Below are positions 1 to 64,000 of a stretch of DNA of 64,000 bases, one piece after another (the first letter of the stretch is position 1; every line of letters starts with the position of its first letter). The position numbers and the translations under genes were made by a program. The notes below the pieces were generated by a model. It searched no databases, was not told the origin of the DNA, and saw only the letters and a program-made list of their open reading frames with translations. The DNA lies in assembly GCF_004362395.1 (NCBI RefSeq), contig NZ_SNWE01000005.1, positions 124,001 to 188,000 of the forward strand. Reading direction: 5' to 3'. The DNA comes from Salegentibacter sp. 24. GTDB lineage: Bacteria > Bacteroidota > Bacteroidia > Flavobacteriales > Flavobacteriaceae.

Positions 1-1
1 A

Positions 2-124
2 GATATCGAAGATGGTGTAAATAAGGCCGGGGAAAAAGTAAAAGAGGGCGCCAGAAAAATTGAAGAAGGTGCAGAAAAAATAGAAGATGAAATTGATGAG
101 GAAATTCACAATAACGACATCTAA
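2..124 (+). CDS. C-terminal end of a small charged protein (partial)
   Basis: An open frame enters from the left edge and ends in TAA at 122-124, giving the last 40 residues of a protein. The visible part is very rich in Lys and Glu, with GARKIEEGAEKIEDEIDEEI repeating a K-I-E-E/D pattern about every seven residues, so it is probably one long amphipathic helix. This resembles small YtxH-like or LEA-like stress proteins, but the family cannot be decided from the tail alone. It is convergent with the polyprenyl synthase gene that follows. Start and N-terminus lie outside the window. Confidence 0.6.
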   Translation, partial: DIEDGVNKAGEKVKEGARKIEEGAEKIEDEIDEEIHNNDI

Positions 125-236
125 TTCATCTCTTTTCTTATAAAATATATAAGGCTTTTTTGTGAATTATTTTAAAAGTCAATTTTCTACTTAAAAGGGT
201 ATTAAGTTGTTGTATAAATGAACCATTAAATGAGCC

Positions 237-1214
237 TTATTTTTTTCGTTCAATAACATAGTTTACCATAAGTTCAAGGGACTCCCGATAAGACGAAGCC
301 GGATAATCTTCTAGGATCAACATAGCTTCCTGCTGAAATTCTTCCATGCGTTTTATCGCATAATCAAGTCCTCCTTTTTTCTTCACAAAACTAATCACCT
401 CCTTTACCCGCTTTTTATCTTTATTATGATTCTTGACAGAATTAATTACCCAGTTCTTTTCTTTTTCGGACGAATTATTTAAAGCGTAGATAAGGGGCAA
501 AGTCATCTTTTGCTCTTTAATATCAATACCTGTTGGTTTTCCTATTTGTTCATCTCCATAATCAAAAAGATCATCTTTAATCTGAAATGCCATCCCTATT
601 AATTCACCAAATCGGCGCATTTTTGGAATAGCATCCGAATCTGGTCTCACCGAAGCAGCGCCCAGGCTACAGCATGCCGCGATTAGTGTAGCGGTTTTTT
701 GCCGGATTATATCGTAATAAACGGCTTCTGTAATATCTAAACGCCTGGCCTTTTCAATTTGTAACAGTTCTCCTTCACTCATTTCCCTGACGGCTACTGA
801 AATTATTTTAAGCAGATCAAAATCATTATTGTCAATTGAAAGCAGTAAACCTTTGGAAAGTAAATAATCGCCTACCAGAACCGCTATTTTGTTCTTCCAT
901 AAAGCATTTATGGAGAAAAACCCGCGACGGCGATTAGAATCGTCGACCACATCATCATGAACCAGGGTAGCCGTATGAATAAGCTCTATAACGGAAGCCC
1001 CTCGATAAGTACGCTCGTTTACACTTCCTTCTGAAACCATCTTAGCCACCAGGAAAACGAACATAGGTCGCATCTGCTTTCCTTTACGATTTACTATATA
1101 ATGGGTGATCCTATTGAGTAGGGCAACTTTTGAAGACATGGCCTCAAGGAACTTTTTTTCAAAAAGCTCCATTTCTTTCTCAACCGGAAGTTTTATTTGG
1201 GAAATTACTTTCAT
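237..1214 (-). CDS. Polyprenyl diphosphate synthase (octaprenyl/heptaprenyl type)
   Basis: This 325-residue trans-prenyltransferase adds isopentenyl diphosphate units to an allylic diphosphate, most likely to make the menaquinone side chain. The first aspartate-rich motif is seen as LVHDDVVDD near residue 90 and the second as KDDLFDYG near residue 215; both bind Mg-diphosphate. GKQMRP near residue 45 is the conserved substrate-binding segment. The length fits IspB-like enzymes. A TATCTTTG -7-like element at 1223-1230 sits very close to the ATG, which would make the transcript almost leaderless. Chain length of the product cannot be read safely, so no symbol is given. Confidence 0.9.
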   Translation of the reverse strand: MKVISQIKLPVEKEMELFEKKFLEAMSSKVALLNRITHYIVNRKGKQMRPMFVFLVAKMVSEGSVNERTYRGASVIELIHTATLVHDDVVDDSNRRRGFFSINALWKNKIAVLVGDYLLSKGLLLSIDNNDFDLLKIISVAVREMSEGELLQIEKARRLDITEAVYYDIIRQKTATLIAACCSLGAASVRPDSDAIPKMRRFGELIGMAFQIKDDLFDYGDEQIGKPTGIDIKEQKMTLPLIYALNNSSEKEKNWVINSVKNHNKDKKRVKEVISFVKKKGGLDYAIKRMEEFQQEAMLILEDYPASSYRESLELMVNYVIERKK

Positions 1215-1354
1215 TAAGCCACCAAAGATAATTATTTATAAACAATATTAAGCGGTGGTTTTCTTTCAAAATAAAGAATCCAGAGACCTTTCTCCAAGGC
1301 GGATAAACGGCCGATAATTAAAGGCATACCAAGGTGAATACACTTAACGACAGA

Positions 1355-2398
1355 TTAGGCGGATTTATTAGCCAACTGTCCACAGGCTGCATCGATATCT
1401 TTTCCACGAGAACGTCTTACGGTAACTGTAATACCGTTTCGCTCCAAAATTTGCTGGTACATATCTGTAGCCTTAGAAGAAGCTTGTTGGAAATTGCCAT
1501 CATCTATAGGATTATATTCTATTAAATTAACTTTACACGGCACATAATTGCAAAAACGCACCAGAGCTTCAGCATCTTTTCGGGTGTCATTAATATCCTT
1601 CCAAACGATATATTCATATGTGATCCGGCTTTTCGTTTTAGAATACCAATACTCCAAAGCTTCACGAAGATCAGCTAACGTAAAAGTTTCGTTAAAAGGC
1701 ATTATCTGTGTGCGGATCTCATCGGTTGCGGCGTGGAGTGAAACAGCGAGTTTTATCTTGGTTTGGTCATCGGCTAGTTTCTTGATCATTTTTGGCACCC
1801 CGGAAGTAGAAATAGTAATTCGTTTTGGAGACATTCCTAAACCTTCGGGTGATGTTATCTTTTCTACCGCTTTCATGACATTGTTATAATTCATAAGCGG
1901 CTCTCCCATACCCATAAAAACAATATTGCTTAGCGGTCTGTCAAAATACAGTCTGCTTTCATTATCTATGGCAACTACCTGATCGTAGATTTCATCAGGA
2001 TTCAGGTTTCGCATTCTTTTTAAACGTGCCGTGGCACAAAACTGGCAATCCAGACTGCAACCTACCTGGGAGGAAACACAGGCCGTAGTTCTGGTAGCTG
2101 TAGGAATTAAAACGGATTCTACCGTAAGCTGATCGTGCAGTTTTACTGCATTTTTAATCGTCCCATCGCTACTGCGTTGCATTTTGTCTACACGAATATG
2201 GTTTATGACAAAATTCTCGTCCAACATTTCACGGGTAGATTTAGAAATATTGGTCATCGCTTCAAAACTATGTGCACCTTTATTCCAAAGCCATTCATAT
2301 ACCTGGCTTCCGCGGAAGGATTTATCGCCATTGGCTACAAAAAATTCCTGAAGTTGGTTTTTAGTAAGCGCCCGTATGTCTTTCTTCTTATTTTTCAC
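1355..2398 (-). CDS. rlmN: Dual-specificity 23S rRNA A2503 / tRNA A37 C2-methyltransferase RlmN
   Basis: Radical-SAM methyltransferase of 347 residues that methylates C2 of adenosine in 23S rRNA and some tRNAs. The radical-SAM cluster motif CX3CX2C is visible in CSLDCQFCATARLKRMRNL. Other family landmarks are the SAM-binding MGMGEPLMNY, the segment TISTSGVPKMI, and the late cysteine in DIDAACGQLA that forms the methyl-carrying Cys intermediate. Length is normal. It lies on the minus strand between the prenyl synthase gene and queA, separated from queA by a terminator, so it is probably its own transcription unit. Confidence 0.96.
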   Translation of the reverse strand: MKNKKKDIRALTKNQLQEFFVANGDKSFRGSQVYEWLWNKGAHSFEAMTNISKSTREMLDENFVINHIRVDKMQRSSDGTIKNAVKLHDQLTVESVLIPTATRTTACVSSQVGCSLDCQFCATARLKRMRNLNPDEIYDQVVAIDNESRLYFDRPLSNIVFMGMGEPLMNYNNVMKAVEKITSPEGLGMSPKRITISTSGVPKMIKKLADDQTKIKLAVSLHAATDEIRTQIMPFNETFTLADLREALEYWYSKTKSRITYEYIVWKDINDTRKDAEALVRFCNYVPCKVNLIEYNPIDDGNFQQASSKATDMYQQILERNGITVTVRRSRGKDIDAACGQLANKSA

Positions 2399-2478
2399 GC
2401 TGCAAAAGTATGAAGAATTAAAGGATTTTTAAGTTAAGCAGAAGCTAAGTGTTTTAATTTCTGGGATTAAGCAGAATC

Positions 2479-2522
2479 AAAAAAAGCCACAACTTACTTT
2501 TTCAATAACCTGTGGCTTTTAT
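2479..2522 (-). terminator. Intrinsic terminator downstream of queA
   Basis: AAAAGCCACA and TGTGGCTTTT form a 10 bp stem around a 19-base loop at 2482-2520. On the minus strand it follows the queA stop codon and runs into a T-rich stretch. The A/T flanks on both sides would also let it work on the plus strand. Confidence 0.8.
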
Positions 2523-2540
2523 AAATTAAATATTTTGGAA

Positions 2541-3590
2541 TTAAATGATCAACATCGCATCTCCATAAGTATAAAAACGATATTTTTCTTTTACCGCTTC
2601 CTCATAAGCGCGCTTCATAAAATCATGTCCTGCAAAGGCCGAGATCATCATTAGAAGCGTAGATTTTGGGGTATGGAAATTTGTAATCATACAATTCGCA
2701 ATACTAAAATCGTAAGGAGGGAAAATAAACTTATTGGTCCACCCACCAAACTCATTTAAAGTATGATTTGAAGAAACCGCGCTTTCAAGCACACGCATAA
2801 CAGTAGTACCTACCGCACAAACGCGTCTGTTTTCAAGTTTGGCTTTATTAATGGTTTGTGTCGCTTTTCTTTCAATAAAAGCTTCTTCACTATCCATTTT
2901 ATGCTTACTAAGGTCTTCTACCTCAACAGGACTAAAAGTACCCAATCCTACATGCAAAGTTACTTCCGCGAAATCAATCCCTTTAATCTCCAAACGCTTT
3001 AAAAGGTGTTTAGAAAAGTGAAGTCCTGCAGTAGGTGCCGCTACAGCTCCTTCTTCTTTCGCATATATTGTTTGATAGCGTTCCTGGTCCTCAGGTTCAA
3101 CATCACGTTTGATATATTTAGGAAGTGGAGTCTCCCCAAGTTCTTTCAGCTTTTTCCTGAAATCTTCATAAGAACCGTCATAAAGGAAACGAAGCGTCCT
3201 TCCACGAGAAGTAGTATTATCTATAACTTCAGCAACTAAACTTTCGTCATCACCAAAATAAAGTTTATTACCGATTCTAATTTTTCTGGCAGGATCAACA
3301 AGAACATCCCAAAGTTTGGTTTCCGGATTCAATTCCCTTAAAAGAAAAACTTCGATTCTAGCACCTGTTTTTTCCTTATTACCAAATAAACGCGCCGGAA
3401 ATACTTTGGTATTGTTTAATACCATAACATCTTCAGGCTCGAAATAATCAAGGATATCTTTAAATTGTTTATGTTCAATTGTTTGTTCTTTCCTGTTTAA
3501 AACCATTAGCCTTGCTTCATCCCTATTCTCTGAAGGGTATTCCGCCAAAAGTTCATCTGGAAGTTCAAAATTGAAGTGTGAAAGTTTCAT
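2541..3590 (-). CDS. queA: S-adenosylmethionine:tRNA ribosyltransferase-isomerase QueA
   Basis: QueA transfers and isomerises the ribosyl group of SAM onto 7-aminomethyl-7-deazaguanine in tRNA, giving epoxyqueuosine. The protein begins [20 protein letters not shown] and carries the conserved stretches [39 protein letters not shown] and [18 protein letters not shown]. About 349 residues is the family's normal length. A second ATG lies two codons upstream at 3596; I prefer 3590 because homologues start MKLS. No other queuosine gene is present in the window. It uses SAM made by the metK gene found further along, but is not linked to it. Confidence 0.95.
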
Positions 3591-3677
3591 TCCCATAGTT
3601 GCATTTTTAGAAGCGGCAAATATACAATCTCAAGATAGGGGTTGTCAAGTATTTAACGGTTTATTTGAAAAAAGCTT

Positions 3678-4907
3678 TTAAATAGAAGTTTTTTCAATAT
3701 TGAAATTGAGTTTTTCTAAATCTTCCCAGAAACCCGGGTAAGATTTTGATACTACTTCGGCATCTTCAATTTTAAATGGAATTTTTAATCCAAGGGGAGC
3801 AAAGGCCATTGCCATCCGGTGATCATTATAGGTTGCTACAGAGACCTGCTCTGAGAATTCCTGCTGTGGAAATAGTTCCAGGCTATTATGGGTAACTTTT
3901 ACTTTACTTCCGAATTTTTCAATTTCTGTTTTTAATGCCTCAAGCCTGTCGGTTTCCTTAATTTTCAAGGTATGCAAACCGGTTAAACGACAGGGAACGT
4001 TAAGAGCTAAACAGGTAACTGCTATGGTTTGAGCGATATCGGGAGAATTTTGTAGATTTTCTTCAATATGTTTCGGTTTGGGAGCCACGTGTTTTTCTAA
4101 AATAATATGATCTTTTTCAAATCTGGTATGGACCCCAAACTGCTTATATATATTGGCAAGACAGGAATCTCCCTGTAAACTGGTTTTCCTATAAGTACTG
4201 AGTTTAAGATCAGCTGATTCACTTATCGCTGCCAGGCTATAATAATAAGAAGCGGAACTCCAGTCTGACTCTACCGCCAGGGTTTGTTTTTGCAAAGCAA
4301 GGGTCGGTTCGATTTTAATAGTATTTCCTTCAAAAACTCCTTTAATTCCAGCCCGCTGCAAGATTTCCAGGGTCATTTTAATGTAAGGTACAGAAGTTAT
4401 TTCTCCTTCTAAAAAAATTTCGAGCCCCTTAGGAAGGGATGGTGCAATCAACATTAATGCAGAAATATACTGACTACTTATATTAGCCTCTAAACTCACC
4501 TTACTTACCTGTAGTTTTTTACCTTTAATTCGTATGGGTGGGTAGCCCTCATTCTTTTCATAAGAAATATCGGCTCCCATAGTTTTAAGCGCATCAACTA
4601 AAAGCTTTACAGGCCGCTCAGTCATTCGTTTACTTCCGGTTAAAACTACCTCCCTACCATTTAAAGTAGAAAAATATGCTGTTAAAAATCTCATAGCGGT
4701 CCCAGCGTGATGGATATCTATTAATTCATCCTCACTGTCCAGGGCTTTTTGTAAATAATGGGTATCGTCACTATTAGAAAGATTGCCAATCTTCAAATTC
4801 GGATATAATGCCTGCAAAATCAGCAAACGGTTGGATTCACTTTTTGAGCCGGTAATTTTAATGGCACCGGTCAGATGTTTTTTGGTATTTGAGATCTTTA
4901 AATTCAT
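3678..4907 (-). CDS. aroA: 3-phosphoshikimate 1-carboxyvinyltransferase (EPSP synthase)
   Basis: EPSP synthase joins shikimate-3-phosphate and phosphoenolpyruvate, the sixth step of the shikimate pathway. Seen in the sequence are the KSESNRLLIL segment near residue 20, a GTAMRFLTAYF stretch near 68, LTGLHTLKIKETDRL in the C-terminal half and NDHRMAMAFAPLGL near 365. At 409 residues it is slightly shorter than the roughly 430 usual in proteobacteria, which is common in Bacteroidota. It is about 6 kb from the aromatic operon and not obviously co-regulated with it. A small membrane protein gene ends 9 bp upstream of its start. Confidence 0.95.
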   Translation of the reverse strand: MNLKISNTKKHLTGAIKITGSKSESNRLLILQALYPNLKIGNLSNSDDTHYLQKALDSEDELIDIHHAGTAMRFLTAYFSTLNGREVVLTGSKRMTERPVKLLVDALKTMGADISYEKNEGYPPIRIKGKKLQVSKVSLEANISSQYISALMLIAPSLPKGLEIFLEGEITSVPYIKMTLEILQRAGIKGVFEGNTIKIEPTLALQKQTLAVESDWSSASYYYSLAAISESADLKLSTYRKTSLQGDSCLANIYKQFGVHTRFEKDHIILEKHVAPKPKHIEENLQNSPDIAQTIAVTCLALNVPCRLTGLHTLKIKETDRLEALKTEIEKFGSKVKVTHNSLELFPQQEFSEQVSVATYNDHRMAMAFAPLGLKIPFKIEDAEVVSKSYPGFWEDLEKLNFNIEKTSI

Positions 4908-4916
4908 TGATAAGTA

Positions 4917-5180
4917 TTATTTATCCGCATCCTTCTTTTGTTTAGCTCTGAATTGACCTAATGCAATGATAAAACCATATGCGAAAGCAGCAAGTAGCTG
5001 ACCAGCAATAAAACGAAACAACTTCCCGTCCTCTGTGCGCTGAGTAAAATAGGTTTTAAAATCGAATCCGCCGTATTCAAACAACATACTTACTATATCA
5101 TAAACGATAAGAAAGCCTAGCCCAAGGAATAAAACCGATTTCCAGAAGGCTCTTTGCGAAATCATCTCTTTGAATTTCAT
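4917..5180 (-). CDS. Small membrane protein of unknown function
   Basis: An 87-residue protein with two probable transmembrane segments, one around residues 13-33 (SVLFLGLGFLIVYDIVSML) and one around 58-75 (IAGQLLAAFAYGFIIALG), and a lysine-rich C-terminus QFRAKQKKDADK. It starts inside the stop codon of the MazG-like gene (TAATG overlap) and is followed closely by aroA, so the three probably share a transcript. I do not recognise a named family and assign no function. Confidence 0.8.
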   Translation of the reverse strand: MKFKEMISQRAFWKSVLFLGLGFLIVYDIVSMLFEYGGFDFKTYFTQRTEDGKLFRFIAGQLLAAFAYGFIIALGQFRAKQKKDADK

Positions 5181-5506
5181 TATTTTAACTTTTCGTTATT
5201 ATGATGTCTGTCGTGATCTCTTTTTGTTTTTATTTCCAGTTTTTTATCAAAGGCTTTTTGAAGATCTACCCCCGTTTGATTGGCTAAGCAAAGAACTACA
5301 AACATTACATCTGCCAGTTCCTCTCCCAGGTCTTTCTCTTTATCTGATTCCTTTTCACTTTGTTCGCCATAACGACGGGCGATAATTCGGGCAACCTCTC
5401 CTACTTCTTCGGTAAGTTGCGCCATATTGGTAAGCTCATTAAAATACCGAACCCCATGTTCCTTTATCCAGGTATCAACAGCTTTCTGAGCATTTTCTAT
5501 ATCCAT
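5180..5506 (-). CDS. MazG-like nucleotide pyrophosphohydrolase
   Basis: A 108-residue all-alpha NTP pyrophosphohydrolase that probably hydrolyses nucleoside triphosphates to monophosphates (house-cleaning). The metal-binding signature EExxE...ExxD is visible as LTEEVGEVARI followed by GEELADVMFVVLCLANQ. The single short domain matches the MazG-like/iMazG group rather than the two-domain E. coli MazG. It sits 7 bp downstream of the 670-residue DUF3857 gene and overlaps the next small membrane protein gene by one base. The true substrate cannot be told from sequence. Confidence 0.88.
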   Translation of the reverse strand: MDIENAQKAVDTWIKEHGVRYFNELTNMAQLTEEVGEVARIIARRYGEQSEKESDKEKDLGEELADVMFVVLCLANQTGVDLQKAFDKKLEIKTKRDHDRHHNNEKLK

Positions 5507-5513
5507 TTCGTTC

Positions 5514-7526
5514 TTAAGATTTTGTCAAAACTATGGCTTCTGAATGTTTATTTACCATTTCACTATAGAAATTTTTAAGTCCTTCATAATCCAGGGAGGA
5601 ATAAACTATATTGTTTAAATCCAAAGAAGATTCAATCCTTAAAAACTTTCCATTTAAAGCTACTACAAATTTAAAAACACCAGCTCCATTTTTTAGGTCC
5701 ACAATAGCACTTTCTGGCAAAGATTCGACTTCATAACCTTCGGGAATAAGAAAATTTATAGTGTTGCTATCACTAGATGGAAAATCGAAAAATATAGGAT
5801 AATTACGCTCCTTACCCTTAAAAGGATTTTCGGTAAGACCTGCAAAAACCATAGGTTTAAAATATATTTTTTCATTTATGATTTCCATCGCATTCTTAAG
5901 CTCAAAATTATAGCTTTGTTTAATAATTTTTCCAATGGCTTTTTCGTTGGAAATAGTCACATCAGATATTTCTATATTTCCTTTGTTTTTTTCCAGAACC
6001 GGTATATAATCTTTTTTAGCTAATCCAGCATAATCGTCTCGGAATTTTTTAGCGTGTAAACCATTTAATTTCCTTACCAACTTTCCTTGTAAGACCATAT
6101 CATCATCAAACTGCATGTTGAGCATAGTTATATTTTCAGATTTTACAGTAGGCATCAAATTCACCCAATCGGATGTCCCATCTTCCCTAATAATTCTGCC
6201 TCGCCAGTTCATAGCCCTATTGGGAAGTTCCCCTATCGCTACGTTTTTATCGGTAGCATCCATTAAAACAAAATCATCTTGAGTTTCAACAGCGGCTATA
6301 ACATAATTAAAACCATTTCGGGTGGGGTAGATGGGAATACCGTGAGATTTGGTACTTACAAGTACTGGATTAGCCTCAAAGCCCGCGTATCTTAGCATAC
6401 TAACCAACATTAAGTTTATATCACCGGTATTTCCTGCACCCTTAATATAAGCTGATTTTATTCCACTTTCTGCCCGAAATCCTATAAAATCGTTCCAGGT
6501 AATTTTATTCTTCACATAATTAAAAATCTTTGCTAGTTTCCCGGTTCGGTCCTTAGTATCGCTCAGTAGTTTATCGATATCCTTATCGAAAAAATTAGTT
6601 CTGTTGACTTCCTGCTTTAGGCCGGAGTCATTATATATACTTTTTGCTACCCCTTCCCAGGTTCGGGAATAATTCTCTACCGGTGAATCTGGAAACTGGG
6701 TATATTTTAGTTCCCAACGCAAATATGCGGCATAATTTTGCAGATAATCAACGTACATCTCCTTTTTCAGCGGTGGAATGTCATTTCTTTTAAAATCATA
6801 ATTATTAAGCAAGTAATCGATACTCCGCTGATCATAATCTGTGCTAACTACTCGCTGGCCAGTTCTACTCTTTTGGGTATACCTATAAGTGAAGGTTTCT
6901 GTAGATTTATTAATTGGGAAAATTATAGGAGATTTAGGATTGTAGTGCATTCTAAAACCAAAAAATTCTGGAATTTTTATCTCGGCTTCTAATCGCTTGA
7001 CAGGAATTTCAAACTGCAAGGGCACATCATCTATAGAAGTAGTAAAAGGAGAGGTGATAGTGTATTTATATTCAATTACGCTGCCTTCTGTTACGGCGGG
7101 CATTGTGAATTTTGTTTTTAAAATATACTTGTTGGTTTCCTCATTAAAAATTCCATTATTCCTTAACTTTTCATCAACCAGCTTTCCATCCTCAATATTG
7201 TAGGTATATCCTTTAATATTGCCGATATCATCCCTCTCTGTTCCGTTCTGATATCCACTAATAGTTTTATTAGCCCATTTTAAACCTTCTTTATTATAGA
7301 TTTTAATACGCTCGTGAACTTCGGTAACCAGACTTAAGCCGGTATTTTGGTTTAAATCATAATAGACCCTATGTTCCCTAAATAATATCGCTGCATTGGC
7401 CTCTTTATATTTGGGATGTACCTTTTCAAGTACTTCTTCTTTGGAAACCTTTCCGAATTTATAATTTTGTGCCTGAAGCAAACACACTGAAAGTACACTG
7501 ATGATAAAAAAATAAAAATGTTTCAT
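5514..7526 (-). CDS. DUF3857 / transglutaminase-like exported protein, catalytic residues lost
   Basis: A 670-residue exported protein with signal peptide MKHFYFFIISVLSVCLLQAQ. The N-terminal half (about 50-230) is a DUF3857 beta domain and the middle (about 260-430) a transglutaminase-like fold. Where active family members have GDCK with the nucleophilic cysteine, this one has NTGDINLMLVSML, and the catalytic histidine position reads FNYVIAA; only the acidic residue region (LMDATD) is kept. It therefore looks like a pseudo-enzyme, perhaps a binding or scaffold protein in the periplasm. The next gene, 7 bp upstream, encodes a related protein with an intact triad, and the two are likely co-transcribed. 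Confidence 0.85.
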   Translation of the reverse strand: MKHFYFFIISVLSVCLLQAQNYKFGKVSKEEVLEKVHPKYKEANAAILFREHRVYYDLNQNTGLSLVTEVHERIKIYNKEGLKWANKTISGYQNGTERDDIGNIKGYTYNIEDGKLVDEKLRNNGIFNEETNKYILKTKFTMPAVTEGSVIEYKYTITSPFTTSIDDVPLQFEIPVKRLEAEIKIPEFFGFRMHYNPKSPIIFPINKSTETFTYRYTQKSRTGQRVVSTDYDQRSIDYLLNNYDFKRNDIPPLKKEMYVDYLQNYAAYLRWELKYTQFPDSPVENYSRTWEGVAKSIYNDSGLKQEVNRTNFFDKDIDKLLSDTKDRTGKLAKIFNYVKNKITWNDFIGFRAESGIKSAYIKGAGNTGDINLMLVSMLRYAGFEANPVLVSTKSHGIPIYPTRNGFNYVIAAVETQDDFVLMDATDKNVAIGELPNRAMNWRGRIIREDGTSDWVNLMPTVKSENITMLNMQFDDDMVLQGKLVRKLNGLHAKKFRDDYAGLAKKDYIPVLEKNKGNIEISDVTISNEKAIGKIIKQSYNFELKNAMEIINEKIYFKPMVFAGLTENPFKGKERNYPIFFDFPSSDSNTINFLIPEGYEVESLPESAIVDLKNGAGVFKFVVALNGKFLRIESSLDLNNIVYSSLDYEGLKNFYSEMVNKHSEAIVLTKS

Positions 7527-7533
7527 AAAATGA

Positions 7534-9441
7534 TTAATTACTGACTAAAACTGCTTTTTGGTTGGTAAAAGACCTTATTTGATTCATAAATTTACGGTAG
7601 GCATTATATTTCGAACTCCCCCAGTTACCCTCTTTCAAAACCAAAAGTCTTTCCACTTTTAGCTGAGTCCCATCAATTCCTGTAATACTGGCTTTAAAGA
7701 ATAATTTTCCAAATTCATTTTCAATGCTAAACGGATCGGGAATAGATTCTATCTTAAATTTTTCCGGTATTTTATACTGGAAAACGTCCTTATAAGTTTT
7801 ACCTCTTTGTATAACCAAAGGAAGTTTTCTGGCCTGGTTTCTAGGTAAACTAAAGAATTTAGCAGGCAAAAAATCTAAGGGTAATAGCAAGCGATTCCCT
7901 GCTTTTGAAGCTAATTTAACCCCTTTGATTTTTAGATTTTCAGTAAAGACTACTGAATCCCTGTCATTCTCAAACACTATCTCTGCGATCTCCAATTCCT
8001 TTAAATGCCCCCATTTTTCACGATAATAAATTTTCTGGTGGTCTTCTTTCAGGTTTCTTATTCCGTAAATATCGCCATATGGTATCCCTGAATTTTCACA
8101 GGTAACATTTGCCGAAAATCCACCATCTTCATTGAGAAGGATTTCACTAAAGCTTTTCTTTAAATTTACTTCTGTTGAATAGTTAGGGGTGCTAATAATT
8201 TCTCCTCCTTCCGGTGTGATTTTTAAAACTTTTCTATCATCGGTAAAATCGCCTAAATAATTAAATGGAGTTGATTGACTGGTACATTCTAACCAGACTT
8301 CCTCTCCCTCAAATGGTAAATTAAGAATAACGTGATTGCCTTGCATGGAAGCAAATTCCGGGTCAATATTATTCTTTTTCCCTCCATAAACAACGGTATA
8401 GTACGAGGGTATTCCTAGAGATTCCAAAAGGGCTTTGGTATAATTGGTAAGTGCTTTACAATCGCCATAACCAAGTTCGTCCACATCTTTGGCATGCATT
8501 GGCTCCCAGCCGCCAATACCTAACTGTACACTTATATAGCGCGTGTTTTCCTGGACATAGTTATAAACAATTTCTGCCTTTTCCCGCTCTGAAGGAGCAT
8601 TAGCCGTAAGATTATTAATCATAACAACTGTCTCCTGTGGAAGTGCGGTCTTGCCTTTTAATAAATAATCATATTGCCATTTACCCAGTTCCTTCCAGTT
8701 GGAAGCTTTACCCTGTACACCAACCAAAGCAAATTCGTTTAATGCGACATAGACCTGTGGTAAAAAACTTGAAAGATCAGGGCTTAAAACCTCATGTTCT
8801 ATTGCTGAAATATTCTGGACTTCATAAAATAACTCTGAATCTGAATTGTTTTTGTCAAAATCCAATTCTTGAAAATTATTTTGTTCAAACCTGAAAGGAA
8901 TAGCATTTGGATTTACAAATCTATAGGAAGCCCGTTCTACACTTAGGTTATAATTCTCAATCGGTTTCCAGGGCTGGATAAAAATAGTGGAATTTGTTTC
9001 TACTACGCTTTCATATGCTATGGTGATTGGATATTCTTTAATTGTATAGTTTAAATAACTAAGTCGATTATCACTAAAGAGGGTGCCTGAACCATGAAGA
9101 CTACGATGATCAAAATTGCGTTGTTTTATTTTATCAATTACTTCTCCACGACTATTGTATACAATAACTCGCTGATCTTTTATTTTCCTGTTTTCATCGT
9201 AAAAATCATAGGCTTGTATGTGTTGATCTCCGTTTTGGTTAAGAACCGAAACCACACGTTTGGTTTTTATTCTCATTTTATCAACCGCAAGAATGGAAAC
9301 CTCAATAGCTTCGTTGCGAACAATAGCATTCGAGTTGACCAGTAAATCGGGAGCTATGGATAAGATAGAATAATCCTGACTAAGGAGGTTGGTTGTGGCT
9401 AGGTGGAAAAATAAAAATTGGAGTATTAAAATCTTGCGCAT
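7534..9441 (-). CDS. DUF3857 / transglutaminase domain exported protein
   Basis: A 635-residue exported protein with signal peptide MRKILILQFLFFHLATTNLLSQ. It has an N-terminal DUF3857 domain (about 50-230) and a transglutaminase-like cysteine-protease fold (about 270-400). The expected triad is present: cysteine in ELGYGDCKALTNYTKALL, histidine in QGNHVILNLPF and an acidic residue in VWLECTSQ. The C-terminal 200 residues form another beta-rich region. Probably a periplasmic peptidase or amidase-like protein; the substrate is unknown. It precedes the catalytically degenerate paralogue, suggesting the two act together. Confidence 0.86.
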   Translation of the reverse strand: MRKILILQFLFFHLATTNLLSQDYSILSIAPDLLVNSNAIVRNEAIEVSILAVDKMRIKTKRVVSVLNQNGDQHIQAYDFYDENRKIKDQRVIVYNSRGEVIDKIKQRNFDHRSLHGSGTLFSDNRLSYLNYTIKEYPITIAYESVVETNSTIFIQPWKPIENYNLSVERASYRFVNPNAIPFRFEQNNFQELDFDKNNSDSELFYEVQNISAIEHEVLSPDLSSFLPQVYVALNEFALVGVQGKASNWKELGKWQYDYLLKGKTALPQETVVMINNLTANAPSEREKAEIVYNYVQENTRYISVQLGIGGWEPMHAKDVDELGYGDCKALTNYTKALLESLGIPSYYTVVYGGKKNNIDPEFASMQGNHVILNLPFEGEEVWLECTSQSTPFNYLGDFTDDRKVLKITPEGGEIISTPNYSTEVNLKKSFSEILLNEDGGFSANVTCENSGIPYGDIYGIRNLKEDHQKIYYREKWGHLKELEIAEIVFENDRDSVVFTENLKIKGVKLASKAGNRLLLPLDFLPAKFFSLPRNQARKLPLVIQRGKTYKDVFQYKIPEKFKIESIPDPFSIENEFGKLFFKASITGIDGTQLKVERLLVLKEGNWGSSKYNAYRKFMNQIRSFTNQKAVLVSN

Positions 9442-9493
9442 TTATCTACAGGGATGAAGTATAGTATCGCAAGATATTAAATTTTAACCAATT

Positions 9494-9946
9494 TTAACGT
9501 TTTTCTTTAGAATCCATTAAGATTGTCACAGGCCCGTCATTGATCAACTCAACTTTCATATCGGCTCCAAACTCCCCTGTCCCTATCGGTTTTCCCAAAT
9601 TTTCCTCCAGTTTTTCAATAAACTTCTCATATAACGGCACAGCCAACTCAGGTTTTGCCGCTTTTATAAAACTCGGCCTGTTCCCCTTTTTTGTAGAAGC
9701 GTGCAGCGTAAACTGACTAACCACAATAGCATCTCCATCCACATCTAATAATGAGAGGTTCATCGCATCATCAGCATCATTAAAAATGCGCATTTTTACG
9801 ATCTTATTGCAAAGCCAGTCAATGTCTTCCTGGGTATCGTCACTTTCAATTCCCAATAAAATTAAAAGGCCATGCTTCATTACCGCATTTATTCCGTGTT
9901 TTATTTGCACGGAAGCTTTTGAAACCCGTTGTAAAACAACTCTCAT
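9494..9946 (-). CDS. dtd: D-aminoacyl-tRNA deacylase
   Basis: DTD removes D-amino acids (and glycine mischarged on tRNA-Ala) from tRNA. The 150-residue protein begins MRVVLQRVSKASV and has both active-site signatures, VSQFTLHASTKKGNRPSF near residue 78 and the C-terminal GPVTILMDS cross-subunit Gly-cisPro segment. Length matches the family. Its ATG overlaps the rsgA stop codon (ATGA), indicating translational coupling with that gene. Confidence 0.96.
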   Translation of the reverse strand: MRVVLQRVSKASVQIKHGINAVMKHGLLILLGIESDDTQEDIDWLCNKIVKMRIFNDADDAMNLSLLDVDGDAIVVSQFTLHASTKKGNRPSFIKAAKPELAVPLYEKFIEKLEENLGKPIGTGEFGADMKVELINDGPVTILMDSKEKR

Positions 9947-10893
9947 TTTTTTGGATAAATATCGGTTCTGTAATTATCTTCTTCTCCTTCCAAAATCTGC
10001 AAATAACTTTTATAACGGCTCCATGCGATCTCACCCTCTTCCAGTGCATCTTTTACTGCACATTGTGGCTCTTCCAGATGTAAGCAATTATGAAATTTGC
10101 AATCCTGTTTGATTCTAAAAAATTCCGGAAAATAATTGCCTAATTCCTCCCTTGCAATCTCTACAACTCCAAAACCTTTAATTCCGGGGGTATCAATTAT
10201 CCTGGCATCAAAATTAAGGTCGAACATTTCAGCAAAGGTGGTAGTATGCTGACCTTGCTTATGTTGTTCGGAAATTTGAGAAGTTTTCAAATTAAGACCG
10301 GGTTCTATCATATTGATCAAGGTGGATTTTCCAGTTCCGCTGTGGCCTGCGAACATACTTGTTTTACCCAGCATTATTTCCTTCACTTTATCTACATTTT
10401 TTCCTGTGGTAGCGGAAATACCAATACACTGGTAACCTGCATTCCTATAAATAGCTGCCAGATATTTTATTTCTACCAGTTCGTCTTGGCTGTAGGTATC
10501 TACCTTATTAAAAAGCAAAACCGCATTTACATGGTAAGCTTCGGCGGTGACCAAAAAACGATCTATAAAAGTGGTCAGGGTGGGTGGATTATTTAAAGTA
10601 ATCAACAAAAAAACCTGATCTATATTAGCCGCGATAATATGGGTTTGTTTAGAGAGGTTGACCGATTTACGAATAATGTAATTCTCCCGATTTTCGATCT
10701 TTTTGATCACACCCTGTTCTGCACCCTCTTTGTCCTCAATATCAAATTCTACGCGATCACCAACAGCCACCGGGTTCGTACTTTTAATTCCTTTTATTCG
10801 GAATTTCCCTTTAATCCGGCAATCATAAAATGCTCCAGCCTCACTTTTCACCTGGTACCAGCTTCCGGTAGATTTATAAACGGTTCCTTTCAT
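9943..10893 (-). CDS. rsgA: Ribosome small-subunit-dependent GTPase RsgA
   Basis: A circularly permuted GTPase that acts late in 30S subunit assembly. Domain order is an N-terminal OB fold (about 1-75), the permuted G domain with LLFNKVD (G4) before GHSGTGKSTLINM (G1, P-loop) and DTPG (G3), then a C-terminal zinc-binding region with CKFHNCLHLEEPQC. The 316-residue length is standard. It is coupled to dtd by a 4 bp overlap. The region upstream, between it and the DAHP synthase gene, holds a large inverted repeat (10903-10996). Confidence 0.96.
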   Translation of the reverse strand: MKGTVYKSTGSWYQVKSEAGAFYDCRIKGKFRIKGIKSTNPVAVGDRVEFDIEDKEGAEQGVIKKIENRENYIIRKSVNLSKQTHIIAANIDQVFLLITLNNPPTLTTFIDRFLVTAEAYHVNAVLLFNKVDTYSQDELVEIKYLAAIYRNAGYQCIGISATTGKNVDKVKEIMLGKTSMFAGHSGTGKSTLINMIEPGLNLKTSQISEQHKQGQHTTTFAEMFDLNFDARIIDTPGIKGFGVVEIAREELGNYFPEFFRIKQDCKFHNCLHLEEPQCAVKDALEEGEIAWSRYKSYLQILEGEEDNYRTDIYPKK

Positions 10894-10902
10894 TCACATT
10901 AT

Positions 10903-10996
10903 GGGTTTTAAGTAGCCGTTTGAAAAGTTTTCTAAACGAGTTCAGCCTGAGAAAACCCAGAACACTTCAAACAGCTACTTTGCTAAAATAGCAAAA
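10903..10996. repeat. Nested inverted repeats in the gap between rsgA and the aromatic operon
   Basis: AGTAGCCGTTTGAA at 10911-10924 is complementary to TTCAAACAGCTACT at 10966-10979 with one mismatch. Inside it GTTTTCT (10927-10933) pairs with AGAAAAC (10950-10956). A further small hairpin, TTTGCT/AGCAAA, follows at about 10979-10994. There is also a competing GGGTTTT / AAAACCC pairing between 10903-10909 and 10952-10958. On the minus strand this lies just after the DAHP synthase/chorismate mutase stop codon, so it could be a terminator or processing structure, though it lacks a clean T-run. Confidence 0.55.
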
Positions 10997-11046
10997 GCAG
11001 TATTCACTACTTGCCTTTAAACCAAAAATCATGGAAACAAGACTGG

Positions 11047-12129
11047 TTAAGATTTCATGATCTTTTCCTGGTGGTTAATAGATTCCTGGTGAACTGCCTT
11101 AAATAAACGTAGAATAAACTCTTCGCTCAGACCGTGTTGTTCTCCTTCGAGGACCATATTTCCAAGAATCTCATTCCATCTTTTGGTTTGTAAAACAGAA
11201 ACATTCTGTGATTTTTTAACCTGGCCAATTTCATCGGAGATTTTCATTCTTTTGGAAAGCAGTTCGATCAATTGGTTATCGGCTACATCAATTTTGGCTC
11301 TTAAAGTGCTTAATTTATTCTGAAATTCTTCGCTTTCTGAAACCTCTTTTCTAATCTTCAAATCTTTCATAATCTGAATAAGTGTAGCTGGAGTGATTTG
11401 CTGTGCAGCGTCACTCCAGGCATCATCGGGAGTGTGGTGGGTCTCGACCATAAGTCCGTCATAATTAAGATCTAAAGCAGTTTGACATAGATCAAAAATA
11501 ATATCCCTGCGGCCGGCGATATGCGAAGGATCCAAAATTAGGGGAAGATCTGGAAATTTATTTTGAAGCTCAATTGCAATCTGCCATTCCGGATTATTTC
11601 GATACTTTGTCTTTTCATATGCTGAAAAGCCACGGTGAATCACTCCTAAATTTTTAATATCGGCAGTATGGAATCTTTCTACAGCCCCTAACCAAAGTGA
11701 TAAATCTGGGTTTACCGGATTTTTAACCAATACGGTTTTATCGGTTCCTTTAAGTGCATCGGCAATATCCTGCACAATGAAGGGTGAAACCGTAGTTCTG
11801 GCACCAATCCAAAGAATATCTACATCGTTTTCCAAGGCAAGGTCTACGTGATTCGCATTGGCTACTTCGGTAGTGGTCAACATCCCGGTTTCTTCTTTGG
11901 CTTTTTTCAACCATTTCAAACCTAGGGCGCCAACACCCTCAAAATTTCCAGGTCTTGTTCTGGGCTTCCAAATTCCTGCTCTTAACACCGTAGCATCGGT
12001 ATCTTTTAACTGGTGGGCAATCTTTAAAACCTGTTCTTCGGTTTCAGCACTGCAAGGCCCGGCGATTACTAGCGGATGATCTAATCCGAAATCATCTAAC
12101 CATTTTCTTAGTTCTTTCTTGTTTTCCAT
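11047..12129 (-). CDS. Bifunctional DAHP synthase / chorismate mutase
   Basis: A 360-residue fusion. Residues 1 to about 265 are a type I-beta DAHP synthase, condensing phosphoenolpyruvate and erythrose 4-phosphate (GPCSAETEEQV, LRAGIWKPRTRPGNFEG, WIGARTTVSPF, VKNPVNPD, HRGFS, LDPSHIAGRRD). Residues about 275-360 are an AroQ-type chorismate mutase (LRAKIDVADNQLIELLSKRM ... IGQVKKSQ). In characterised fusions the mutase domain also mediates feedback inhibition by prephenate or chorismate. It is the last gene of the pheA-aminotransferase-tyrA operon, so one transcript covers pathway entry and the branch to Phe and Tyr. Confidence 0.95.
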   Translation of the reverse strand: MENKKELRKWLDDFGLDHPLVIAGPCSAETEEQVLKIAHQLKDTDATVLRAGIWKPRTRPGNFEGVGALGLKWLKKAKEETGMLTTTEVANANHVDLALENDVDILWIGARTTVSPFIVQDIADALKGTDKTVLVKNPVNPDLSLWLGAVERFHTADIKNLGVIHRGFSAYEKTKYRNNPEWQIAIELQNKFPDLPLILDPSHIAGRRDIIFDLCQTALDLNYDGLMVETHHTPDDAWSDAAQQITPATLIQIMKDLKIRKEVSESEEFQNKLSTLRAKIDVADNQLIELLSKRMKISDEIGQVKKSQNVSVLQTKRWNEILGNMVLEGEQHGLSEEFILRLFKAVHQESINHQEKIMKS

Positions 12130-12152
12130 AATTTAAAATTTAATCCTGATTA

Positions 12153-13001
12153 CTAGTTTATTCCGTTTAAAATTGATTTGATATGATTGGTACGTTGCAT
12201 TTCATTATAGACTTCCTGAAAATCATCTTTTTCAATAAGCTCTTTAAAATGCGTAAGGTTATTAATGTATTCTTTGAGCGTTTCCAGCACATTCTCCTTA
12301 TTTTCCTGAAAAATAGGTGACCACATAGCAGGAGAACTTTTAGCCAGCCTAACTGTGGAAGCAAATCCACTGCCCGCCAAATCAAAAATATCCCGCTCGT
12401 TACGTTCCTTTTCCAAGACCGTTTTCCCCAGCATAAAGGAACTGATATGCGATAAATGTGAAACATAGGCGATATGGCGGTCGTGCGAAACAGGATCCAT
12501 ATACCTGATGCGCATTTCCAGTTTTTGAAAAATATCCAGGGCTCTTTCCTGGAGTTTAAACGCCGTCTTTTCTACCTCGCATATGATATTTGTTTTATTC
12601 CTGTATAAATTAGCAATAGCAGCCTGAGGACCAGAAAATTCAGTTCCTGCGATGGGATGAGAGGCTAAGAAATTCCTACGATTTGGGTGATTGGCAATAT
12701 TTTTACAAAGCCCCGATTTTGTAGAACCAGTATCAAAAACCAATGTATTTTCATTTACTAGATTTAATACCTGCGTTATTACCCCATTTGCAACATCAAC
12801 TGGAACTGCAACTATCACAACATCTGCATGGCCAACATCTCCCAGCTTCGCTACATCATCTACAATTCCGAGTTCTTTTGCTTTTTTTAAATTTTTTTCA
12901 TCGGCATCGCTTCCGAAAATTTCTGCTTTAGGGAAAGCCGATTTAATGTCAAGCGCAAAAGATCCACCTATAAGTCCTATTCCTATTATTTGAACTATCA
13001 T
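12153..13001 (-). CDS. tyrA: Prephenate dehydrogenase
   Basis: Converts prephenate to 4-hydroxyphenylpyruvate with NAD(P)+, the tyrosine branch. The 282-residue protein opens with a Rossmann motif IIGIGLIGGSFALDI and carries the catalytic histidine segments ASHPIAGTEFSGP and SHDRHIAYVSHLSHISSFML. No mutase or ACT domain is attached; the mutase is in the next gene. It is 23 bp upstream of the DAHP synthase/mutase gene and 85 bp downstream of the aminotransferase gene. Confidence 0.94.
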   Translation of the reverse strand: MIVQIIGIGLIGGSFALDIKSAFPKAEIFGSDADEKNLKKAKELGIVDDVAKLGDVGHADVVIVAVPVDVANGVITQVLNLVNENTLVFDTGSTKSGLCKNIANHPNRRNFLASHPIAGTEFSGPQAAIANLYRNKTNIICEVEKTAFKLQERALDIFQKLEMRIRYMDPVSHDRHIAYVSHLSHISSFMLGKTVLEKERNERDIFDLAGSGFASTVRLAKSSPAMWSPIFQENKENVLETLKEYINNLTHFKELIEKDDFQEVYNEMQRTNHIKSILNGIN

Positions 13002-13086
13002 CTTTTATTTTTTTATATCCCTATTGAGGGATTTACAAAAGGTATACAATATTAACCTCTTAGTTGTTTTATTCTTGCTGCCAGCA

Positions 13087-14241
13087 TTAAGCAGCTTTTA
13101 TTCTTTTGATTGCCCTACTGATATTTTCTTCAGTAGCACAAAGTGAGAAGCGTATATAGCCCTCGCCATTACTTCCGAAAATGAACCCCGGCGCTGTAAA
13201 AATATGGTACTTGTTCAATAGAAAATTCACAAAAGCTTCTGCGTTTGTTCCCATGGGAACTTTTGCCCAAACAAACATACCGGTCTGGTCCTTTTCGGGT
13301 TCACATTGCAAGGCTTCAGCAAGCTCAAGTACTTTTTCTTTCCGGCTTTGATAAATTTCATTCTGGGAAGAAAACCAGTCTCCATTGAGTCTTAATGCTG
13401 CCGCTGCTCCGGCTTGAAGCGGGTAAAACATCCCACTATCCATATTGGTTTTTACTTTTAAAATCGAGTTCAGGTTTTTTTCACTCCCGCAAATCATTCC
13501 TATTCTCCAACCTGCCATATTAAAGCTTTTACTCAGGGAATTCAATTCCAAAACAACGTCCTTAGCACCTTGAACTGCTAAAATACTTTTAGGATCCTCA
13601 TTGAGAATGAAACTATAAGGATTGTCATTTACTATCAGAATTTTATGGGTTCGAGCAAATGCTACCAGCTCTTCAAAAAGACTGTCGTTTGCAGATGCAC
13701 CCGTAGGCATATGTGGATAGTTAACCCACATTAATTTCACTTTACTTATATCTTTTTCAGCCAGCTCTTTTAAATTTGGCAACCAATTTCCCTGGGCATT
13801 CAGATCGTAATAAACCGCTTTTGCGCCTACTAGCTCAGTAACCGAGGAATAGGTAGGATAGCCAGGATTTGGAATAAGCACCTGGTCACCCTCGTTTAAA
13901 AATGCCATAGAAATGTGGGTTATACCTTCTTTACTACCCATTAAGGGAAGAATTTCAGTCTCGGCATCCAGGGAAACCTGATAATGGTTTTTATAAAATT
14001 CAGCTATGGCATTTCTGAAGTCGGTAGTACCCTTATAGGGCTGATATTGGTGTGCTCCGGTATTGGTCAAAGCTTCATTTAAAGCCGAGATCACTTGTGG
14101 CGGCGGAGGCAAATCTGGACTCCCAATTCCCAGGTTAATAATATCTTTTCCGGCGGCGGCCATAGCACGTACCTCCCTCAATTTTGAAGAAAAGTAGTAC
14201 TCTTTTACGTGGTCCAACCTTTTTGCCTGCTGTATCATCAC
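13087..14241 (-). CDS. PLP-dependent aminotransferase (class I/II), probably aromatic
   Basis: A 384-residue fold-type I aminotransferase. The PLP-lysine lies in LNSLSKSFNMAGWRIG near residue 240, with the phosphate-binding NDNPYSF and NLGIGSPDLPPP substrate segment also present. By family it resembles LL-diaminopimelate aminotransferase-like enzymes, but its place between pheA and tyrA argues that it converts phenylpyruvate and 4-hydroxyphenylpyruvate to Phe and Tyr. The ATG overlaps the pheA stop by 4 bp, so the two are translationally coupled. A second ATG follows immediately; the exact start is uncertain by one codon. Confidence 0.88.
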   Translation of the reverse strand: MMIQQAKRLDHVKEYYFSSKLREVRAMAAAGKDIINLGIGSPDLPPPPQVISALNEALTNTGAHQYQPYKGTTDFRNAIAEFYKNHYQVSLDAETEILPLMGSKEGITHISMAFLNEGDQVLIPNPGYPTYSSVTELVGAKAVYYDLNAQGNWLPNLKELAEKDISKVKLMWVNYPHMPTGASANDSLFEELVAFARTHKILIVNDNPYSFILNEDPKSILAVQGAKDVVLELNSLSKSFNMAGWRIGMICGSEKNLNSILKVKTNMDSGMFYPLQAGAAAALRLNGDWFSSQNEIYQSRKEKVLELAEALQCEPEKDQTGMFVWAKVPMGTNAEAFVNFLLNKYHIFTAPGFIFGSNGEGYIRFSLCATEENISRAIKRIKAA

Positions 14242-15062
14242 AAACTATTTTTATAGGTTCCTAATATTGTTAATCGCTCTGTCATAACTTCCAGAATATC
14301 CATTGCTTTTTGAAATTCGGTATAATCTTCAAAGGTAATATCAATAAAAAATGAATATTTCCAGGGAAATTCAATTATTGGCATACTTTGTATTTTAGTC
14401 ATATCCAGATTAAAATCCCTTAAAATATTTAATACTGAAACCAGACTGCCTCGTTTGCTTTCCAGCTCAAACTTCAAAGATGCTTTATCTATTTTATCAC
14501 CATTAGGTTCTTTCTTTTTAGTACTGATAATAAGAAAACGCGTGGCATTACTTTTTTTAGTATGAATGCTTGCGGCTAAAATTTCTAACCCGAATAGTTC
14601 TGCTGCAACCTTACTGGCCACTGCCGCCACTTTTGTACTGCCTTTTTCAGAGATTCTTTTAGCTACTTCTGCTGTATCAGCATCTTCGATCAATTTAATA
14701 TGCGGATGCTTTTTAAAGAATTCTTTGCACTGCAAAAGTGCCATGGGATGCGAATAAACTTTCTTTATATTCTCTATTTTTTGACCAGGCATCGCCATAA
14801 AATTCATATCTATTGGGATATAATGTTCCCCTACCACCTTCAAATCATTTTCATCAATCAAGGCGTAATTTGGCAGAATAGAACCTGCAATGGAGTTTTC
14901 AATAGCCATTACCCCTTCGGTAGCTTCGCCTTTCAAAAGGCTTCTAGTAAGCTGGGCAAAAGACATACACTCTAACACCTGGACATCCTTATGGTAATAT
15001 TGCTGGGCCACCAAATGATGAAATGAACCCTGTACCCCCTGAATAGCTATAATTTTATCCAT
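14238..15062 (-). CDS. pheA: Prephenate dehydratase
   Basis: Turns prephenate into phenylpyruvate. Of the 274 residues, about 1-180 are the periplasmic-binding-like catalytic domain (IAIQGVQGSFHHLVAQQYY, GVMAIENSIAGSI, and TRFLIIS, the TRF catalytic motif), and about 195-274 an ACT regulatory domain (ESKRGSLVSVLNILRDFNLDM). The ACT motif that reads ESRP in E. coli is QSMP here, so the sensitivity to phenylalanine may differ. It is the first gene of the aromatic operon and is preceded by a leader peptide and terminator (15094-15224). Confidence 0.94.
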   Translation of the reverse strand: MDKIIAIQGVQGSFHHLVAQQYYHKDVQVLECMSFAQLTRSLLKGEATEGVMAIENSIAGSILPNYALIDENDLKVVGEHYIPIDMNFMAMPGQKIENIKKVYSHPMALLQCKEFFKKHPHIKLIEDADTAEVAKRISEKGSTKVAAVASKVAAELFGLEILAASIHTKKSNATRFLIISTKKKEPNGDKIDKASLKFELESKRGSLVSVLNILRDFNLDMTKIQSMPIIEFPWKYSFFIDITFEDYTEFQKAMDILEVMTERLTILGTYKNSL

Positions 15063-15093
15063 TTATTTATTATAATAATCCCACTTATTGAGT

Positions 15094-15122
15094 AAAAAAA
15101 AAGCCCCGATGTTTATCGGGAC
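15094..15122 (-). terminator. Attenuator terminator in the aromatic operon leader
   Basis: On the minus strand GTCCCGAT and ATCGGGGC form an 8 bp stem (15115-15122 with 15103-15110) with an AAAC loop, followed by nine Ts. It lies between the aromatic leader peptide and pheA, so it would stop the operon transcript unless disrupted. The TCCCG of its 5' arm (15117-15121) can pair instead with CGGGA in the leader codons (15158-15162). An A/T-rich flank on the other side could also let it act on the plus strand. Confidence 0.9.
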
Positions 15123-15146
15123 TTTTTTATATAATTCTTCATTTAA

Positions 15147-15224
15147 TTACATAGCATTCCCGTTCCTATTCCAGAAATAGAAATAAAAAAAATAGAATGC
15201 GTTCCAGCTAATTAAATGATTCAT
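15147..15224 (-). CDS. Aromatic leader peptide of the pheA operon
   Basis: A 25-codon ORF starting ATG at 15224 and ending TAA at 15147. It reads MNHLISWNAFYFFYFYFW from residue 1 to 18 and then seven further residues. Ten of the twelve residues 7-18 are aromatic (five Phe, three Tyr, two Trp), far beyond chance. It is followed by an intrinsic terminator and then by the prephenate dehydratase operon. This is the layout of a classical ribosome-mediated attenuator: ribosomes stalled for charged Phe, Tyr or Trp tRNA would leave CGGGA (15158-15162) free to disrupt the terminator. Confidence 0.88.
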   Translation of the reverse strand: MNHLISWNAFYFFYFYFWNRNGNAM

Positions 15225-15242
15225 TGTTTCATTGTTACTTGG

Positions 15243-15250
15243 CTAAAGTA
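15243..15250 (-). promoter_or_regulatory. Possible -7 element of the aromatic operon promoter
   Basis: TACTTTAG on the minus strand matches seven of eight positions of TAnnTTTG-type -7 boxes if the last A is tolerated, and lies 18 bases before the leader peptide ATG. No good -33 TTG is visible at the right distance, so the call is weak. The rest of 15251-15475 shows no gene. Confidence 0.4.
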
Positions 15251-15462
15251 GAATATAATTCCTAAATGAAAAATGATTTTTTAGGTTTTTTTAAGCCGTC
15301 TCCAGCTTTTTACAGACTTGATTTTTTTTCGAGAAAAACACAGAAATATTTCTAATGAGTTTAAAAATAAACACTGCGTAATTCCGAATTTAACAACGGA
15401 AAAACTTTCCTAAAAAACTAATATATCTATTTATGGCCTATTTTTAGCGATATAAAAATCCT

Positions 15463-15470
15463 TACTTTTG
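15463..15470 (+). promoter_or_regulatory. Possible gldA promoter -7 element
   Basis: TACTTTTG matches the Bacteroidota -7 consensus TAnnTTTG exactly. It ends 14 bp before the preferred gldA ATG at 15485, implying a very short untranslated leader. No convincing -33 box was found. Confidence 0.45.
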
Positions 15471-15484
15471 AAAAAATGCGTGCT

Positions 15485-16390
15485 ATGTCTATTTATGTGG
15501 AAGGAATTTCTAAATTTTATGGCGAACAAAAAGCGCTGGATTCCATTTCTTTTAAACTGAACAAAGGGGAAATTGTTGGTTTTCTGGGGCCAAACGGCGC
15601 GGGTAAATCTACCCTGATGAAAATTCTTACCGGTTACCTTTCTTTCTCCCAAGGTAAAGCGGAAGTAAATGGAATTTCCCTGAAGGACAATTTGCATAAA
15701 ATCCAGCAGCAAATTGGATACCTCCCTGAGCATAATCCTTTGTATACTGAAATGTATGTTCGAGAATATTTAGACTTTAATGCTAAAATATACAATACCG
15801 CTAAATCCAGAATAGAGCAGGTTATTGAACTAACAGGATTAAAACCAGAAGCCAATAAAAAAATCGAGCAACTTTCTAAAGGCTACCGACAACGCGTGGG
15901 ACTAGCCACTGCCCTGCTTCACGATCCAGAAGTTTTAATCTTAGACGAACCTTCTACGGGATTAGATCCAAATCAATTAGTAGAAATCAGGAATTTGATT
16001 AAGAATATTGGAAAGGAAAAATCGGGTAAAACAATTTTTCTCTCCACACATATTATGCAGGAAGTTGAAGCCATTTGTGACCGGGTGATCATTATTAACA
16101 AAGGAAAAATAGTTGCCGATAAGTATTTAAAAGATTTGCGAAAGGAAAACGATCAGGTGATCTTAGTGGAGTTCGATTACCGGGTTGAAGAAATCGCACT
16201 ACAAAATTTACCTCATTTAATTTCCGCTAAAAATATTGGTGGATTTGCCTATGAACTGACCTTCGATACCGGGGAAGATATGCGGCCTGCAGTTTTTGAT
16301 TTTGCACACGATAACGGATTAAAAACCCTCCAGTTAAACCAAAAAACCAAAAACCTGGAAAGTTTATTTGCCGAACTTACTCAAAGATAA
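15485..16390 (+). CDS. gldA: Gliding-type ABC transporter ATP-binding protein GldA
   Basis: An ABC ATPase of about 301 residues. Walker A is GPNGAGKSTLM near residue 40, the signature reads LSKGYRQRVGLA, Walker B LILDEPSTGLDP, and the switch histidine follows in FLSTHIMQEVEAICD. Sequence and length resemble GldA, which with GldF and GldG forms an ABC transporter linked to gliding in Flavobacterium johnsoniae. No gldF or gldG is adjacent here, so the membrane partners must be elsewhere and the symbol is a family-level assignment. An in-frame ATG three codons upstream (15476) is possible but would fall at the predicted transcription start. The 3' end overlaps the convergent gene by 14 bp. Confidence 0.82.
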   Translation: MSIYVEGISKFYGEQKALDSISFKLNKGEIVGFLGPNGAGKSTLMKILTGYLSFSQGKAEVNGISLKDNLHKIQQQIGYLPEHNPLYTEMYVREYLDFNAKIYNTAKSRIEQVIELTGLKPEANKKIEQLSKGYRQRVGLATALLHDPEVLILDEPSTGLDPNQLVEIRNLIKNIGKEKSGKTIFLSTHIMQEVEAICDRVIIINKGKIVADKYLKDLRKENDQVILVEFDYRVEEIALQNLPHLISAKNIGGFAYELTFDTGEDMRPAVFDFAHDNGLKTLQLNQKTKNLESLFAELTQR

Positions 16391-17132
16391 GTCGCCCGGT
16401 GTAATGTTCTTCTATCGCTACTTCCGGTGGGCGGTTTTTTGAAATTATATCCCCAAAACCAAAAATATCTCCTTTTAAGGATTGCTGCGGATTAATTATT
16501 AATTTATTGGTTCCCCGATGAAGGATATCGTAATGTTGAACAATCAAATCCTCAGCTTCCAGCCTTCCATCTCCATTTGCAAAAAACAGGTTCACATTTT
16601 CAGCGCTTCCAGTGAGGAAATAATTGGAAATATTATCATTTGTAATTCTTAGGTTTTCAACATGGAGATCAAGGATAAAATCTCCATCAGTATGGATATT
16701 GGGGTCGCGCTCCTGGTTGAAGGAGCGTAACCAGAGATCAGGGAATTTTAATTTCCCTAAGCCCTCTATAGCACTTCCACTGCTGTTTTGCAACCAATTT
16801 AAAGTAGGAGTAGTCACATAAATTTTGGTGATCTCATAATCCCGGAATAGGTTACAAGAATTTTCATTCCTAAGTTCAAGGCGTTTATTTACAACCTCAG
16901 CATGAATATCTTCAATAAGATTTCTGCCGGTTTCAATCTTCACTGTATATGCATCGCCCTGTTCAATAAATAGTTTTATCCGTTCATATACTATAATTTC
17001 TTCGAAAGCCTTTACCGTAAATTCCTGAGTGAAAATTTCTCCGGAAGTTTTAATACAGGTAGGTGCTTCCTTGGAATCACATCCTAAAATAGCAAAAAAC
17101 AAGATCGCTATACTTAAAATTCGCTTGTTCAT
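16377..17132 (-). CDS. Putative auto-transporter adhesin head GIN domain lipoprotein
   Basis: A 251-residue protein with a lipoprotein signal, MNKRILSIAILFFAILGC, the cysteine at 18 being the lipidation site. The rest is beta-rich with repeated short strands (FTVKAFEEIIVYERIKLFIE ... VKIETGRNLI), typical of DUF2807 head-GIN proteins found in Bacteroidota surface proteins. Probably anchored in a membrane of the cell envelope; role unknown. Its ATG overlaps the stop codon of the upstream PagL-like gene, so the two are coupled. Confidence 0.78.
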   Translation of the reverse strand: MNKRILSIAILFFAILGCDSKEAPTCIKTSGEIFTQEFTVKAFEEIIVYERIKLFIEQGDAYTVKIETGRNLIEDIHAEVVNKRLELRNENSCNLFRDYEITKIYVTTPTLNWLQNSSGSAIEGLGKLKFPDLWLRSFNQERDPNIHTDGDFILDLHVENLRITNDNISNYFLTGSAENVNLFFANGDGRLEAEDLIVQHYDILHRGTNKLIINPQQSLKGDIFGFGDIISKNRPPEVAIEEHYTGRLIFE

Positions 17133-18229
17133 AATCGATATCCTATTGAAAGTTCTACGGCTTCCGCGTTGGCATAATGGGATCGAACGCTAAGTGAAAC
17201 CCAAAAATTATCAGTGATTTTTCGCTGTAACCCAAGCCTGTTATACAACTGATCTACAAAATGCTCGTAGGGATAATATACATAATACCCCAAATGGGTA
17301 ATCACAGATAATTTATCGAAGCTAAGCTGGTGACCTACAAAAACTCCGACCCGCTTGGAATCCTCATCTCCGGAAGTTTCTCCTAATGGGAATGCTACTG
17401 CCTGGTATTCTATTCGTTCCTTCATAGCTTTTGAGAAAAAAACTTCTGTTCCTGCCTGGAGAGCGCTTTTATGATTCAGCACCTTATCGGCATATGCTGA
17501 AAAGGTCAAAAAAGGATATTGTTTAGAGCCGATAATCCCTATGGTATTTACACCGCTTCGAAGCACAAAATTTAGGTGAATTGGCTCTGTATATTTTTTA
17601 TTTGGTCCTTTAGGGCGATAGCCGGGCAGGTTCTGGTGATCCAACATATAATTTAAACCAAGATTAAAAGTAATGGTATTAGTACTGGCATTGGGAGAGG
17701 CAAAATCGGCATTGGAGTAATGGATTAAGGAAAGACCGGCCTGAAGGCCCAAACCTTCAAAAATTCTTTCTTTCTTATAATTTGCCATCAGGTAAGTTGA
17801 GCTTAGCATACGAGAACCGTAGGCATTGTTTTTATAATTATTATCAGGGTGATATGGATTAGAGGCATAGGCCAAACCCTGACCTATTCTGAACATGAGA
17901 TGTCGCCTGAACAGGTAGAAATTCATATGGGCATAAAGTCCGTAATTCTCACCTAAGCTGGGATTTTTCATATCCTGATAGGTGAGAGAAAAACCAACAT
18001 CAGGATAATTAAAACGTTTTTCCCACTCTTCAAACCCGAAGCTTTTTTTATTAAAACCAAGGATAAGGCCGGTAGGATGGCCGGTAATTAAATGGGCAAT
18101 ATCCGGATTGTGTTCAGCTATAGTTCCGTAAAAATAACTGGCATCAACAAAATAATAAGCCTTCCTGGATTCCTGGGCAGAACTATTGCCAAGGATAAAA
18201 AGAAAAATAAGGACCGAAATTTTCTTCAT
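17129..18229 (-). CDS. Acyloxyacyl hydrolase / lipid A 3-O-deacylase (PagL-like)
   Basis: An exported outer-membrane barrel protein of about 366 residues with signal peptide MKKISVLIFLFILGNSSAQ. The segment LIHYSNADFASPNASTN near residue 170 carries the HxSN motif that holds the catalytic His-Ser of PagL, and alternating strands and a C-terminal aromatic-rich end (IGYRL) fit a beta barrel. It is larger than the classical PagL (about 150 residues), as is common for this family in Bacteroidota. Likely trims acyl chains from lipid A. A start three codons upstream (18238) is possible; I chose the ATG that opens the signal peptide. It follows metF by 15 bp. Confidence 0.75.
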   Translation of the reverse strand: MKKISVLIFLFILGNSSAQESRKAYYFVDASYFYGTIAEHNPDIAHLITGHPTGLILGFNKKSFGFEEWEKRFNYPDVGFSLTYQDMKNPSLGENYGLYAHMNFYLFRRHLMFRIGQGLAYASNPYHPDNNYKNNAYGSRMLSSTYLMANYKKERIFEGLGLQAGLSLIHYSNADFASPNASTNTITFNLGLNYMLDHQNLPGYRPKGPNKKYTEPIHLNFVLRSGVNTIGIIGSKQYPFLTFSAYADKVLNHKSALQAGTEVFFSKAMKERIEYQAVAFPLGETSGDEDSKRVGVFVGHQLSFDKLSVITHLGYYVYYPYEHFVDQLYNRLGLQRKITDNFWVSLSVRSHYANAEAVELSIGYRL

Positions 18230-18253
18230 TACCGGCAAATGTAGCCTAATATT

Positions 18254-19210
18254 TTAAAAAACCGCTTCTGCAATTTTCTCAATATTGGTACTTTTTCCCA
18301 TGGAGTAATAATGCAATACCGGAACCCCGGCTTTTATCAATTCTTTACTTTGATGAATTCCCCATTCAATCCCAACCTGGCGGACCTCTTTATTATCCTT
18401 GCAATTTTCAACTTCGTGAATAAGATCTTCAGGCATATCAACATGAAATCTATGCGGAATAATACTTAACTGCCTTTTTGTGGCCAATGGTTTCAAACCA
18501 GGAATAATGGGAACTTTAATTCCATTTTCACGGCACTTGTCCACAAACTGAAAATATTTACTATTATCAAAAAACATTTGTGTTACCACATATTCAGCAC
18601 CGGCTTTAATTTTATCTTTTAATCTGCAAATATCTTTATCCAGACTCGGGGCTTCCATATGTTTTTCGGGATAACCAGCAACGCCTACACAAAAATTGGT
18701 TTTATGACCTTGCTCAATAACCTCATCCTGATAATTCCCCTTATTGAGCTCCATAATCTGCTCAACCAGATCCTTTGCAAATTTATTGCCTTTGGGGTCG
18801 GGGGTAAAATACGTTTCACTTTTAATCGCATCTCCTCTTAATGCTACTACGTTTTGAATACCCAAGAAATCCAGATCAATCAGGAAATTTTCGGTATCCT
18901 CTTTGCTAAAACCTCCACAGAGTATATGGGGAACTGCATCCACTCCATATTTACTCTGAATTGCAGCGCAAATCCCTACGGTACCTGGACGTTTTCTTAC
19001 AATTCTCTTTTCTAGAAGCCCGTTCTCTCTCTCGTCAAAAACATGTTCTTCCCTATGATAGGTTACATCTATGAAAGGCGGTTTAAACTCCATTAACGGA
19101 TCTATTCCATCGTAAATTGATTGAATATTTTGTCCTTTTAAGGGCGGTAAAATTTCAAAAGAGAACAAGGATCTTCCCTTTGCCTTTTTTATATGTTCGG
19201 TAATTTTCAT
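18254..19210 (-). CDS. metF: Methylenetetrahydrofolate reductase (NAD(P)H)
   Basis: Reduces 5,10-methylene-THF to 5-methyl-THF, the methyl donor for MetH. The 318-residue TIM-barrel flavoprotein starts MKITEHIKKAKG; FSFEILPPLKG holds the catalytic glutamate region, and VALRGD, FCVGVAGYPEKH and TQMFFDN are family landmarks. An upstream in-frame ATG at 19237 would overlap metH by 11 bp; I prefer 19210 because the protein family begins there. It is the third gene of the SAM-I riboswitch operon metH1-metH2-metF. Confidence 0.95.
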   Translation of the reverse strand: MKITEHIKKAKGRSLFSFEILPPLKGQNIQSIYDGIDPLMEFKPPFIDVTYHREEHVFDERENGLLEKRIVRKRPGTVGICAAIQSKYGVDAVPHILCGGFSKEDTENFLIDLDFLGIQNVVALRGDAIKSETYFTPDPKGNKFAKDLVEQIMELNKGNYQDEVIEQGHKTNFCVGVAGYPEKHMEAPSLDKDICRLKDKIKAGAEYVVTQMFFDNSKYFQFVDKCRENGIKVPIIPGLKPLATKRQLSIIPHRFHVDMPEDLIHEVENCKDNKEVRQVGIEWGIHQSKELIKAGVPVLHYYSMGKSTNIEKIAEAVF

Positions 19211-19226
19211 CGTATAAGTTCTGTTT

Positions 19227-21965
19227 TTAATCTGCAATATTTGGATTTAGCCATTTTTCGGCCTTTTTCAGGGGAATTCCTTTTCTTTGGGCAAAATCTT
19301 TTACCTGGTCTTCTTTAATTTTTCCAAGACCAAAATAACGGGCTTCGGGATTGGCGAAATAATAACCACTTACACTTGCTGCCGGCCACATGGCCAAACT
19401 TTCGGTGAGTTCGACGCCAATTCGCTCTTTTACTTTTAAAACTTCCCAAATACTCAATTTCTCTAAATGATCTGGGCAGGCAGGATACCCGGGAGCTGGT
19501 CGAATGCCTTTATAGGTTTCCTTTATTAATTCTTCATTGCTTAAATTCTCCTCAGGAGCATAACCCCATTCCTCACTACGGATTTTTTTATGAAGAAATT
19601 CTGCAAAAGCCTCGGCAAGCCTATCGGCCAGGGCTTTTATCATTATCGAGTTATAATCGTCGTGATCTTCTTCAAACTTTTTGGCTAGCTCTGCTGTCCC
19701 AAAACCGGTGGTTACACAAAAACACCCCATATAATCCTGAACCCCGAATTCCTTTGGTGCAATAAAGTCGGAAAGCGCAAAGTTCGGTTTCCCTCCGTGT
19801 TTTTTTAATTGCTGACGAAGCGTTCTAAAGAGCATCGTTTTTTCTTCGGAATTCTCCCTATAGGTAACTTCAATATCATCATCGTTAACCGTATTGGCAG
19901 GAAACAGTCCATATACTGCTTTTGCTTTGAGTAATTTTTCATCAAGGATTCTGTTGAGTAAAACTTTAGCATCTGCAAATAAAGAAGTTGCCTGTTCACC
20001 GACCACTTTATCTTCTAAAATATCAGGATACCTGCCATGCAAATCCCAGCTTCTGAAAAAAGGGCTCCAATCAATATAAGCCTCGAGTTCTTTTAAGTCT
20101 AAATCGTCAATTTGATGTATTCCAGGCTTATTTGGTTTTATCAGCTGCGCAGCTTTCCAGTCAATTAAGTACTTATTTTTCCTGGCTTCTTTAATGGATA
20201 AAAAAGATTTAACCTTACTTCTTTTCTTAAAATTAAGCCTGAATTTATCATACTCGATTTTAAGATCATCCATATATTTTTGGCGCGTATCTTCCTTTAA
20301 AAGATCACCAATTACCGTCACTGCCCGTGAGGCATCATTTACATGAGCAACCGCATTTTTATACTGCGGATCTATTTTTACTGCGGTATGTGCTTTTGAG
20401 GTAGTAGCACCGCCAATTAGCAAAGGCACATCAAAATTTTGCCGTTGCATCTCTTTGGCAAGAAAAACCATCTCATCCAAAGAAGGTGTAATCAACCCAC
20501 TTAGACCGATAGCATCAACGCCTTCCGCCTTAGCCGTTTCGATTATTTTCTCCGGAGGAACCATCACCCCGAGATCTATTATTTCATAGTTGTTACAACT
20601 TAATACCACGCCTACGATATTCTTGCCAATATCATGTACATCACCTTTAACGGTAGCCATAAGAACTTTCCCTGCCGAGGATCTTTTATTAGATTTGTCG
20701 TCTTCAATATAAGGGAGTAAGTAAGCGACCGCTTTCTTCATTACCCTGGCCGATTTAACTACCTGAGGAAGAAACATTTTCCCACTACCAAAAAGATCCC
20801 CTACCACGTTCATTCCTATCATCAAATGTCCTTCTATAACCTCAATAGGCTTTTGTGCTTCCAGGCGAGCCTGTTCTATATCCTCTAAAATATAAGCATC
20901 GATCCCCTTTACCAGCGCATGAGTGATTCTTTCCTGCAAGGGTTTTTCCCTCCAGGAAAGGTCTATTTTGCTCTCCCTTTTTGATCCTACCACCGTTTCG
21001 GCAAAATCAAGTAAACGCTCAGTAGCATCTTCCCGCCGGTCAAGTATTACATCTTCAACGCGTTCTAAAAGGTCCTTGGGAATATTATCATAAACTTCCA
21101 GAAGTGCAGGATTCACAATTCCTATAGTCATTCCTGCCCTAATCGCGTGATAAAGGAACACGGAATGCATTGCTTCCCGCACTGGATTATTTCCACGGAA
21201 AGAAAAGGAAACATTACTCACCCCTCCACTTACATTGCAGTGGGGAAGATTTTCTTTTACCCAACGGGTTCCTTCTATAAAATCTATAGCATTGCGTTTA
21301 TGTTCGTCCATCCCGGTTCCCACCGGAAAAATATTCAAATCAAAGATGATATCCTCAGGTGGTAATTTTACCTTATTAACCAGAATATCATAGGAACGTT
21401 TAGCTATTTCTATACGCCGCTTGTAGTTATCGGCCTGTCCAACCTCATCAAAAGCCATCACAATTACCGCCGCACCGTAACGCTTTATTTTCCTGGCGTG
21501 CTGAATAAATTCTGCTTCGCCCTCTTTAAGACTAATAGAATTCACCACACATTTCCCCTGCACCACTTGCAAACCGGCTTCAATAATTTCCCATTTTGAG
21601 CTGTCTATCATAATAGGCACACGTGAAATATCGGGTTCGGCAACAATAAGGTTGAGAAATTTAACCATAGCCTCTTTTCCTTCAATAAGGCCATCGTCCA
21701 TATTGATGTCGATAATCTGTGCGCCACCATCTACCTGGTCTCTGGCGACTTCTAGTGCTTCCTCAAATCTTTCCTCTTTAATTAAACGAAGGAACTTCTT
21801 GGAGCCAGCCACATTGGTCCGCTCTCCTACATTGACAAAATTACTTTCCGGGGTGATTATTAAAGGTTCAAGGCCTGATAATTTCAGCGGTCTGACTTCT
21901 TTTTGTCCCATCTCACCAGCAAAAGATTTTTGCTGGCTATTTTCTTGATTAAATGTCTCTATCAT
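19227..21965 (-). CDS. metH: Methionine synthase, cobalamin-dependent, C-terminal part (folate, B12 and activation domains)
   Basis: A 912-residue protein carrying the folate, cobalamin and reactivation modules of MetH. About residues 30-300 form the pterin-binding domain ([40 protein letters not shown]). About 350-580 hold the cap and B12-binding domain with [15 protein letters not shown], the DxHxxG histidine that ligates cobalt, and [12 protein letters not shown]. The C-terminal 300 residues are the SAM-dependent activation domain ([14 protein letters not shown]). The homocysteine-binding module is a separate gene upstream, overlapping by 4 bp (ATGA). The two together equal one full MetH, a split usual in this phylum. 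Confidence 0.95.
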
Positions 21966-22978
21966 AAGGCGGTAGAAAACTCAGATTTTACAATGTTTCT
22001 CGGATTATAATCTTTTGCTATTTGGGCAATTGCCTTAATATGTTCCGGGGTTGTTCCGCAGCATCCACCCAGGATATTGACCAGACCTTTTTCTAAATAT
22101 TCCTTGATTTGGCTTGCCATCTCTTCTGCATCCTGATCATACTCTCCGAATGCATTTGGTAAACCCGCGTTGGGATAAGCAGAAACACCGCAATCCGCAT
22201 ATCGGTTCAAAACTTCCAGGTGCGGAGTTAGCTGTTTAGCACCCAGGGCACAATTGAAACCAACACTCAACAAAGAGATGTGTGATACTGAAATTAGAAA
22301 AGCTTCAGCTGTCTGCCCTGATAAGGTACGTCCGGAAGCATCGGTAATAGTTCCACTTACCATAATGGGTATATCAATTTGCAGTTCTTCTTTAAGTTCT
22401 TCGATGGCAAAAAGTGCTGCTTTAGCGTTTAATGTATCAAAAACGGTTTCTACTAAGAGGATATCTACTCCTCCCTTTATTAAAGCTTTAGCCTGTTGTT
22501 TATAAGCGATTCGTAGTTCTTCAAAAGAAATTGCACGAAAGCCAGGGTCGTTAACATCCGGGCTCATACTCGCGGTTTTATTGGTTGGCCCCATAGCACC
22601 TGCCACAAAACGTGGTTTATTTGGGTTTTCCTTTGTTAATTCTAAAGCGACTTCCTTGGCAATCCTGGCAGACTCATAATTGAGTTCATCCACAAGTTCT
22701 TCCATCTTATAATCGGCCATAGCAATAGTGGTTGCAGAAAATGTATTTGTTTCTACAATATCAGCACCAGCTTCAAAATATTTTCGGTGAATTGTGGCTA
22801 TTGCCTCGGGCTGGGTAATAGACAGCAGGTCATTATTTCCCTGCAGGGAAACCGGCCAATCCGAAAAACGGGTTCCACGAAAATCTTCCTCAGAAAATTT
22901 GTATTCCTGAAGCATAGTGCCCATAGCACCATCCAGAATGAGTATACTTTTTTGAAGTTGTTCTTCTAATCTTGACAT
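21962..22978 (-). CDS. Methionine synthase homocysteine-binding subunit (split MetH N-terminal module)
   Basis: A 338-residue homocysteine S-methyltransferase barrel. Zinc ligands are seen as a cysteine in GFNCALG near residue 244 and the pair in [14 protein letters not shown] near residue 310; [11 protein letters not shown] opens the barrel and [13 protein letters not shown] follows. It supplies the homocysteine site for the B12 and folate modules encoded next. It is the first gene of the metH-metF operon and follows the SAM-I riboswitch. Confidence 0.94.
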
Positions 22979-23027
22979 ATAATTTTATGTGAAATCACTA
23001 TCAAAAAAAGAAGCGGGAAAGAATTCT

Positions 23028-23142
23028 TTCTTGTTATCTATCTGCACCAAAAAAGAGCAGTAGAACGTAGCACCTTCTCCCATTACAGGAGGGTTGCCAA
23101 GGTTTCAACGGGTCTATTCCCTCAACCTTTCTTGATAACGAT
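23028..23142 (-). promoter_or_regulatory. SAM-I (S-box) riboswitch upstream of metH/metF
   Basis: On the minus strand the aptamer reads GTTATCAAGAAAGG, then GAGGGA, GACCC, TTGAAACC, TTGGCAACC, AAGGTGC, GCAGATAGATAAC, in the order and spacing of the S-box consensus. P1 is formed by GTTATC (23134-23139) and GATAAC (23033-23038). About 55 bases separate P1 from the ATG. The short GAAAGAATTCTTTC palindrome and TTTTTTT after it could be part of a switching hairpin, but the expression platform is not clear. SAM binding should lower expression of methionine synthase. Confidence 0.93.
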
Positions 23143-23167
23143 GTTATAAACAATGAACTTGAACTAG

Positions 23168-23197
23168 CAAATATACAGCACAAGCTTTTAAACACAA
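23168..23197 (-). promoter_or_regulatory. Promoter of the metH1-metH2-metF operon
   Basis: On the minus strand TTG (23195-23197), a 19-base spacer, and TATATTTG (23168-23175) match the Bacteroidota -33/-7 promoter exactly. The predicted start lies about 20 bases before the SAM-I aptamer. The remaining 23198-23333 shows no gene. Confidence 0.7.
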
Positions 23198-23333
23198 GGC
23201 CTTACACTCATTTTTATGAAAAATGTATTTAAAAAGCATTTCAGAATTATATTATCAAAGAAAACAGCAGAACTCTGCCTAAAAATTAAAAAATATTCTA
23301 TGACAAGTTTTTGTTTTCACATCTTTTTAAATA

Positions 23334-23840
23334 TCATAAAGTAGCATTACCAAATTTCTTTGATCTTATGGTATTAGCATTACCCAATTTAGTTAGAAAT
23401 TCCTGGAGCTCTTCTTTCTTTTGTTTATTCTCCAGAACGATTTCATAATCATACTTTTCACCTGATAGGGTGGTAAAAAAGATATGGTTTTTATTCCAGA
23501 GTAAGCTGAATTTCCAGAAACTGGCATATCCTCTATAGTTCAAACCAATTTCCCTGAGTTCGGGAATTGAAAAAACCTTTTCGGAATCTGCCAAGTCAAT
23601 TTTTAGAATCGTTTTATCGATCTTTAGTACACCAAGATCTTTAGGTCTAATAAAGGACTGACTTAATGCTCCCAATAGGCCAATTATAAAAGCCAGGCTT
23701 CCCGAAATCCTTAGCCAGGTCTCTTTTACCTCAAAAAAAGATATTACAGAAGAACCAGCAAGCAAAAGCACCAGGAAAACACCTCGTAAAAATACAGAAG
23801 GATCCCAGGTTTTTACTACTCTTGTTTCGAAAGAGGTCAT
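23334..23840 (-). CDS. Hypothetical membrane protein with PH-like tail
   Basis: A 168-residue protein with two probable membrane helices close together (about residues 17-35 and 45-64), then a soluble region of about 100 residues rich in beta-strands (VLKIDKTILKIDLADSEKVFS ... KNHIFFTTLSGEKYDYEIVLEN). This layout resembles small bPH-type membrane proteins, but no diagnostic motif is present, so no function is assigned. It overlaps the stop codon of the OsmC-family gene by one base and should be co-transcribed with it. Confidence 0.75.
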   Translation of the reverse strand: MTSFETRVVKTWDPSVFLRGVFLVLLLAGSSVISFFEVKETWLRISGSLAFIIGLLGALSQSFIRPKDLGVLKIDKTILKIDLADSEKVFSIPELREIGLNYRGYASFWKFSLLWNKNHIFFTTLSGEKYDYEIVLENKQKKEELQEFLTKLGNANTIRSKKFGNATL

Positions 23841-24262
23841 TAATTAATCAACTCACCATTTAAAGTTATGGCATAATTTATTTCTGCAGCTTTTTCCAAC
23901 ATTTTAGAAACCGAGCAATATTTTTCCATCGATAGTTCAACAGCACGTTTTGCTTTTGCAGCAGGCAAATCTCCTTTTAATAAAAACCTCAGTTGAATTT
24001 TTTTAAAAACATTGGGCACTGCCCCCTCTTCCCTTATACCTTCTACCTCTACCTGAAGATCATCCAACTCCAGGTGTTGCTTTTTTAGGATCATTACAAT
24101 ATCAATACTACTGCACCCGGCAATAGCTCTTAGTAATAAATCCATAGGACTGGCTCCCTTGGGCTGGGCATCGGTTTTATTGTCTAAATGAACAATGTCT
24201 CCACGTTCATTTACCGTTTCAAAATGGTAATCTTTATTGAGTCGTTTAAGGTTGACTTTCAT
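23840..24262 (-). CDS. OsmC family peroxiredoxin-like protein
   Basis: A 140-residue OsmC/Ohr superfamily protein. The SPMDLLLRAIAGCSSIDI stretch holds the first conserved cysteine (about residue 51), and YCSVSKMLEKAAEI the second (about residue 116), the pair used to reduce organic or lipid hydroperoxides. Length fits the YhfA-like subgroup. It follows the ferredoxin-NADP reductase gene after a terminator, so it begins a separate unit with the small membrane protein gene. Confidence 0.88.
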   Translation of the reverse strand: MKVNLKRLNKDYHFETVNERGDIVHLDNKTDAQPKGASPMDLLLRAIAGCSSIDIVMILKKQHLELDDLQVEVEGIREEGAVPNVFKKIQLRFLLKGDLPAAKAKRAVELSMEKYCSVSKMLEKAAEINYAITLNGELIN

Positions 24263-24299
24263 AGGAAATCGTTTTATACAAATTTAACTAAAGCAAAGT

Positions 24300-24338
24300 A
24301 AAAAACCTCACGGTTTTTAAAAACTCGTGAGGTTTGAT
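24300..24338 (-). terminator. Intrinsic terminator after the sulfite reduction operon
   Basis: AAACCTCACG (24303-24312) and CGTGAGGTTT (24326-24335) form a perfect 10 bp stem with a T-rich run on the minus-strand exit side. It marks the end of the sulfite reductase-siroheme-FNR unit. Confidence 0.85.
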
Positions 24339-24395
24339 TTTTTAATGCTTGCACTTCTAAAAACAAGTATGCCTGCAATAATCATTTAAATAGGT

Positions 24396-25463
24396 CTAAA
24401 CCCCAATACTCTGCACCACTTCTTTTTTGGCTTCTTTTTTACTACCATCAAATCCTGTTACACCGCCCACTGTAGTATATTTAAGCACGTATTTCTTATC
24501 GGGAAAAATTCGCTGGTAAGCACTTTGGCACATAATCGCGGCCTCGTGGAAACCGGAAAGGATCAATTTCAATTTTCCTTTATAGGTATTGACATCTCCG
24601 ATAGCATAAACTCCGGGAATATTTGTTTGATAATCGTAAGAATTATCAACTTTAATTGCGTTTTTCTCTATTTCCAGTCCCCAGCTTCCTATTGGCCCCA
24701 GTTTAGGAGACAACCCGAAAAGCGGTATAAAATCGTCTACATCCTTAAATTCCTCTCCACGTGCTTCATCTTTATGTCTGATGACCACTTGCTCAAGTTG
24801 ATCTTCACCTCTCAGGCCTACAACTTCAGCATTGGTTATCATTTCAATTTTACCCAGTTTAGCCAATTCTGAAACCCTTTCTACAGAATCCAGAGCGCCA
24901 CGGAACTCCGCCCTACGATGAACCAATGCAACTTCGGCAGCGACATCGGCCAGATAAATGGCCCAGTCTAAAGCCGAATCACCACCCCCGGCGATCACCA
25001 CTTTTCTATCACGATATACCTCAGGATCTTTAATAAAATAAGAAACCCCTTTATCTTCAAAATCGGCAATATTAGCAATCGGGGGCTTTCTTGGTTCAAA
25101 AGAACCCAGTCCACCGGCAATTGCCACTACCGGAGCATGATGTTTTGTTCCTTTATTGGTGGTCACTATAAAAGTACCATCATCGAGTTTTTCTAAAGTT
25201 TCGGCACGTTCGCCCAAGGTAAACCCGGGTTCAAAAGGTTTTATTTGCTCCATTAAATTTCCCACCAGATCTCCCGCTAAAATTTCAGGAAATGCTGGAA
25301 TATCATAAATTGGTTTTTTAGGATATATTTCAGAGCATTGTCCTCCGGGTTGCGGCAGTGCATCTATTAAATGCGTTTTTAACTTTAGTAAACCCGCCTC
25401 AAAAACGGTAAACAATCCGGTTGGTCCGGCCCCAATTATCAGGATATCTGTTTTAATCATCAC
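24396..25463 (-). CDS. Ferredoxin--NADP reductase, thioredoxin reductase-like type
   Basis: A 355-residue flavoenzyme that passes electrons between NADPH and ferredoxin. It shows the N-terminal FAD motif IIGAGPTGLFTVFEAG, the NADPH motif VIAGGGDSALDWA near residue 155, and YAIGDVNTY near 290. The CxxC redox pair of true thioredoxin reductases is missing, which points to the YumC/FNR-2 group. Its place next to ferredoxin-type sulfite reductase and siroheme genes suggests it supplies reduced ferredoxin for sulfite reduction. It overlaps the siroheme gene upstream by 11 bp; a second ATG one codon in is equally possible. Confidence 0.88.
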   Translation of the reverse strand: MMIKTDILIIGAGPTGLFTVFEAGLLKLKTHLIDALPQPGGQCSEIYPKKPIYDIPAFPEILAGDLVGNLMEQIKPFEPGFTLGERAETLEKLDDGTFIVTTNKGTKHHAPVVAIAGGLGSFEPRKPPIANIADFEDKGVSYFIKDPEVYRDRKVVIAGGGDSALDWAIYLADVAAEVALVHRRAEFRGALDSVERVSELAKLGKIEMITNAEVVGLRGEDQLEQVVIRHKDEARGEEFKDVDDFIPLFGLSPKLGPIGSWGLEIEKNAIKVDNSYDYQTNIPGVYAIGDVNTYKGKLKLILSGFHEAAIMCQSAYQRIFPDKKYVLKYTTVGGVTGFDGSKKEAKKEVVQSIGV

Positions 25464-26046
25464 TCTTGTTTTTAACTTTTAAAGATTCGGTTATAGAATT
25501 CATTTGTGATACTTTAGCTTCAAAATCGCCTTTTATAGTGCTTCTGTATTCATTCAGGTTTTCCACCATTTGGTTTATGTTTTCAGGAATTACTTCCTCA
25601 AAAAACTGACGCAGACGCTTGGCAGCGGTAGGTGATTTCCCATTAGTGGAAATCGCTATTTTCACATGGCCCTTGTTTACAATTCCACCCATATAGAAAT
25701 CACAGAGTTCCGGGGTATCGGCAATATTGGCCAGTAAGTATCGCTTTTTCGCATGTTTGTATACGCGTTTGTTCAATTTCTCATCATTGGTGGCCGCAAT
25801 TACAAAATGCCTATTTTTAAGATATTTTCTTTTATACCTGCCTTTGGTTAATTTTGCCCCATGTTTTTTTGCCAATTCTTCTGTTTCAGGCAAAAACCAT
25901 TTAGCCACTACTTCTACCCTGGCATTCGGGCTTGATTTAAATAGAAAATGCAATTTTTCGTGTCCTACACTTCCTCCGCCAACCACCAGAATATTGAGTT
26001 TATTGACTTTTAAAAATACTGGGTATAATTCGTTTCTTTCTTCCAT
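25453..26046 (-). CDS. Precorrin-2 dehydrogenase / sirohydrochlorin ferrochelatase
   Basis: A 197-residue protein equal to the N-terminal half of CysG (Met8/SirC-like). It oxidises precorrin-2 with NAD+ and may insert iron to give siroheme for the sulfite reductase next door. The NAD-binding motif reads ILVVGGGSVGHEKLHFL, ISTNGKSPTAAKRLRQF is the conserved substrate segment, and FVIAATNDEKLN and LANIADTPELCDF are typical. It sits 11 bp after cobA and overlaps the FNR gene. Whether it chelates iron is inferred from context. Confidence 0.9.
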   Translation of the reverse strand: MEERNELYPVFLKVNKLNILVVGGGSVGHEKLHFLFKSSPNARVEVVAKWFLPETEELAKKHGAKLTKGRYKRKYLKNRHFVIAATNDEKLNKRVYKHAKKRYLLANIADTPELCDFYMGGIVNKGHVKIAISTNGKSPTAAKRLRQFFEEVIPENINQMVENLNEYRSTIKGDFEAKVSQMNSITESLKVKNKSDD

Positions 26047-26057
26047 AAAATTGCTCT

Positions 26058-26843
26058 CTATGCCTGGATGGAGTAATTAATATATTCACTCTTTTCACTT
26101 ACATTTTCGAAAACAGCCTGCAGTTTTCCGCTTTCCCTAACCACTTCGCCAATTACGATAATGGCGGGGGCGGTTAATTGTTTTTCAGCAACTACTTTCT
26201 CAATACTTTTAATGGTTCCAAAACCAGTTTGCTCATTTGTGGTTGTGCCATTTTGGATAATTCCTACGGGAATATTTTCCTTTCCATAGTGACTAAAAAT
26301 GTCTACAATTTCGGCAAGTTTCGACATCCCCATCAAGATCACTACTGTTGCAGTTGACTGCGCTGCCAGGCGAACATCATCAGAAAGTTTCTTTTGCGTT
26401 GTTGTCCCGGTGATCACCCAAAAACTCTCAGAAGTTCCACGTTGGGTAAGGGGAATACCAACATTTGCAGGCACCGCTACGGAAGATGTTATTCCTGAAA
26501 CCACAGCTGTTTCCAAACCTTTGCTTTTTGCGTAATTAATTTCTTCAGACCCCCTGCCGAAAATAAAAGGATCGCCGCCTTTCAAGCGTACCACGTGTCC
26601 TCTTTCAAAGGCATATTTTACGATCAGCTGGTTGATTTGCTCCTGTGAATAACGGTGCTTATCCTTGCGTTTACCGACAAAAATATGCTCGGCCTGAGGA
26701 CAATATTTTAAGAGGTCCCGGTTTATAAGTGCATCAAATAGCACAACTTTAGCATCCTTTAATGCATTTATGGCCTTTATTGTAATCAATTCGGGATCTC
26801 CAGGACCTGCTCCGACTACGCTTAATTTTGGTGAATTATACAT
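26058..26843 (-). CDS. cobA: Uroporphyrinogen-III C-methyltransferase
   Basis: SUMT methylates uroporphyrinogen III twice with SAM to give precorrin-2, the first step to siroheme. The 261-residue protein has VGAGPGDPELITIKA at its start, RLKGGDPFIFGRG near residue 85, VVSGITSSVAVPA and GTPLTQ-like GIPLTQRG. I start it at 26843, where AAAGGAGGTACAAAATG gives a strong Shine-Dalgarno site that is rare in this phylum; a start at 26870 would add nine residues deeper inside the sulfite reductase gene. It overlaps that gene by 8 bp. Confidence 0.93.
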   Translation of the reverse strand: MYNSPKLSVVGAGPGDPELITIKAINALKDAKVVLFDALINRDLLKYCPQAEHIFVGKRKDKHRYSQEQINQLIVKYAFERGHVVRLKGGDPFIFGRGSEEINYAKSKGLETAVVSGITSSVAVPANVGIPLTQRGTSESFWVITGTTTQKKLSDDVRLAAQSTATVVILMGMSKLAEIVDIFSHYGKENIPVGIIQNGTTTNEQTGFGTIKSIEKVVAEKQLTAPAIIVIGEVVRESGKLQAVFENVSEKSEYINYSIQA

Positions 26844-28929
26844 TTTGTACCTCCTTTGTTCTAAATGCATCTACCCTTTTTAAGAACAAATGCGCATCCT
26901 CTAAATAATCATTAGCAAAAGCCTCTGTTGGCTCATGCCTATCCATTTGATAAACGAATTCTTTAAAAGAAGTCGATAATTCAATTTTACCGGTTTCTAC
27001 GAACAATTCGTCAAACTGCGAGATGATACCGGCCTGGGTATTGGTTTTCACATCCTCTGCCAGCAGCATTGCCTTAGCAGAATTCACAATGGAGGTATAG
27101 GAATGATAAATACTATCCGCCCACGCCTTTCTCCCTAGCGCGCTTTTCGCATTGTCTATTTTTTCTTCGCTTTCAAATAAGAGGGTAGCGATAAGGTCGA
27201 TCACCACACCGGCACATTCGCCAACTCCAACTGCTTTTATATAAGGTTCTTCATGACCCCAATCTATATACTCGTTTTCTGTTAGGCTTGAAGTATCAGC
27301 CAGGTCCTTTAATAAATCGTAGAAATAGGTTTTCCCCTGGCGATCGTAATATTCAGCAAACCTCTCTTTGGAATTCGCATTGGCCTGAAAATCATTCAGT
27401 AACAATCGCAAAGCTTGCGGACCTCGTTTACTTGGCACTTTCACTACTTTATCAGCAAAACGACCCTGGCCATTACCAATGGTTCCTCCCCCAAGTAAAA
27501 CCTGAAGAGCCGGGGCTACGGTTTTCCCGACTTTTACAGACATACCCTGGAAACCTATCTCAGCCATATTATGCTGACCACAAGCATTCATACAACCACT
27601 TATTTTTATGGTAATATCTTTTCCGTTTATAAACTGCGGGTATTCTTCTTTTAATACATCCTCCAGCACATCGGCAATACCGGTACTGCTGGCAATTCCA
27701 AGGTTACAGGTATCGGTACCCGGACAGGCCGTAATATCTACAGTTTTATCATAACCGGTTTCCGCATAGCCCAGCTTTTTCAACTCGGAATAGAAAAATG
27801 GCAGCAATTCTTCTCTAACATGACGTACTAAAATATCCTGTCTTAAACTTAGCCTAATCTCATTTCCTGCATACTTTTTAACTAAATCGGCAAGTTTCCT
27901 TGCACCCCCAGTATAAAAATCCCCTAACGGAACTCGAATTCCAATTGCGAACAATCCTTCCTGTTTCTGTGGGATAACATTGGTGCTTTTCCAGATTTCA
28001 AAAACTTTCTGGTCTTCAATTTTTACAGTGGGCACCTCCACTTTTTGCAGTGGTGGTGTTACTTCGAATTTTTCAATTTTAAATGCAGGATGATTTTTAG
28101 ATAGTGCTGTGTTTTGCTTGGCTACCAAATCCATAAAAGCTTCCTTTCCAATATCTTTTACGAGAAATTTCATCCTGGCTTTTAGCCTTTTAGCACGTTC
28201 GCCATAACGATCAAAAACTCGTAAAACACCTTCTATTAAGGGAAGTAGTTCTTCAGCGGGAAGAAAATCATAAAGTTCATCCGCATGTCTAGGCTGTGAG
28301 CCGAGACCGCCACCTAACATAACTTTAAATCCACGTTTTCCTTCTTTCAGTTTAGCGATAAAGCCAAGATCATGAATATAACTTAATGCTGTATCTTCAT
28401 CGGAAGAAGAAAAGGAAATCTTAAATTTTCTTCCCATTTCCTGGCAAATCGGATTCCGAAGAAAAAATTCGAAAGTTCCCTGTGCATAAGGGGAAACATC
28501 AAAAGGTTCATTTGTATCAATTCCCGCGGTTGGGGAAGCGGTCACGTTTCTCACCGTGTTGCCGCATGCTTCACGTAAGGTAATATCATCTTTCTCCAAT
28601 TGTGCCCACAGCTCCGGTGTTCTATCTAAACTTACGTGGTGAATCTGTATATCCTGACGTGTAGTAATATGTAAACGTCCCTTGGAATATTCATCAGAAA
28701 CATCAGCTATTCTATGCAGCTGTTCTGATGTTACTTTTCCAAATGGCAGTTTTATTCGAACCATTTGTACGCCAGCCTGTCTTTGCCCATACACACCACG
28801 AGCTAAACGAAGGCTTCGAAATTTCTCTTCATCGGCTTTCCCTTCACGAAATAACCTGATTTTCTTTTCCAGATCCAGGATATCCTTCTCTACAACTGGG
28901 TTTTCTATTTCGGTTCTAAAACTTTGCAT
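26836..28929 (-). CDS. Assimilatory sulfite reductase, ferredoxin-type, with C-terminal HEPN-like extension
   Basis: A 697-residue siroheme enzyme reducing sulfite to sulfide. Two ferrodoxin-like half-domains alternate with two siroheme half-domains; the four cluster ligands are visible as TACPGTDTCNLG near residue 405 and SGCMNACGQH near residue 450 (CX5C...CX3C). The last 150 residues beyond the usual end form an all-helical region that resembles HEPN-type extensions seen on flavobacterial homologues. It is followed at once by the siroheme genes and the ferredoxin reductase. Nitrite reductase is the alternative, but the cysH neighbourhood favours sulfite. Confidence 0.9.
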   Translation of the reverse strand: MQSFRTEIENPVVEKDILDLEKKIRLFREGKADEEKFRSLRLARGVYGQRQAGVQMVRIKLPFGKVTSEQLHRIADVSDEYSKGRLHITTRQDIQIHHVSLDRTPELWAQLEKDDITLREACGNTVRNVTASPTAGIDTNEPFDVSPYAQGTFEFFLRNPICQEMGRKFKISFSSSDEDTALSYIHDLGFIAKLKEGKRGFKVMLGGGLGSQPRHADELYDFLPAEELLPLIEGVLRVFDRYGERAKRLKARMKFLVKDIGKEAFMDLVAKQNTALSKNHPAFKIEKFEVTPPLQKVEVPTVKIEDQKVFEIWKSTNVIPQKQEGLFAIGIRVPLGDFYTGGARKLADLVKKYAGNEIRLSLRQDILVRHVREELLPFFYSELKKLGYAETGYDKTVDITACPGTDTCNLGIASSTGIADVLEDVLKEEYPQFINGKDITIKISGCMNACGQHNMAEIGFQGMSVKVGKTVAPALQVLLGGGTIGNGQGRFADKVVKVPSKRGPQALRLLLNDFQANANSKERFAEYYDRQGKTYFYDLLKDLADTSSLTENEYIDWGHEEPYIKAVGVGECAGVVIDLIATLLFESEEKIDNAKSALGRKAWADSIYHSYTSIVNSAKAMLLAEDVKTNTQAGIISQFDELFVETGKIELSTSFKEFVYQMDRHEPTEAFANDYLEDAHLFLKRVDAFRTKEVQNV

Positions 28930-29034
28930 TACTGATATTTTTTAAATTTAAACCTGAACTACAGGTATTTAATAAGATAGGCCCTTTCAAATTTTCACTT
29001 AAAAGACCTTATATAATTTTTATAAAAGATACTT

Positions 29035-29070
29035 TTAGAAGCAGCAGATACGCATAATCCAACGGCACAT
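29035..29070 (-). CDS. Candidate Cys-rich leader peptide before sulfite reductase
   Basis: An 11-codon ORF, MCRWIMRICCF, lies in the gap between cysH and the sulfite reductase gene and has three cysteines including a CC pair. Downstream, 28982-29012 can fold into an imperfect hairpin (AGGTC / GGCCT) and 28952-28966 into a five-pair one, but neither has a strong T-run. By analogy with the Met/Cys leader ahead of metY it may sense charged Cys-tRNA, yet no clear antiterminator pairing was found, so this is a suggestion only. Confidence 0.4.
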   Translation of the reverse strand: MCRWIMRICCF

Positions 29071-29105
29071 ACTTGTATATTTTTACTCTTTTCTCATTTT
29101 ATTAA

Positions 29106-29735
29106 TCAAGCGTGTAGACCACATTCCCGGTTTTCCAGAACTTTTGTGGGATCAAAGTATTTAAATTCATTTGGCAAGTGATTTTGCTCTAAATACGCAT
29201 CGAGTTTTTCATCGCTCCAGTGGTAGAAGGGACTTACTTTCAAGACGCCATCTTTACTGTAGCTCAAAATATCTATACTATCCCTGAAGCTGGTCTGTCC
29301 CTTTCTAAGGTTGGTAAACCAAACATCTGGATTTTGCTGGCGCATAGCTCGCAAGAAAGGTTCCAGTTTAACCTGTCTGGTGAACTCTTCGTGCTGTGGG
29401 TTATTGATATCAGGAATTCCGCCAAAAAGTGCATCGCGATAGGCGGCAGTTTGTTTTGGGGTATAAAGCTTTACATTAAGTGACAACTGATCAATCACCT
29501 GTTTTGCGTGTTTATAGGTTTGCGGAGTATTATAACCGGTATCGCACCAAATCACCTTTATTACGGGATCTATTTCTGAAACCGCGTGTAAAATCGCTGC
29601 TTCATAAGGTCTGAAATTAGTCGTGATTACCGGCCTCGCGGCGTTAGAAACCACCCATTGCACGATCTCAGCCGGCGTTATTCCCTTGAACTGCTGGTTG
29701 AGGATTTTTAATTCTTTTTCGCTGTACCGTTTCAT
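29106..29735 (-). CDS. cysH: Phosphoadenylyl-sulfate reductase
   Basis: Reduces activated sulfate (PAPS) to sulfite with thioredoxin. The 209-residue PP-loop family protein has the C-terminal catalytic ENRECGLH motif. The paired CC...CxxC cysteines that bind the 4Fe-4S cluster of APS reductases are absent, so it looks like the PAPS-type enzyme. Substrate segments VIWCDTGYNTPQTY and FTNLRKGQTSFRDSI are present. No ATP sulfurylase (cysD, cysN) or APS kinase gene lies in the window. It follows the DUF2061 gene and an Rrf2-family regulator. Confidence 0.9.
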   Translation of the reverse strand: MKRYSEKELKILNQQFKGITPAEIVQWVVSNAARPVITTNFRPYEAAILHAVSEIDPVIKVIWCDTGYNTPQTYKHAKQVIDQLSLNVKLYTPKQTAAYRDALFGGIPDINNPQHEEFTRQVKLEPFLRAMRQQNPDVWFTNLRKGQTSFRDSIDILSYSKDGVLKVSPFYHWSDEKLDAYLEQNHLPNEFKYFDPTKVLENRECGLHA

Positions 29736-29807
29736 CTTTTATAAATTTTCTGGTCGTTTCTGAGTTAATTATGCTCTATTTAAAATGCTATGCAATCAGT
29801 TTTTGTT

Positions 29808-30059
29808 TTATTGCTTTCCGAAACTTATTAAATTCCATATGCGTTCGTGTGCAAAATAAAGGATCATTTTAGTTACTAATTCTACCGAACCTATAGCCAG
29901 GGCGGTTTCAATTTTTCCAGTTAAAACCCAGGAAATAAGAATCGTATCTAGGGTTCCCACAATTCTCCAGCTAACCGTTTTTAAAATGCTTCTTAAAGGC
30001 TTTTCCGAAGTACTGTCCTTTTTATAATTGCTCTTAGATTTCACTTGATCCAGTATCAT
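29808..30059 (-). CDS. DUF2061 small membrane protein
   Basis: An 83-residue protein with a basic N-terminus and hydrophobic segments near residues 33-48 and 52-68 (WRIVGTLDTILISWVLTG; AIGSVELVTKMILYFAHERIW). The WR.VGTLDT...E..TK...YY.HER.W pattern is the DUF2061 signature. The gene repeatedly sits beside sulfate assimilation genes in Bacteroidota, as here before cysH, but its job is not known. Confidence 0.88.
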   Translation of the reverse strand: MILDQVKSKSNYKKDSTSEKPLRSILKTVSWRIVGTLDTILISWVLTGKIETALAIGSVELVTKMILYFAHERIWNLISFGKQ

Positions 30060-30081
30060 TCTGCTTCTTATTTAAATTCTA

Positions 30082-30141
30082 ATACCCTATCGGGTTAGTA
30101 GGTTATAAAACAAAAGTAACTTTGTTTTTTTAACAGGCCAA
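30082..30141 (-). promoter_or_regulatory. Promoter and candidate Rrf2 operator of the DUF2061-cysH unit
   Basis: On the minus strand TTG (30139-30141), a 20-base spacer, and TACTTTTG (30111-30118) match the Bacteroidota promoter. Just downstream is ACCC-GATA-GGGT (30084-30095), an inverted repeat placed where a repressor would block initiation. The Rrf2-family regulator gene is immediately upstream, which makes it the obvious candidate ligand. A separate perfect hairpin, AGGCCA/TGGCCT, occupies 30135-30154. Confidence 0.55.
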
Positions 30142-30187
30142 TTTTTAATGGCCTAAATTTCAGTATTTAACATTTGATTTCTAATTC

Positions 30188-30604
30188 TTATTTCTTAGCA
30201 GAAATATCGGCTAATGTATTATCGCCCAGTACCTTTAGCGTACTATCCCTAACCTGAATCATCAAACTATGGACAGAACAGGCTTCTTCACTAGGACAAT
30301 CGCCACATTTTTCGTAATAATTAAGGCTTACACAAGGTACCATGGCAATGGGCCCCTCTAAAACCCTAATTACTGCAGTCATTTTGATAGCTTCGGGTTC
30401 TTTGATTAAATAATAACCACCGCCTTTACCTTTTTTAGAACCCAAAAAGCCCGATTTTCGTAGTTCCAGAAGAATGCTTTCAAGGAACTTCTGGGAAATA
30501 TTCTCACTTTTTGATATCTCAGAAGTCTGAACTGGCCTTTTATCTCCTTTTTTCGCAATAAATGCCAGCGCTTTAATTCCGTATTTTGTCTTTTTTGAAA
30601 GCAT
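30188..30604 (-). CDS. Rrf2 family transcriptional regulator
   Basis: A 138-residue winged-helix regulator starting MLSKKTKYGIKALAFIAKKG. The HTH lies at about 25-55 (TSEISKSENISQKFLESILL), followed by the wing SKKGKGGGYYL. Cysteines at CVSLNYYEKCGDCPSEEAC resemble the Fe-S binding set of IscR-type members, with different spacing. It stands between methionine and sulfate genes and probably controls sulfate assimilation, as CymR-like proteins do in other bacteria. An upstream extension of 31 residues is open but does not match the family, so the later ATG is chosen. Confidence 0.88.
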   Translation of the reverse strand: MLSKKTKYGIKALAFIAKKGDKRPVQTSEISKSENISQKFLESILLELRKSGFLGSKKGKGGGYYLIKEPEAIKMTAVIRVLEGPIAMVPCVSLNYYEKCGDCPSEEACSVHSLMIQVRDSTLKVLGDNTLADISAKK

Positions 30605-30699
30605 ATTGCGAATATACTTAAATATTGACTTTTTAGCATTTATAATTGAATTCTCTAAGGAAAAATTAAAAAGCCCGGAATTTGCTGAAATTACCATAA

Positions 30700-31863
30700 C
30701 TAAATTGAGTTTAAAGCTTGTTTTAAATCTTCTATCACATCATCCACATGCTCTAATCCTACTGATACCCTTACCAGCCCCGGTTTTATTCCTGCCTCTA
30801 ACCTGTCTTCTTCACTTAACTTACTATGGGTGGTAGATGCCGGATGCGTAACAATACTCCTTGTATCTCCAAGGTTTGCAGATCTTGAACAGAGCTTTAT
30901 TGCATCTATAAATTTTCTTCCAGCAGCAATCCCACCTCTGATTTCAAATGCCACTATATTACCTCCTTTTTTCATTTGTTTTTTTGCAATATCATACTGT
31001 GGATGCGACTTTAAAAAAGGATATTTTACATTTTCGGCATTGACCTCAGTCTCTAAAAATTCTGCTACTTTTTCTGCATTTTCACAATGCTTATCCAAAC
31101 GAACGGAAAGCGTTTCCAGGCTTTTGGAGAGCACCCAGGCATTAAACGGTGACAAAGCCGGCCCAGTATTCCTTGAGAACAGGTAGATTTCCCTGATTAA
31201 ATCAGCGTTTCCAACTGTTACACCGCCCAGAACGCGGCCTTGTCCGTCTATTAATTTTGTCGCCGAATGAATCACTAAATGTGCACCGAATTTGATAGGA
31301 TTCTGCAACCAGGGAGTTGCAAAACAATTATCTATTATTAGAATAAGGTTGTGCTTTCTCGCAAGTTTTCCCAGCACTTCTAAATCTAAAATATCTACCC
31401 CGGGATTGGTAGGGGTTTCAGCGAAGATAATTTTGGTTTCCGGTTTTATTAAACTTTCAATTTTATCAACTTCATCCACATTAAAATAGGAATGTGAAAT
31501 ATTCCACTTCGGAAAATACTTGGTAAATAAACTATGTGTAGATCCAAAAACCGATCTTGCCGAGATTATATGATCACCACTATTCAACAGTGCAGCAAGG
31601 CTTGAAAATACGGCACTCATTCCTGTTGCGAATGCAAACCCAGCCTGTGCACCTTCCATTTTTGCTATTTTCTCAGTAAACTCTGAGGTATTTGGATTTG
31701 TAAATCGGCTGTAAATATTGCGTTCTTTTTCTTCAGAAAATGAAGCTCGCATATCTTCGGCATCATCAAAAACATAACTGGACGTAAGATAGAGCGGCGT
31801 GGAATGCTCCTGGTATTGCGTTCGTTCGTTTTGTGTTCTAATGGCTTCGGTTTCAAAATGCAT
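30700..31863 (-). CDS. metZ: O-succinylhomoserine sulfhydrylase-like PLP enzyme (MetZ type)
   Basis: A 387-residue Cys/Met-metabolism PLP enzyme. The PLP lysine is in HSATKLIDGQGRVLGG near residue 205, where the -LIDGQGR- insert typifies MetZ; IYSRFTNPNTSEFTEKIA and GDTRSIVTHPASTTH are general family signatures. It would form homocysteine from an activated homoserine and sulfide; cystathionine gamma-synthase activity is the alternative. It is the fourth gene of the metY-metX-hom-metZ run, and the operon also has MetY, a second sulfhydrylase. The start is 22 bp from hom. Confidence 0.82.
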   Translation of the reverse strand: MHFETEAIRTQNERTQYQEHSTPLYLTSSYVFDDAEDMRASFSEEKERNIYSRFTNPNTSEFTEKIAKMEGAQAGFAFATGMSAVFSSLAALLNSGDHIISARSVFGSTHSLFTKYFPKWNISHSYFNVDEVDKIESLIKPETKIIFAETPTNPGVDILDLEVLGKLARKHNLILIIDNCFATPWLQNPIKFGAHLVIHSATKLIDGQGRVLGGVTVGNADLIREIYLFSRNTGPALSPFNAWVLSKSLETLSVRLDKHCENAEKVAEFLETEVNAENVKYPFLKSHPQYDIAKKQMKKGGNIVAFEIRGGIAAGRKFIDAIKLCSRSANLGDTRSIVTHPASTTHSKLSEEDRLEAGIKPGLVRVSVGLEHVDDVIEDLKQALNSI

Positions 31864-31885
31864 AATTGTTGGTTTTGGTAGATTT

Positions 31886-32959
31886 TTAATTTAGTCTTTG
31901 CGATAGCTTTAGCACATCACTTGCTACGCCCCGGGCGGTTACCGCGGCACCCGCACCGGCTCCTTGAATAACAAGCGGTTGATCGCCGTAGGATTCTGTG
32001 TAAATCTCAAAAATATTATCTGCACCCTTAATCTGACCCAGGGCGGTATTTTTAGGTTCGGAAATAAGCTTTGCCTCCAGGTTAGCACTACTTACTTCGA
32101 TTTCTCCAATGTACCTTAGCACATGGTCTTTCTTCTGCTTATTTTTATGTTGAAAAAATATTTCATCCAGCTCTCCTATTCTACGGTTAAATTCTTCTGA
32201 TGTAGTTTTGCCATTTAGTTTTTCAGGTATTAAAGATTGAATCTTAACTTCCTGAAATTCCTTTTCCAACTCTAGTTCACGTGCCAGAATTAATAACTTT
32301 CTACCTACATCATTTCCCGAAAGGTCCTCCCGGGCATCGGGTTCTGTATACCCTAGCTTTCCTGCTTTCCGCAGCACATCTGAAAACTTCTCCTTATTCT
32401 CAGAAAATGTATTGAATATAAAACTCAGTGATCCGGAGAAGACCCCTCTAATTTTTGTGACTTTTTCCCCTGCCTGATGCAAGCCCTGTACGGTTTGGAC
32501 TATTGGTAACCCGGCACCCACATTAGTTTCATAGTGAAAATATTTTCCGTGATAATCTAATTCTTTGCGCAATTTGTTATAAAAATCCGCCGAAAGTGTA
32601 TTGGCTACTTTATTTGCCGCTACCAGGTTAAAACCGTTTTGAATGAGGCGAATATAAAGCGCTACAAAATTCTTGCTGGCCGTGGCATCTATTGCGATAA
32701 GATGTTCCAGGCCATACTCCTTAGTAAAATCAAGAATATCTTCAAGTTGGTATTTTTTTCCAGATTTCTTGAACTCTTTTTGCCAGTTTTCGGAAATTCC
32801 TGCTGGATTAAAGAGTACCTTTCTAGAATTGGCAATAACCGGAATACTAACCGACACTCCTGAATGTTTTTCCCATAGTGCTTTTGCACCAAGTAATTGT
32901 TGGATTAATGTACTGCCTACATTACCGATTCCAAATAAAATGATGTTCACTTTCTTCAT
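31886..32959 (-). CDS. hom: Homoserine dehydrogenase (monofunctional)
   Basis: Reduces aspartate semialdehyde to homoserine. The 357-residue protein starts with the NAD(P) motif IILFGIGNVGSTLIQQLLG, has VAANKVANTLSADFY and GVFSGSLSFIFNTF, and GKLGYTEPDAREDLSGNDVGRK with the catalytic lysine region. It resembles the C-terminal half of ThrA without the aspartokinase or a separate ACT domain. Being placed between metX and metZ suggests this copy feeds methionine rather than threonine. Confidence 0.92.
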   Translation of the reverse strand: MKKVNIILFGIGNVGSTLIQQLLGAKALWEKHSGVSVSIPVIANSRKVLFNPAGISENWQKEFKKSGKKYQLEDILDFTKEYGLEHLIAIDATASKNFVALYIRLIQNGFNLVAANKVANTLSADFYNKLRKELDYHGKYFHYETNVGAGLPIVQTVQGLHQAGEKVTKIRGVFSGSLSFIFNTFSENKEKFSDVLRKAGKLGYTEPDAREDLSGNDVGRKLLILARELELEKEFQEVKIQSLIPEKLNGKTTSEEFNRRIGELDEIFFQHKNKQKKDHVLRYIGEIEVSSANLEAKLISEPKNTALGQIKGADNIFEIYTESYGDQPLVIQGAGAGAAVTARGVASDVLKLSQRLN

Positions 32960-32970
32960 CTAGTTATATT

Positions 32971-34032
32971 TTAACTCCAGGATCGGAAATTTGAAAAAGA
33001 TCTATCTTCATTGGCCTGCTTATTAAAAATTTCTGTCTCCAGCTTTTGGTTTTCATTTTTATCAAGGTTGATCTTAAACACAGGGTTTAAAAATCTGGAC
33101 AACTGGGCAGCTTCAATTAAAAACGCATCGTGTCCGTGAATTGATCTAATTTCGTGAATAGTCACATTATGCTTCACCAAGGATAAGTTTACATAGGTAT
33201 CCCAGTTTTCGTCAGCAAGAAAAAACCAATCAGAATTTACCGTTACAATATGTATATTCCCTTCTATTTTCTTTGCAGCTTCCAGGTAATTTCCGCTACC
33301 CCTGCTAATGTCTATAGTGGTCAACAAATGGTTCATTAACTTATAAGAAGCCAGTTGAAAACGTTCTTCCAGTTTATCGCCGTGATATTGCAACCAGCCT
33401 TCTACTTTATAACAAGGCTTTATTTCTTCTTTAGTCCTGTTAAATTTCTTGCTTAGCGACTGTGGGGTACGATAAAATGTCATCGCGTGCATTCTCGCAT
33501 CCTTTACTGGTGCATTGGAATTATTCAGGATTTGTTCCTGTACTTTACAATTTGCCAAGACCCAATCTGTGGCTTTAAAATCGGTAGCTATAGGAATTAT
33601 GTTCTGCGCCAATCCCGGCTTTAAAGCAGCCAGTTCCCAGGCCAAAGCTCCCCCAATAGAACCGCCGATTACAGCAAACAGTTTCTCGATTTTTAATCGC
33701 TCAAGAGCCAAAGCCTGAATTCTGGCAATATCCCGAAGCGTAAATTCTTTATAATTTTCAATTAAATGTTCCTTTTTTCCATTGAAGCCATTTCCCGGAA
33801 TATTAAATGCCAGAATACTAAATCTATTGGTATCTATACATTTTTGAGGCCCAACAATTTTATTCCACCAACCGAGCTTTCCAGTTATCTGGGAGTTACC
33901 CGTGAGCGCATGGTTTATTAAAACCACTGGTGCGGTTTCCGAATTTTGCCCAAATTGCTGAAAACTCACATAGATATCCTGCAGTGTTCCAGCAGAATTT
34001 TCAAAATCTTTTAAACAAAGTTCCTGAAGCAT
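32971..34032 (-). CDS. metX: Homoserine O-acetyltransferase
   Basis: An alpha/beta-hydrolase of about 353 residues that acetylates homoserine with acetyl-CoA. The nucleophile elbow is VIGGSIGGALAWE; the aspartate is in VNSDWFF and the histidine in IHGHDAFLIE, completing the triad. LINHALTGNSQ is the oxyanion segment. Its product feeds MetY and/or MetZ. I place the start at MLQELCLKDF (34032); an ATG at 34062 would add ten residues. A hairpin (34065-34094) separates it from metY. Confidence 0.92.
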   Translation of the reverse strand: MLQELCLKDFENSAGTLQDIYVSFQQFGQNSETAPVVLINHALTGNSQITGKLGWWNKIVGPQKCIDTNRFSILAFNIPGNGFNGKKEHLIENYKEFTLRDIARIQALALERLKIEKLFAVIGGSIGGALAWELAALKPGLAQNIIPIATDFKATDWVLANCKVQEQILNNSNAPVKDARMHAMTFYRTPQSLSKKFNRTKEEIKPCYKVEGWLQYHGDKLEERFQLASYKLMNHLLTTIDISRGSGNYLEAAKKIEGNIHIVTVNSDWFFLADENWDTYVNLSLVKHNVTIHEIRSIHGHDAFLIEAAQLSRFLNPVFKINLDKNENQKLETEIFNKQANEDRSFSNFRSWS

Positions 34033-34061
34033 TTTTTTCCTTTTTTGATTTAGAAAGAGCA

Positions 34062-34097
34062 AAAGGAAAAAGACTTAACCTGGCTGCTTTTTCCCTT
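34062..34097 (-). repeat. Inverted repeat between metY and metX
   Basis: GGAAAAAG (34065-34072) and CTTTTTCC (34087-34094) form an 8 bp stem with a 14-base loop in the 85 bp gap after metY. Without a T-run it is unlikely to end transcription; it may adjust the metY/metX ratio through RNA stability. Confidence 0.5.
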
Positions 34098-34117
34098 GCC
34101 TTTCCACCAACAATAAA

Positions 34118-35410
34118 TTATACCAGCGCTTTACTATTAATTTTGGCAAAAGCTTCCTTTAAATCTGTTTTTAAATCATCCAAAGCTTCTAAACCTACCG
34201 AAAGACGAATAAGATCCTGAGTAACTCCCGCAGTAGCCTGTTGTTTTTCGTCCAGTTGCTGATGTGTAGTGCTTGCAGGATGAATGATTAAAGATTTTGT
34301 ATCCCCAATATTGGCAACCAGCGAAAACAACTTAGTTTCATCAGCCACAACTTTAGCTGATTCGAAGCCGCCTTCCACTCCAAAAGTTACCACGCCACTT
34401 TGCCCTTTGGGCAGGTACTCTTTGGCAAGTTTATTATACTTGCTACTTTCCAGGCCGGGATAATTCACCCATTTTACTTCTTTTTGTTGCTCTAGCCATT
34501 TGGCCAGTTCCAGCGCATTTTCACTATGCTGTTTTATTCTTATTTCCAGCGTTTCCAAACCTTGTAATATCTGAAATGCATTATATGGACTTAAAGCTGC
34601 ACCGTGATCACGGAGACCCTCGATTCTAACTTTAGCAATAAAAGCCGCTTCCTTTAAAGCCTCGTGATAAACAAGTCCGTGGTAACCTGGTGATGGTTCT
34701 GTGAATTCAGGAAATTTTCCATTTGCCCAGTTAAAATTTCCAGCATCGATAATCGCCCCTCCCAGGGAAGTTCCGTTTCCGCTAATGTATTTGGTCAGCG
34801 ATTCTATGACAATATCGGCACCGTGATCAATAGGTTTTAATAAAGAAGGCGTTGCTACCGTATTATCCACTATAAATGGCACTTTAAGAGCATTCGCTTC
34901 TGCTGAAATCGCTTTAAGATCCAAAACATCCAATTTGGGATTCCCAAGTGATTCTACAAAAATCGCACGGGTATTGTCTTTGGCTGCTTTTTTAAAATTC
35001 TCAGGATTCTCTGGATCCACAAAAGTGGTGGTAATCCCAAACCTAGGTAATGTAACGCTCAAAAGATTGTAAGTCCCACCATACAAACTGCTGGAAGCTA
35101 CGATATGATCACCGGATTTCAACAGGGTTAATAGAGTGGTATTAATCGCAGCAGTTCCTGATGCGGTAACAACCGCGGCGATTCCACCTTCTAATGCTGC
35201 CAGGCGTTGTTCCAGAATATCATTAGTAGGATTATTCAATCGGGTATATATGTAACCGGGTTCTGCAAGGGAGAAAAGATTGGCCGCATGATCTGAATTA
35301 TTAAAAACATAAGAAGTTGTTTGGTAAATAGGTACCGCCCTTGTTCCTCCATTAATTTTAGTATCGTGACCAGCGTGTAATGCGTTTGTTGAAAATTTTT
35401 GAGTACTCAT
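34118..35410 (-). CDS. metY: O-acetylhomoserine sulfhydrylase
   Basis: A 430-residue PLP enzyme that makes homocysteine from O-acetylhomoserine and sulfide (and may act as a cysteine synthase). The opening TNALHAGHDTKINGGTRAVP and the long 430-residue chain, with ESLTKYISGNGTSLGG holding the PLP lysine near residue 212, set MetY apart from MetZ and MetB. YTRLNNPTNDILEQRLAALE and GDTKSLIIHPASTTHQQL are family signatures. It is the first gene of the homocysteine operon and is preceded by two leader-peptide/terminator units. Confidence 0.94.
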   Translation of the reverse strand: MSTQKFSTNALHAGHDTKINGGTRAVPIYQTTSYVFNNSDHAANLFSLAEPGYIYTRLNNPTNDILEQRLAALEGGIAAVVTASGTAAINTTLLTLLKSGDHIVASSSLYGGTYNLLSVTLPRFGITTTFVDPENPENFKKAAKDNTRAIFVESLGNPKLDVLDLKAISAEANALKVPFIVDNTVATPSLLKPIDHGADIVIESLTKYISGNGTSLGGAIIDAGNFNWANGKFPEFTEPSPGYHGLVYHEALKEAAFIAKVRIEGLRDHGAALSPYNAFQILQGLETLEIRIKQHSENALELAKWLEQQKEVKWVNYPGLESSKYNKLAKEYLPKGQSGVVTFGVEGGFESAKVVADETKLFSLVANIGDTKSLIIHPASTTHQQLDEKQQATAGVTQDLIRLSVGLEALDDLKTDLKEAFAKINSKALV

Positions 35411-35494
35411 AATTTCTATTTTTTAAAGTGTTGCTTCAAACTGAGAAGCTTTATTTTTTTTGAATTTCTTTTTTTCGAAAATATTTTGATAAGT

Positions 35495-35536
35495 AAAAAA
35501 AAGTCCCCTTAAGCAGCTATTACCAAGGGGACCTTT
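35495..35536 (-). terminator. Second attenuator terminator before metY
   Basis: On the minus strand GTCCCCTT (35525-35532) and AAGGGGAC (35503-35510) form an 8 bp stem, extendable through flanking A-T pairs, followed by eight Ts. It lies between the Met/Cys leader peptide and metY. The TTGGTAATAGC that overlaps its 5' arm and loop (35516-35526) can instead pair over 11 positions, one a G-U, with GCTATTGCCAA in the leader (35573-35583). Confidence 0.92.
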
Positions 35537-35560
35537 AAATTGAACTCTAAACAAACTAAG

Positions 35561-35644
35561 TTACATTCGGTTTTGGCAATAGCATTTCATGTGTCGCATA
35601 CACATACACATCATCATATTTTTTATTGCCTTAAAATTTTTCAT
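35561..35644 (-). CDS. Met/Cys leader peptide (second of tandem pair) before metY
   Basis: A 27-codon ORF, ATG at 35644 and TAA at 35561. After MKNFKAIKN it reads MMMCMCMRHMKCYC and then QNRM, giving seven internal or terminal Met and four Cys in the last 18 residues. It is followed by a strong terminator and then metY. Stalling at the Met or Cys codons would leave the later GCTATTGCCAA codons (35573-35583) free to pair with the terminator loop; a ribosome reaching the stop would cover them and let the terminator form. Confidence 0.88.
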   Translation of the reverse strand: MKNFKAIKNMMMCMCMRHMKCYCQNRM

Positions 35645-35748
35645 CTTTTAATTTTTATTTTTTCCCTCAAAACCAGAAATTCAATTTTATTTTTTTCTCC
35701 GGCTTAAGCTTGAATTTCGGTCTTGGTGACTATCATTATCTTTTAAAT

Positions 35749-35780
35749 AAAAAAAACCGCTGCGATTGGCAGCGGCTTTT
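35749..35780 (-). terminator. First attenuator terminator of the metY leader
   Basis: On the minus strand CCGCTGC (35769-35775) and GCAGCGG (35757-35763) form a perfect 7 bp GC-rich stem around a 5-base loop, followed by eight Ts. The CGCTGC of its 5' arm (35769-35774) can pair with GCAGCG in the upstream leader peptide (35817-35822), and the pairing can be extended by AGC/GCT across a bulge. Confidence 0.9.
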
Positions 35781-35801
35781 TGCAATTTATCTTATTCAGA
35801 A

Positions 35802-35873
35802 TTAAGCAATGGAGCGCGCTGCGGAAGTTCTCCACATCATCATACGCATCATATTGCAAATTATCTGGTACAT
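35802..35873 (-). CDS. Met-rich leader peptide (first of tandem pair) before metY
   Basis: A 23-codon ORF, ATG at 35873 and TAA at 35802. It reads MYQIICNMMRMMMW followed by nine residues; five Met fall within residues 8-13. It begins about 13 bases after the predicted transcription start and is followed by terminator 35749-35780. Its Ser-Ala-Ala codons contain GCAGCG (35817-35822), a copy of the terminator's 3' arm, able to act as antiterminator when the ribosome is held at the Met codons. Confidence 0.87.
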   Translation of the reverse strand: MYQIICNMMRMMMWRTSAARSIA

Positions 35874-35892
35874 TTCTTTCTTTTGCTTGCCA

Positions 35893-35925
35893 CAAAGATA
35901 AGGGCAGAACTTTTTAATATCCAAA
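35893..35925 (-). promoter_or_regulatory. Promoter of the metY operon leader
   Basis: On the minus strand TTTG (35922-35925), a 21-base spacer and TATCTTTG (35893-35900) match the Bacteroidota promoter consensus. It would start the transcript just ahead of the first leader peptide, so both attenuators lie on one RNA. From 35926 to 36120 I see no gene. Confidence 0.65.
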
Positions 35926-36138
35926 CCTAAACTTCATTTTTACGGAAAAAAAAATATTAACCGTTTAAAATAAATAATTAAAAAATAAAATGCTTTAAAA
36001 CTGATTATAATTCATTTTAATATGTCTTATTGGTTAATTAACTCTATTCCAGACTTGTAAAATAGAACATCCTCCTTTTCTGTTTACAGTTTCTTTCTAA
36101 AATTTTTCAGCATCAGGAAAAAGAAAGTTAAATAAAAT

Positions 36139-36167
36139 TGGAATTTGGGTAATTTTTATACATTTGT
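36139..36167 (+). promoter_or_regulatory. metK promoter
   Basis: TTG (36139-36141), an 18-base spacer and TACATTTG (36160-36167) match the Bacteroidota -33/-7 elements. The predicted start falls just before the SAM-II/V-like aptamer. Confidence 0.65.
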
Positions 36168-36175
36168 AGACGAAT

Positions 36176-36285
36176 TAAAAAAGGGAAGGATTTGACTGAT
36201 TGCAACCCTTTTATACTTTTTATAAGTGTAAGAAAAATGCTAAAGCAGTATCACTACTCCCTTAGCTTTCTGTCAAATTCAACCC
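36176..36285 (+). promoter_or_regulatory. SAM-II / SAM-V-type riboswitch upstream of metK
   Basis: AAAAAGGG (36178-36185) pairs with CCCTTTT (36206-36212) around GGATTTGACTGATTGCA, which closely matches the conserved SAM-II loop GATTTAACCGTATTGCA. Then GCTAAAGCAGT (36239-36249) matches the SAM-II tail, with ACTG (36195-36198) and CAGT (36246-36249) able to form the pseudoknot. A small extra hairpin (ACTTTTTATAAGT) lengthens the connecting loop, as in long-loop SAM-II/SAM-V variants. TTTGAC (36191-36196) can alternatively pair with GTCAAA (36272-36277), a possible switch. Confidence 0.78.
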
Positions 36286-36312
36286 GTATTTTTAAAAAAC
36301 TAATTTTAAAAT

Positions 36313-37569
36313 ATGGCTTATTTATTTACTTCAGAAAGTGTTTCTGAAGGACATCCCGATAAAATCGCCGATCAGATTAGCGATACTTTACTAGATAATT
36401 TCCTGGCATTTGATGAAAACTCTAAAGTAGCTTGTGAAACTTTAGTCACAACCGGCCAGGTGGTTCTTGCCGGCGAGGTTCGAAGCGACACCTATCTAGA
36501 CGTGCAAAATATCGCCCGTGAAGTGATCAATGACATTGGTTATACTAAAGGGGCTTACAAATTTAGCGGGGACTCCTGTGGGGTTATTTCTTTAATTCAT
36601 GAGCAATCTCAGGAGATTTACCAGGGTGTGGATCGCGGCAATAAGGAAGAGCAGGGCGCCGGAGATCAGGGAATGATGTTTGGCTATGCTACCAATGAAA
36701 CTGAAAATTATATGCCCCTAGCTTTGGATATTTCGCATAAGATTCTAATTGAACTTGCTAAATTAAGACGTGAAGGGAAAGATATTCCTTATTTACGACC
36801 CGATTCTAAAAGTCAGGTTACCATTGAATACAGCGACGAAAATGTTCCGCAGAAAATTGTAGCTATTGTAGTCTCTACTCAGCATGACGATTTCGATGAG
36901 AACGATGACCAAATGCTGAAAAAAATTAAAAAAGACATTCTTGAAATCCTTATTCCGCGAGTAAAAAAACAATTGCCCAGCTATGTTCAGGAATTATTTA
37001 ATGACCAGATCACCTATCATATAAATCCTACCGGAAAATTTGTAATTGGAGGACCGCACGGCGATGCCGGATTAACCGGACGAAAAATAATCGTAGATAC
37101 TTACGGTGGTAAAGGCGCTCATGGAGGAGGTGCATTTTCAGGGAAGGATCCTAGTAAAGTGGACCGTTCGGCAGCATATGCTTCTCGCCATGTTGCAAAA
37201 AATCTAGTTGCTGCTGGCCTGGCAGATGAAGTTTTGGTGCAGGTTTCCTATGCCATCGGTGTAGTTGAACCCACTTCGATATCAGTAGAGACCTATGGAA
37301 CTTCTAAGGTAGATATGAAAGATGGGGAAATAGCAAAAAAAGTAGCTGAAATATTCGATATGCGCCCCTGGGCCATTGAAAACCGTTTGAAACTTAGAAA
37401 TCCTATTTATCGAGAAACTGCAGCATACGGACATATGGGTAAAGAACCAAGAACCGTTACGAAAATATATAAAAGCCCGTATTCAGGAGAAATAAAAAAA
37501 GAAGTTGAACTCTTTACCTGGGAAAAACTTGATTATGTGGATAAGGTGAAAGAAGCCTTTAAACTTTGA
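36313..37569 (+). CDS. metK: S-adenosylmethionine synthetase
   Basis: Makes SAM from methionine and ATP. The 418-residue protein opens [20 protein letters not shown] with the catalytic histidine in GHPDK, has [16 protein letters not shown] near residue 117 (hexapeptide GAGDQG), [12 protein letters not shown] near 240 and [16 protein letters not shown] near 268, the P-loop-like segment. It is divergent from the metY operon and preceded by its own SAM riboswitch, so feedback from SAM is expected. A clean terminator follows. Confidence 0.97.
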
Positions 37570-37589
37570 GTTTTTTATCATAATTACTT

Positions 37590-37622
37590 TAAATACCGCT
37601 GAAAATCAGCGGTATTTTTTTT
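37590..37622 (+). terminator. metK terminator
   Basis: AATACCGCTGA and TCAGCGGTATT form a perfect 11 bp stem with an AAA loop (37592-37616), followed by a run of Ts. Confidence 0.9.
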
Positions 37623-37700
37623 GACGTTTTCTTCGGAAAGCTTTAACAACCGGACGCAGTTTTAATTCCTAATTTTAGAACTACACCAATCAAGCACCTT

Positions 37701-39065
37701 ATGTCCATTTTTAGAAAAGTAAAAAACACCATCAACCTGTTAAAGTCGGTTGATATGGATCAGTTAGCTAAAATAAATGAACAAATAGACCTTTCAGAAG
37801 CAATGAAAAGTTTAGGGCAGCTGGATGAGCGCCAACTAAAGGGTTTGATGAAAATGTTAAAAACCAAACGTAAAAAAGGTCAAAGCGATCTTCCTCCAAT
37901 TACAGGGGATTTTTACAATTTAGACCTAAAACTTACCCAAGAACAACGCAAGCTTCAAATGGAAGTTCGCAATTTTATGGAAGATGAAGTTCGCCCTTTG
38001 GTAAATGACCATTGGAACCGCGCAAAATTTCCACACGAAATCATTGAAAAATTTAAAAAGCTAAATATTACAGGGGTGCCTTACCAAGGTTATGGCTGTC
38101 CTAATCTGCCTTTCTTAATGGAAGGCATCATTGCACAGGAAATCGCACGTGTAGATGTTTCTATTTCCACCTTCTTTGGTGTGCATAGCGGGCTTGCAAT
38201 GGGATCTATTTATCTATGTGGAAGCGAGGAACAAAAACAGGAATGGCTACCCAAAATGCAAAAACTGGATGCAATTGGTGCTTTTGGTCTTACAGAGCCT
38301 AATGTTGGTTCCGGAGTGGCCGGGGGTTTGGAAACCACGTGCAGGTTTGATGGCGAGAACTGGATTTTAAACGGACAGAAAAAATGGATTGGAAACGCCA
38401 CTTTCGCCGATGTAATTATTATCTGGGCACGCGATGAGGTCAGTAACCAGGTTAAAGGTTTTTTAGTTAGAAAAGGAAACCCCGGTTTTAAAGCCGAAAA
38501 AATGGAAGATAAAATGGCATTGCGAATTGTTCAAAACGCCATTATCACCTTAACCGATTGCAGAGTGCCCGAAAGTGATAGGTTACAAAAAGCAGATTCC
38601 TTTAAAGACACTGCAAAGGTTTTGAGAATGACCCGTGCCGGAGTAGCCTGGCAAGCGGTTGGTTGCGCTAGAGGCGCTTATGAGAGTGCACTGAAATATA
38701 CCAGGAAAAGGGAGCAGTTTGGAAGACCCATTGCATCTTATCAATTAATTCAAAATCACCTGGTAGAAATGGTATCCAATCTCACTGCTATGCAAACACT
38801 TGTTTTCAGACTCTCTGAAATGCAGGATGCCGACTTACTTACCGACGAACACGCATCTTTGGCAAAGGTTTTTTGTAGTATGCGAACCAGGGACGTGGTT
38901 AGCCGTGCCCGGGAAGTTATGGGGGGTAACGGCATTCTTCTTGAATATGACGTCGCACGCTTTGTCGCAGATGCAGAAGCCATTTATAGTTACGAAGGAA
39001 CAAAAGAAATTAATTCGCTCATTGTAGGCCGTGCCATTACCGGTTACAGTGCCTTTGTGAGCTAA
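37701..39065 (+). CDS. Acyl-CoA dehydrogenase family protein (glutaryl-CoA dehydrogenase-like)
   Basis: A 454-residue flavoprotein oxidising an acyl-CoA at the alpha-beta bond and passing electrons to ETF. Residues about 72-454 are the conserved acyl-CoA dehydrogenase fold: GAFGLTEPNVGSGVAGG and WIGNATFADVIIIWAR bind FAD and substrate, and EAIYSYEGTKEINSLIVGRA carries the catalytic glutamate position used by glutaryl- and short-chain members. The N-terminal 70 residues form an additional charged helical extension. The overall pattern is closest to glutaryl-CoA dehydrogenases; the substrate is not certain. It precedes a 2-hydroxyacid dehydrogenase gene by 29 bp. Confidence 0.88.
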   Translation: MSIFRKVKNTINLLKSVDMDQLAKINEQIDLSEAMKSLGQLDERQLKGLMKMLKTKRKKGQSDLPPITGDFYNLDLKLTQEQRKLQMEVRNFMEDEVRPLVNDHWNRAKFPHEIIEKFKKLNITGVPYQGYGCPNLPFLMEGIIAQEIARVDVSISTFFGVHSGLAMGSIYLCGSEEQKQEWLPKMQKLDAIGAFGLTEPNVGSGVAGGLETTCRFDGENWILNGQKKWIGNATFADVIIIWARDEVSNQVKGFLVRKGNPGFKAEKMEDKMALRIVQNAIITLTDCRVPESDRLQKADSFKDTAKVLRMTRAGVAWQAVGCARGAYESALKYTRKREQFGRPIASYQLIQNHLVEMVSNLTAMQTLVFRLSEMQDADLLTDEHASLAKVFCSMRTRDVVSRAREVMGGNGILLEYDVARFVADAEAIYSYEGTKEINSLIVGRAITGYSAFVS

Positions 39066-39094
39066 ATATTAACCATTCAAAAAAATAGATAAGA

Positions 39095-40024
39095 ATGTCA
39101 TTTTTAGTAGTTAGTCCGGGAAAAGACCCGAAAGCTTGGGTTGAAGCTTTAAAAAATCAACATCCGGGGTTAAATGTTTATGTATACCCCGAAGATCACG
39201 ACAAAGAAGAGGTAGAATTTGCATTAAGTTGGAATCATCCCCGTGGAATTTTTCAGAATTACCCAAACCTTAAAGTTGTTGCCTCTATGGGCGCTGGGGT
39301 TGACCATATTACCAGTGATAAAGAGCTTCCGGAAAATATAAAAATCACTAAAGTTGTAGATGATCGTTTGGAAGAAGATATGGGCACCTTTGTTTTGAGC
39401 CTGGTTTTAGCACACCAGAGAAACCTTCTGGAATACCGTGAAAAACAAATAAATGAAAAATGGGAGCCGGTTTCCTATACCAGGAATGACCAGGTTAAGG
39501 TTGGAATTCTGGGAATTGGAAATCTTGGGCAAAGTGTATCAAAATGCTTATTGAAAAACGGGTTTCAGGTTCGTGGTTTTTCAAAAAATAAAAAAGACTT
39601 TGATCATGTGGAGAGTTTTGCCGGTGAGGATGAATTTGATGATTTTTTAGAGCAATCAGACATCCTTGTAAATATGCTTCCCTTAACTGCTGAAACCGAA
39701 AAAATTCTCAATAAGGAATTATTTGAAAAATTACCTAAAGATGCCTACGTGATTAACGTAGCTAGAGGGGAACATTTAGTAGAACAGGATTTGTTGGCAA
39801 AAATAGATGACGGACATCTTTCTGGCGCCGCATTGGACGTATTTTGGGAAGAGCCAATAAGGCCCGAGCATCCTTTCTGGAAACATCCTAAAATAAGAGT
39901 AACCCCACATGTGGCCAGTGTTACTCATCCGGAATCTGTAGTTCCACAAATCATAGAGAACTATGAAAGAATGAAAGAGGAAGAAGAGCTTAAAAACTTA
40001 GTAAAACGAGATAGGGGGTACTAA
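39095..40024 (+). CDS. D-2-hydroxyacid dehydrogenase (glyoxylate/hydroxypyruvate reductase GhrA-like)
   Basis: A 309-residue NAD(P)-dependent reductase. The NAD-binding motif is GILGIGNLGQSVSKCL near residue 138, the catalytic arginine is in INVARGEHLVEQDLL, and the Glu and His of the relay lie in DVFWEEPIRPEHPFW and TPHVASVTHPES. The pattern matches GhrA, which reduces glyoxylate and hydroxypyruvate. It likely shares a transcript with the acyl-CoA dehydrogenase gene and ends at a terminator. Confidence 0.85.
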   Translation: MSFLVVSPGKDPKAWVEALKNQHPGLNVYVYPEDHDKEEVEFALSWNHPRGIFQNYPNLKVVASMGAGVDHITSDKELPENIKITKVVDDRLEEDMGTFVLSLVLAHQRNLLEYREKQINEKWEPVSYTRNDQVKVGILGIGNLGQSVSKCLLKNGFQVRGFSKNKKDFDHVESFAGEDEFDDFLEQSDILVNMLPLTAETEKILNKELFEKLPKDAYVINVARGEHLVEQDLLAKIDDGHLSGAALDVFWEEPIRPEHPFWKHPKIRVTPHVASVTHPESVVPQIIENYERMKEEEELKNLVKRDRGY

Positions 40025-40048
40025 TTTTCTTGCCTTGTAATTTAAATA

Positions 40049-40089
40049 GAGCGCAGTCTGAACTTAAAAAATCCCGACTGCGCTTTTGT
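40049..40089 (+). terminator. Terminator after the hydroxyacid dehydrogenase gene
   Basis: AGCGCAGTC (40050-40058) and GACTGCGCT (40076-40084) form a perfect 9 bp stem, followed by TTTTG. The T-run is short. Confidence 0.75.
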
Positions 40090-40120
40090 AGTACTTTGAA
40101 AAAATATAAAACTCCAGCAT

Positions 40121-40573
40121 ATGAAAATTTTTAAAAATATTCTTGTAGCCGTAGACTTTAATGATGCAGTGGGGGAATTAATGGCTTATGCTGAAAGTAT
40201 CGCTGAAAAGTTCGATGCTAAAATTTGGGTAGTTCACGTAGCCGCTCCCGATCCTGATTTTGTGGGATTCGAAACCGGGCCCCAGTATATACGCGATATG
40301 CGCGCCGATGAACTTAAAAGTGAACACAAAGAATTACAGCAAATTTGTGAAATGTTCGTCAGTAAAAATATTGAATCGGATGCACTTTTAATCCAGGGTT
40401 CTACTGTGGAAACCGTGCTGGAAGAAGCTAAAAAATTAAAAGCGGATATTTTAATTGTAGGAACCCACAAACACAGTTTCTTTTATAATCTTTTTGCCGA
40501 AAGTGTTTCTGTCGAATTATTTAAAAATGCAGAAATTCCGGTATTGTCTGTTCCTATAGGAGAAGAAACATAA
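40121..40573 (+). CDS. Universal stress protein (UspA family)
   Basis: A 150-residue single USP domain beginning MKIFKNILVAVDFND, the usual first strand with the ATP-contacting aspartate. The C-terminal region DILIVGTHKHSFFYNLFAESVSVEL replaces the usual GxxGxxxxxxxxGS loop, keeping the first Gly-Thr but lacking the second glycine run, so ATP binding may be weak. Probably a stress-induced cytosolic protein. It stands alone between two terminator-bounded genes. Confidence 0.88.
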   Translation: MKIFKNILVAVDFNDAVGELMAYAESIAEKFDAKIWVVHVAAPDPDFVGFETGPQYIRDMRADELKSEHKELQQICEMFVSKNIESDALLIQGSTVETVLEEAKKLKADILIVGTHKHSFFYNLFAESVSVELFKNAEIPVLSVPIGEET

Positions 40574-40648
40574 ACGGCTAACTTTCTGATTTACAATTGA
40601 AATTTTACTGAATAAAATTCTTTAATTTTATTGTCCCAAACCGGTCAA

Positions 40649-41587
40649 ATGATTAGTAAAAAAGAATTCACCAAACTTCATTCAGAAATCGCTCCTTTTA
40701 TTCACCGCACTCCGGTTATGCGATCTCGTTTATTAGACATCGAGGCCCAAACCCAAATTTATTTTAAATGTGAGAATTTTCAGAAAATGGGCGCTTTTAA
40801 AATGCGTGGGGCTACCTCAGCAATTTTAGCTCTGAGCGATGATCAACGGGCCAAAGGCGTGGTTACACATTCCTCCGGCAACTTTGCACAGGCAGTTTCT
40901 CTTGCTGCAAAGAGTCTTGGAATTCCTGCTTTTATAGTCATGCCTTCTTCTGCCCCACAAGTAAAAAAAGAGGCGGTAAAAACATATGGCGGCCAGATTA
41001 CAGAATGTGAACCCAATATAAAAGCGCGTGAAACGGCTGCAAAAAAAATACAAAAGAAGACCGGTGCCACATTTTTACATCCTTCCAATGATCTTCAAGT
41101 CATCTACGGCCAGGGAACTGCAGCAAAAGAATTCCTCGAAGATTTCCCTGAACTTGATCTAATGATAACACCCGTGGGCGGCGGAGGTCTCTTAGCTGGA
41201 ACATCTCTTGCAGTAGACTTTTATTCTAAAAACTGTAAAACCATTGGCGCCGAACCCTTTGAAGTTGATGATGCGTATCGTTCTCTAAAAAGTGGCAAAA
41301 TTGAATTTAACGAAACGACAAATACCATTGCCGATGGGCTAAAAACGCATCTGGGTGATAAGAATTTCCCAATTATAAAAGATAAGGTTTCTGAAATCAT
41401 TCGGGTAAAAGAGGATGAAATAATTCTAGCGATGCAACTGATTTGGGAACGCTTAAAAATCATAGTAGAACCCTCAAGTGCTGTGGCTTTTGCAGGAGTC
41501 TTACGAGCAAAGGAGAAATTCCGTGGAAAAAGGGTGGGGATAATAATTTCTGGAGGAAATGTGGATTTGCGTAATTTACCGTTTTAA
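40649..41587 (+). CDS. Serine/threonine dehydratase or serine racemase (fold-type II PLP enzyme)
   Basis: A 312-residue PLP enzyme of the threonine dehydratase family. The PLP lysine is in KCENFQKMGAFKMRGA near residue 50, SSGNFAQAVSLAA binds the substrate carboxylate, and TPVGGGGLLAGTSLA is the glycine-rich phosphate loop. It lacks the C-terminal ACT-like regulatory domain of IlvA, so it is catabolic threonine deaminase or serine racemase-like. I start at ATG 40649; a TTG six codons upstream is open but less likely. It converges with the DinB-like gene, overlapping it by 4 bp. Confidence 0.87.
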   Translation: MISKKEFTKLHSEIAPFIHRTPVMRSRLLDIEAQTQIYFKCENFQKMGAFKMRGATSAILALSDDQRAKGVVTHSSGNFAQAVSLAAKSLGIPAFIVMPSSAPQVKKEAVKTYGGQITECEPNIKARETAAKKIQKKTGATFLHPSNDLQVIYGQGTAAKEFLEDFPELDLMITPVGGGGLLAGTSLAVDFYSKNCKTIGAEPFEVDDAYRSLKSGKIEFNETTNTIADGLKTHLGDKNFPIIKDKVSEIIRVKEDEIILAMQLIWERLKIIVEPSSAVAFAGVLRAKEKFRGKRVGIIISGGNVDLRNLPF

Positions 41588-42102
41588 ATTCCCTGGTTTT
41601 GTTTTAAAACACTAAGTGATACCAAAAGCTGACCTACATGCCGCTGACTATGCTCTGCGGCGTGAAAAAGCAAACCAATTACAGTGGAAGGTAATTCCTT
41701 TCTTCCCACCGGTCTATATTCTGTAATGATATTTTCAGGAGTATTTTTGAGAAAATCCATTGCTTCATCTATTTTATTCTTAAAATTCTGGACAAGAAAT
41801 TCTGCTGAAATTTTATTATTCGGTTTTCCTTCATTTTTTAAATACTGTAACTGGATTTCAGATAACTTTTCTTTTTTAGCATAGGTAAGCATTCTATCAA
41901 TCACCCTGGTTAAATGTTGTAAATGAAATCCAACGGAAGCTCTTCCTGCAGGCTTTTCCCAGAGTAATTCATTGGGAAATACCCGCATATATAATCCCAC
42001 CTCTTCTTTGGACTGCAATAAGGCGTGAGCGGCAGGTTGTAATAATTCCGAAATATCCGGCACTTTTCCTCTTAACCAGTTTTCAGGGATGTTTTTTCTC
42101 AT
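41584..42102 (-). CDS. DinB family protein
   Basis: A 172-residue four-helix-bundle protein. The three histidines of the DinB metal site can be read in SVGFHLQHLTRVIDRM (about residue 60) and LLFHAAEHSQRHVGQLL (about residue 150). Such proteins are often thiol transferases or damage-responsive factors; no specific role can be assigned. Its 3' end overlaps the convergent dehydratase gene by 4 bp. Confidence 0.83.
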   Translation of the reverse strand: MRKNIPENWLRGKVPDISELLQPAAHALLQSKEEVGLYMRVFPNELLWEKPAGRASVGFHLQHLTRVIDRMLTYAKKEKLSEIQLQYLKNEGKPNNKISAEFLVQNFKNKIDEAMDFLKNTPENIITEYRPVGRKELPSTVIGLLFHAAEHSQRHVGQLLVSLSVLKQNQGI

Positions 42103-42251
42103 TTTTAATAAATAATTTCAGAAAACATTCAAGACAAACTTAAAGCAAAAGCTACCAAATAGCTGAAAAATTATCATTTTTTTAAATCCGATTATTACTT
42201 TAGAGCTATTAAGCTTTTCATAGTATATTTAGCCTCGCTAAAAAATATATT

Positions 42252-45200
42252 ATGTTTACTAAATACCTCCCGGCCATCTTTCTATTATTGCTAGCCACTA
42301 ACCTATTTTCCCAGGAAAAAGAAGACGAAAAAAAATGGAATGTTAATGATCCTTATTCCGATGACTGGAAAATAAACAAGATCCCTCTGCAAACCGATGA
42401 AGGCACGTGGATGAACCTGGATGTTTCTCCCGATGGAAAGACTATCGTTTTTGACCTCTTAGGTGATATTTATAAAATGCCTATCAGGGGTGGAAAGGCT
42501 AAAATATTAAGAAGTGGAATGGCTTACGAGGTCCAGCCCCGTTTTAGCCCAGATGGTTCTAAAATCTCTTTCACCAGCGATGCCGGTGGTGGCGACAACA
42601 TCTGGATTATGAACAGCGAGGGAGAAAATGTAAGACAACTTACTAAGGAGGATTTCCGTTTATTAAATAATGCTGTTTGGACACCTGATGGAAATGCTGT
42701 TGTGGCCAGAAAGCATTTCACCTCCGGGCGATCTTTAGGGGCAGGCGAAATGTGGCTCTACCATATTGGGGGTGATGGTGGTTTACAACTTACAGAGCGT
42801 AAGAACGATCAGCAGGATGTCAACGAACCCAGTATCTCCCCAGATGGGCGGTACCTTTATTATAGTGAAGATATGTATCCCGGCGGGATGTTTCAGTACA
42901 ATAAAGATCCAAATAAGCAGATTTACGTTATAAAAAGATACGATTTTCAAACCGGTGAGAATACCATTATTACCGGAGGTCCCGGCGGCGCTGCAAGACC
43001 ACAGGTTTCTCCTGATGGTAAGAAACTTGCATTCGTAAAGCGTGTTAGGACCAAATCGGTATTATACATTCATGATCTGGAAACCGGAGAAGAATGGCCT
43101 GTTTACGATAAATTAAGTAAGGATCAACAGGAAACCTGGGCGATTTTTGGTGTTTACCCAGGCTTTAGCTGGATGCCTACGGGGGAAGAAATCGTATTTT
43201 GGAGCGGAGGTAAAATCAATAAGGTTAATATTGAAAATTATGAGACCAGAATAATTCCATTTGAGGTAGAAAATACTATTGAAATCGCGGAAAGCCATCG
43301 TAGTGAACACCAGGTTTTTTCCAAAGAATTCAATCCAAAAGTTATTCGCCAGGCTGTGACCTCACCAGATGGAAAAACCCTCGTTTTTAACGCGGTTGGC
43401 TATTTATGGAAAAAATCCCTGCCCAATGGGAGACCAAAAAGGATTACTGATGATGATGATTTTGAGTTTGAACCGGATTTTTCGCCCGATGGAAAAGAGA
43501 TTGTTTATGTAAGTTGGAATGATAAGCAAATGGGTGCTTTGATGAAGGTTGATTTAGACGGAGGGCAGCCACAGAAATTGACTTCGGAAAAAGGCATTTA
43601 CAGGAACCCGTCCTTTTCAAATAATGGAGAACAAATTGTTTTTGTAAAAGAAGAAGGCAATAGCGACCAGGGACAAACTTTCAGTAAAGAACCTGGGATC
43701 TATACCATTAGCACTTCAGGAGAAAATAAAATTAAAATTCACGATTCGGGAGATTTCCCAATGTACAATAAGGACGATACACGGATTTTCTTTCAAACCG
43801 GTGGGTCGCTTATGGGTAACCTGGAAAAAAGCTTAAAGAGTATAGATTTAAGCGGAAATGATGAGCGTACACACATCAATTCTAAACACGCGAACCGATT
43901 GGTTCCTAGCCCGGATAACAAATGGGTGGTTTTTAGTCATTTGCACCAGGCCTATCTGGCGCCCCTTACACTTACTGGACGACCTTTAGATTTGGACGAC
44001 AAGACCAAAAGCATCCCTGTCACTCAAATTACCAAAGATGCGGGAATGAACCTTCACTGGTCTAATAATAGTAAAAATGTGCATTGGACTTTAGGAGATG
44101 AGTATTTTACCAATAAAGTTTCAGAGCGTTTTACCTTTCTGAAAAACTCGCCAGATTCAATCCCTGCCATCACGGAAAAAGGAACAAAAATTGGACTTCA
44201 AGTGGAAACTGATGTTCCGGAGGGAAAAATTGTTTTTACCAATGCACATATCATTACCATGGATGGTGAGAAAATTATTGAAAATGGTAGCATTGTAGTT
44301 GATAAGAATAAAATTGTTTCTATTGGGGAAACTTCAGATGTAAAAATTCCTAATAGTGCTAAAGTCTATGACCTGCAAGGTAAAACCATAATGCCTGGAA
44401 TAGTAGATGCACACGCTCACATAGGTGCATTTAGATATGGTTTGACACCCGAAAAACACTGGCCTTTATATGCCAATATGGGTTTTGGGGTGACCACCGT
44501 TCACGATCCTTCAGCTTTAAGTGAGAGTATTTTTAGTATGGCTGAACTGGTTAAGGCCGGTGAGATGGTTGGTCCGCGAATCTATTCCACTGGAATCATC
44601 CTGTATGGAGCAGAAGGCGATTTCAAAGCGGTGATAAATAATCTTGAAGACGCAAGGTCAGCTTTAAGAAGAACAAAAGCTTTTGGCGCGACATCAGTAA
44701 AAAGCTACAATCAGCCGCGCCGTGAGCAGCGTCAGCAAATCATGCAGGCTGCCAAGGATTTAAATATGAACGTTGTTCCTGAAGGCGGAAGCACATTCTT
44801 TCACAATATGAATATGATTGTCGACGGGCACACCGGAATTGAACACAATATTCCCGTGGCCCCAGTATATGAAGACGTAAAAACCCTATGGAGCAATAGT
44901 AATACCGGTTATACCCCCACACTTATTGTAAATTATGGAGGAATAAATGGGGAATATTATTTTTACGAAAAAGATAATGTTTGGGAACATAAGCGTTTGT
45001 TGAATTTTACCCCTAGACAAATTGTAGATTCAAGATCAAGACACCGAACCAAACTTCCCCAGGAAGAATATGAAAACGGTCCCATTTTAGTTTCTCAGAC
45101 TGCAAAGGCCCTTTCCGATCTTGGCGTAAAAGTGAATCTGGGCGCCCACGGCCAACTGCAGGGACTTGGTGCGCATTGGGAACTATGGTTATTGCACATG

Positions 45201-45545
45201 GGTGGAATGACCAATATGGAAGCCTTACAAGCGGCAACAATTAACGGAGCACAATATATTGGAATGGGGAGTGAAATTGGCTCTTTGGAAGTAGGGAAAC
45301 TAGCTGATTTGATCGTTCTGGAAAAAAACCCACTGAACGATATTCGTAATTCAGAGACGGTCATCTACACTATGGTTAACGGAAGGTTATTCGATGCCCA
45401 GACAATGAATGAAATCGGAAACCACCCAAAAGAGCGTGGCAAATTTTACTGGGAGAACAATAAGTATAACGCAGCTTTCCCATGGCACGAAAGCAACCAG
45501 AGTTTTACCGCACCAGGTTGTATTTGCCATAAGCTGACCAATTAA
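42252..45545 (+). CDS. Exported TolB-like propeller / amidohydrolase fusion protein
   Basis: A 1097-residue exported protein with signal peptide MFTKYLPAIFLLLLATNLFSQ. Residues about 50-640 hold repeated PD40-type blades (VSPDGKTIVF, FSPDGSKISF, ISPDGRYLYY, VSPDGKKLAF, TSPDGKTLVF, FSPDGKEIVY), forming one or two TolB-like propellers. Residues about 670-1075 form an imidazolonepropionase-like amidohydrolase with the metal motif MPGIVDAHAHIG, later histidine GIEHNI and the end segment GSLEVGKLADLIVLEKNP. The substrate is unknown; a periplasmic peptide or cyclic-amide hydrolase is likely. It stands as a single gene. Confidence 0.9.
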   Translation: MFTKYLPAIFLLLLATNLFSQEKEDEKKWNVNDPYSDDWKINKIPLQTDEGTWMNLDVSPDGKTIVFDLLGDIYKMPIRGGKAKILRSGMAYEVQPRFSPDGSKISFTSDAGGGDNIWIMNSEGENVRQLTKEDFRLLNNAVWTPDGNAVVARKHFTSGRSLGAGEMWLYHIGGDGGLQLTERKNDQQDVNEPSISPDGRYLYYSEDMYPGGMFQYNKDPNKQIYVIKRYDFQTGENTIITGGPGGAARPQVSPDGKKLAFVKRVRTKSVLYIHDLETGEEWPVYDKLSKDQQETWAIFGVYPGFSWMPTGEEIVFWSGGKINKVNIENYETRIIPFEVENTIEIAESHRSEHQVFSKEFNPKVIRQAVTSPDGKTLVFNAVGYLWKKSLPNGRPKRITDDDDFEFEPDFSPDGKEIVYVSWNDKQMGALMKVDLDGGQPQKLTSEKGIYRNPSFSNNGEQIVFVKEEGNSDQGQTFSKEPGIYTISTSGENKIKIHDSGDFPMYNKDDTRIFFQTGGSLMGNLEKSLKSIDLSGNDERTHINSKHANRLVPSPDNKWVVFSHLHQAYLAPLTLTGRPLDLDDKTKSIPVTQITKDAGMNLHWSNNSKNVHWTLGDEYFTNKVSERFTFLKNSPDSIPAITEKGTKIGLQVETDVPEGKIVFTNAHIITMDGEKIIENGSIVVDKNKIVSIGETSDVKIPNSAKVYDLQGKTIMPGIVDAHAHIGAFRYGLTPEKHWPLYANMGFGVTTVHDPSALSESIFSMAELVKAGEMVGPRIYSTGIILYGAEGDFKAVINNLEDARSALRRTKAFGATSVKSYNQPRREQRQQIMQAAKDLNMNVVPEGGSTFFHNMNMIVDGHTGIEHNIPVAPVYEDVKTLWSNSNTGYTPTLIVNYGGINGEYYFYEKDNVWEHKRLLNFTPRQIVDSRSRHRTKLPQEEYENGPILVSQTAKALSDLGVKVNLGAHGQLQGLGAHWELWLLHMGGMTNMEALQAATINGAQYIGMGSEIGSLEVGKLADLIVLEKNPLNDIRNSETVIYTMVNGRLFDAQTMNEIGNHPKERGKFYWENNKYNAAFPWHESNQSFTAPGCICHKLTN

Positions 45546-45575
45546 GTTAGGAAGTACTTTCAAAAATATCAGTTT

Positions 45576-45658
45576 AAAGACTAACCAAAAAATTTTAATA
45601 TTTACAGGAATTAAAATTTATTTTTACCTTTTAGGTCCGTTTTAGTTAGTCTTTTTTT
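45576..45658 (+). terminator. Possible long-loop terminator after the amidohydrolase gene
   Basis: AAAGACTAAC (45576-45585) and GTTAGTCTTT (45645-45654) can form a 10 bp stem followed by Ts. The loop of about 59 bases is long for an intrinsic terminator, so this is tentative. Confidence 0.35.
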
Positions 45659-45677
45659 TATCTTGAATTATAACATT

Positions 45678-46016
45678 ATGAGAAGAGTAAAACTCAGCAA
45701 TCCATTTAAGTCAAGAATAATAGATGAAGAACTTATTCGCGAGCACCTGGCCCTGGAACGCACCAAACTGGCCAATGAGCGCACCTTACTTTCTTATATT
45801 AGGGCATCGCTCTATTTGTTAATTGGTGGAATCGCGTTAATTCAGGTTAAAGAATATCCTAACCTGGTTTGGGTGGGCTATGTAGCACTTTTTATCTGTG
45901 TCCTTTTTATTCTGGTGGGGATTTCAAGATATGTTGTCTTAGATAGGAAACTCAACAAACTTTTGGAACCGGACAAGGAGGATGAGGATGGTACCTCCTC
46001 AAAAAAGAAACTATAA
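45678..46016 (+). CDS. DUF202 (YidH family) membrane protein
   Basis: A 112-residue protein. The conserved stretch LALERTKLANERTLLSYIRA followed by a membrane helix SLYLLIGGIALIQV and a second helix WVGYVALFICVLFILVGISRYVV is diagnostic for DUF202/YidH. The charged tail DKEDEDGTSSKKKL is probably cytosolic. An in-frame TTG five codons upstream exists, but the ATG is chosen. The stop codon directly abuts the next gene. Confidence 0.85.
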   Translation: MRRVKLSNPFKSRIIDEELIREHLALERTKLANERTLLSYIRASLYLLIGGIALIQVKEYPNLVWVGYVALFICVLFILVGISRYVVLDRKLNKLLEPDKEDEDGTSSKKKL

Positions 46017-46388
46017 TTGTTACAAAGTTTCACCCATTATTTTCTCCATTTTATCGCCATTGGCGCTATTGCCTGGTTTTATGATAAAAAGAATTGGAAA
46101 AAGAACTGGCTGATTTTACTGGCCACTATGGCCGTGGATCTTGATCATATTTTCGCTGATCCTTTATTTGACCCTATGCGCTGTGGCATTGGCTACCATC
46201 CCTTACATTCCAAACTGGCCATACTCACCTATTTTTTAGGAGTGATCTTCACTAAGAACAAGATTCTTCGGCTGATTTTTATCGGTTTGTTATTTCATAT
46301 GCTTACCGATTTTACAGATTGTCTCTGGATGTTCTCTAAATGCTCCGAATGCTACACTTCTTCCCAGGTCTTTAAATGGTTTCATTGA
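46017..46388 (+). CDS. DUF6122 family membrane protein
   Basis: A 123-residue protein with about four hydrophobic segments. The segment DLDHIFADPLFDPMRCGIGYHPLHS is typical for this family, and its His, Asp and Cys residues suggest a metal site. Translation seems to begin at TTG directly after the TAA stop of the DUF202 gene, giving MLQSFTHYFLHF, which matches how family members begin; no ATG lies at a suitable place. Function unknown. Confidence 0.75.
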   Translation: MLQSFTHYFLHFIAIGAIAWFYDKKNWKKNWLILLATMAVDLDHIFADPLFDPMRCGIGYHPLHSKLAILTYFLGVIFTKNKILRLIFIGLLFHMLTDFTDCLWMFSKCSECYTSSQVFKWFH

Positions 46389-47098
46389 AGTTTTTTTTAA
46401 TACCTAGTAATTTCTTTAAGCGATAGTAGCTGGAATTTACTTTTTAAAAAATCCAGGAACCTCGGTTTTTAGATTAAAATACCAGTTTCCGAGTCTTACT
46501 TACGAAATGATTAAGCGCTAATATTTCTGTTTTTTCATCATTGAGCATTCCCAGTTTTACAAGAAAATGCTAAGCTTTTATGATATCAGGAAAAATAATT
46601 CCAATCTAACCTTTATTATCACCTGAGGGATTGTAAGGAGCATCGGGCAAGAGCCATCACCTAAAAATAATTTCGCTATAGTCTTGCTTGAGTTCTAATA
46701 GCAATTTTTCTGCCTGAAGTGTTATTCTACGCTTTTAAATTCTTTAGGTGATAATAATCCGGGTTTAATATCACTAAAAGAAATCAGCATATTTTTCCCT
46801 TGTCGATAATGATTTAGGATGATCAGTTGATTCTCACTTCAATATCCTGAATTTTTGGCCCTGAAAAAGGGAGCATGTGCGGGATGATGGTTATAACACG
46901 CTGCATTTAGTATTCTTCGATATAGACTATTTGAATGCAAATGAATTAAATTTGTTCCAACACTGATTCAAAAAAACCTGGAAATTTTCTGGTACTGCCT
47001 ATCAAAGTAGATTAAACCCACAAGCTTCTTAAGTAAACATAAGCGCTTCGAAAAGATAAGGTATGATCAGTACAGAAACTGGCAAAAACTAAAACTTC
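46389..47098. other. 710 bp stretch without an intact gene
   Basis: No credible ORF, RNA gene or mobile element is seen. On the minus strand short translatable pieces occur between about 46630 and 46800, one starting MLISFSDIKPGLLSPKEFKS and another TLQAEKLLLELKQDYSEIIF, interrupted by stops and requiring a frame change. This would fit a decayed gene, but I cannot name it, and the region could be plain spacer DNA. Confidence 0.35.
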
Positions 47099-47992
47099 TT
47101 AATATTTAGCGGCAATTTTACTTAAATTTTCCAGCGATACTTTCAAGTTCTGCAGTTGAGGGTTATTTTTATTCAATTTAAATCTTTTGGCTAAAAACGC
47201 TGGATCATTATAGGAAATTTTGACCACGCCGGCCTCATCACGCCAAATCAGGAATTTAGTGGGGAACTCCAAAGCTATTTTCGTTTTTTCCTGCATGATG
47301 GAAGTTCCTGTTTTTGGATACCCAAAGATAATGAGGCGTGTTGGGCGCAGCCCCAGACCTACTTTCTGCGCGTTTCTAAAATGATCTATTTCTGCGAAAA
47401 TATCCAGGTCGGGATCATTTTTAATTATGCTCAATAATCTATCATAGGTAGTATTGAAATCAAAATCACTTATTTCTGAAATAATACCTTCATGCATATC
47501 TAAATTAAATTTTCCAGTTTTTTCAATTTTCCCTCCCGTGGCTTTGGCGGCCATATTTTTAAGCTCCTTTTTAATTCCTGTAAGATTCTTTACTCTTTTA
47601 AAATCATACCTGGACCTTAAATAATTAATACTGTTGTAAGCAACTATAGTTTTATTCTCTTTGTCATATACCAAAATTTTAAAGGGAAGTTCCAAGCCGG
47701 CCAATTGATCTTTTTGCATTAACATAGTTCCAAGTCTTGCATTTTCAAACATTAAAACACTTGCTTGCGGAAGATTCAGCTTAGCTTTTTCCGCATATTT
47801 AGAATGGTCAATTTTAGCATTAATAGAGAAAACTTCATCTTGTTTTAATAATTTTTCTAAGCGGGAGATCGTTTTTTTAAAATCGTATTTGCTTTCACCC
47901 ATCATCAAGTGATCGTTTTGCTTTTCCTGGGCATAGAGGTCAAGAATTCCGAAGAAAAAAATTAAGAAAATGAATTTTAACAGGGATTTCAT
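47099..47992 (-). CDS. Exported protein with two DUF302 domains
   Basis: A 297-residue protein with a signal peptide ending in LDLYAQ near residue 21. Two similar halves follow (about 35-150 and 165-280), each with a KTISRLEKLL or TTYDRLLSII helix, an IDHSKYAEKA or IDHFRNAQKV segment and a LMFENARLGTMLM or IIFGYPKTGTSIM strand, the pattern of DUF302. Probably periplasmic; role unknown. It is transcribed away from the neighbouring kinase gene. Confidence 0.85.
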   Translation of the reverse strand: MKSLLKFIFLIFFFGILDLYAQEKQNDHLMMGESKYDFKKTISRLEKLLKQDEVFSINAKIDHSKYAEKAKLNLPQASVLMFENARLGTMLMQKDQLAGLELPFKILVYDKENKTIVAYNSINYLRSRYDFKRVKNLTGIKKELKNMAAKATGGKIEKTGKFNLDMHEGIISEISDFDFNTTYDRLLSIIKNDPDLDIFAEIDHFRNAQKVGLGLRPTRLIIFGYPKTGTSIMQEKTKIALEFPTKFLIWRDEAGVVKISYNDPAFLAKRFKLNKNNPQLQNLKVSLENLSKIAAKY

Positions 47993-48169
47993 AACTTTAA
48001 TTATAGCTTTAAATTAATCAATTTTAGGTAGATAGGGAATCAAAAATTATAACTTTTCAAGTTTTATGAGTATTTTGATAAAGTGTAAAATTCAGGGTCC
48101 TTTTATTCTTGTATCTTTACACTCTCGCTTTTTTAGCGGCCCTAACAACCATCTAATTTCAATGAATTT

Positions 48170-48784
48170 ATGCACGTAGCGATTGCAGGGAATATTGGCG
48201 CGGGTAAGACCACCCTCACTAAATTATTAGCAAAACATTACAACTGGGAAGCGCAGTATGAAGATGTATTGGAAAATCCCTATCTCGAAGATTTTTATAA
48301 TAAAATGGAGCGATGGTCCTTTAATCTCCAAATTTACTTTTTAAATAGTCGATTTAGGCAAATTCTCCAAATCCGGGAAAGCGGAAAGAAAATTATCCAG
48401 GACAGGACCATTTATGAAGATGCTCATATTTTTGCGCCCAACCTACATGCGATGGGCCTGATGACCAACCGGGATTTTGAGAATTACAGTTCGCTTTTTG
48501 ATCTTATGGAAAGTGTGGTACAAGGGCCTGACCTTCTTATTTACTTGCGAAGTAGCATTCCCAACCTGGTTTCGCAAATACATAAACGAGGCCGAGAATA
48601 CGAGAATTCTATTTCTATAGATTATTTAAGCAGGTTAAACGAAAGATATGAAGCCTGGGTTCACAATTATAACAAGGGAAATCTGTTAATTATAGATGTG
48701 GATAATATTAACTTTGTAGATAATCCAGAAGATCTAGGAGATATTATCAACCGAATTGATGCTGAGATCCACGGATTATTTTAA
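48170..48784 (+). CDS. Deoxynucleoside kinase
   Basis: A 204-residue dNK-family kinase that phosphorylates deoxynucleosides in the salvage pathway. The P-loop is AIAGNIGAGKTTLTKLL at the start, IIQDRTIYEDAHIFA carries the DR(S/T) substrate motif near residue 85, and IHKRGREYENSI is the LID with arginines. It resembles bacterial deoxyadenosine/deoxyguanosine kinases; substrate preference is not readable. The fatty-acid hydroxylase gene begins 13 bp after its stop. Confidence 0.9.
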   Translation: MHVAIAGNIGAGKTTLTKLLAKHYNWEAQYEDVLENPYLEDFYNKMERWSFNLQIYFLNSRFRQILQIRESGKKIIQDRTIYEDAHIFAPNLHAMGLMTNRDFENYSSLFDLMESVVQGPDLLIYLRSSIPNLVSQIHKRGREYENSISIDYLSRLNERYEAWVHNYNKGNLLIIDVDNINFVDNPEDLGDIINRIDAEIHGLF

Positions 48785-48797
48785 AAATTTAGTGAAG

Positions 48798-49463
48798 ATG
48801 GAATCAACAAAACTTAAACGGCCAAAACACAAGGGTTCACCAAAGTTATTTAACAACCCTATTCTGGAAAAATTAACCCATACCCATATTTCGATTCCGC
48901 TAATTATTTTTGGAGTAATCGCAGCGGCATTAATCTACTATGGGATTATAGAAAAGGGTTTTAAGGCGCCCTTGATGATAGGCCTTTTTATTACCGGACT
49001 TTTCTTTTTTACTTTCGTGGAATATATAATGCACCGCTATTTATATCATCTTCCGGCAACTAGCGAGCGAAAGAAAAAGATTTCTTATACGATGCACGGG
49101 GTACACCACGATTATCCGAAGGATAAATCGCGATTAGCCATGCCACCGGTTTTAAGTTTGATTATAGCTACTGTACTTTTTATTATTTACAGGGCTGTTT
49201 TAGGGGATTATGTGTTTGGATTTTTAGCCGGGTTTTTAATCGGTTATGCTGCTTATTTGGCGGTACATTATTCGGTGCATGCCTTTAAAGTTCCCGATAA
49301 TTTTTTAAAAATCTTATGGCATCATCACAGCATTCACCATTATCGTGAGTCTGACAGGGCCTTTGGCGTTTCTTCTCCATTGTGGGATCATATTTTTAGG
49401 ACAATGCCAAGAAAAGCGGCTTCTAGTCGTAAAACGGCCGTGGGGCAAAGTATTGATGATTAA
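48798..49463 (+). CDS. Fatty acid hydroxylase / sterol desaturase family membrane protein
   Basis: A 221-residue di-iron membrane enzyme. Histidine clusters are visible as MHRYLYH near residue 80, MHGVHHDYP near 100, VHYSVHAF near 160 and HHHSIHHYRESDRAFG near 175, with four or five hydrophobic helices between. The pattern resembles FA2H-type hydroxylases, which place a 2-hydroxyl on fatty acids of sphingolipids; flavobacterial lipids often carry such groups, but the product is not known here. I start at ATG 48798, after the kinase stop; an overlapping upstream start at 48756 is unlikely. Confidence 0.86.
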   Translation: MESTKLKRPKHKGSPKLFNNPILEKLTHTHISIPLIIFGVIAAALIYYGIIEKGFKAPLMIGLFITGLFFFTFVEYIMHRYLYHLPATSERKKKISYTMHGVHHDYPKDKSRLAMPPVLSLIIATVLFIIYRAVLGDYVFGFLAGFLIGYAAYLAVHYSVHAFKVPDNFLKILWHHHSIHHYRESDRAFGVSSPLWDHIFRTMPRKAASSRKTAVGQSIDD

Positions 49464-49470
49464 AAATATT

Positions 49471-50526
49471 TTAAATAAACCCATGCTTTTTCGCATGTAA
49501 AACGGCTTCCCGGGATGTTTCTACCATTAATAAGGGTGTGGTTTCAAAATCGTCTATAATACTAAGAACTCGATTCATCTGCTTTTTGTGTTTTACACTT
49601 CTTAGATAAATTGCGAGAATCCTATCGGGGAACTGCGCAGCAATTTCGGTATAAATCGATGCATCGTGTTCCCCACTGTCACCAATAAGAATAAAATTCA
49701 AATTAGGATAAGTCTGAAGTATATTGGTGATCTCCTTTTGTTTATGGGGTTTTTCAGGTTTCAAGCTACCATCAAACGGGGTTCTGAAATTCCGCAATAA
49801 AATGGGACCTTTTGGAAAAGCGTTGTGGTCCAGAAATAGTTTAAGATATTCATATAGATTCCAGGGGCTGTTGCTTAAATAGAAAATAGGATTATTGAGT
49901 TTAGCATTTCTGCCTTTGTGTAATTTTTGGTAAAATTCTGCCGCACCTTTTAGGGGTATTCTATTATATGCATTGGTTAGCAATGAATTCTTAAGCAACC
50001 GAAGCTTTAAAAATGAAGTTACACCGGTATGCAAAATAGTATCGTCTATATCGCTAATGACACCATATTCTGCCTGATTATGCGGAATTAAAAAATCGCC
50101 TTTAAAAGGATCTTCCAGCAATTCCGTTTTCTTTCCCAGCGGTCCTTTATAGTACACATCGTAATTTAGCCAACCTTCTTCATCGGCGTATTCAGCCAGG
50201 TCTTCTTCAATAATATCATCAAATAAAAAGTAACCTTCGTCATCAGTCTTTGTGCTAGCCTGTACCTTTCCTGGAAGGCTTAAATCTATTTGCGCTTCTG
50301 GTATTTCAAAAGTATCAAATTGTTTATAGGTGGTTTTAATAGTTTTAAAAATATTAGCGTCCTGGGTGATTTTTAATGGTTCGTTATCTAGCACCCTGCC
50401 CATAATGTAAAGGTGGGAATGAGTACCATAACTTCTATAAGGAGTAATTAAAACCCGGTCTATAAGTTTATACCGGCCGGCTAGCTTTCGTAGTCTTTTC
50501 TTCATTAATTTTCCGCTTTGGCTCAA
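49471..50526 (-). CDS. App1-type phosphatase domain protein (DUF2183)
   Basis: A 351-residue protein whose C-terminal half (about 160-320) has the HAD-like YGVISDIDDTILHTGV motif with the catalytic DxD and later NFILIGDSGEHD, typical of App1 phosphatidate phosphatase-like domains. The N-terminal half is beta-rich. It probably dephosphorylates a lipid or other small phosphate ester. The exact start is uncertain; ATG at 50505 (MKKRLRKLAG) is an alternative. It follows the ligD gene by 43 bp. Confidence 0.85.
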   Translation of the reverse strand: MSQSGKLMKKRLRKLAGRYKLIDRVLITPYRSYGTHSHLYIMGRVLDNEPLKITQDANIFKTIKTTYKQFDTFEIPEAQIDLSLPGKVQASTKTDDEGYFLFDDIIEEDLAEYADEEGWLNYDVYYKGPLGKKTELLEDPFKGDFLIPHNQAEYGVISDIDDTILHTGVTSFLKLRLLKNSLLTNAYNRIPLKGAAEFYQKLHKGRNAKLNNPIFYLSNSPWNLYEYLKLFLDHNAFPKGPILLRNFRTPFDGSLKPEKPHKQKEITNILQTYPNLNFILIGDSGEHDASIYTEIAAQFPDRILAIYLRSVKHKKQMNRVLSIIDDFETTPLLMVETSREAVLHAKKHGFI

Positions 50527-50569
50527 GGTAAAAATTCCCCATAAGCCTTACCCTGCTTTTAAATAAACT

Positions 50570-53029
50570 TTAGGAAGATTCAAGATGCTGCATAGCCTGT
50601 TCCATATCAATCCCTTTTTCCAGCACCGGGGAAAACAAATCTCCTTTTTTCTGAATTCGCTGCGGCATATCTTTAATGGTAAAATCCAGGATGTTAAGTC
50701 CGCTTTTTACTTCTTTCCATTCCAGGGGAGCAGAAACTGGAGCGCCAGGTTTGGGACGGGCGCAATAAGCTGAAGCCAAAGTTTGACCTCTTCTGTTTTG
50801 TAAATAATCCAGGTATATTTTATCTTTTCTTTTCTTCTTTGCCCGGTCCATACTGGTTATTGCAGGAACTTTTTCTGCAATATAATAGCACAATAATTTT
50901 GTGAAATCCCGAGCTTCCTCATAAGAATAATTAGCTCCTAAAGGAATATAAATATGCAACCCGCTGGAGCCGGAAGTTTTGCAATAAGATTTAATTTTTG
51001 CCGAGTCCATTACTTCTTTTGCTGCCAGGGCAACTTCGATAACTTCTTCAAAAGTATTTTTATCGGAAGGATCTAAATCTATTACTGTATAATCTGGAAA
51101 ATCGAGCTTTTTAAGCCGAGAATTCCAGGGATTGATTTCTATACAACCTAAATTCGCCATATATAAAAGCGTGGCCTCATTCTGGCATACCAGATATTCG
51201 ATATCTTTTTTTGAAGACTCTGAATAAATATCTGTGGTCTCTACCCAATCGGGTAAATTTCCCTCATTATCCTTTTGATAGAATCCCTGCTTATTAATGC
51301 CATTAGGATGCCTGTGCAAGTTCTGCGGACGATCTTTTAAATGAGGCAACATCATTTCTGAGACCTGGATGTAATAATCTATCAAATCGTATTTTCTAAA
51401 GCCAGAATCGGGCCAGTATACTTTTTCCAGGTTTGTTAAGGGTACATCTTTACCATCAATTTGAAGGCTCTCTCCCGATATCCTTTTAGCACTTGATTTT
51501 TTAGGCTTTTTTTCTTCTGAAACCTTTTTTGCAGTAAACTCATCAGCTGAAATTTCTTCCGGTTCTTTATCTTTCCGTAAAGCTTTAAAAACGGGATGTC
51601 GAAGTTTGCCAGTTTTCGTGATCTCTGAATATTTAACCTCAGCAATCAAATCAGGTCTTATCCAAACCGGTTCCCTGCCTTTTAAATTTATTTTTTCTGA
51701 AAAAGGAGAGGTTTTTCGTTCCCTTCTTTTAAACTTTCTCAGTAATTCCTTTTGTTCTTCATTAGAAAAACCGGTACCGCAGTTTCCTATATATTTTAGA
51801 TCTTCGCCTTTGTAAGCACCCATAATCAAAGAACCAAAAACAGCTCCTTGAGAAGTGGTGTACCCACATATGATTACTTCCCGGCTGTTTTCACCTTTTA
51901 ACTTAAGCCATTTATCGGTCCTGTAACCTGGAGTATAAGTAGCATCGGCTTTTTTAGCAATAATACCTTCCATCCCCATTTCTATTGCTTTGTTATAGAA
52001 CGCGCTACCCATGCCTTCAATATGATCGCAATACTGCACCAACTCCAAGTCCTCTAAAACTTCGGGAATCAAGCTTTTTCGTTCTAAAAGTGGCAAATCC
52101 AACATCGCATGTCCATTAAGATAGAGCATATCAAACACATAATATCGAAGTGATCCTGGGGTATCTTCATTATAATTTTGTAAAGCCTGAAACTGAGGCA
52201 TCCCATCTTTGTTTAAAACCACAATCTCTCCATCCAATACCACATCATTTTCAAGCCTCTTTAAATCGTTGACCAGGTTGGGAAACTTGGAATTAAATGA
52301 AATTCCATTACGGGAATAAATATCTACTTTACCATCCTCTATGTTGGCTAAAGCCCGATATCCATCCCATTTTAATTCGTAAATCCAATCAGGATCATTA
52401 AAAATTTTGTTTCCGGTGGTGGCCAGCATTGGTTTTATAAATTCCGATGGTTTTATTTTTCTGATTTTCCCACCTGCTTTTTCTTTTGTTGTAGTATCAT
52501 CAGGTTTATTTGCAAAAACTTCGGCGTCATAATCTAAATCGGTTGCATAGTCATCTTTCTTCTTTATCAACAACCACTGGTTTTGCTTCTCTCCCCTATT
52601 GGTTTTTACCAGCGCGAATTCACCTTTAATTTTGCTTCCGGTTACTACGATTTTTATGTTTCCATCTTGCCATTGTTTCTCAAGTTTTTCTTTTGTACCT
52701 GAAGCAGCTTTAAATGTCCCTTTATCCCAAATTTGCATTTCCCCGGCCCCATAATTTCCCTTTGGAATTGTACCTTCAAAATGTAAATATTTAACCGGAT
52801 GGTCTTCTGTTTCAATGGCGAGTCTCTTATCTGCAGGATTCATGGAGGGGCCCTTGGGAACAGCCCAACTCTTAAGAACACCATCCATTTCCAGGCGTAA
52901 ATCATAATGCAAGCGGGTCGCCTGGTGCCGCTGAACTACAAAACGACCCCGGTTATCGGTAGAGAAATCGGCACCCGGTTCAGGAGTGTTTTTAAAGTTT
53001 CGTTTTTTCTTGTAATCCTCTAAACCCAT
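50570..53029 (-). CDS. ligD: Multifunctional non-homologous end-joining DNA ligase D
   Basis: An 819-residue three-domain enzyme. The N-terminal phosphoesterase (about 1-160) shows FVVQRHQATRLHYDLRLEMD and KGPSMNP. The ATP-dependent ligase (about 200-490) has the nucleophile YELKWDGYRAL (KxDG) and LDGEIVVLN. The C-terminal archaeo-eukaryotic primase-type polymerase (about 530-819) has TNLEKVYWPDSG and FPDYTVIDLDPSD with the metal-binding DxD. The order PE-ligase-polymerase is that of many Bacteroidota and differs from the Mycobacterium order. It ends double-strand breaks together with Ku, encoded 3 bp upstream. Confidence 0.96.
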   Translation of the reverse strand: MGLEDYKKKRNFKNTPEPGADFSTDNRGRFVVQRHQATRLHYDLRLEMDGVLKSWAVPKGPSMNPADKRLAIETEDHPVKYLHFEGTIPKGNYGAGEMQIWDKGTFKAASGTKEKLEKQWQDGNIKIVVTGSKIKGEFALVKTNRGEKQNQWLLIKKKDDYATDLDYDAEVFANKPDDTTTKEKAGGKIRKIKPSEFIKPMLATTGNKIFNDPDWIYELKWDGYRALANIEDGKVDIYSRNGISFNSKFPNLVNDLKRLENDVVLDGEIVVLNKDGMPQFQALQNYNEDTPGSLRYYVFDMLYLNGHAMLDLPLLERKSLIPEVLEDLELVQYCDHIEGMGSAFYNKAIEMGMEGIIAKKADATYTPGYRTDKWLKLKGENSREVIICGYTTSQGAVFGSLIMGAYKGEDLKYIGNCGTGFSNEEQKELLRKFKRRERKTSPFSEKINLKGREPVWIRPDLIAEVKYSEITKTGKLRHPVFKALRKDKEPEEISADEFTAKKVSEEKKPKKSSAKRISGESLQIDGKDVPLTNLEKVYWPDSGFRKYDLIDYYIQVSEMMLPHLKDRPQNLHRHPNGINKQGFYQKDNEGNLPDWVETTDIYSESSKKDIEYLVCQNEATLLYMANLGCIEINPWNSRLKKLDFPDYTVIDLDPSDKNTFEEVIEVALAAKEVMDSAKIKSYCKTSGSSGLHIYIPLGANYSYEEARDFTKLLCYYIAEKVPAITSMDRAKKKRKDKIYLDYLQNRRGQTLASAYCARPKPGAPVSAPLEWKEVKSGLNILDFTIKDMPQRIQKKGDLFSPVLEKGIDMEQAMQHLESS

Positions 53030-53032
53030 TGC

Positions 53033-53809
53033 CTACGATGCTTTGGACTTTTTCTTTTTGTCAAGACTTGCCTTTAATTTCGCCATAAGGTCTTTTGCCT
53101 GGGTAGGTTCGTCCTTAAACTTTTGGGGCTTAGGTTTCTTGCCCGTACTTTTAGACTCGATAATTTTCATTAACTGATCATTGTATACATCCTTGAATTT
53201 ATCTGGTTCAAATTCCGTAGTGTACTGCTCAATTAGCGAAATTGCCATATCAACTTCTTTTTTAGCCACTTTGGTTGTTGGTAACTTCAGGTCTTTAACT
53301 TCCCTTATTTCATTAGCGAATCTAATCACGTGAAGGACCAGGGCTTTGTCATAAACCCCAACCAGGCTTAGATGTTCCTTTTGTCGCATGACAAAAGTAG
53401 CCACCCCTAGTTTTCCAGTTTTTTTAAGAGCGTCGCGAAGCAAGTTATAGGATTTACTCCCTTCTTTCTGAGGTTCCAAAAAATAAGGTTTTTTATAAAG
53501 AACCTCGGCAACATCATCTTCAGCCACAAACTCCTCAATATCTATCGTTTTACTTTTTTTAAGATTGGCATTTTCGAAATCTTCCTTTTCCAATACGATA
53601 TAATCTTCGTTTTTTTTATAACCTTTCACGATATCTTTCCATTCTACCTCCTTTCCGGTATCTTCATTGACACGTTTATATCGTATACGGGCATTGTCGT
53701 TTCTGTCCAGCATATCAAGGTCGAGTTTTCTGTCCTCAGATGCCGAATATAATTTTACCGGTATTGAAACCAGTCCGAAGCTTATCGAGCCATTCCAGAT
53801 AGACCTCAT
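53033..53809 (-). CDS. ku: Non-homologous end joining protein Ku
   Basis: A 258-residue Ku-core protein that rings DNA ends and recruits LigD. It begins MRSIWNGSISFGLVSIPVKL, the typical start, and KEVEWKDIVKGYKKNEDYIVLEKEDFE follows. The lysine-rich end DLMAKLKASLDKKKKSKAS is the short C-terminal tail common in bacterial Ku. It is 3 bp from ligD and 1 bp from the small DUF7218/Rho_N protein gene, so all three are one unit. Confidence 0.96.
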   Translation of the reverse strand: MRSIWNGSISFGLVSIPVKLYSASEDRKLDLDMLDRNDNARIRYKRVNEDTGKEVEWKDIVKGYKKNEDYIVLEKEDFENANLKKSKTIDIEEFVAEDDVAEVLYKKPYFLEPQKEGSKSYNLLRDALKKTGKLGVATFVMRQKEHLSLVGVYDKALVLHVIRFANEIREVKDLKLPTTKVAKKEVDMAISLIEQYTTEFEPDKFKDVYNDQLMKIIESKSTGKKPKPQKFKDEPTQAKDLMAKLKASLDKKKKSKAS

Positions 53810-53810
53810 T

Positions 53811-54059
53811 CTAGTGATTTCTAAGAGCTTTAATTAACTCGTCCTTGGTCATGTCACTTCTACCTTCAATCCCGACCTCCTGGGCTTTCTTGTAGAGTTC
53901 TTCCTTAGTACGTTCTTCATATTTATCAGCCTTCCCTCCTTTTTCTCCGGAGTCGGAATCGTTTGCTATCCTCGCGGCTTTAGACTTGCTCATCCCTTTT
54001 TCGCGAAGTTCTTCATACTGTTCATCATTCTTAATTGATGGTCCGTGATCTTTAGCCAT
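53811..54059 (-). CDS. Small DUF7218 / Rho-N domain protein
   Basis: An 82-residue charged protein. The first part, GPSIKNDEQYEELREKGMSK and KSKAARIAND, is seen in small stress-associated proteins of Bacteroidota and proteobacteria; the last 40 residues, ELYKKAQEVGIEGRSDMTKD, resemble a Rho N-terminal (SAP-like) helix-turn-helix that binds nucleic acid. Its place ahead of ku and ligD suggests a DNA-damage or stress role, which remains an inference. Confidence 0.8.
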   Translation of the reverse strand: MAKDHGPSIKNDEQYEELREKGMSKSKAARIANDSDSGEKGGKADKYEERTKEELYKKAQEVGIEGRSDMTKDELIKALRNH

Positions 54060-54267
54060 AATATGAGATTTTGATTAATATAAAATTTCCAATTAAAATT
54101 AAAGGAATTATAACGGAAGCTTAGTTGTAGCTATGTTAAAATTAGATTGTCCGTTCCATATCAAAACTTTAAGGAATAAACAACAAAGCTTTACCACTCA
54201 TTTAACTTGTTTTAAAGCACTTAGCTTATACTTTTATCAAACAATTTTAACCATTAAGTATTTAATT

Positions 54268-54750
54268 ATGAAAAAATTAGAAGATTTATTCGAACACCAG
54301 TTAAAGGATCTTTACAGCGCCGAAAGTCAACTTATAAAAGCTTTACCAAAGATGGCTAAGGCTGCCAATGACAGCAAATTAAAAAAAGCATTTGAGGACC
54401 ATTTAGAAGAAACCAAGGAACAAAAAAAACGCCTGGAAGATATTAGTAAAGATCTAGGTTTTAAACCAACCGGCGAAGAATGCAAAGCGATGAAAGGCCT
54501 TATTGAAGAAGCCGAAGCTTTCCTAAAAGAAGATGCTGATGACAAGGTAAGGGATGCAGGAATTATTGCAGACGCACAGCGTGTTGAACATTACGAAATC
54601 TCTGCTTATGGCACTTTAGTACGATATGCCAAAGAACTGGGACATAAAGATGTAGCGACCAAGTTACAAAAAACACTGGACGAAGAATACACAGCCGACC
54701 AGGACCTCAATAAACTCGCTGAAAAACGAGTAAATAAAAAAGCCAAATAA
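54268..54750 (+). CDS. DUF892 (YciE/YciF family) ferritin-like protein
   Basis: A 160-residue four-helix bundle. It begins MKKLEDLFEHQLKDLYSAES, has KMAKAANDSKLKKAFEDHLE and later AQRVEHYEISAYGTL, where glutamates and histidines could bind a di-iron centre as in ferritins. Homologues are induced by osmotic or general stress. A longer upstream reading frame of 45 residues lacks family similarity, so ATG 54268 is chosen. It diverges from the ku/ligD unit. Confidence 0.88.
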   Translation: MKKLEDLFEHQLKDLYSAESQLIKALPKMAKAANDSKLKKAFEDHLEETKEQKKRLEDISKDLGFKPTGEECKAMKGLIEEAEAFLKEDADDKVRDAGIIADAQRVEHYEISAYGTLVRYAKELGHKDVATKLQKTLDEEYTADQDLNKLAEKRVNKKAK

Positions 54751-54756
54751 AATTTA

Positions 54757-54797
54757 TAAAAAAAGCCCGGTTTACAAGAGATTGCCGGGCTTTTTAA
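54757..54797. terminator. Bidirectional terminator between the YciF-like gene and hppA
   Basis: AAAAGCCCGG (54761-54770) and CCGGGCTTTT (54785-54794) form a perfect 10 bp stem with A and T runs on either side, serving both convergent genes. Confidence 0.88.
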
Positions 54798-54814
54798 TTT
54801 AAACTGAAAATTTA

Positions 54815-57256
54815 TCAGGCTTTATCTTTTAAGTTCTGCACCTGATTTTCTACTTCAGCCTTTGTGCCGGTAAAGGTTTTTTGCTGAATTTTCGTTTCAC
54901 CATTTGTTGTATTAGTAGTAATTATCTTTACTCTTGCAATGGTTTTATTCCCCCGTGAAGTCATATTCACCTGAATTTCTTCTGAAAGATCTACAGTGGC
55001 CACCTCAGCATTTATGTGTTGTTCTAATTCAGTGGAAGCTTCATCGTTTGGGACGCTGGTGTCGGTATGGCCTCCTAAAATTGGCGCTATTACCAGGCCA
55101 ATTAAACAGGTTAGTTTAATTAATATATTCATCGAAGGCCCTGAGGTATCTTTAAATGGATCTCCTACCGTATCTCCGGTTACAGCCGCCTTATGAGCCT
55201 CTGAACCTTTATAGGTCATTTCCCCGTTAATCATTACCCCGGCTTCAAAAGACTTTTTAGCATTGTCCCAGGCACCGCCAGCATTATTCTGAAAGATTGC
55301 CCAAAGTACACCGCTTACCGTAACACCGGCCATATATCCCCCAAGCATTTCAGCAATTAAAACATTTTCATAACCAAAAAGCATTGGAAGAAGTGTGATA
55401 GCAATAGGAAAACCAATAGTCAAAACCCCGGGAAGCAACATTTCTTTTAAGGCTGCTTCGGTGGAAATTGCAACGCATTTATCATATTCCGGTTTTGCGG
55501 TTCCTTCCATAATGCCGGGAATACTTCTAAATTGCCGTCTTACTTCCTCAACCATTTTCATCGCTGCCTTTCCTACAGATTTCATAGCCAAAGCTGAAAA
55601 GACCACAGGGACCATGCCACCGATAAAGAGCATTGCCAGAACTGGAGCTTTAAAAATATTAATACCATCAATTCCGGTAAAAGTCACATAAGCTGCAAAA
55701 AGGGCAAGAGAGGTAAGGGCTGCAGAGGCGATTGCAAAACCTTTTCCGGTAGCTGCAGTAGTATTTCCAACGGAATCAAGTATATCTGTACGTTCCCTAA
55801 CCTCAGCCGGAAGTTCACTCATTTCTGCGATTCCACCGGCATTATCGGCAATCGGTCCAAAAGCATCAATTGCCAACTGCATGGCAGTAGTAGCCATCAT
55901 CGCTGAAGCTGCTAAAGCAACCCCATAGAATCCAGCAAAAGCATAAGAAGCCCAAATTGCCAGGGCAAATAATAAAACCGAAAGAAAGGTAGAAATCATC
56001 CCAGTAGCAAGACCGGCTATAATATTTGTACCAGCACCTGTACTGGAGTTCTGAACAATGGAAAGTACCGGTTTTTTCCCAAGCCCTGTATAATATTCGG
56101 TTACGGCAGAAATTACGCCTCCAACCACGATTCCAACCAAACAGGCATAAAACACTCTGATTGATGCGATATCTACAAACTCAAAACCTTCAGCTCCACC
56201 TATAAAAAAACCCATAGTTAGAGTTTCCTTGGGCAGCATCCAGATAACCAGAAAATAACTAGCTACGGCAACCAGTGCAATGGCTGTCCAGTTACCTATA
56301 TTTAATGCTTTTTGAACTTCGGCCTCTTTAGCCGAGTTACTACTTATCTTAACTAATAGTGTACCGATTATGGAAATGATAATCCCAGCACCGGCAATAG
56401 CCATAGGCAATAAAATAGGGCCAATTCCTCCAAACCCGGAATCAACGATATTTCCACCCATATCTTCAATAATATAATTTCCTAAAACCATAGCTGCAAG
56501 GACGGTGGCAACATAACTTCCGAAGAGATCGGCTCCCATTCCGGCCACATCCCCTACATTGTCCCCCACATTATCGGCGATGGTCGCTGGATTACGCGGA
56601 TCATCTTCTGGAATCCCAGCTTCTACTTTTCCCACTAAATCAGCGCCCACATCGGCGGCTTTGGTATAAATCCCTCCTCCTACACGAGCGAAAAGGGCAA
56701 TCGATTCTGCACCTAATGAAAATCCGGCAAGGGTTTCCAGAACTACGGTCATTTGTGCGGTATTAGTCCACTGCCCGCCCATAAAGTAATGATAGAATAG
56801 GATAAAAAAAGCGGTTAATCCGAGCACAGCTAATCCGGCCACACCAAGCCCCATAACGGTCCCACCACCAAAGGAAACTTTTAATGCCTGTGGCAAACTA
56901 GTTCTTGCCGCCTGGGTGGTACGCACATTGGTTTGGGTAGCGATCTTCATTCCCATATTTCCTGCTAATGCAGAGAAAAAGGCTCCAAAAATAAAGGCAA
57001 CGATAATAAGATAGTGGGTGGTCGGTACCACGTAGGCAATAGCTGCAAGGGCTATACTGGCTCCAACCACAAAAAAGCTAAGTAATTTATATTCTGCATT
57101 TAAAAAGGCGAGAGCCCCTTCATAAATGTGCGACGCAATATCTTTCATCTTACCGTCTCCGGCGTCCTGTTTCATGACCCAGGATCTTTTAAGCCACATA
57201 TAAATAAGCCCTATAATAGCCAATATTGCAGGCATATAAATCATCATTTCTTCCAT
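54815..57256 (-). CDS. hppA: Membrane-bound ion-translocating pyrophosphatase (K+-dependent)
   Basis: An 813-residue integral membrane enzyme with about 16 helices that couples pyrophosphate hydrolysis to Na+ or H+ export. [12 protein letters not shown] and [19 protein letters not shown] near residue 225 are the catalytic loop. [13 protein letters not shown] has alanine where K+-independent enzymes have lysine, so it is the K+-stimulated type, many of which pump Na+. About 80 residues follow the last helix ([12 protein letters not shown]), a soluble tail rich in Thr and Lys that is longer than in the classical enzymes. The soluble pyrophosphatase gene is next. Confidence 0.95.
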
Positions 57257-57308
57257 ATTACTTGTTAAGTTTTAGTTAATATGGCTAATGTAGTGAAATC
57301 AATGATAA

Positions 57309-57344
57309 TTAAAAAAGCAATAACTTTTTAAGGTTATTGCTCTT
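57309..57344 (-). terminator. Terminator after the soluble pyrophosphatase gene
   Basis: AGCAATAAC and GTTATTGCT form a 9 bp stem on the minus strand (57316-57341), followed by TTTTTT. It separates ppa from hppA, so the two are expressed independently. Confidence 0.8.
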
Positions 57345-57370
57345 AATTTATCAAAAATACGTAGATAAAA

Positions 57371-57889
57371 TTATGGTTGTATCCCAAAGCGATCCTTATC
57401 GCCATCATAATTATCAAAGCGTTCTATACAATCTTTGATAATTTTACGGGCTTCCTTAGCATCACCCCAACCACCAACGTCTACTTTTTTCTTTTCCAAA
57501 TCTTTATAAACCTTAAAGAAATGTTCAATTTCTTTAATCATATGGCCATTTAATTCCTTTAGATCATTTAACCTATTCCAGATAGGATCAGAAACAGGCA
57601 CACAAATAATTTTCTCATCGGGACCCTTTTCATCGGCCATGTGAAAGACTCCAATTGGCTTCACTTCCATTACCACCCCAGGAAAAGTTGGTTCGCTCAC
57701 CAATACTAAAACATCGAGCGGATCACTGTCCAAGGCGAGCGTATTTGGAATAAAGCCGTAATCAGCTGGATACATCATTGAAGAAAAGATCATCCTGTCG
57801 TAACGGACCTTCTTCAATTCAAAATCATATTCATATTTGTTTCTACTCCCTTTTGGGATCTCTATTAATACATCAAAACTTTCTGACAT
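57371..57889 (-). CDS. ppa: Inorganic pyrophosphatase (family I)
   Basis: A 172-residue soluble pyrophosphatase. It starts MSESFDVLIEIPKGSRNKYE and carries YPADYGFIPNTLALDSDPLDVLVL, with the acidic cluster DSDPLD that binds Mg ions and the signature of family I. A frame of 11 residues upstream is open, but ATG 57889 is the natural start. It duplicates in solution the function of the membrane enzyme encoded just downstream; the two may serve different conditions. Confidence 0.95.
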   Translation of the reverse strand: MSESFDVLIEIPKGSRNKYEYDFELKKVRYDRMIFSSMMYPADYGFIPNTLALDSDPLDVLVLVSEPTFPGVVMEVKPIGVFHMADEKGPDEKIICVPVSDPIWNRLNDLKELNGHMIKEIEHFFKVYKDLEKKKVDVGGWGDAKEARKIIKDCIERFDNYDGDKDRFGIQP

Positions 57890-57953
57890 TCTTCTTTTTT
57901 TTTCACATTTTAAGGGCGACAAATATAGTGAAAATCAAGATTAAATAGGCTCA

Positions 57954-60452
57954 TTAAAAGTGAAAACCAAAGGAAGCAGTTATTGCGAAAGTTCTGGCGT
58001 TTGGAATATGCAGGTAATTACCTCTAAAATGCGCCGTTATACTCAGAAATTTAAGGATGTTTCCTACACCCACACTATATTCATAGTAAGGCTCCCTGTC
58101 TGGAGCCCGTAGTAAAATTCCTGACGCATTCATTATTTTATTTTTTTCAGAAATTCCCCCCCACACCGTTCTAAAACCTACTAACTCTCTTAAATTTAAT
58201 TCACGCAGAAGTGGAATCCTGGCAAATAATCTTCCGTTGAAATTATGGTTAAAATGCGCTGAAATATAAGTATCGGTTACAAATTCATAGAAATTAAGCA
58301 CAGGAAAGGAATTTTTCATAGCAAAGAAAGTTTGGTTTCCAGGCACAACATTTAAAAGTCCTAAAGGAACCTGACCAAAGGTTTTTCCCATCTCCAAACT
58401 GGCATTGGCCCTACCGAAACCTCCAATTTGTAATGGCTGGTTATAAAAAAACTGCAATTTTTTATAATTAAAATCACTGTTTAAAATATTTTTAAGACCT
58501 AAAGTATAATTTAAAAAGAAAGTCGGAAATTCATCCTCGTTCACAATATTTCGTTCTACCCCGAAGCCTGAGATCTCTCTCCCTGGTGTAAATGTAAAAA
58601 TGCTGGAAATTTCGGTTTGTTTTATTTCTGAAGCAGTTTCAGTTTGAGATTCATCGGTATAATAATCTAAACTAAATGTGGGGGAGGCAGAACTTAGTTC
58701 GCGGTAAGAAGCGCCAATGCGAACATTAAAATTATACCATGGGTTAACTTCAACATTAAAAGTATTTAAATCAATATGACTCAATTTGTTATTATCACCA
58801 ACGCTTACCAACCCAGAGGAGGCCAAACTACGACCCAAAACATCAGTAGTATTCGTGGTTAAACTAGCACCGAGCTGATCAATATCGCGCCTTTTTCCAC
58901 CAGAAATTATTAAACGGGACCGAGCATCTAATAACCATTTTCCCGAAATACCATATTTAAATTTATGATCCTTAAATCCATAAGCTAAATAGCCCTCAAT
59001 TCGCCAGGGATCGTGCTGCCCAAAATAGGTTCTACCGCCCACACGGGCTCTAAAACCTTCTACCTGATTATAATCAAATATTGTATAAACCGGACCAAAA
59101 TCCCAGCCATCAAATTCTACATATCCAGATTCGGCGATAGTGGCGATATCATATACTCTTCGAAAAGCTGGTACTCTTGTTAGACTATCTAACATGACAT
59201 AAATATCTTCCTCGCTCTTATTTAGCCTTTCCAGCCGATTTTCTTCCCAAAAAACCTTGTCCCGTTTATAAACCTCTGCGTTAAATCTATAAGCTCTTTT
59301 ATCATAAAATCCATCAGGTTTTTCCTTATTGAATTTGTACTGATCAAAAACCTGGGTGCGCTTGGCATAAATTCCTTTTGCGTTTTCATCCTTAGTAAGG
59401 GAAAAATTTGCCTGGAAATAATCTTTGGAAATCAAAAAAATAGAATCGTTAAGGACATCGAATTCCTGTTCAATATACAGTTCATTTACCCAGTTAATAT
59501 TAGCATCACGGGAAGCTTTCAAGTTAATTTTTTTTATGGCCCAGGTGGTGTCGTTCACCCAAAAATCACCCTTAAAAGTGAGTTCATTTTCACGTCTTGG
59601 ATAATAAATTATATTATAACTCCATTTATTATCTATATAAGCGCTATCACTCAAAACGTAATTATAATTATCAACACCTGTGGTAGAGAGCGGACTCACG
59701 AAACTTTTGTCAAAAACCTTGATATAGTTGTCATAGACGTTGTATCGATCATAAACGTCTTTTATGGCCGCTATTAAATTTTGGTTCTGTTCAAAGCCGG
59801 AATTCTTATTACCCAGAAGGTCTACGCGCTTTTCCCCATCAACATTATCTCCATAAACCATGGAAACGGATTCGTTAATAAATACCGGCAAGTAACTTTT
59901 TCCTGAAATTCTATTGGTATCCGCATAATCGAAGATAAATTCCATCCCGTTAAAAACGGGGTTTTTCACCACGGAGCTATCTATTCCATCCAAATCAAAT
60001 TCTAACTTTTCATATATTTTATACTGATATTGTCTAAAGGCAGAAATACCATTATTTCGTTTGTTTTTCCAAATTTTCCTTAGAATCGCTAAGGCCGGAT
60101 TATTCCTTTTAGAAGTTTTACCCCGAACTATCCTTACGGCGTCCAAGGCAGAAGTTTCTTCCCGCAATTCAATTTCCAGGGATAGATTATTTTTTTTTGG
60201 AAGCGGAATAATTTCGGTTTTGTAACCGATAAAAGAAATTTTGAGTTCCTTATAATCCTTTTCACTTTCCAAATAAAAATCCCCGTTTTCACTAGAAGTT
60301 GTCCCTTCCTGGGAATTATTAAAAATGACAGTCACAAAAGGTAGTACCTGACCATTTTGGTCTTTTACTATACCGCTCACTTTGGTTTGTGATATTCCAA
60401 TAACACTAACCATCAGAAAAAAAACCGTGAATAAAGTTGATTTATTAATCAT
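57954..60452 (-). CDS. DUF5686 outer-membrane protein with carboxypeptidase-like regulatory domain
   Basis: An 832-residue exported protein with signal peptide MINKSTLFTVFFLMVSVIGISQ. Residues about 22-100 form a carboxypeptidase D regulatory-like domain (VSGIVKDQNGQVLPFVTVIF, TTSSENGDFYL), the entry domain common in TonB-linked proteins of this phylum. The rest is DUF5686, with the ALAILRKIWKNKRNN start and a C-terminal beta-barrel that ends FAITASFGFHF. No TonB plug or SusC signature is present. Probably an outer-membrane protein of unknown function. Confidence 0.86.
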   Translation of the reverse strand: MINKSTLFTVFFLMVSVIGISQTKVSGIVKDQNGQVLPFVTVIFNNSQEGTTSSENGDFYLESEKDYKELKISFIGYKTEIIPLPKKNNLSLEIELREETSALDAVRIVRGKTSKRNNPALAILRKIWKNKRNNGISAFRQYQYKIYEKLEFDLDGIDSSVVKNPVFNGMEFIFDYADTNRISGKSYLPVFINESVSMVYGDNVDGEKRVDLLGNKNSGFEQNQNLIAAIKDVYDRYNVYDNYIKVFDKSFVSPLSTTGVDNYNYVLSDSAYIDNKWSYNIIYYPRRENELTFKGDFWVNDTTWAIKKINLKASRDANINWVNELYIEQEFDVLNDSIFLISKDYFQANFSLTKDENAKGIYAKRTQVFDQYKFNKEKPDGFYDKRAYRFNAEVYKRDKVFWEENRLERLNKSEEDIYVMLDSLTRVPAFRRVYDIATIAESGYVEFDGWDFGPVYTIFDYNQVEGFRARVGGRTYFGQHDPWRIEGYLAYGFKDHKFKYGISGKWLLDARSRLIISGGKRRDIDQLGASLTTNTTDVLGRSLASSGLVSVGDNNKLSHIDLNTFNVEVNPWYNFNVRIGASYRELSSASPTFSLDYYTDESQTETASEIKQTEISSIFTFTPGREISGFGVERNIVNEDEFPTFFLNYTLGLKNILNSDFNYKKLQFFYNQPLQIGGFGRANASLEMGKTFGQVPLGLLNVVPGNQTFFAMKNSFPVLNFYEFVTDTYISAHFNHNFNGRLFARIPLLRELNLRELVGFRTVWGGISEKNKIMNASGILLRAPDREPYYEYSVGVGNILKFLSITAHFRGNYLHIPNARTFAITASFGFHF

Positions 60453-60458
60453 AGACCA

Positions 60459-60497
60459 AAAAAAAACTTCACCGAAAAAGCATCCGATGAAGTTTCA
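60459..60497 (-). terminator. Terminator after pdhB
   Basis: AAACTTCATCG (60485-60495) and CGGTGAAGTTT (60464-60474) form an 11 bp stem with one G-U pair, followed on the minus strand by a run of Ts. It lies between pdhB and the DUF5686 gene. Confidence 0.82.
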
Positions 60498-60516
60498 AAT
60501 TTATAAAGGTTTTCCT

Positions 60517-61497
60517 TTAGTCAATATACATAACCTGCTTTACTGCTTTTATTACATCGTCGCTGTTTGGCAACCATTCTTTAAGCAATACAGGAGAATA
60601 GGGCGCCGGAGTATCGGCAGTGTTTATTTTCACTATAGGTGCATCTAAATAATCAAAGGCTTTAGACTGTACCTGGTAAGTAATTTCTGTAGAAATATTT
60701 CCAAAAGGCCAGGATTCTTCAAGAATCACCAATCGGTTGGTTTTCTTAACAGACTCAATAATGGTCTCGTGATCCATCGGACGAATTGTTCTAAGATCTA
60801 TGATCTCACAAGAAATATCTTCTTCAGCCAATTTATCTGCAGCCTTATAAGCTTCCTTTATAATTTTTCCGAAAGAAACAATAGTCACATCACTCCCTTC
60901 TCTTTTTATATCGGCTTTCCCAATTTCAATTACGTACTCATCTTCAGGTACTTCGCCTTTATCACCATACATTTGCTCACTTTCCATAAAGATCACGGGA
61001 TCGTCATCACGAATTGCAGCTTTAAGCAAGCCTTTTGCATCGTAAGGATTGGAAGGAACAATAACTTTTAAGCCAGGACAATTTGCAAACCAGCTTTCAA
61101 AAGCTTGTGAGTGAGTAGCACCCAATTGTCCGGCAGAAGCAGTTGGTCCTCTAAAAACGATAGGGATATTAAATTGGCCACCACTCATTTGACGCATTTT
61201 GGCTGCGTTGTTTATAATCTGGTCAATTCCAACTAAAGAGAAGTTAAAGGTCATAAATTCAATGATTGGCCTGTTGCCATTCATCGCTGACCCTACACCA
61301 ATTCCTGAAAACCCAAGTTCTGAAATCGGGGTATCTATTACACGATCAGGGCCAAATTCGTCCAACATGCCTTTAGAGGCTTTGTAAGCGCCATTATATT
61401 CTGCTACTTCTTCGCCCATTAAATAAATAGACTCGTCCTTTCGCATCTCTTCGCTCATCGCTTGCTGAACGGCTTCCCTAAATTGAATTGTCTTCAT
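60517..61497 (-). CDS. pdhB: Pyruvate dehydrogenase E1 component, beta subunit
   Basis: A 326-residue transketolase-fold subunit. YLMGEEVAEYNGAYKASKGM and DTPISELGFSGIGVGSAM carry the thiamine diphosphate contacts, and EFMTFNFSLVGIDQIINNAAK is the conserved helix. IVILEESWPFGNIS-type text (LVILEESWPFGNIS) marks the C-terminal domain. With an E1 alpha subunit encoded elsewhere it decarboxylates pyruvate. Branched-chain E1 beta is an alternative, but the sequence favours pyruvate. A terminator follows. Confidence 0.9.
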   Translation of the reverse strand: MKTIQFREAVQQAMSEEMRKDESIYLMGEEVAEYNGAYKASKGMLDEFGPDRVIDTPISELGFSGIGVGSAMNGNRPIIEFMTFNFSLVGIDQIINNAAKMRQMSGGQFNIPIVFRGPTASAGQLGATHSQAFESWFANCPGLKVIVPSNPYDAKGLLKAAIRDDDPVIFMESEQMYGDKGEVPEDEYVIEIGKADIKREGSDVTIVSFGKIIKEAYKAADKLAEEDISCEIIDLRTIRPMDHETIIESVKKTNRLVILEESWPFGNISTEITYQVQSKAFDYLDAPIVKINTADTPAPYSPVLLKEWLPNSDDVIKAVKQVMYID

Positions 61498-61806
61498 TAT
61501 ATGCTATACTATTTATATATCTTTAAAGAACAAAAATAGTAATTCAGTGAAGTTTTCCCCACTAATAATCCACAAAAATTTGAAAGTCCAATATATTGTC
61601 AAAAGAAAGCGCGTGACCAATTAATAAATAAGCAATTTCAGAGCTGATTTTTATTTTAAAATTAAAGTATTTATGAATTATTAAACAATTCAATAAATTT
61701 TAAGGAATTCAAAAACATAAAATTTACTATGCACGCATAGCTTTTTCTGAATTAAATTATGTAACTTCGTAAATGAAATCGTTATAAATTTAAAAAACTC
61801 GCTATA
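61498..61806. promoter_or_regulatory. Divergent promoter region between pdhB and etfB
   Basis: This 309 bp AT-rich gap contains no gene. It holds a short inverted repeat CTATGC-AC-GCATAG (61727-61740), followed by TAACTTCG (61762-61769), a near match to the -7 element for etfB. The repeat lies about 20 bases upstream of that box and could be an operator. No other structure is obvious. Confidence 0.45.
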
Positions 61807-62553
61807 ATGAAAATATTAGTATGTATTAGTCATGTACCTGATACTACCTCAAAAATCAATTTTACCGACGGCGATTCGAAATTCGATACCAATGGAGTGA
61901 ATTTTGTAATTAACCCTAATGATGAATTTGGACTTACTCGTGCTATGTGGTTTAAAGAAAAACAAGGCGCAAGTGTAGATGTTGTAAATGTAGGTGGCCC
62001 TGAAACAGAACCAACATTACGAAAAGCACTGGCTATAGGAGCTGATAATGCTATAAGAGTTGACACTATTGCAACCGATGGTTTCCAGGTAGCTAAACAA
62101 CTCGCTAAAGTTGCCAAAGAAGGGGATTATGACCTTATAATTGCTGGACGAGAATCTATAGATTACAACGGAGGAATGGTCCCTGGAATGCTTGCTGCAA
62201 TTCTCGATGCTAATTTTGTAAATAATTGTATCAGTTTAGAAATAGATGGGGAGAAAGCCAAAGCTATTCGTGAAATAGACGGTGGTAAGGAAACTTTAAC
62301 CGCTTCGCTCCCACTAGTAATTGGAGGGCAAAAAGGATTGGTGGAAGAAAGCGATCTTAAGATCCCTAATATGCGTGGAATTATGCAAGCACGGAAAAAG
62401 CCTTTAAATGTAGTTGCTGCAGAAGAAGTTACCCCTCAAACACAAGCTGTGAAATTTGAAAAACCAGCACCTAAGGGAGATGTAAAACTAGTGGATTCGG
62501 ATAATCTTGATGAATTGATAGACTTGCTTCACAACGAAGCCAAAGCGATATAA
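61807..62553 (+). CDS. etfB: Electron transfer flavoprotein, beta subunit
   Basis: A 248-residue ETF beta subunit that binds AMP and, with EtfA, accepts electrons from acyl-CoA dehydrogenases. It begins MKILVCISHVPDTTSKINF; VINPNDEFGLTRAMWF and IIAGRESIDYNGGMVPGMLA are conserved. LPLVIGGQKGLVEESDLKIPN includes the recognition loop. An acyl-CoA dehydrogenase, its likely electron donor, is encoded in this window at 37701-39065. etfA follows after 98 bp. Confidence 0.95.
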   Translation: MKILVCISHVPDTTSKINFTDGDSKFDTNGVNFVINPNDEFGLTRAMWFKEKQGASVDVVNVGGPETEPTLRKALAIGADNAIRVDTIATDGFQVAKQLAKVAKEGDYDLIIAGRESIDYNGGMVPGMLAAILDANFVNNCISLEIDGEKAKAIREIDGGKETLTASLPLVIGGQKGLVEESDLKIPNMRGIMQARKKPLNVVAAEEVTPQTQAVKFEKPAPKGDVKLVDSDNLDELIDLLHNEAKAI

Positions 62554-62651
62554 ATTAAATAAAAAGATTTCTGTTTTTATGTAAGTAAATATGGAAAGAA
62601 ACACCTAATAAATTTCCGACTTGACGGAAATGACACTTAAAAATTAAAAAT

Positions 62652-63614
62652 ATGTCAGTTTTAGTATATACAGAAACCGAAGATGGCAAGTTTAAAAAAG
62701 CTGCATTTGAAGTTGCTTCCTATGCAAAGGAAGTTGCCGGTAGTGATGAAGTAGTGGCGGTAAGTTTTAATGCAACCGACACCTCTGAACTCGGACAATA
62801 TGGTGTTAGCAAAGTGCTAAACATCCAAAATGATAAATTGAGTAAATTCAATGCTAAGGCTTATGCCGATGCCTTAAAACAGGCAGTAGAAAAAGAAGGA
62901 AGCAAAATGGTGGTGGTCAGCCAAAGTGCCAATAGCAAATATTTGGCTCCGCTTTTAGCTGTTCACTTAAATGCCGGTTACGCCTCTAATGTGATGGCAA
63001 CTCCTGAAAGCACCGATCCTTTTACGGTTAAAAGAAGCGCTTTTACTAATAAAGCATTTAATTTCACCAAAATCACTACCGATATCAAAATAGTTGGTTT
63101 ATCACAAAATGCTTTCGGTTTAAAGGAGACTCAGGGAGAAGCTACCCCTGAAGATTTTTCTCCGGAATTACAAGAAGATGATTTTTCAGTCAATGTTGAA
63201 TCAGTTGATAAAGCAAAGGACAAGGTAACAATCGCAGATGCTGAAATCGTAGTCTCCGGTGGACGCGGACTAAAAGGGCCAGAGAACTGGGGTATGATTG
63301 AAGAAATGGCCGATATCCTTGGTGCTGCTACGGCTTGCTCAAAACCTGTAAGTGATATGGGCTGGAGACCGCATAGTGAACATGTTGGTCAAACAGGAAA
63401 ACCAGTTGCTTCAAATCTCTATATCGCTGTGGGAATTTCAGGTGCTATTCAGCACTTAGCGGGAATTAACGCTGCCAAGACCAAAGTAGTCATTAACAAT
63501 GACCCTGAAGCGCCTTTCTTTAAAGCTGCAGATTACGGTGTAGTTGGCGATGCTTTTGAGATCGTACCTAAGCTAAACGAAAAACTAAAGGAATTTAAAG
63601 AGAAAAACGCATAA
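62652..63614 (+). CDS. etfA: Electron transfer flavoprotein, alpha subunit
   Basis: A 320-residue ETF alpha subunit. The C-terminal FAD domain shows VVSGGRGLKGPENWGMIEEM, GRPVSD-type text (KPVSDMGWRPHSEHVGQTGK), YIAVGISGAIQHLAGI and NNDPEAPFFKAADYGVVGD, the FAD-binding signature. It forms a heterodimer with EtfB and passes electrons to the respiratory chain by ETF-quinone oxidoreductase. A strong terminator follows. Confidence 0.96.
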   Translation: MSVLVYTETEDGKFKKAAFEVASYAKEVAGSDEVVAVSFNATDTSELGQYGVSKVLNIQNDKLSKFNAKAYADALKQAVEKEGSKMVVVSQSANSKYLAPLLAVHLNAGYASNVMATPESTDPFTVKRSAFTNKAFNFTKITTDIKIVGLSQNAFGLKETQGEATPEDFSPELQEDDFSVNVESVDKAKDKVTIADAEIVVSGGRGLKGPENWGMIEEMADILGAATACSKPVSDMGWRPHSEHVGQTGKPVASNLYIAVGISGAIQHLAGINAAKTKVVINNDPEAPFFKAADYGVVGDAFEIVPKLNEKLKEFKEKNA

Positions 63615-63638
63615 TTTTTATAACTTGCACCCCTTAAA

Positions 63639-63687
63639 AGGGCTGTCTAAATATGGTTAAAAGTCCTGATTTAGACAGCCTTTTTTA
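63639..63687 (+). terminator. Terminator after etfA
   Basis: GGCTGTCTAAAT (63641-63652) and ATTTAGACAGCC (63669-63680) form a perfect 12 bp stem, followed by six Ts. Confidence 0.92.
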
Positions 63688-63698
63688 ATTGATGATAT

Positions 63699-64000
63699 AT
63701 GAGTTTAGTGCGCCTTAATATAAAAGGAATTTCTTATAGCCAAACCCAAAACGGAGCCTACGCTTTAATTTTAAGCGAGGTTGATGGAGAACGAAAACTT
63801 CCCATTGTTATTGGTGCTTTTGAAGCGCAATCTATTGCGATTGCATTGGAAAAAGAGATCAAACCGCCACGCCCGTTAACACACGATCTTTTTAAAAATT
63901 TTGCCGATCGGTTTGAAATAACCGTAAAACAGGTGATTATTCATAAATTAGTAGACGGTGTTTTTTATTCAAGTCTTATTTGCGAACGCGATAAGATTGA
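63699..64000 (+). CDS. Bifunctional nuclease family protein (DUF151), 3' end cut by window
   Basis: The first 100 residues are visible from ATG at 63699. MSLVRLNIKGISYSQTQNGA is followed by ALILSEVDGERKLPIVIGAF and EAQSIAIALEKEIKPPRPLT, then HDLFKNFADRFEI, matching the BFN/DUF151 domain, which in plants and some bacteria has nuclease activity. Flavobacterial members usually carry an additional C-terminal UVR-type segment, which would lie beyond the window. It starts 12 bp after the etfA terminator. Confidence 0.9.
   Translation, partial: MSLVRLNIKGISYSQTQNGAYALILSEVDGERKLPIVIGAFEAQSIAIALEKEIKPPRPLTHDLFKNFADRFEITVKQVIIHKLVDGVFYSSLICERDKI

Follow-up and report, generated by a model that had tools for sequence, protein, structure and literature searches.

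Two predicted, unrelated Met/Cys leader-peptide attenuators in series upstream of metY in Salegentibacter and other Flavobacteriaceae

Introduction

On the minus strand of a 64,000-nucleotide stretch from Salegentibacter sp. 24 (contig NZ_SNWE01000005.1; the whole stretch is termed the window in the following), two short Met/Cys-rich reading frames, each followed by a hairpin and a T run, precede the O-acetylhomoserine sulfhydrylase gene metY. This locus raises the question why one operon should carry two such units, whether both belong to one transcript, and whether they read the same signal or two different ones.

Organization of the metY leader

The features of the leader and its surroundings are compiled in Table 1. 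Read along the minus strand, they follow each other in the order promoter motif, leader ORF 1, terminator 1, spacer, leader ORF 2, terminator 2 and metY, with an intrinsic terminator predicted by sequence between each leader ORF and the downstream operon. This layout is in accord with the proposal of the initial annotation that a single predicted transcript carries two serial leader-peptide attenuators, each having an ORF, a terminator and an antiterminator of its own.

Table 1. Positions of the leader elements, neighboring genes and riboswitches in the window
Feature	Position	Strand	Remarks
metY, O-acetylhomoserine sulfhydrylase	34118..35410	-	TIGR01326, 637.9 bits (cut-off 495.1)
Predicted promoter	35893..35925	-	TTTG 35925-35922 and TATCTTTG -7 box 35900-35893
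Predicted transcription start, metY leader	near 35888	-	
Leader ORF 1	35802..35873	-	MYQIICNMMRMMMWRTSAARSIA
Unit 1 antiterminator strand GCAGCG	35817..35822	-	pairs with terminator CGCTGC 35774-35769
Possible unit 1 protector hairpin GTGGA/TCCGC	35821..35835	-	three inner pairs counted
Unit 1 intrinsic terminator hairpin (predicted)	35751..35781	-	13 bp, then T run to about 35749
Leader ORF 2	35561..35644	-	MKNFKAIKNMMMCMCMRHMKCYCQNRM
Possible unit 2 protector strand GGCAATA	35624..35630	-	pairs with TATTGCC 35581-35575; minimum-energy and centroid fold
Unit 2 antiterminator strand GCTATTGCCAA	35573..35583	-	partner TTGGTAATAGC
Unit 2 antiterminator partner TTGGTAATAGC	35516..35526	-	terminator loop and top of 5' arm
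Unit 2 intrinsic terminator hairpin (predicted)	35499..35536	-	T run to about 35495
metX-like gene	32971..34062	-	best match TIGR01392, below cut-off; start codon uncertain
Homoserine dehydrogenase-like gene	31886..32959	-	NF006959, second half, below cut-off
Second sulfhydrylase-like PLP enzyme	30700..31863	-	NF006003, just below cut-off
Rrf2-family regulator	30188-30697	-	between second sulfhydrylase-like and cysH-like genes
cysH-like, sulfite/nitrite reductase-like, cobA, cysG N-terminal and reductase-like genes	24396..29735	-	co-directional
SAM-II riboswitch	36176-36253	+	upstream of metK-like gene (named by eye), divergent from metY
SAM-I riboswitch	23031-23141	-	upstream of metH

A detector that looks for a hairpin and T run behind a Met/Cys-rich ORF was run over the 64 kb window on both strands, and it returned 23 terminator-like hairpins and three pairs of leader and hairpin, namely unit 1, unit 2 and a weak match at 2541-2690 with 4 Met/Cys codons only. 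Folding energy z-scores of -2.4 (unit 1) and -3.6 (unit 2) were obtained, and within its own genome the GCAGC/GCTGC pattern matches at the window site and at one other place. The tandem arrangement in the window is not a product of chance. An ATG repeat at 947-961 was rejected; it falls inside a long ORF that by eye is polyprenyl synthetase-like.

Promoter and transcript

According to the cited passages of PMC9723704, the flavobacterial promoter box is positioned at -12 to -5. A TAnnTTTG box is found at the predicted promoter place in all 15 Salegentibacter genomes; on the minus strand of the window none lies between unit 1 and unit 2. Among 46 tandem loci (see below), the exact box occurs upstream of unit 1 in 35 (5.8 loci in shuffles), and the box together with TTG at the right spacing in 32 (0.6 in shuffles), with near matches recognized by eye in the 11 loci that carry no exact box. 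Between the units, as well as downstream of unit 2, the box was found in 1 of these 46 loci and the full promoter motif in none, which agrees with the initial annotation, where no promoter had been noticed between the units. These motifs suggest that both units reside on one mRNA. The counts of TAnnTTTG took the place of a sigma-70 promoter scan, dropped because this promoter type is the wrong one for the phylum.

Covariation and constraint on the RNA

Covariation was evaluated in alignments of leaders selected to be diverse (34 of 49 for unit 1, 35 of 56 for unit 2); L085 and L089, whose antiterminator is located past the stop codon, had been removed from the unit 2 set before aligning. For the unit 1 antiterminator, all 202 cells are paired (34 sequences), with a covariation of 0.220 versus 0.072 after shuffling (0/500). 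In the unit 2 antiterminator 92.7% of 341 cells are paired, and the covariation amounts to 0.115 versus 0.073 in shuffles, 35/500 of which matched it in the count of pairs with both partners changed. Both terminator hairpins with their T runs are present in the window, as the initial annotation had held, and pairing is maintained in 98.1% of the cells of the predicted terminator 1 (4 of 11 pairs changed on both sides) and in 97.4% of those of the predicted terminator 2 (7 of 11). The protector elements vary more: 88.2% of cells are paired in the three inner pairs of the unit 1 hairpin, with weak covariation, and the GGCAATA strand of unit 2 differs between species.

The antiterminator of unit 1 reads GCAGCG:CGCTGC in most genera, GCAGAG:CTCTGC in Flavobacterium and GCAAGGGC:GCCCTTGC in L027, and the 3' arm of the terminator changes together with these variants. 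For unit 2, the variants include GCTATTGCCA:TGGTAATAGC, TTGCCAAAAG:CTTTTGGTAA and AGATATTGCC:GGTAATATCT, among others. Taken one sequence at a time (mononucleotide shuffles, ≤0.05), significance is reached by 16 of 49 unit 1 antiterminators (6 bp) and 42 of 56 of unit 2; the support for the antiterminators is comparative, the short one of unit 1 taken singly being mostly not significant.

The letters of the unit 1 antiterminator are read in one frame in 40 leaders and in another in 9 (PQR for SAA/SAE), those of unit 2 in three frames (50, 2 and 1 leaders) or past the stop codon (3 leaders, n=56). Since the same letters are read in different frames across lineages, the constraint acts on the RNA: judged by the alignments, the tail of the leader is kept as RNA and the Met/Cys run as codons. 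An informal look at units 1 and 2 revealed no shared core sequence. Within Salegentibacter (L001, L006-L019), the stop codon of unit 2 is followed, ahead of terminator 2, by about 26 bases that hardly vary (TAACTTAGTTTGTTTAGAGTTCAATT in most).

Simulated ribosome stalling

Stalling was simulated by ViennaRNA folds of truncated transcripts, in which the RNA up to 12 bases past the stalled codon was masked (an assumed footprint) and which ended before the 3' arm of the terminator. In both units the simulated antiterminator pairing is high until roughly where the Met/Cys run ends and drops thereafter, the median falling between an early stall and the last codon from 8.9 to 1.6 bp (unit 1) and from 13.6 to 2.6 bp (unit 2). 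In 8 of 105 units, among them L019, L053 and the three unit 2 leaders with the antiterminator past the stop, the pairing at the last codon still amounts to at least half of the early value. In unit 1 of the window, the permissive zone, where a stall leaves the antiterminator free to pair, stops one codon past the last Met.

Met/Cys codons concentrate in this zone, with 267/291 inside versus 343/773 of the other codons for unit 1, and 503/622 versus 638/974 for unit 2; these counts are biased because the leaders were selected for Met/Cys content, they come from loci that share ancestry and are not independent samples, and they retain L015, L017 and L049, in which the script misplaced the start of unit 1. 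For almost all stall positions, equilibrium folds of full-length transcripts (8 loci) favored the terminators; the decision of the switch must therefore be kinetic.

Proposed mechanism and alternatives

The leader most probably consists of two unrelated, trp-type ribosome-mediated attenuators in series upstream of metY that read one sulfur amino-acid signal twice. Anatomy, covariation, unit order and the absence of a promoter motif from the spacer are read from the sequences themselves; from these we infer leader translation, termination, the dependence on amino acids and the multiplication of two decisions. Transcription would begin just upstream of leader 1. With charged Met (and Cys) tRNAs at hand, the ribosome would reach the end of leader 1 and mask the antiterminator strand, such that terminator 1 folds; a ribosome stalled at the Met/Cys run would leave this strand free to engage the 5' arm of terminator 1, so that RNA polymerase would continue. 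At unit 2 a second, identical choice would be made, with a different leader, antiterminator and terminator. As both units appear to sense the same pair of sulfur amino acids, the ribosome would have to stall twice in succession for the operon to be fully transcribed, and the leader would act as a serial gate with one signal and low leak. The more far-reaching reading, in which two evolutionarily unrelated attenuators, kept in fixed order in the family, form a conserved serial gate whose output is the product of two stalls and which replaces SAM riboswitches at metY, is advanced tentatively, its chances being put slightly below even. If it holds, the response would be steeper, and the leak lower, than with a single attenuator.

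Whether the two units could read different signals, with unit 1 responding to methionine alone and unit 2 to methionine plus cysteine, as the initial annotation had suggested, depends on the position of the Cys codons. The window offers some grounds for such a gate, with one Cys codon in leader 1 and four in leader 2, and the Met run proper of leader 1 in Salegentibacter is free of Cys. However, the single Cys of leader 1 (codon 6) lies inside the permissive zone of that leader, and the zone of leader 2 contains two Cys codons, which reduces the comparison to 1 versus 2; two of the four Cys codons of leader 2 overlap its own antiterminator strand, where a stall would block readthrough rather than aid it. 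The composition of the zones points in the same direction: Met accounts for 33% and 32% of the codons in units 1 and 2, and Cys for 12.4% in each (2.0% Met and 0.6% Cys in the long ORFs of the window, for comparison). Of all Met and Cys codons in the zones, Cys contributes 70/258 = 27.1% in unit 1 (46 of 49 leaders) and 134/480 = 27.9% in unit 2 (53 of 56 leaders), with L015, L017 and L049 left out for both units; in Salegentibacter (13 of 15 genomes) the shares are 9/75 = 12.0% and 17/126 = 13.5%. At least one Cys is present in the zone of 43/49 unit 1 leaders, in L015 and L017 owing to the misplaced start. The division into a methionine and a methionine-plus-cysteine sensor is thus not borne out and is considered unlikely; by codon content, Met and Cys appear to be sensed by unit 1 and unit 2 alike.

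It can also be asked whether only one of the attenuators works, the other being a relic or a constitutive terminator that reduces leak. Several loci would suit this reading, as nine carry unit 2 only and two unit 1 only, the second units of L193 and L197 have diverged to the point that no second hairpin was called, and in L050 the T run is broken; the leader ORF, the antiterminator and the terminator of both units are, however, conserved by covariation across genera and the spacer is not, which makes a single working unit improbable. A further possibility is that the leaders are no sensors of translation at all, acting instead as structured RNAs bound by a metabolite or a protein, or encoding small metal-binding Met/Cys peptides. 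Peptides rich in Met and Cys do resemble metal ligands, and the conserved stretch past the unit 2 stop codon in Salegentibacter could be counted in favor of this reading. Against this, an Rfam scan of the whole window at gathering scores returned SAM and SAM-II only, with no T-box and nothing in the metY leaders, and the ATG triplets fall nearly all in the frame of the ORF (210/3/3 by frame in unit 1, 405/1/11 in unit 2, in ORFs that had been chosen for Met). The peptide encoded by the tail shifts frame and the tail RNA is kept, with which a functional peptide does not fit; leaders that do not sense translation are regarded as highly improbable.

Distribution among metY loci and genomes

The initial annotation had called for a survey of metY upstream regions for zero, one or two units. 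From 110 metY loci, 101 distinct upstream regions were obtained after removal of 9 duplicates, a set that leans toward close relatives of the query genome. Terminators were called with the hairpin detector, which took over from regular expressions that overlooked variants; an extra hairpin called in L055 was removed from the counts. By script, 46 regions carry two units, 13 one unit and 42 none, and after the 13 single-unit calls had been read, 47 of the 101 were assigned as tandem, 11 as single (2 with unit 1 only, 9 with unit 2 only) and one as cut by a contig end (L054). The 47th tandem, L050, possesses the second leader together with the hairpin of broken T run. Unit 1 precedes unit 2 in all 46 tandems scored by script. 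Tandems were found in records under the names Salegentibacter, Christiangramia, Salinimicrobium, Mesonia, Flavobacterium and Lutibacter (six named genera). Both leader ORFs with conserved cores are present in 15 of 15 Salegentibacter genomes (own plus 14), across which the spacer between the units varies widely. On a quick metY tree, the locus states need at least 8 changes. As lineages with a single unit exist, two units are not strictly needed.

The 42 leaderless loci carry a sense SAM-I riboswitch in 38 cases, a sense SAM-II in 3 and neither in one (L020). A sense SAM riboswitch (RF00162, RF01726) was found upstream of metY in none of 58 leader-bearing loci (of 59, L116 being left out), and in the scanned loci a leader and a sense SAM riboswitch never occur together at this place. 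For L020 and L180 (G021), an IS may separate the leaders from metY: the leaders sit close to a contig end, metY sits close to the beginning of a different contig, and by eye the sequence at either break is transposase-like.

In a wider sample of 199 family genomes drawn evenly over genera, the covariance models R1 (unit 1) and R2 (unit 2) found matches in 22 (E ≤1e-4) and 14 (E ≤1e-3) genomes, respectively, and both within about 300 bases in 10; with the strict filters applied these counts are lower bounds, and weak matches may be due to chance. Six of the 10 genomes were read further, and in all six the pair is upstream of a metY-like ORF (by eye). A search of 60 relatives at E ≤0.1 produced many weak matches, of which a few were read and the rest counted as unproven. 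A unit 1-like leader stands alone upstream of metY in L027, L111, L195 and L196, and upstream of a metX-like ORF (by eye) in L194; unit 2 alone is upstream of a metX-like ORF in L198, for which the Pfam assignment is only alpha/beta hydrolase.

Several minor observations were made along the way. In L177 (G036), a genome without a strong metY match, a weaker tandem leader pair was found upstream of a periplasmic-binding/FecCD transporter operon, possibly for the uptake of vitamin B12 for methionine synthase, which is a guess. Unit 1-like leaders of weaker model score precede an alpha/beta hydrolase gene, possibly metX, in L178 (G038) and metY in L179 (G016). In three Flavobacterium loci with unit 2 only (L092, L096, L101), a small ORF, by eye about 60 codons long, lies downstream of terminator 2 and upstream of metY. 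L080, a record titled Bifidobacterium breve (MAG) with a Flavobacterium-like metY and tandem leaders, is probably a mislabeled or mixed bin.

Comparison with known systems

Tandem peptide attenuators had been thought in the initial annotation not to be described. They are known from mgtCBR of Salmonella (Lee and Groisman 2012), where, according to the cited portions of PMC3641672, tandem attenuators respond to ATP and proline and act additively; no tandem Met/Cys case was found among the open-licence PMC matches listed. As predicted for the metY leader, the mgtCBR leader mRNA carries two short ORFs, each governing readthrough via alternative stems, but these stems are unlike intrinsic terminators and the operon does not serve the biosynthesis of the amino acid sensed (PMC3641672, same portions); in the metY leader, by contrast, both leaders have Met/Cys codons and predicted intrinsic terminators, and the operon serves methionine. 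The metY units share with the trp-type attenuators of amino-acid operons the codon run, the antiterminator, the intrinsic terminator and the stall geometry, and differ from them in that two unrelated units stand in series, the codons are Met/Cys and the protector stem is weak or variable.

The metL leader upstream of metNIQ in Streptomyces lividans encodes a predicted Met-containing peptide and also has Cys codons, yet in the cited passages of PMC8079986 it is single, is located upstream of a transporter and lacks a typical Rho-independent terminator. The tandem riboswitches of B. clausii metE, which sense SAM and B12, are likewise two serial sensors with intrinsic terminators at a methionine gene; unlike the metY units, they sense SAM and B12 directly, without a leader peptide (PMC3641672, in the portions cited). 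For Flavobacterium psychrophilum, of the same bacterial family, leader-peptide attenuation has been noted, with pheA and hisG, also amino-acid operons, among the structured 5' elements; the cited passages of that study make no mention of metY or of tandem units (PMC9723704). Among the open-licence PMC matches listed, none describes a tandem Met/Cys attenuator or a leader attenuator for methionine in Bacteroidota. What is new here is the doubling of trp-type attenuators in series, with one signal read twice and two intrinsic terminators in front of a biosynthetic operon, as predicted for metY.

The metY loci provide a widespread and phylogenetically tractable set that includes natural relatives with a single unit and natural replacements by riboswitches, and in which both the added effect of a second serial attenuator and the shift of a gene between the sensing of SAM and of charged tRNA can be tested. 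Moreover, two covariance models have been gained for RNA elements that score below the Rfam gathering thresholds.

Genes and riboswitches around metY

The genes downstream of metY, siroheme genes among them, fit a methionine and sulfide supply cluster, with a putative common transcript; in the block at 24396..29735, cobA and the cysG N-terminal gene alone pass the family cut-offs. With SAM-I at metH, SAM-II at the metK-like gene and the leaders at metY, one genome seems to use all three for one pathway. A SAM-II riboswitch upstream on the opposite strand recurs at many tandem loci. The metH gene itself is apparently split into two ORFs, at 21962-22978 (by family search) and 19227-21965 (by eye).
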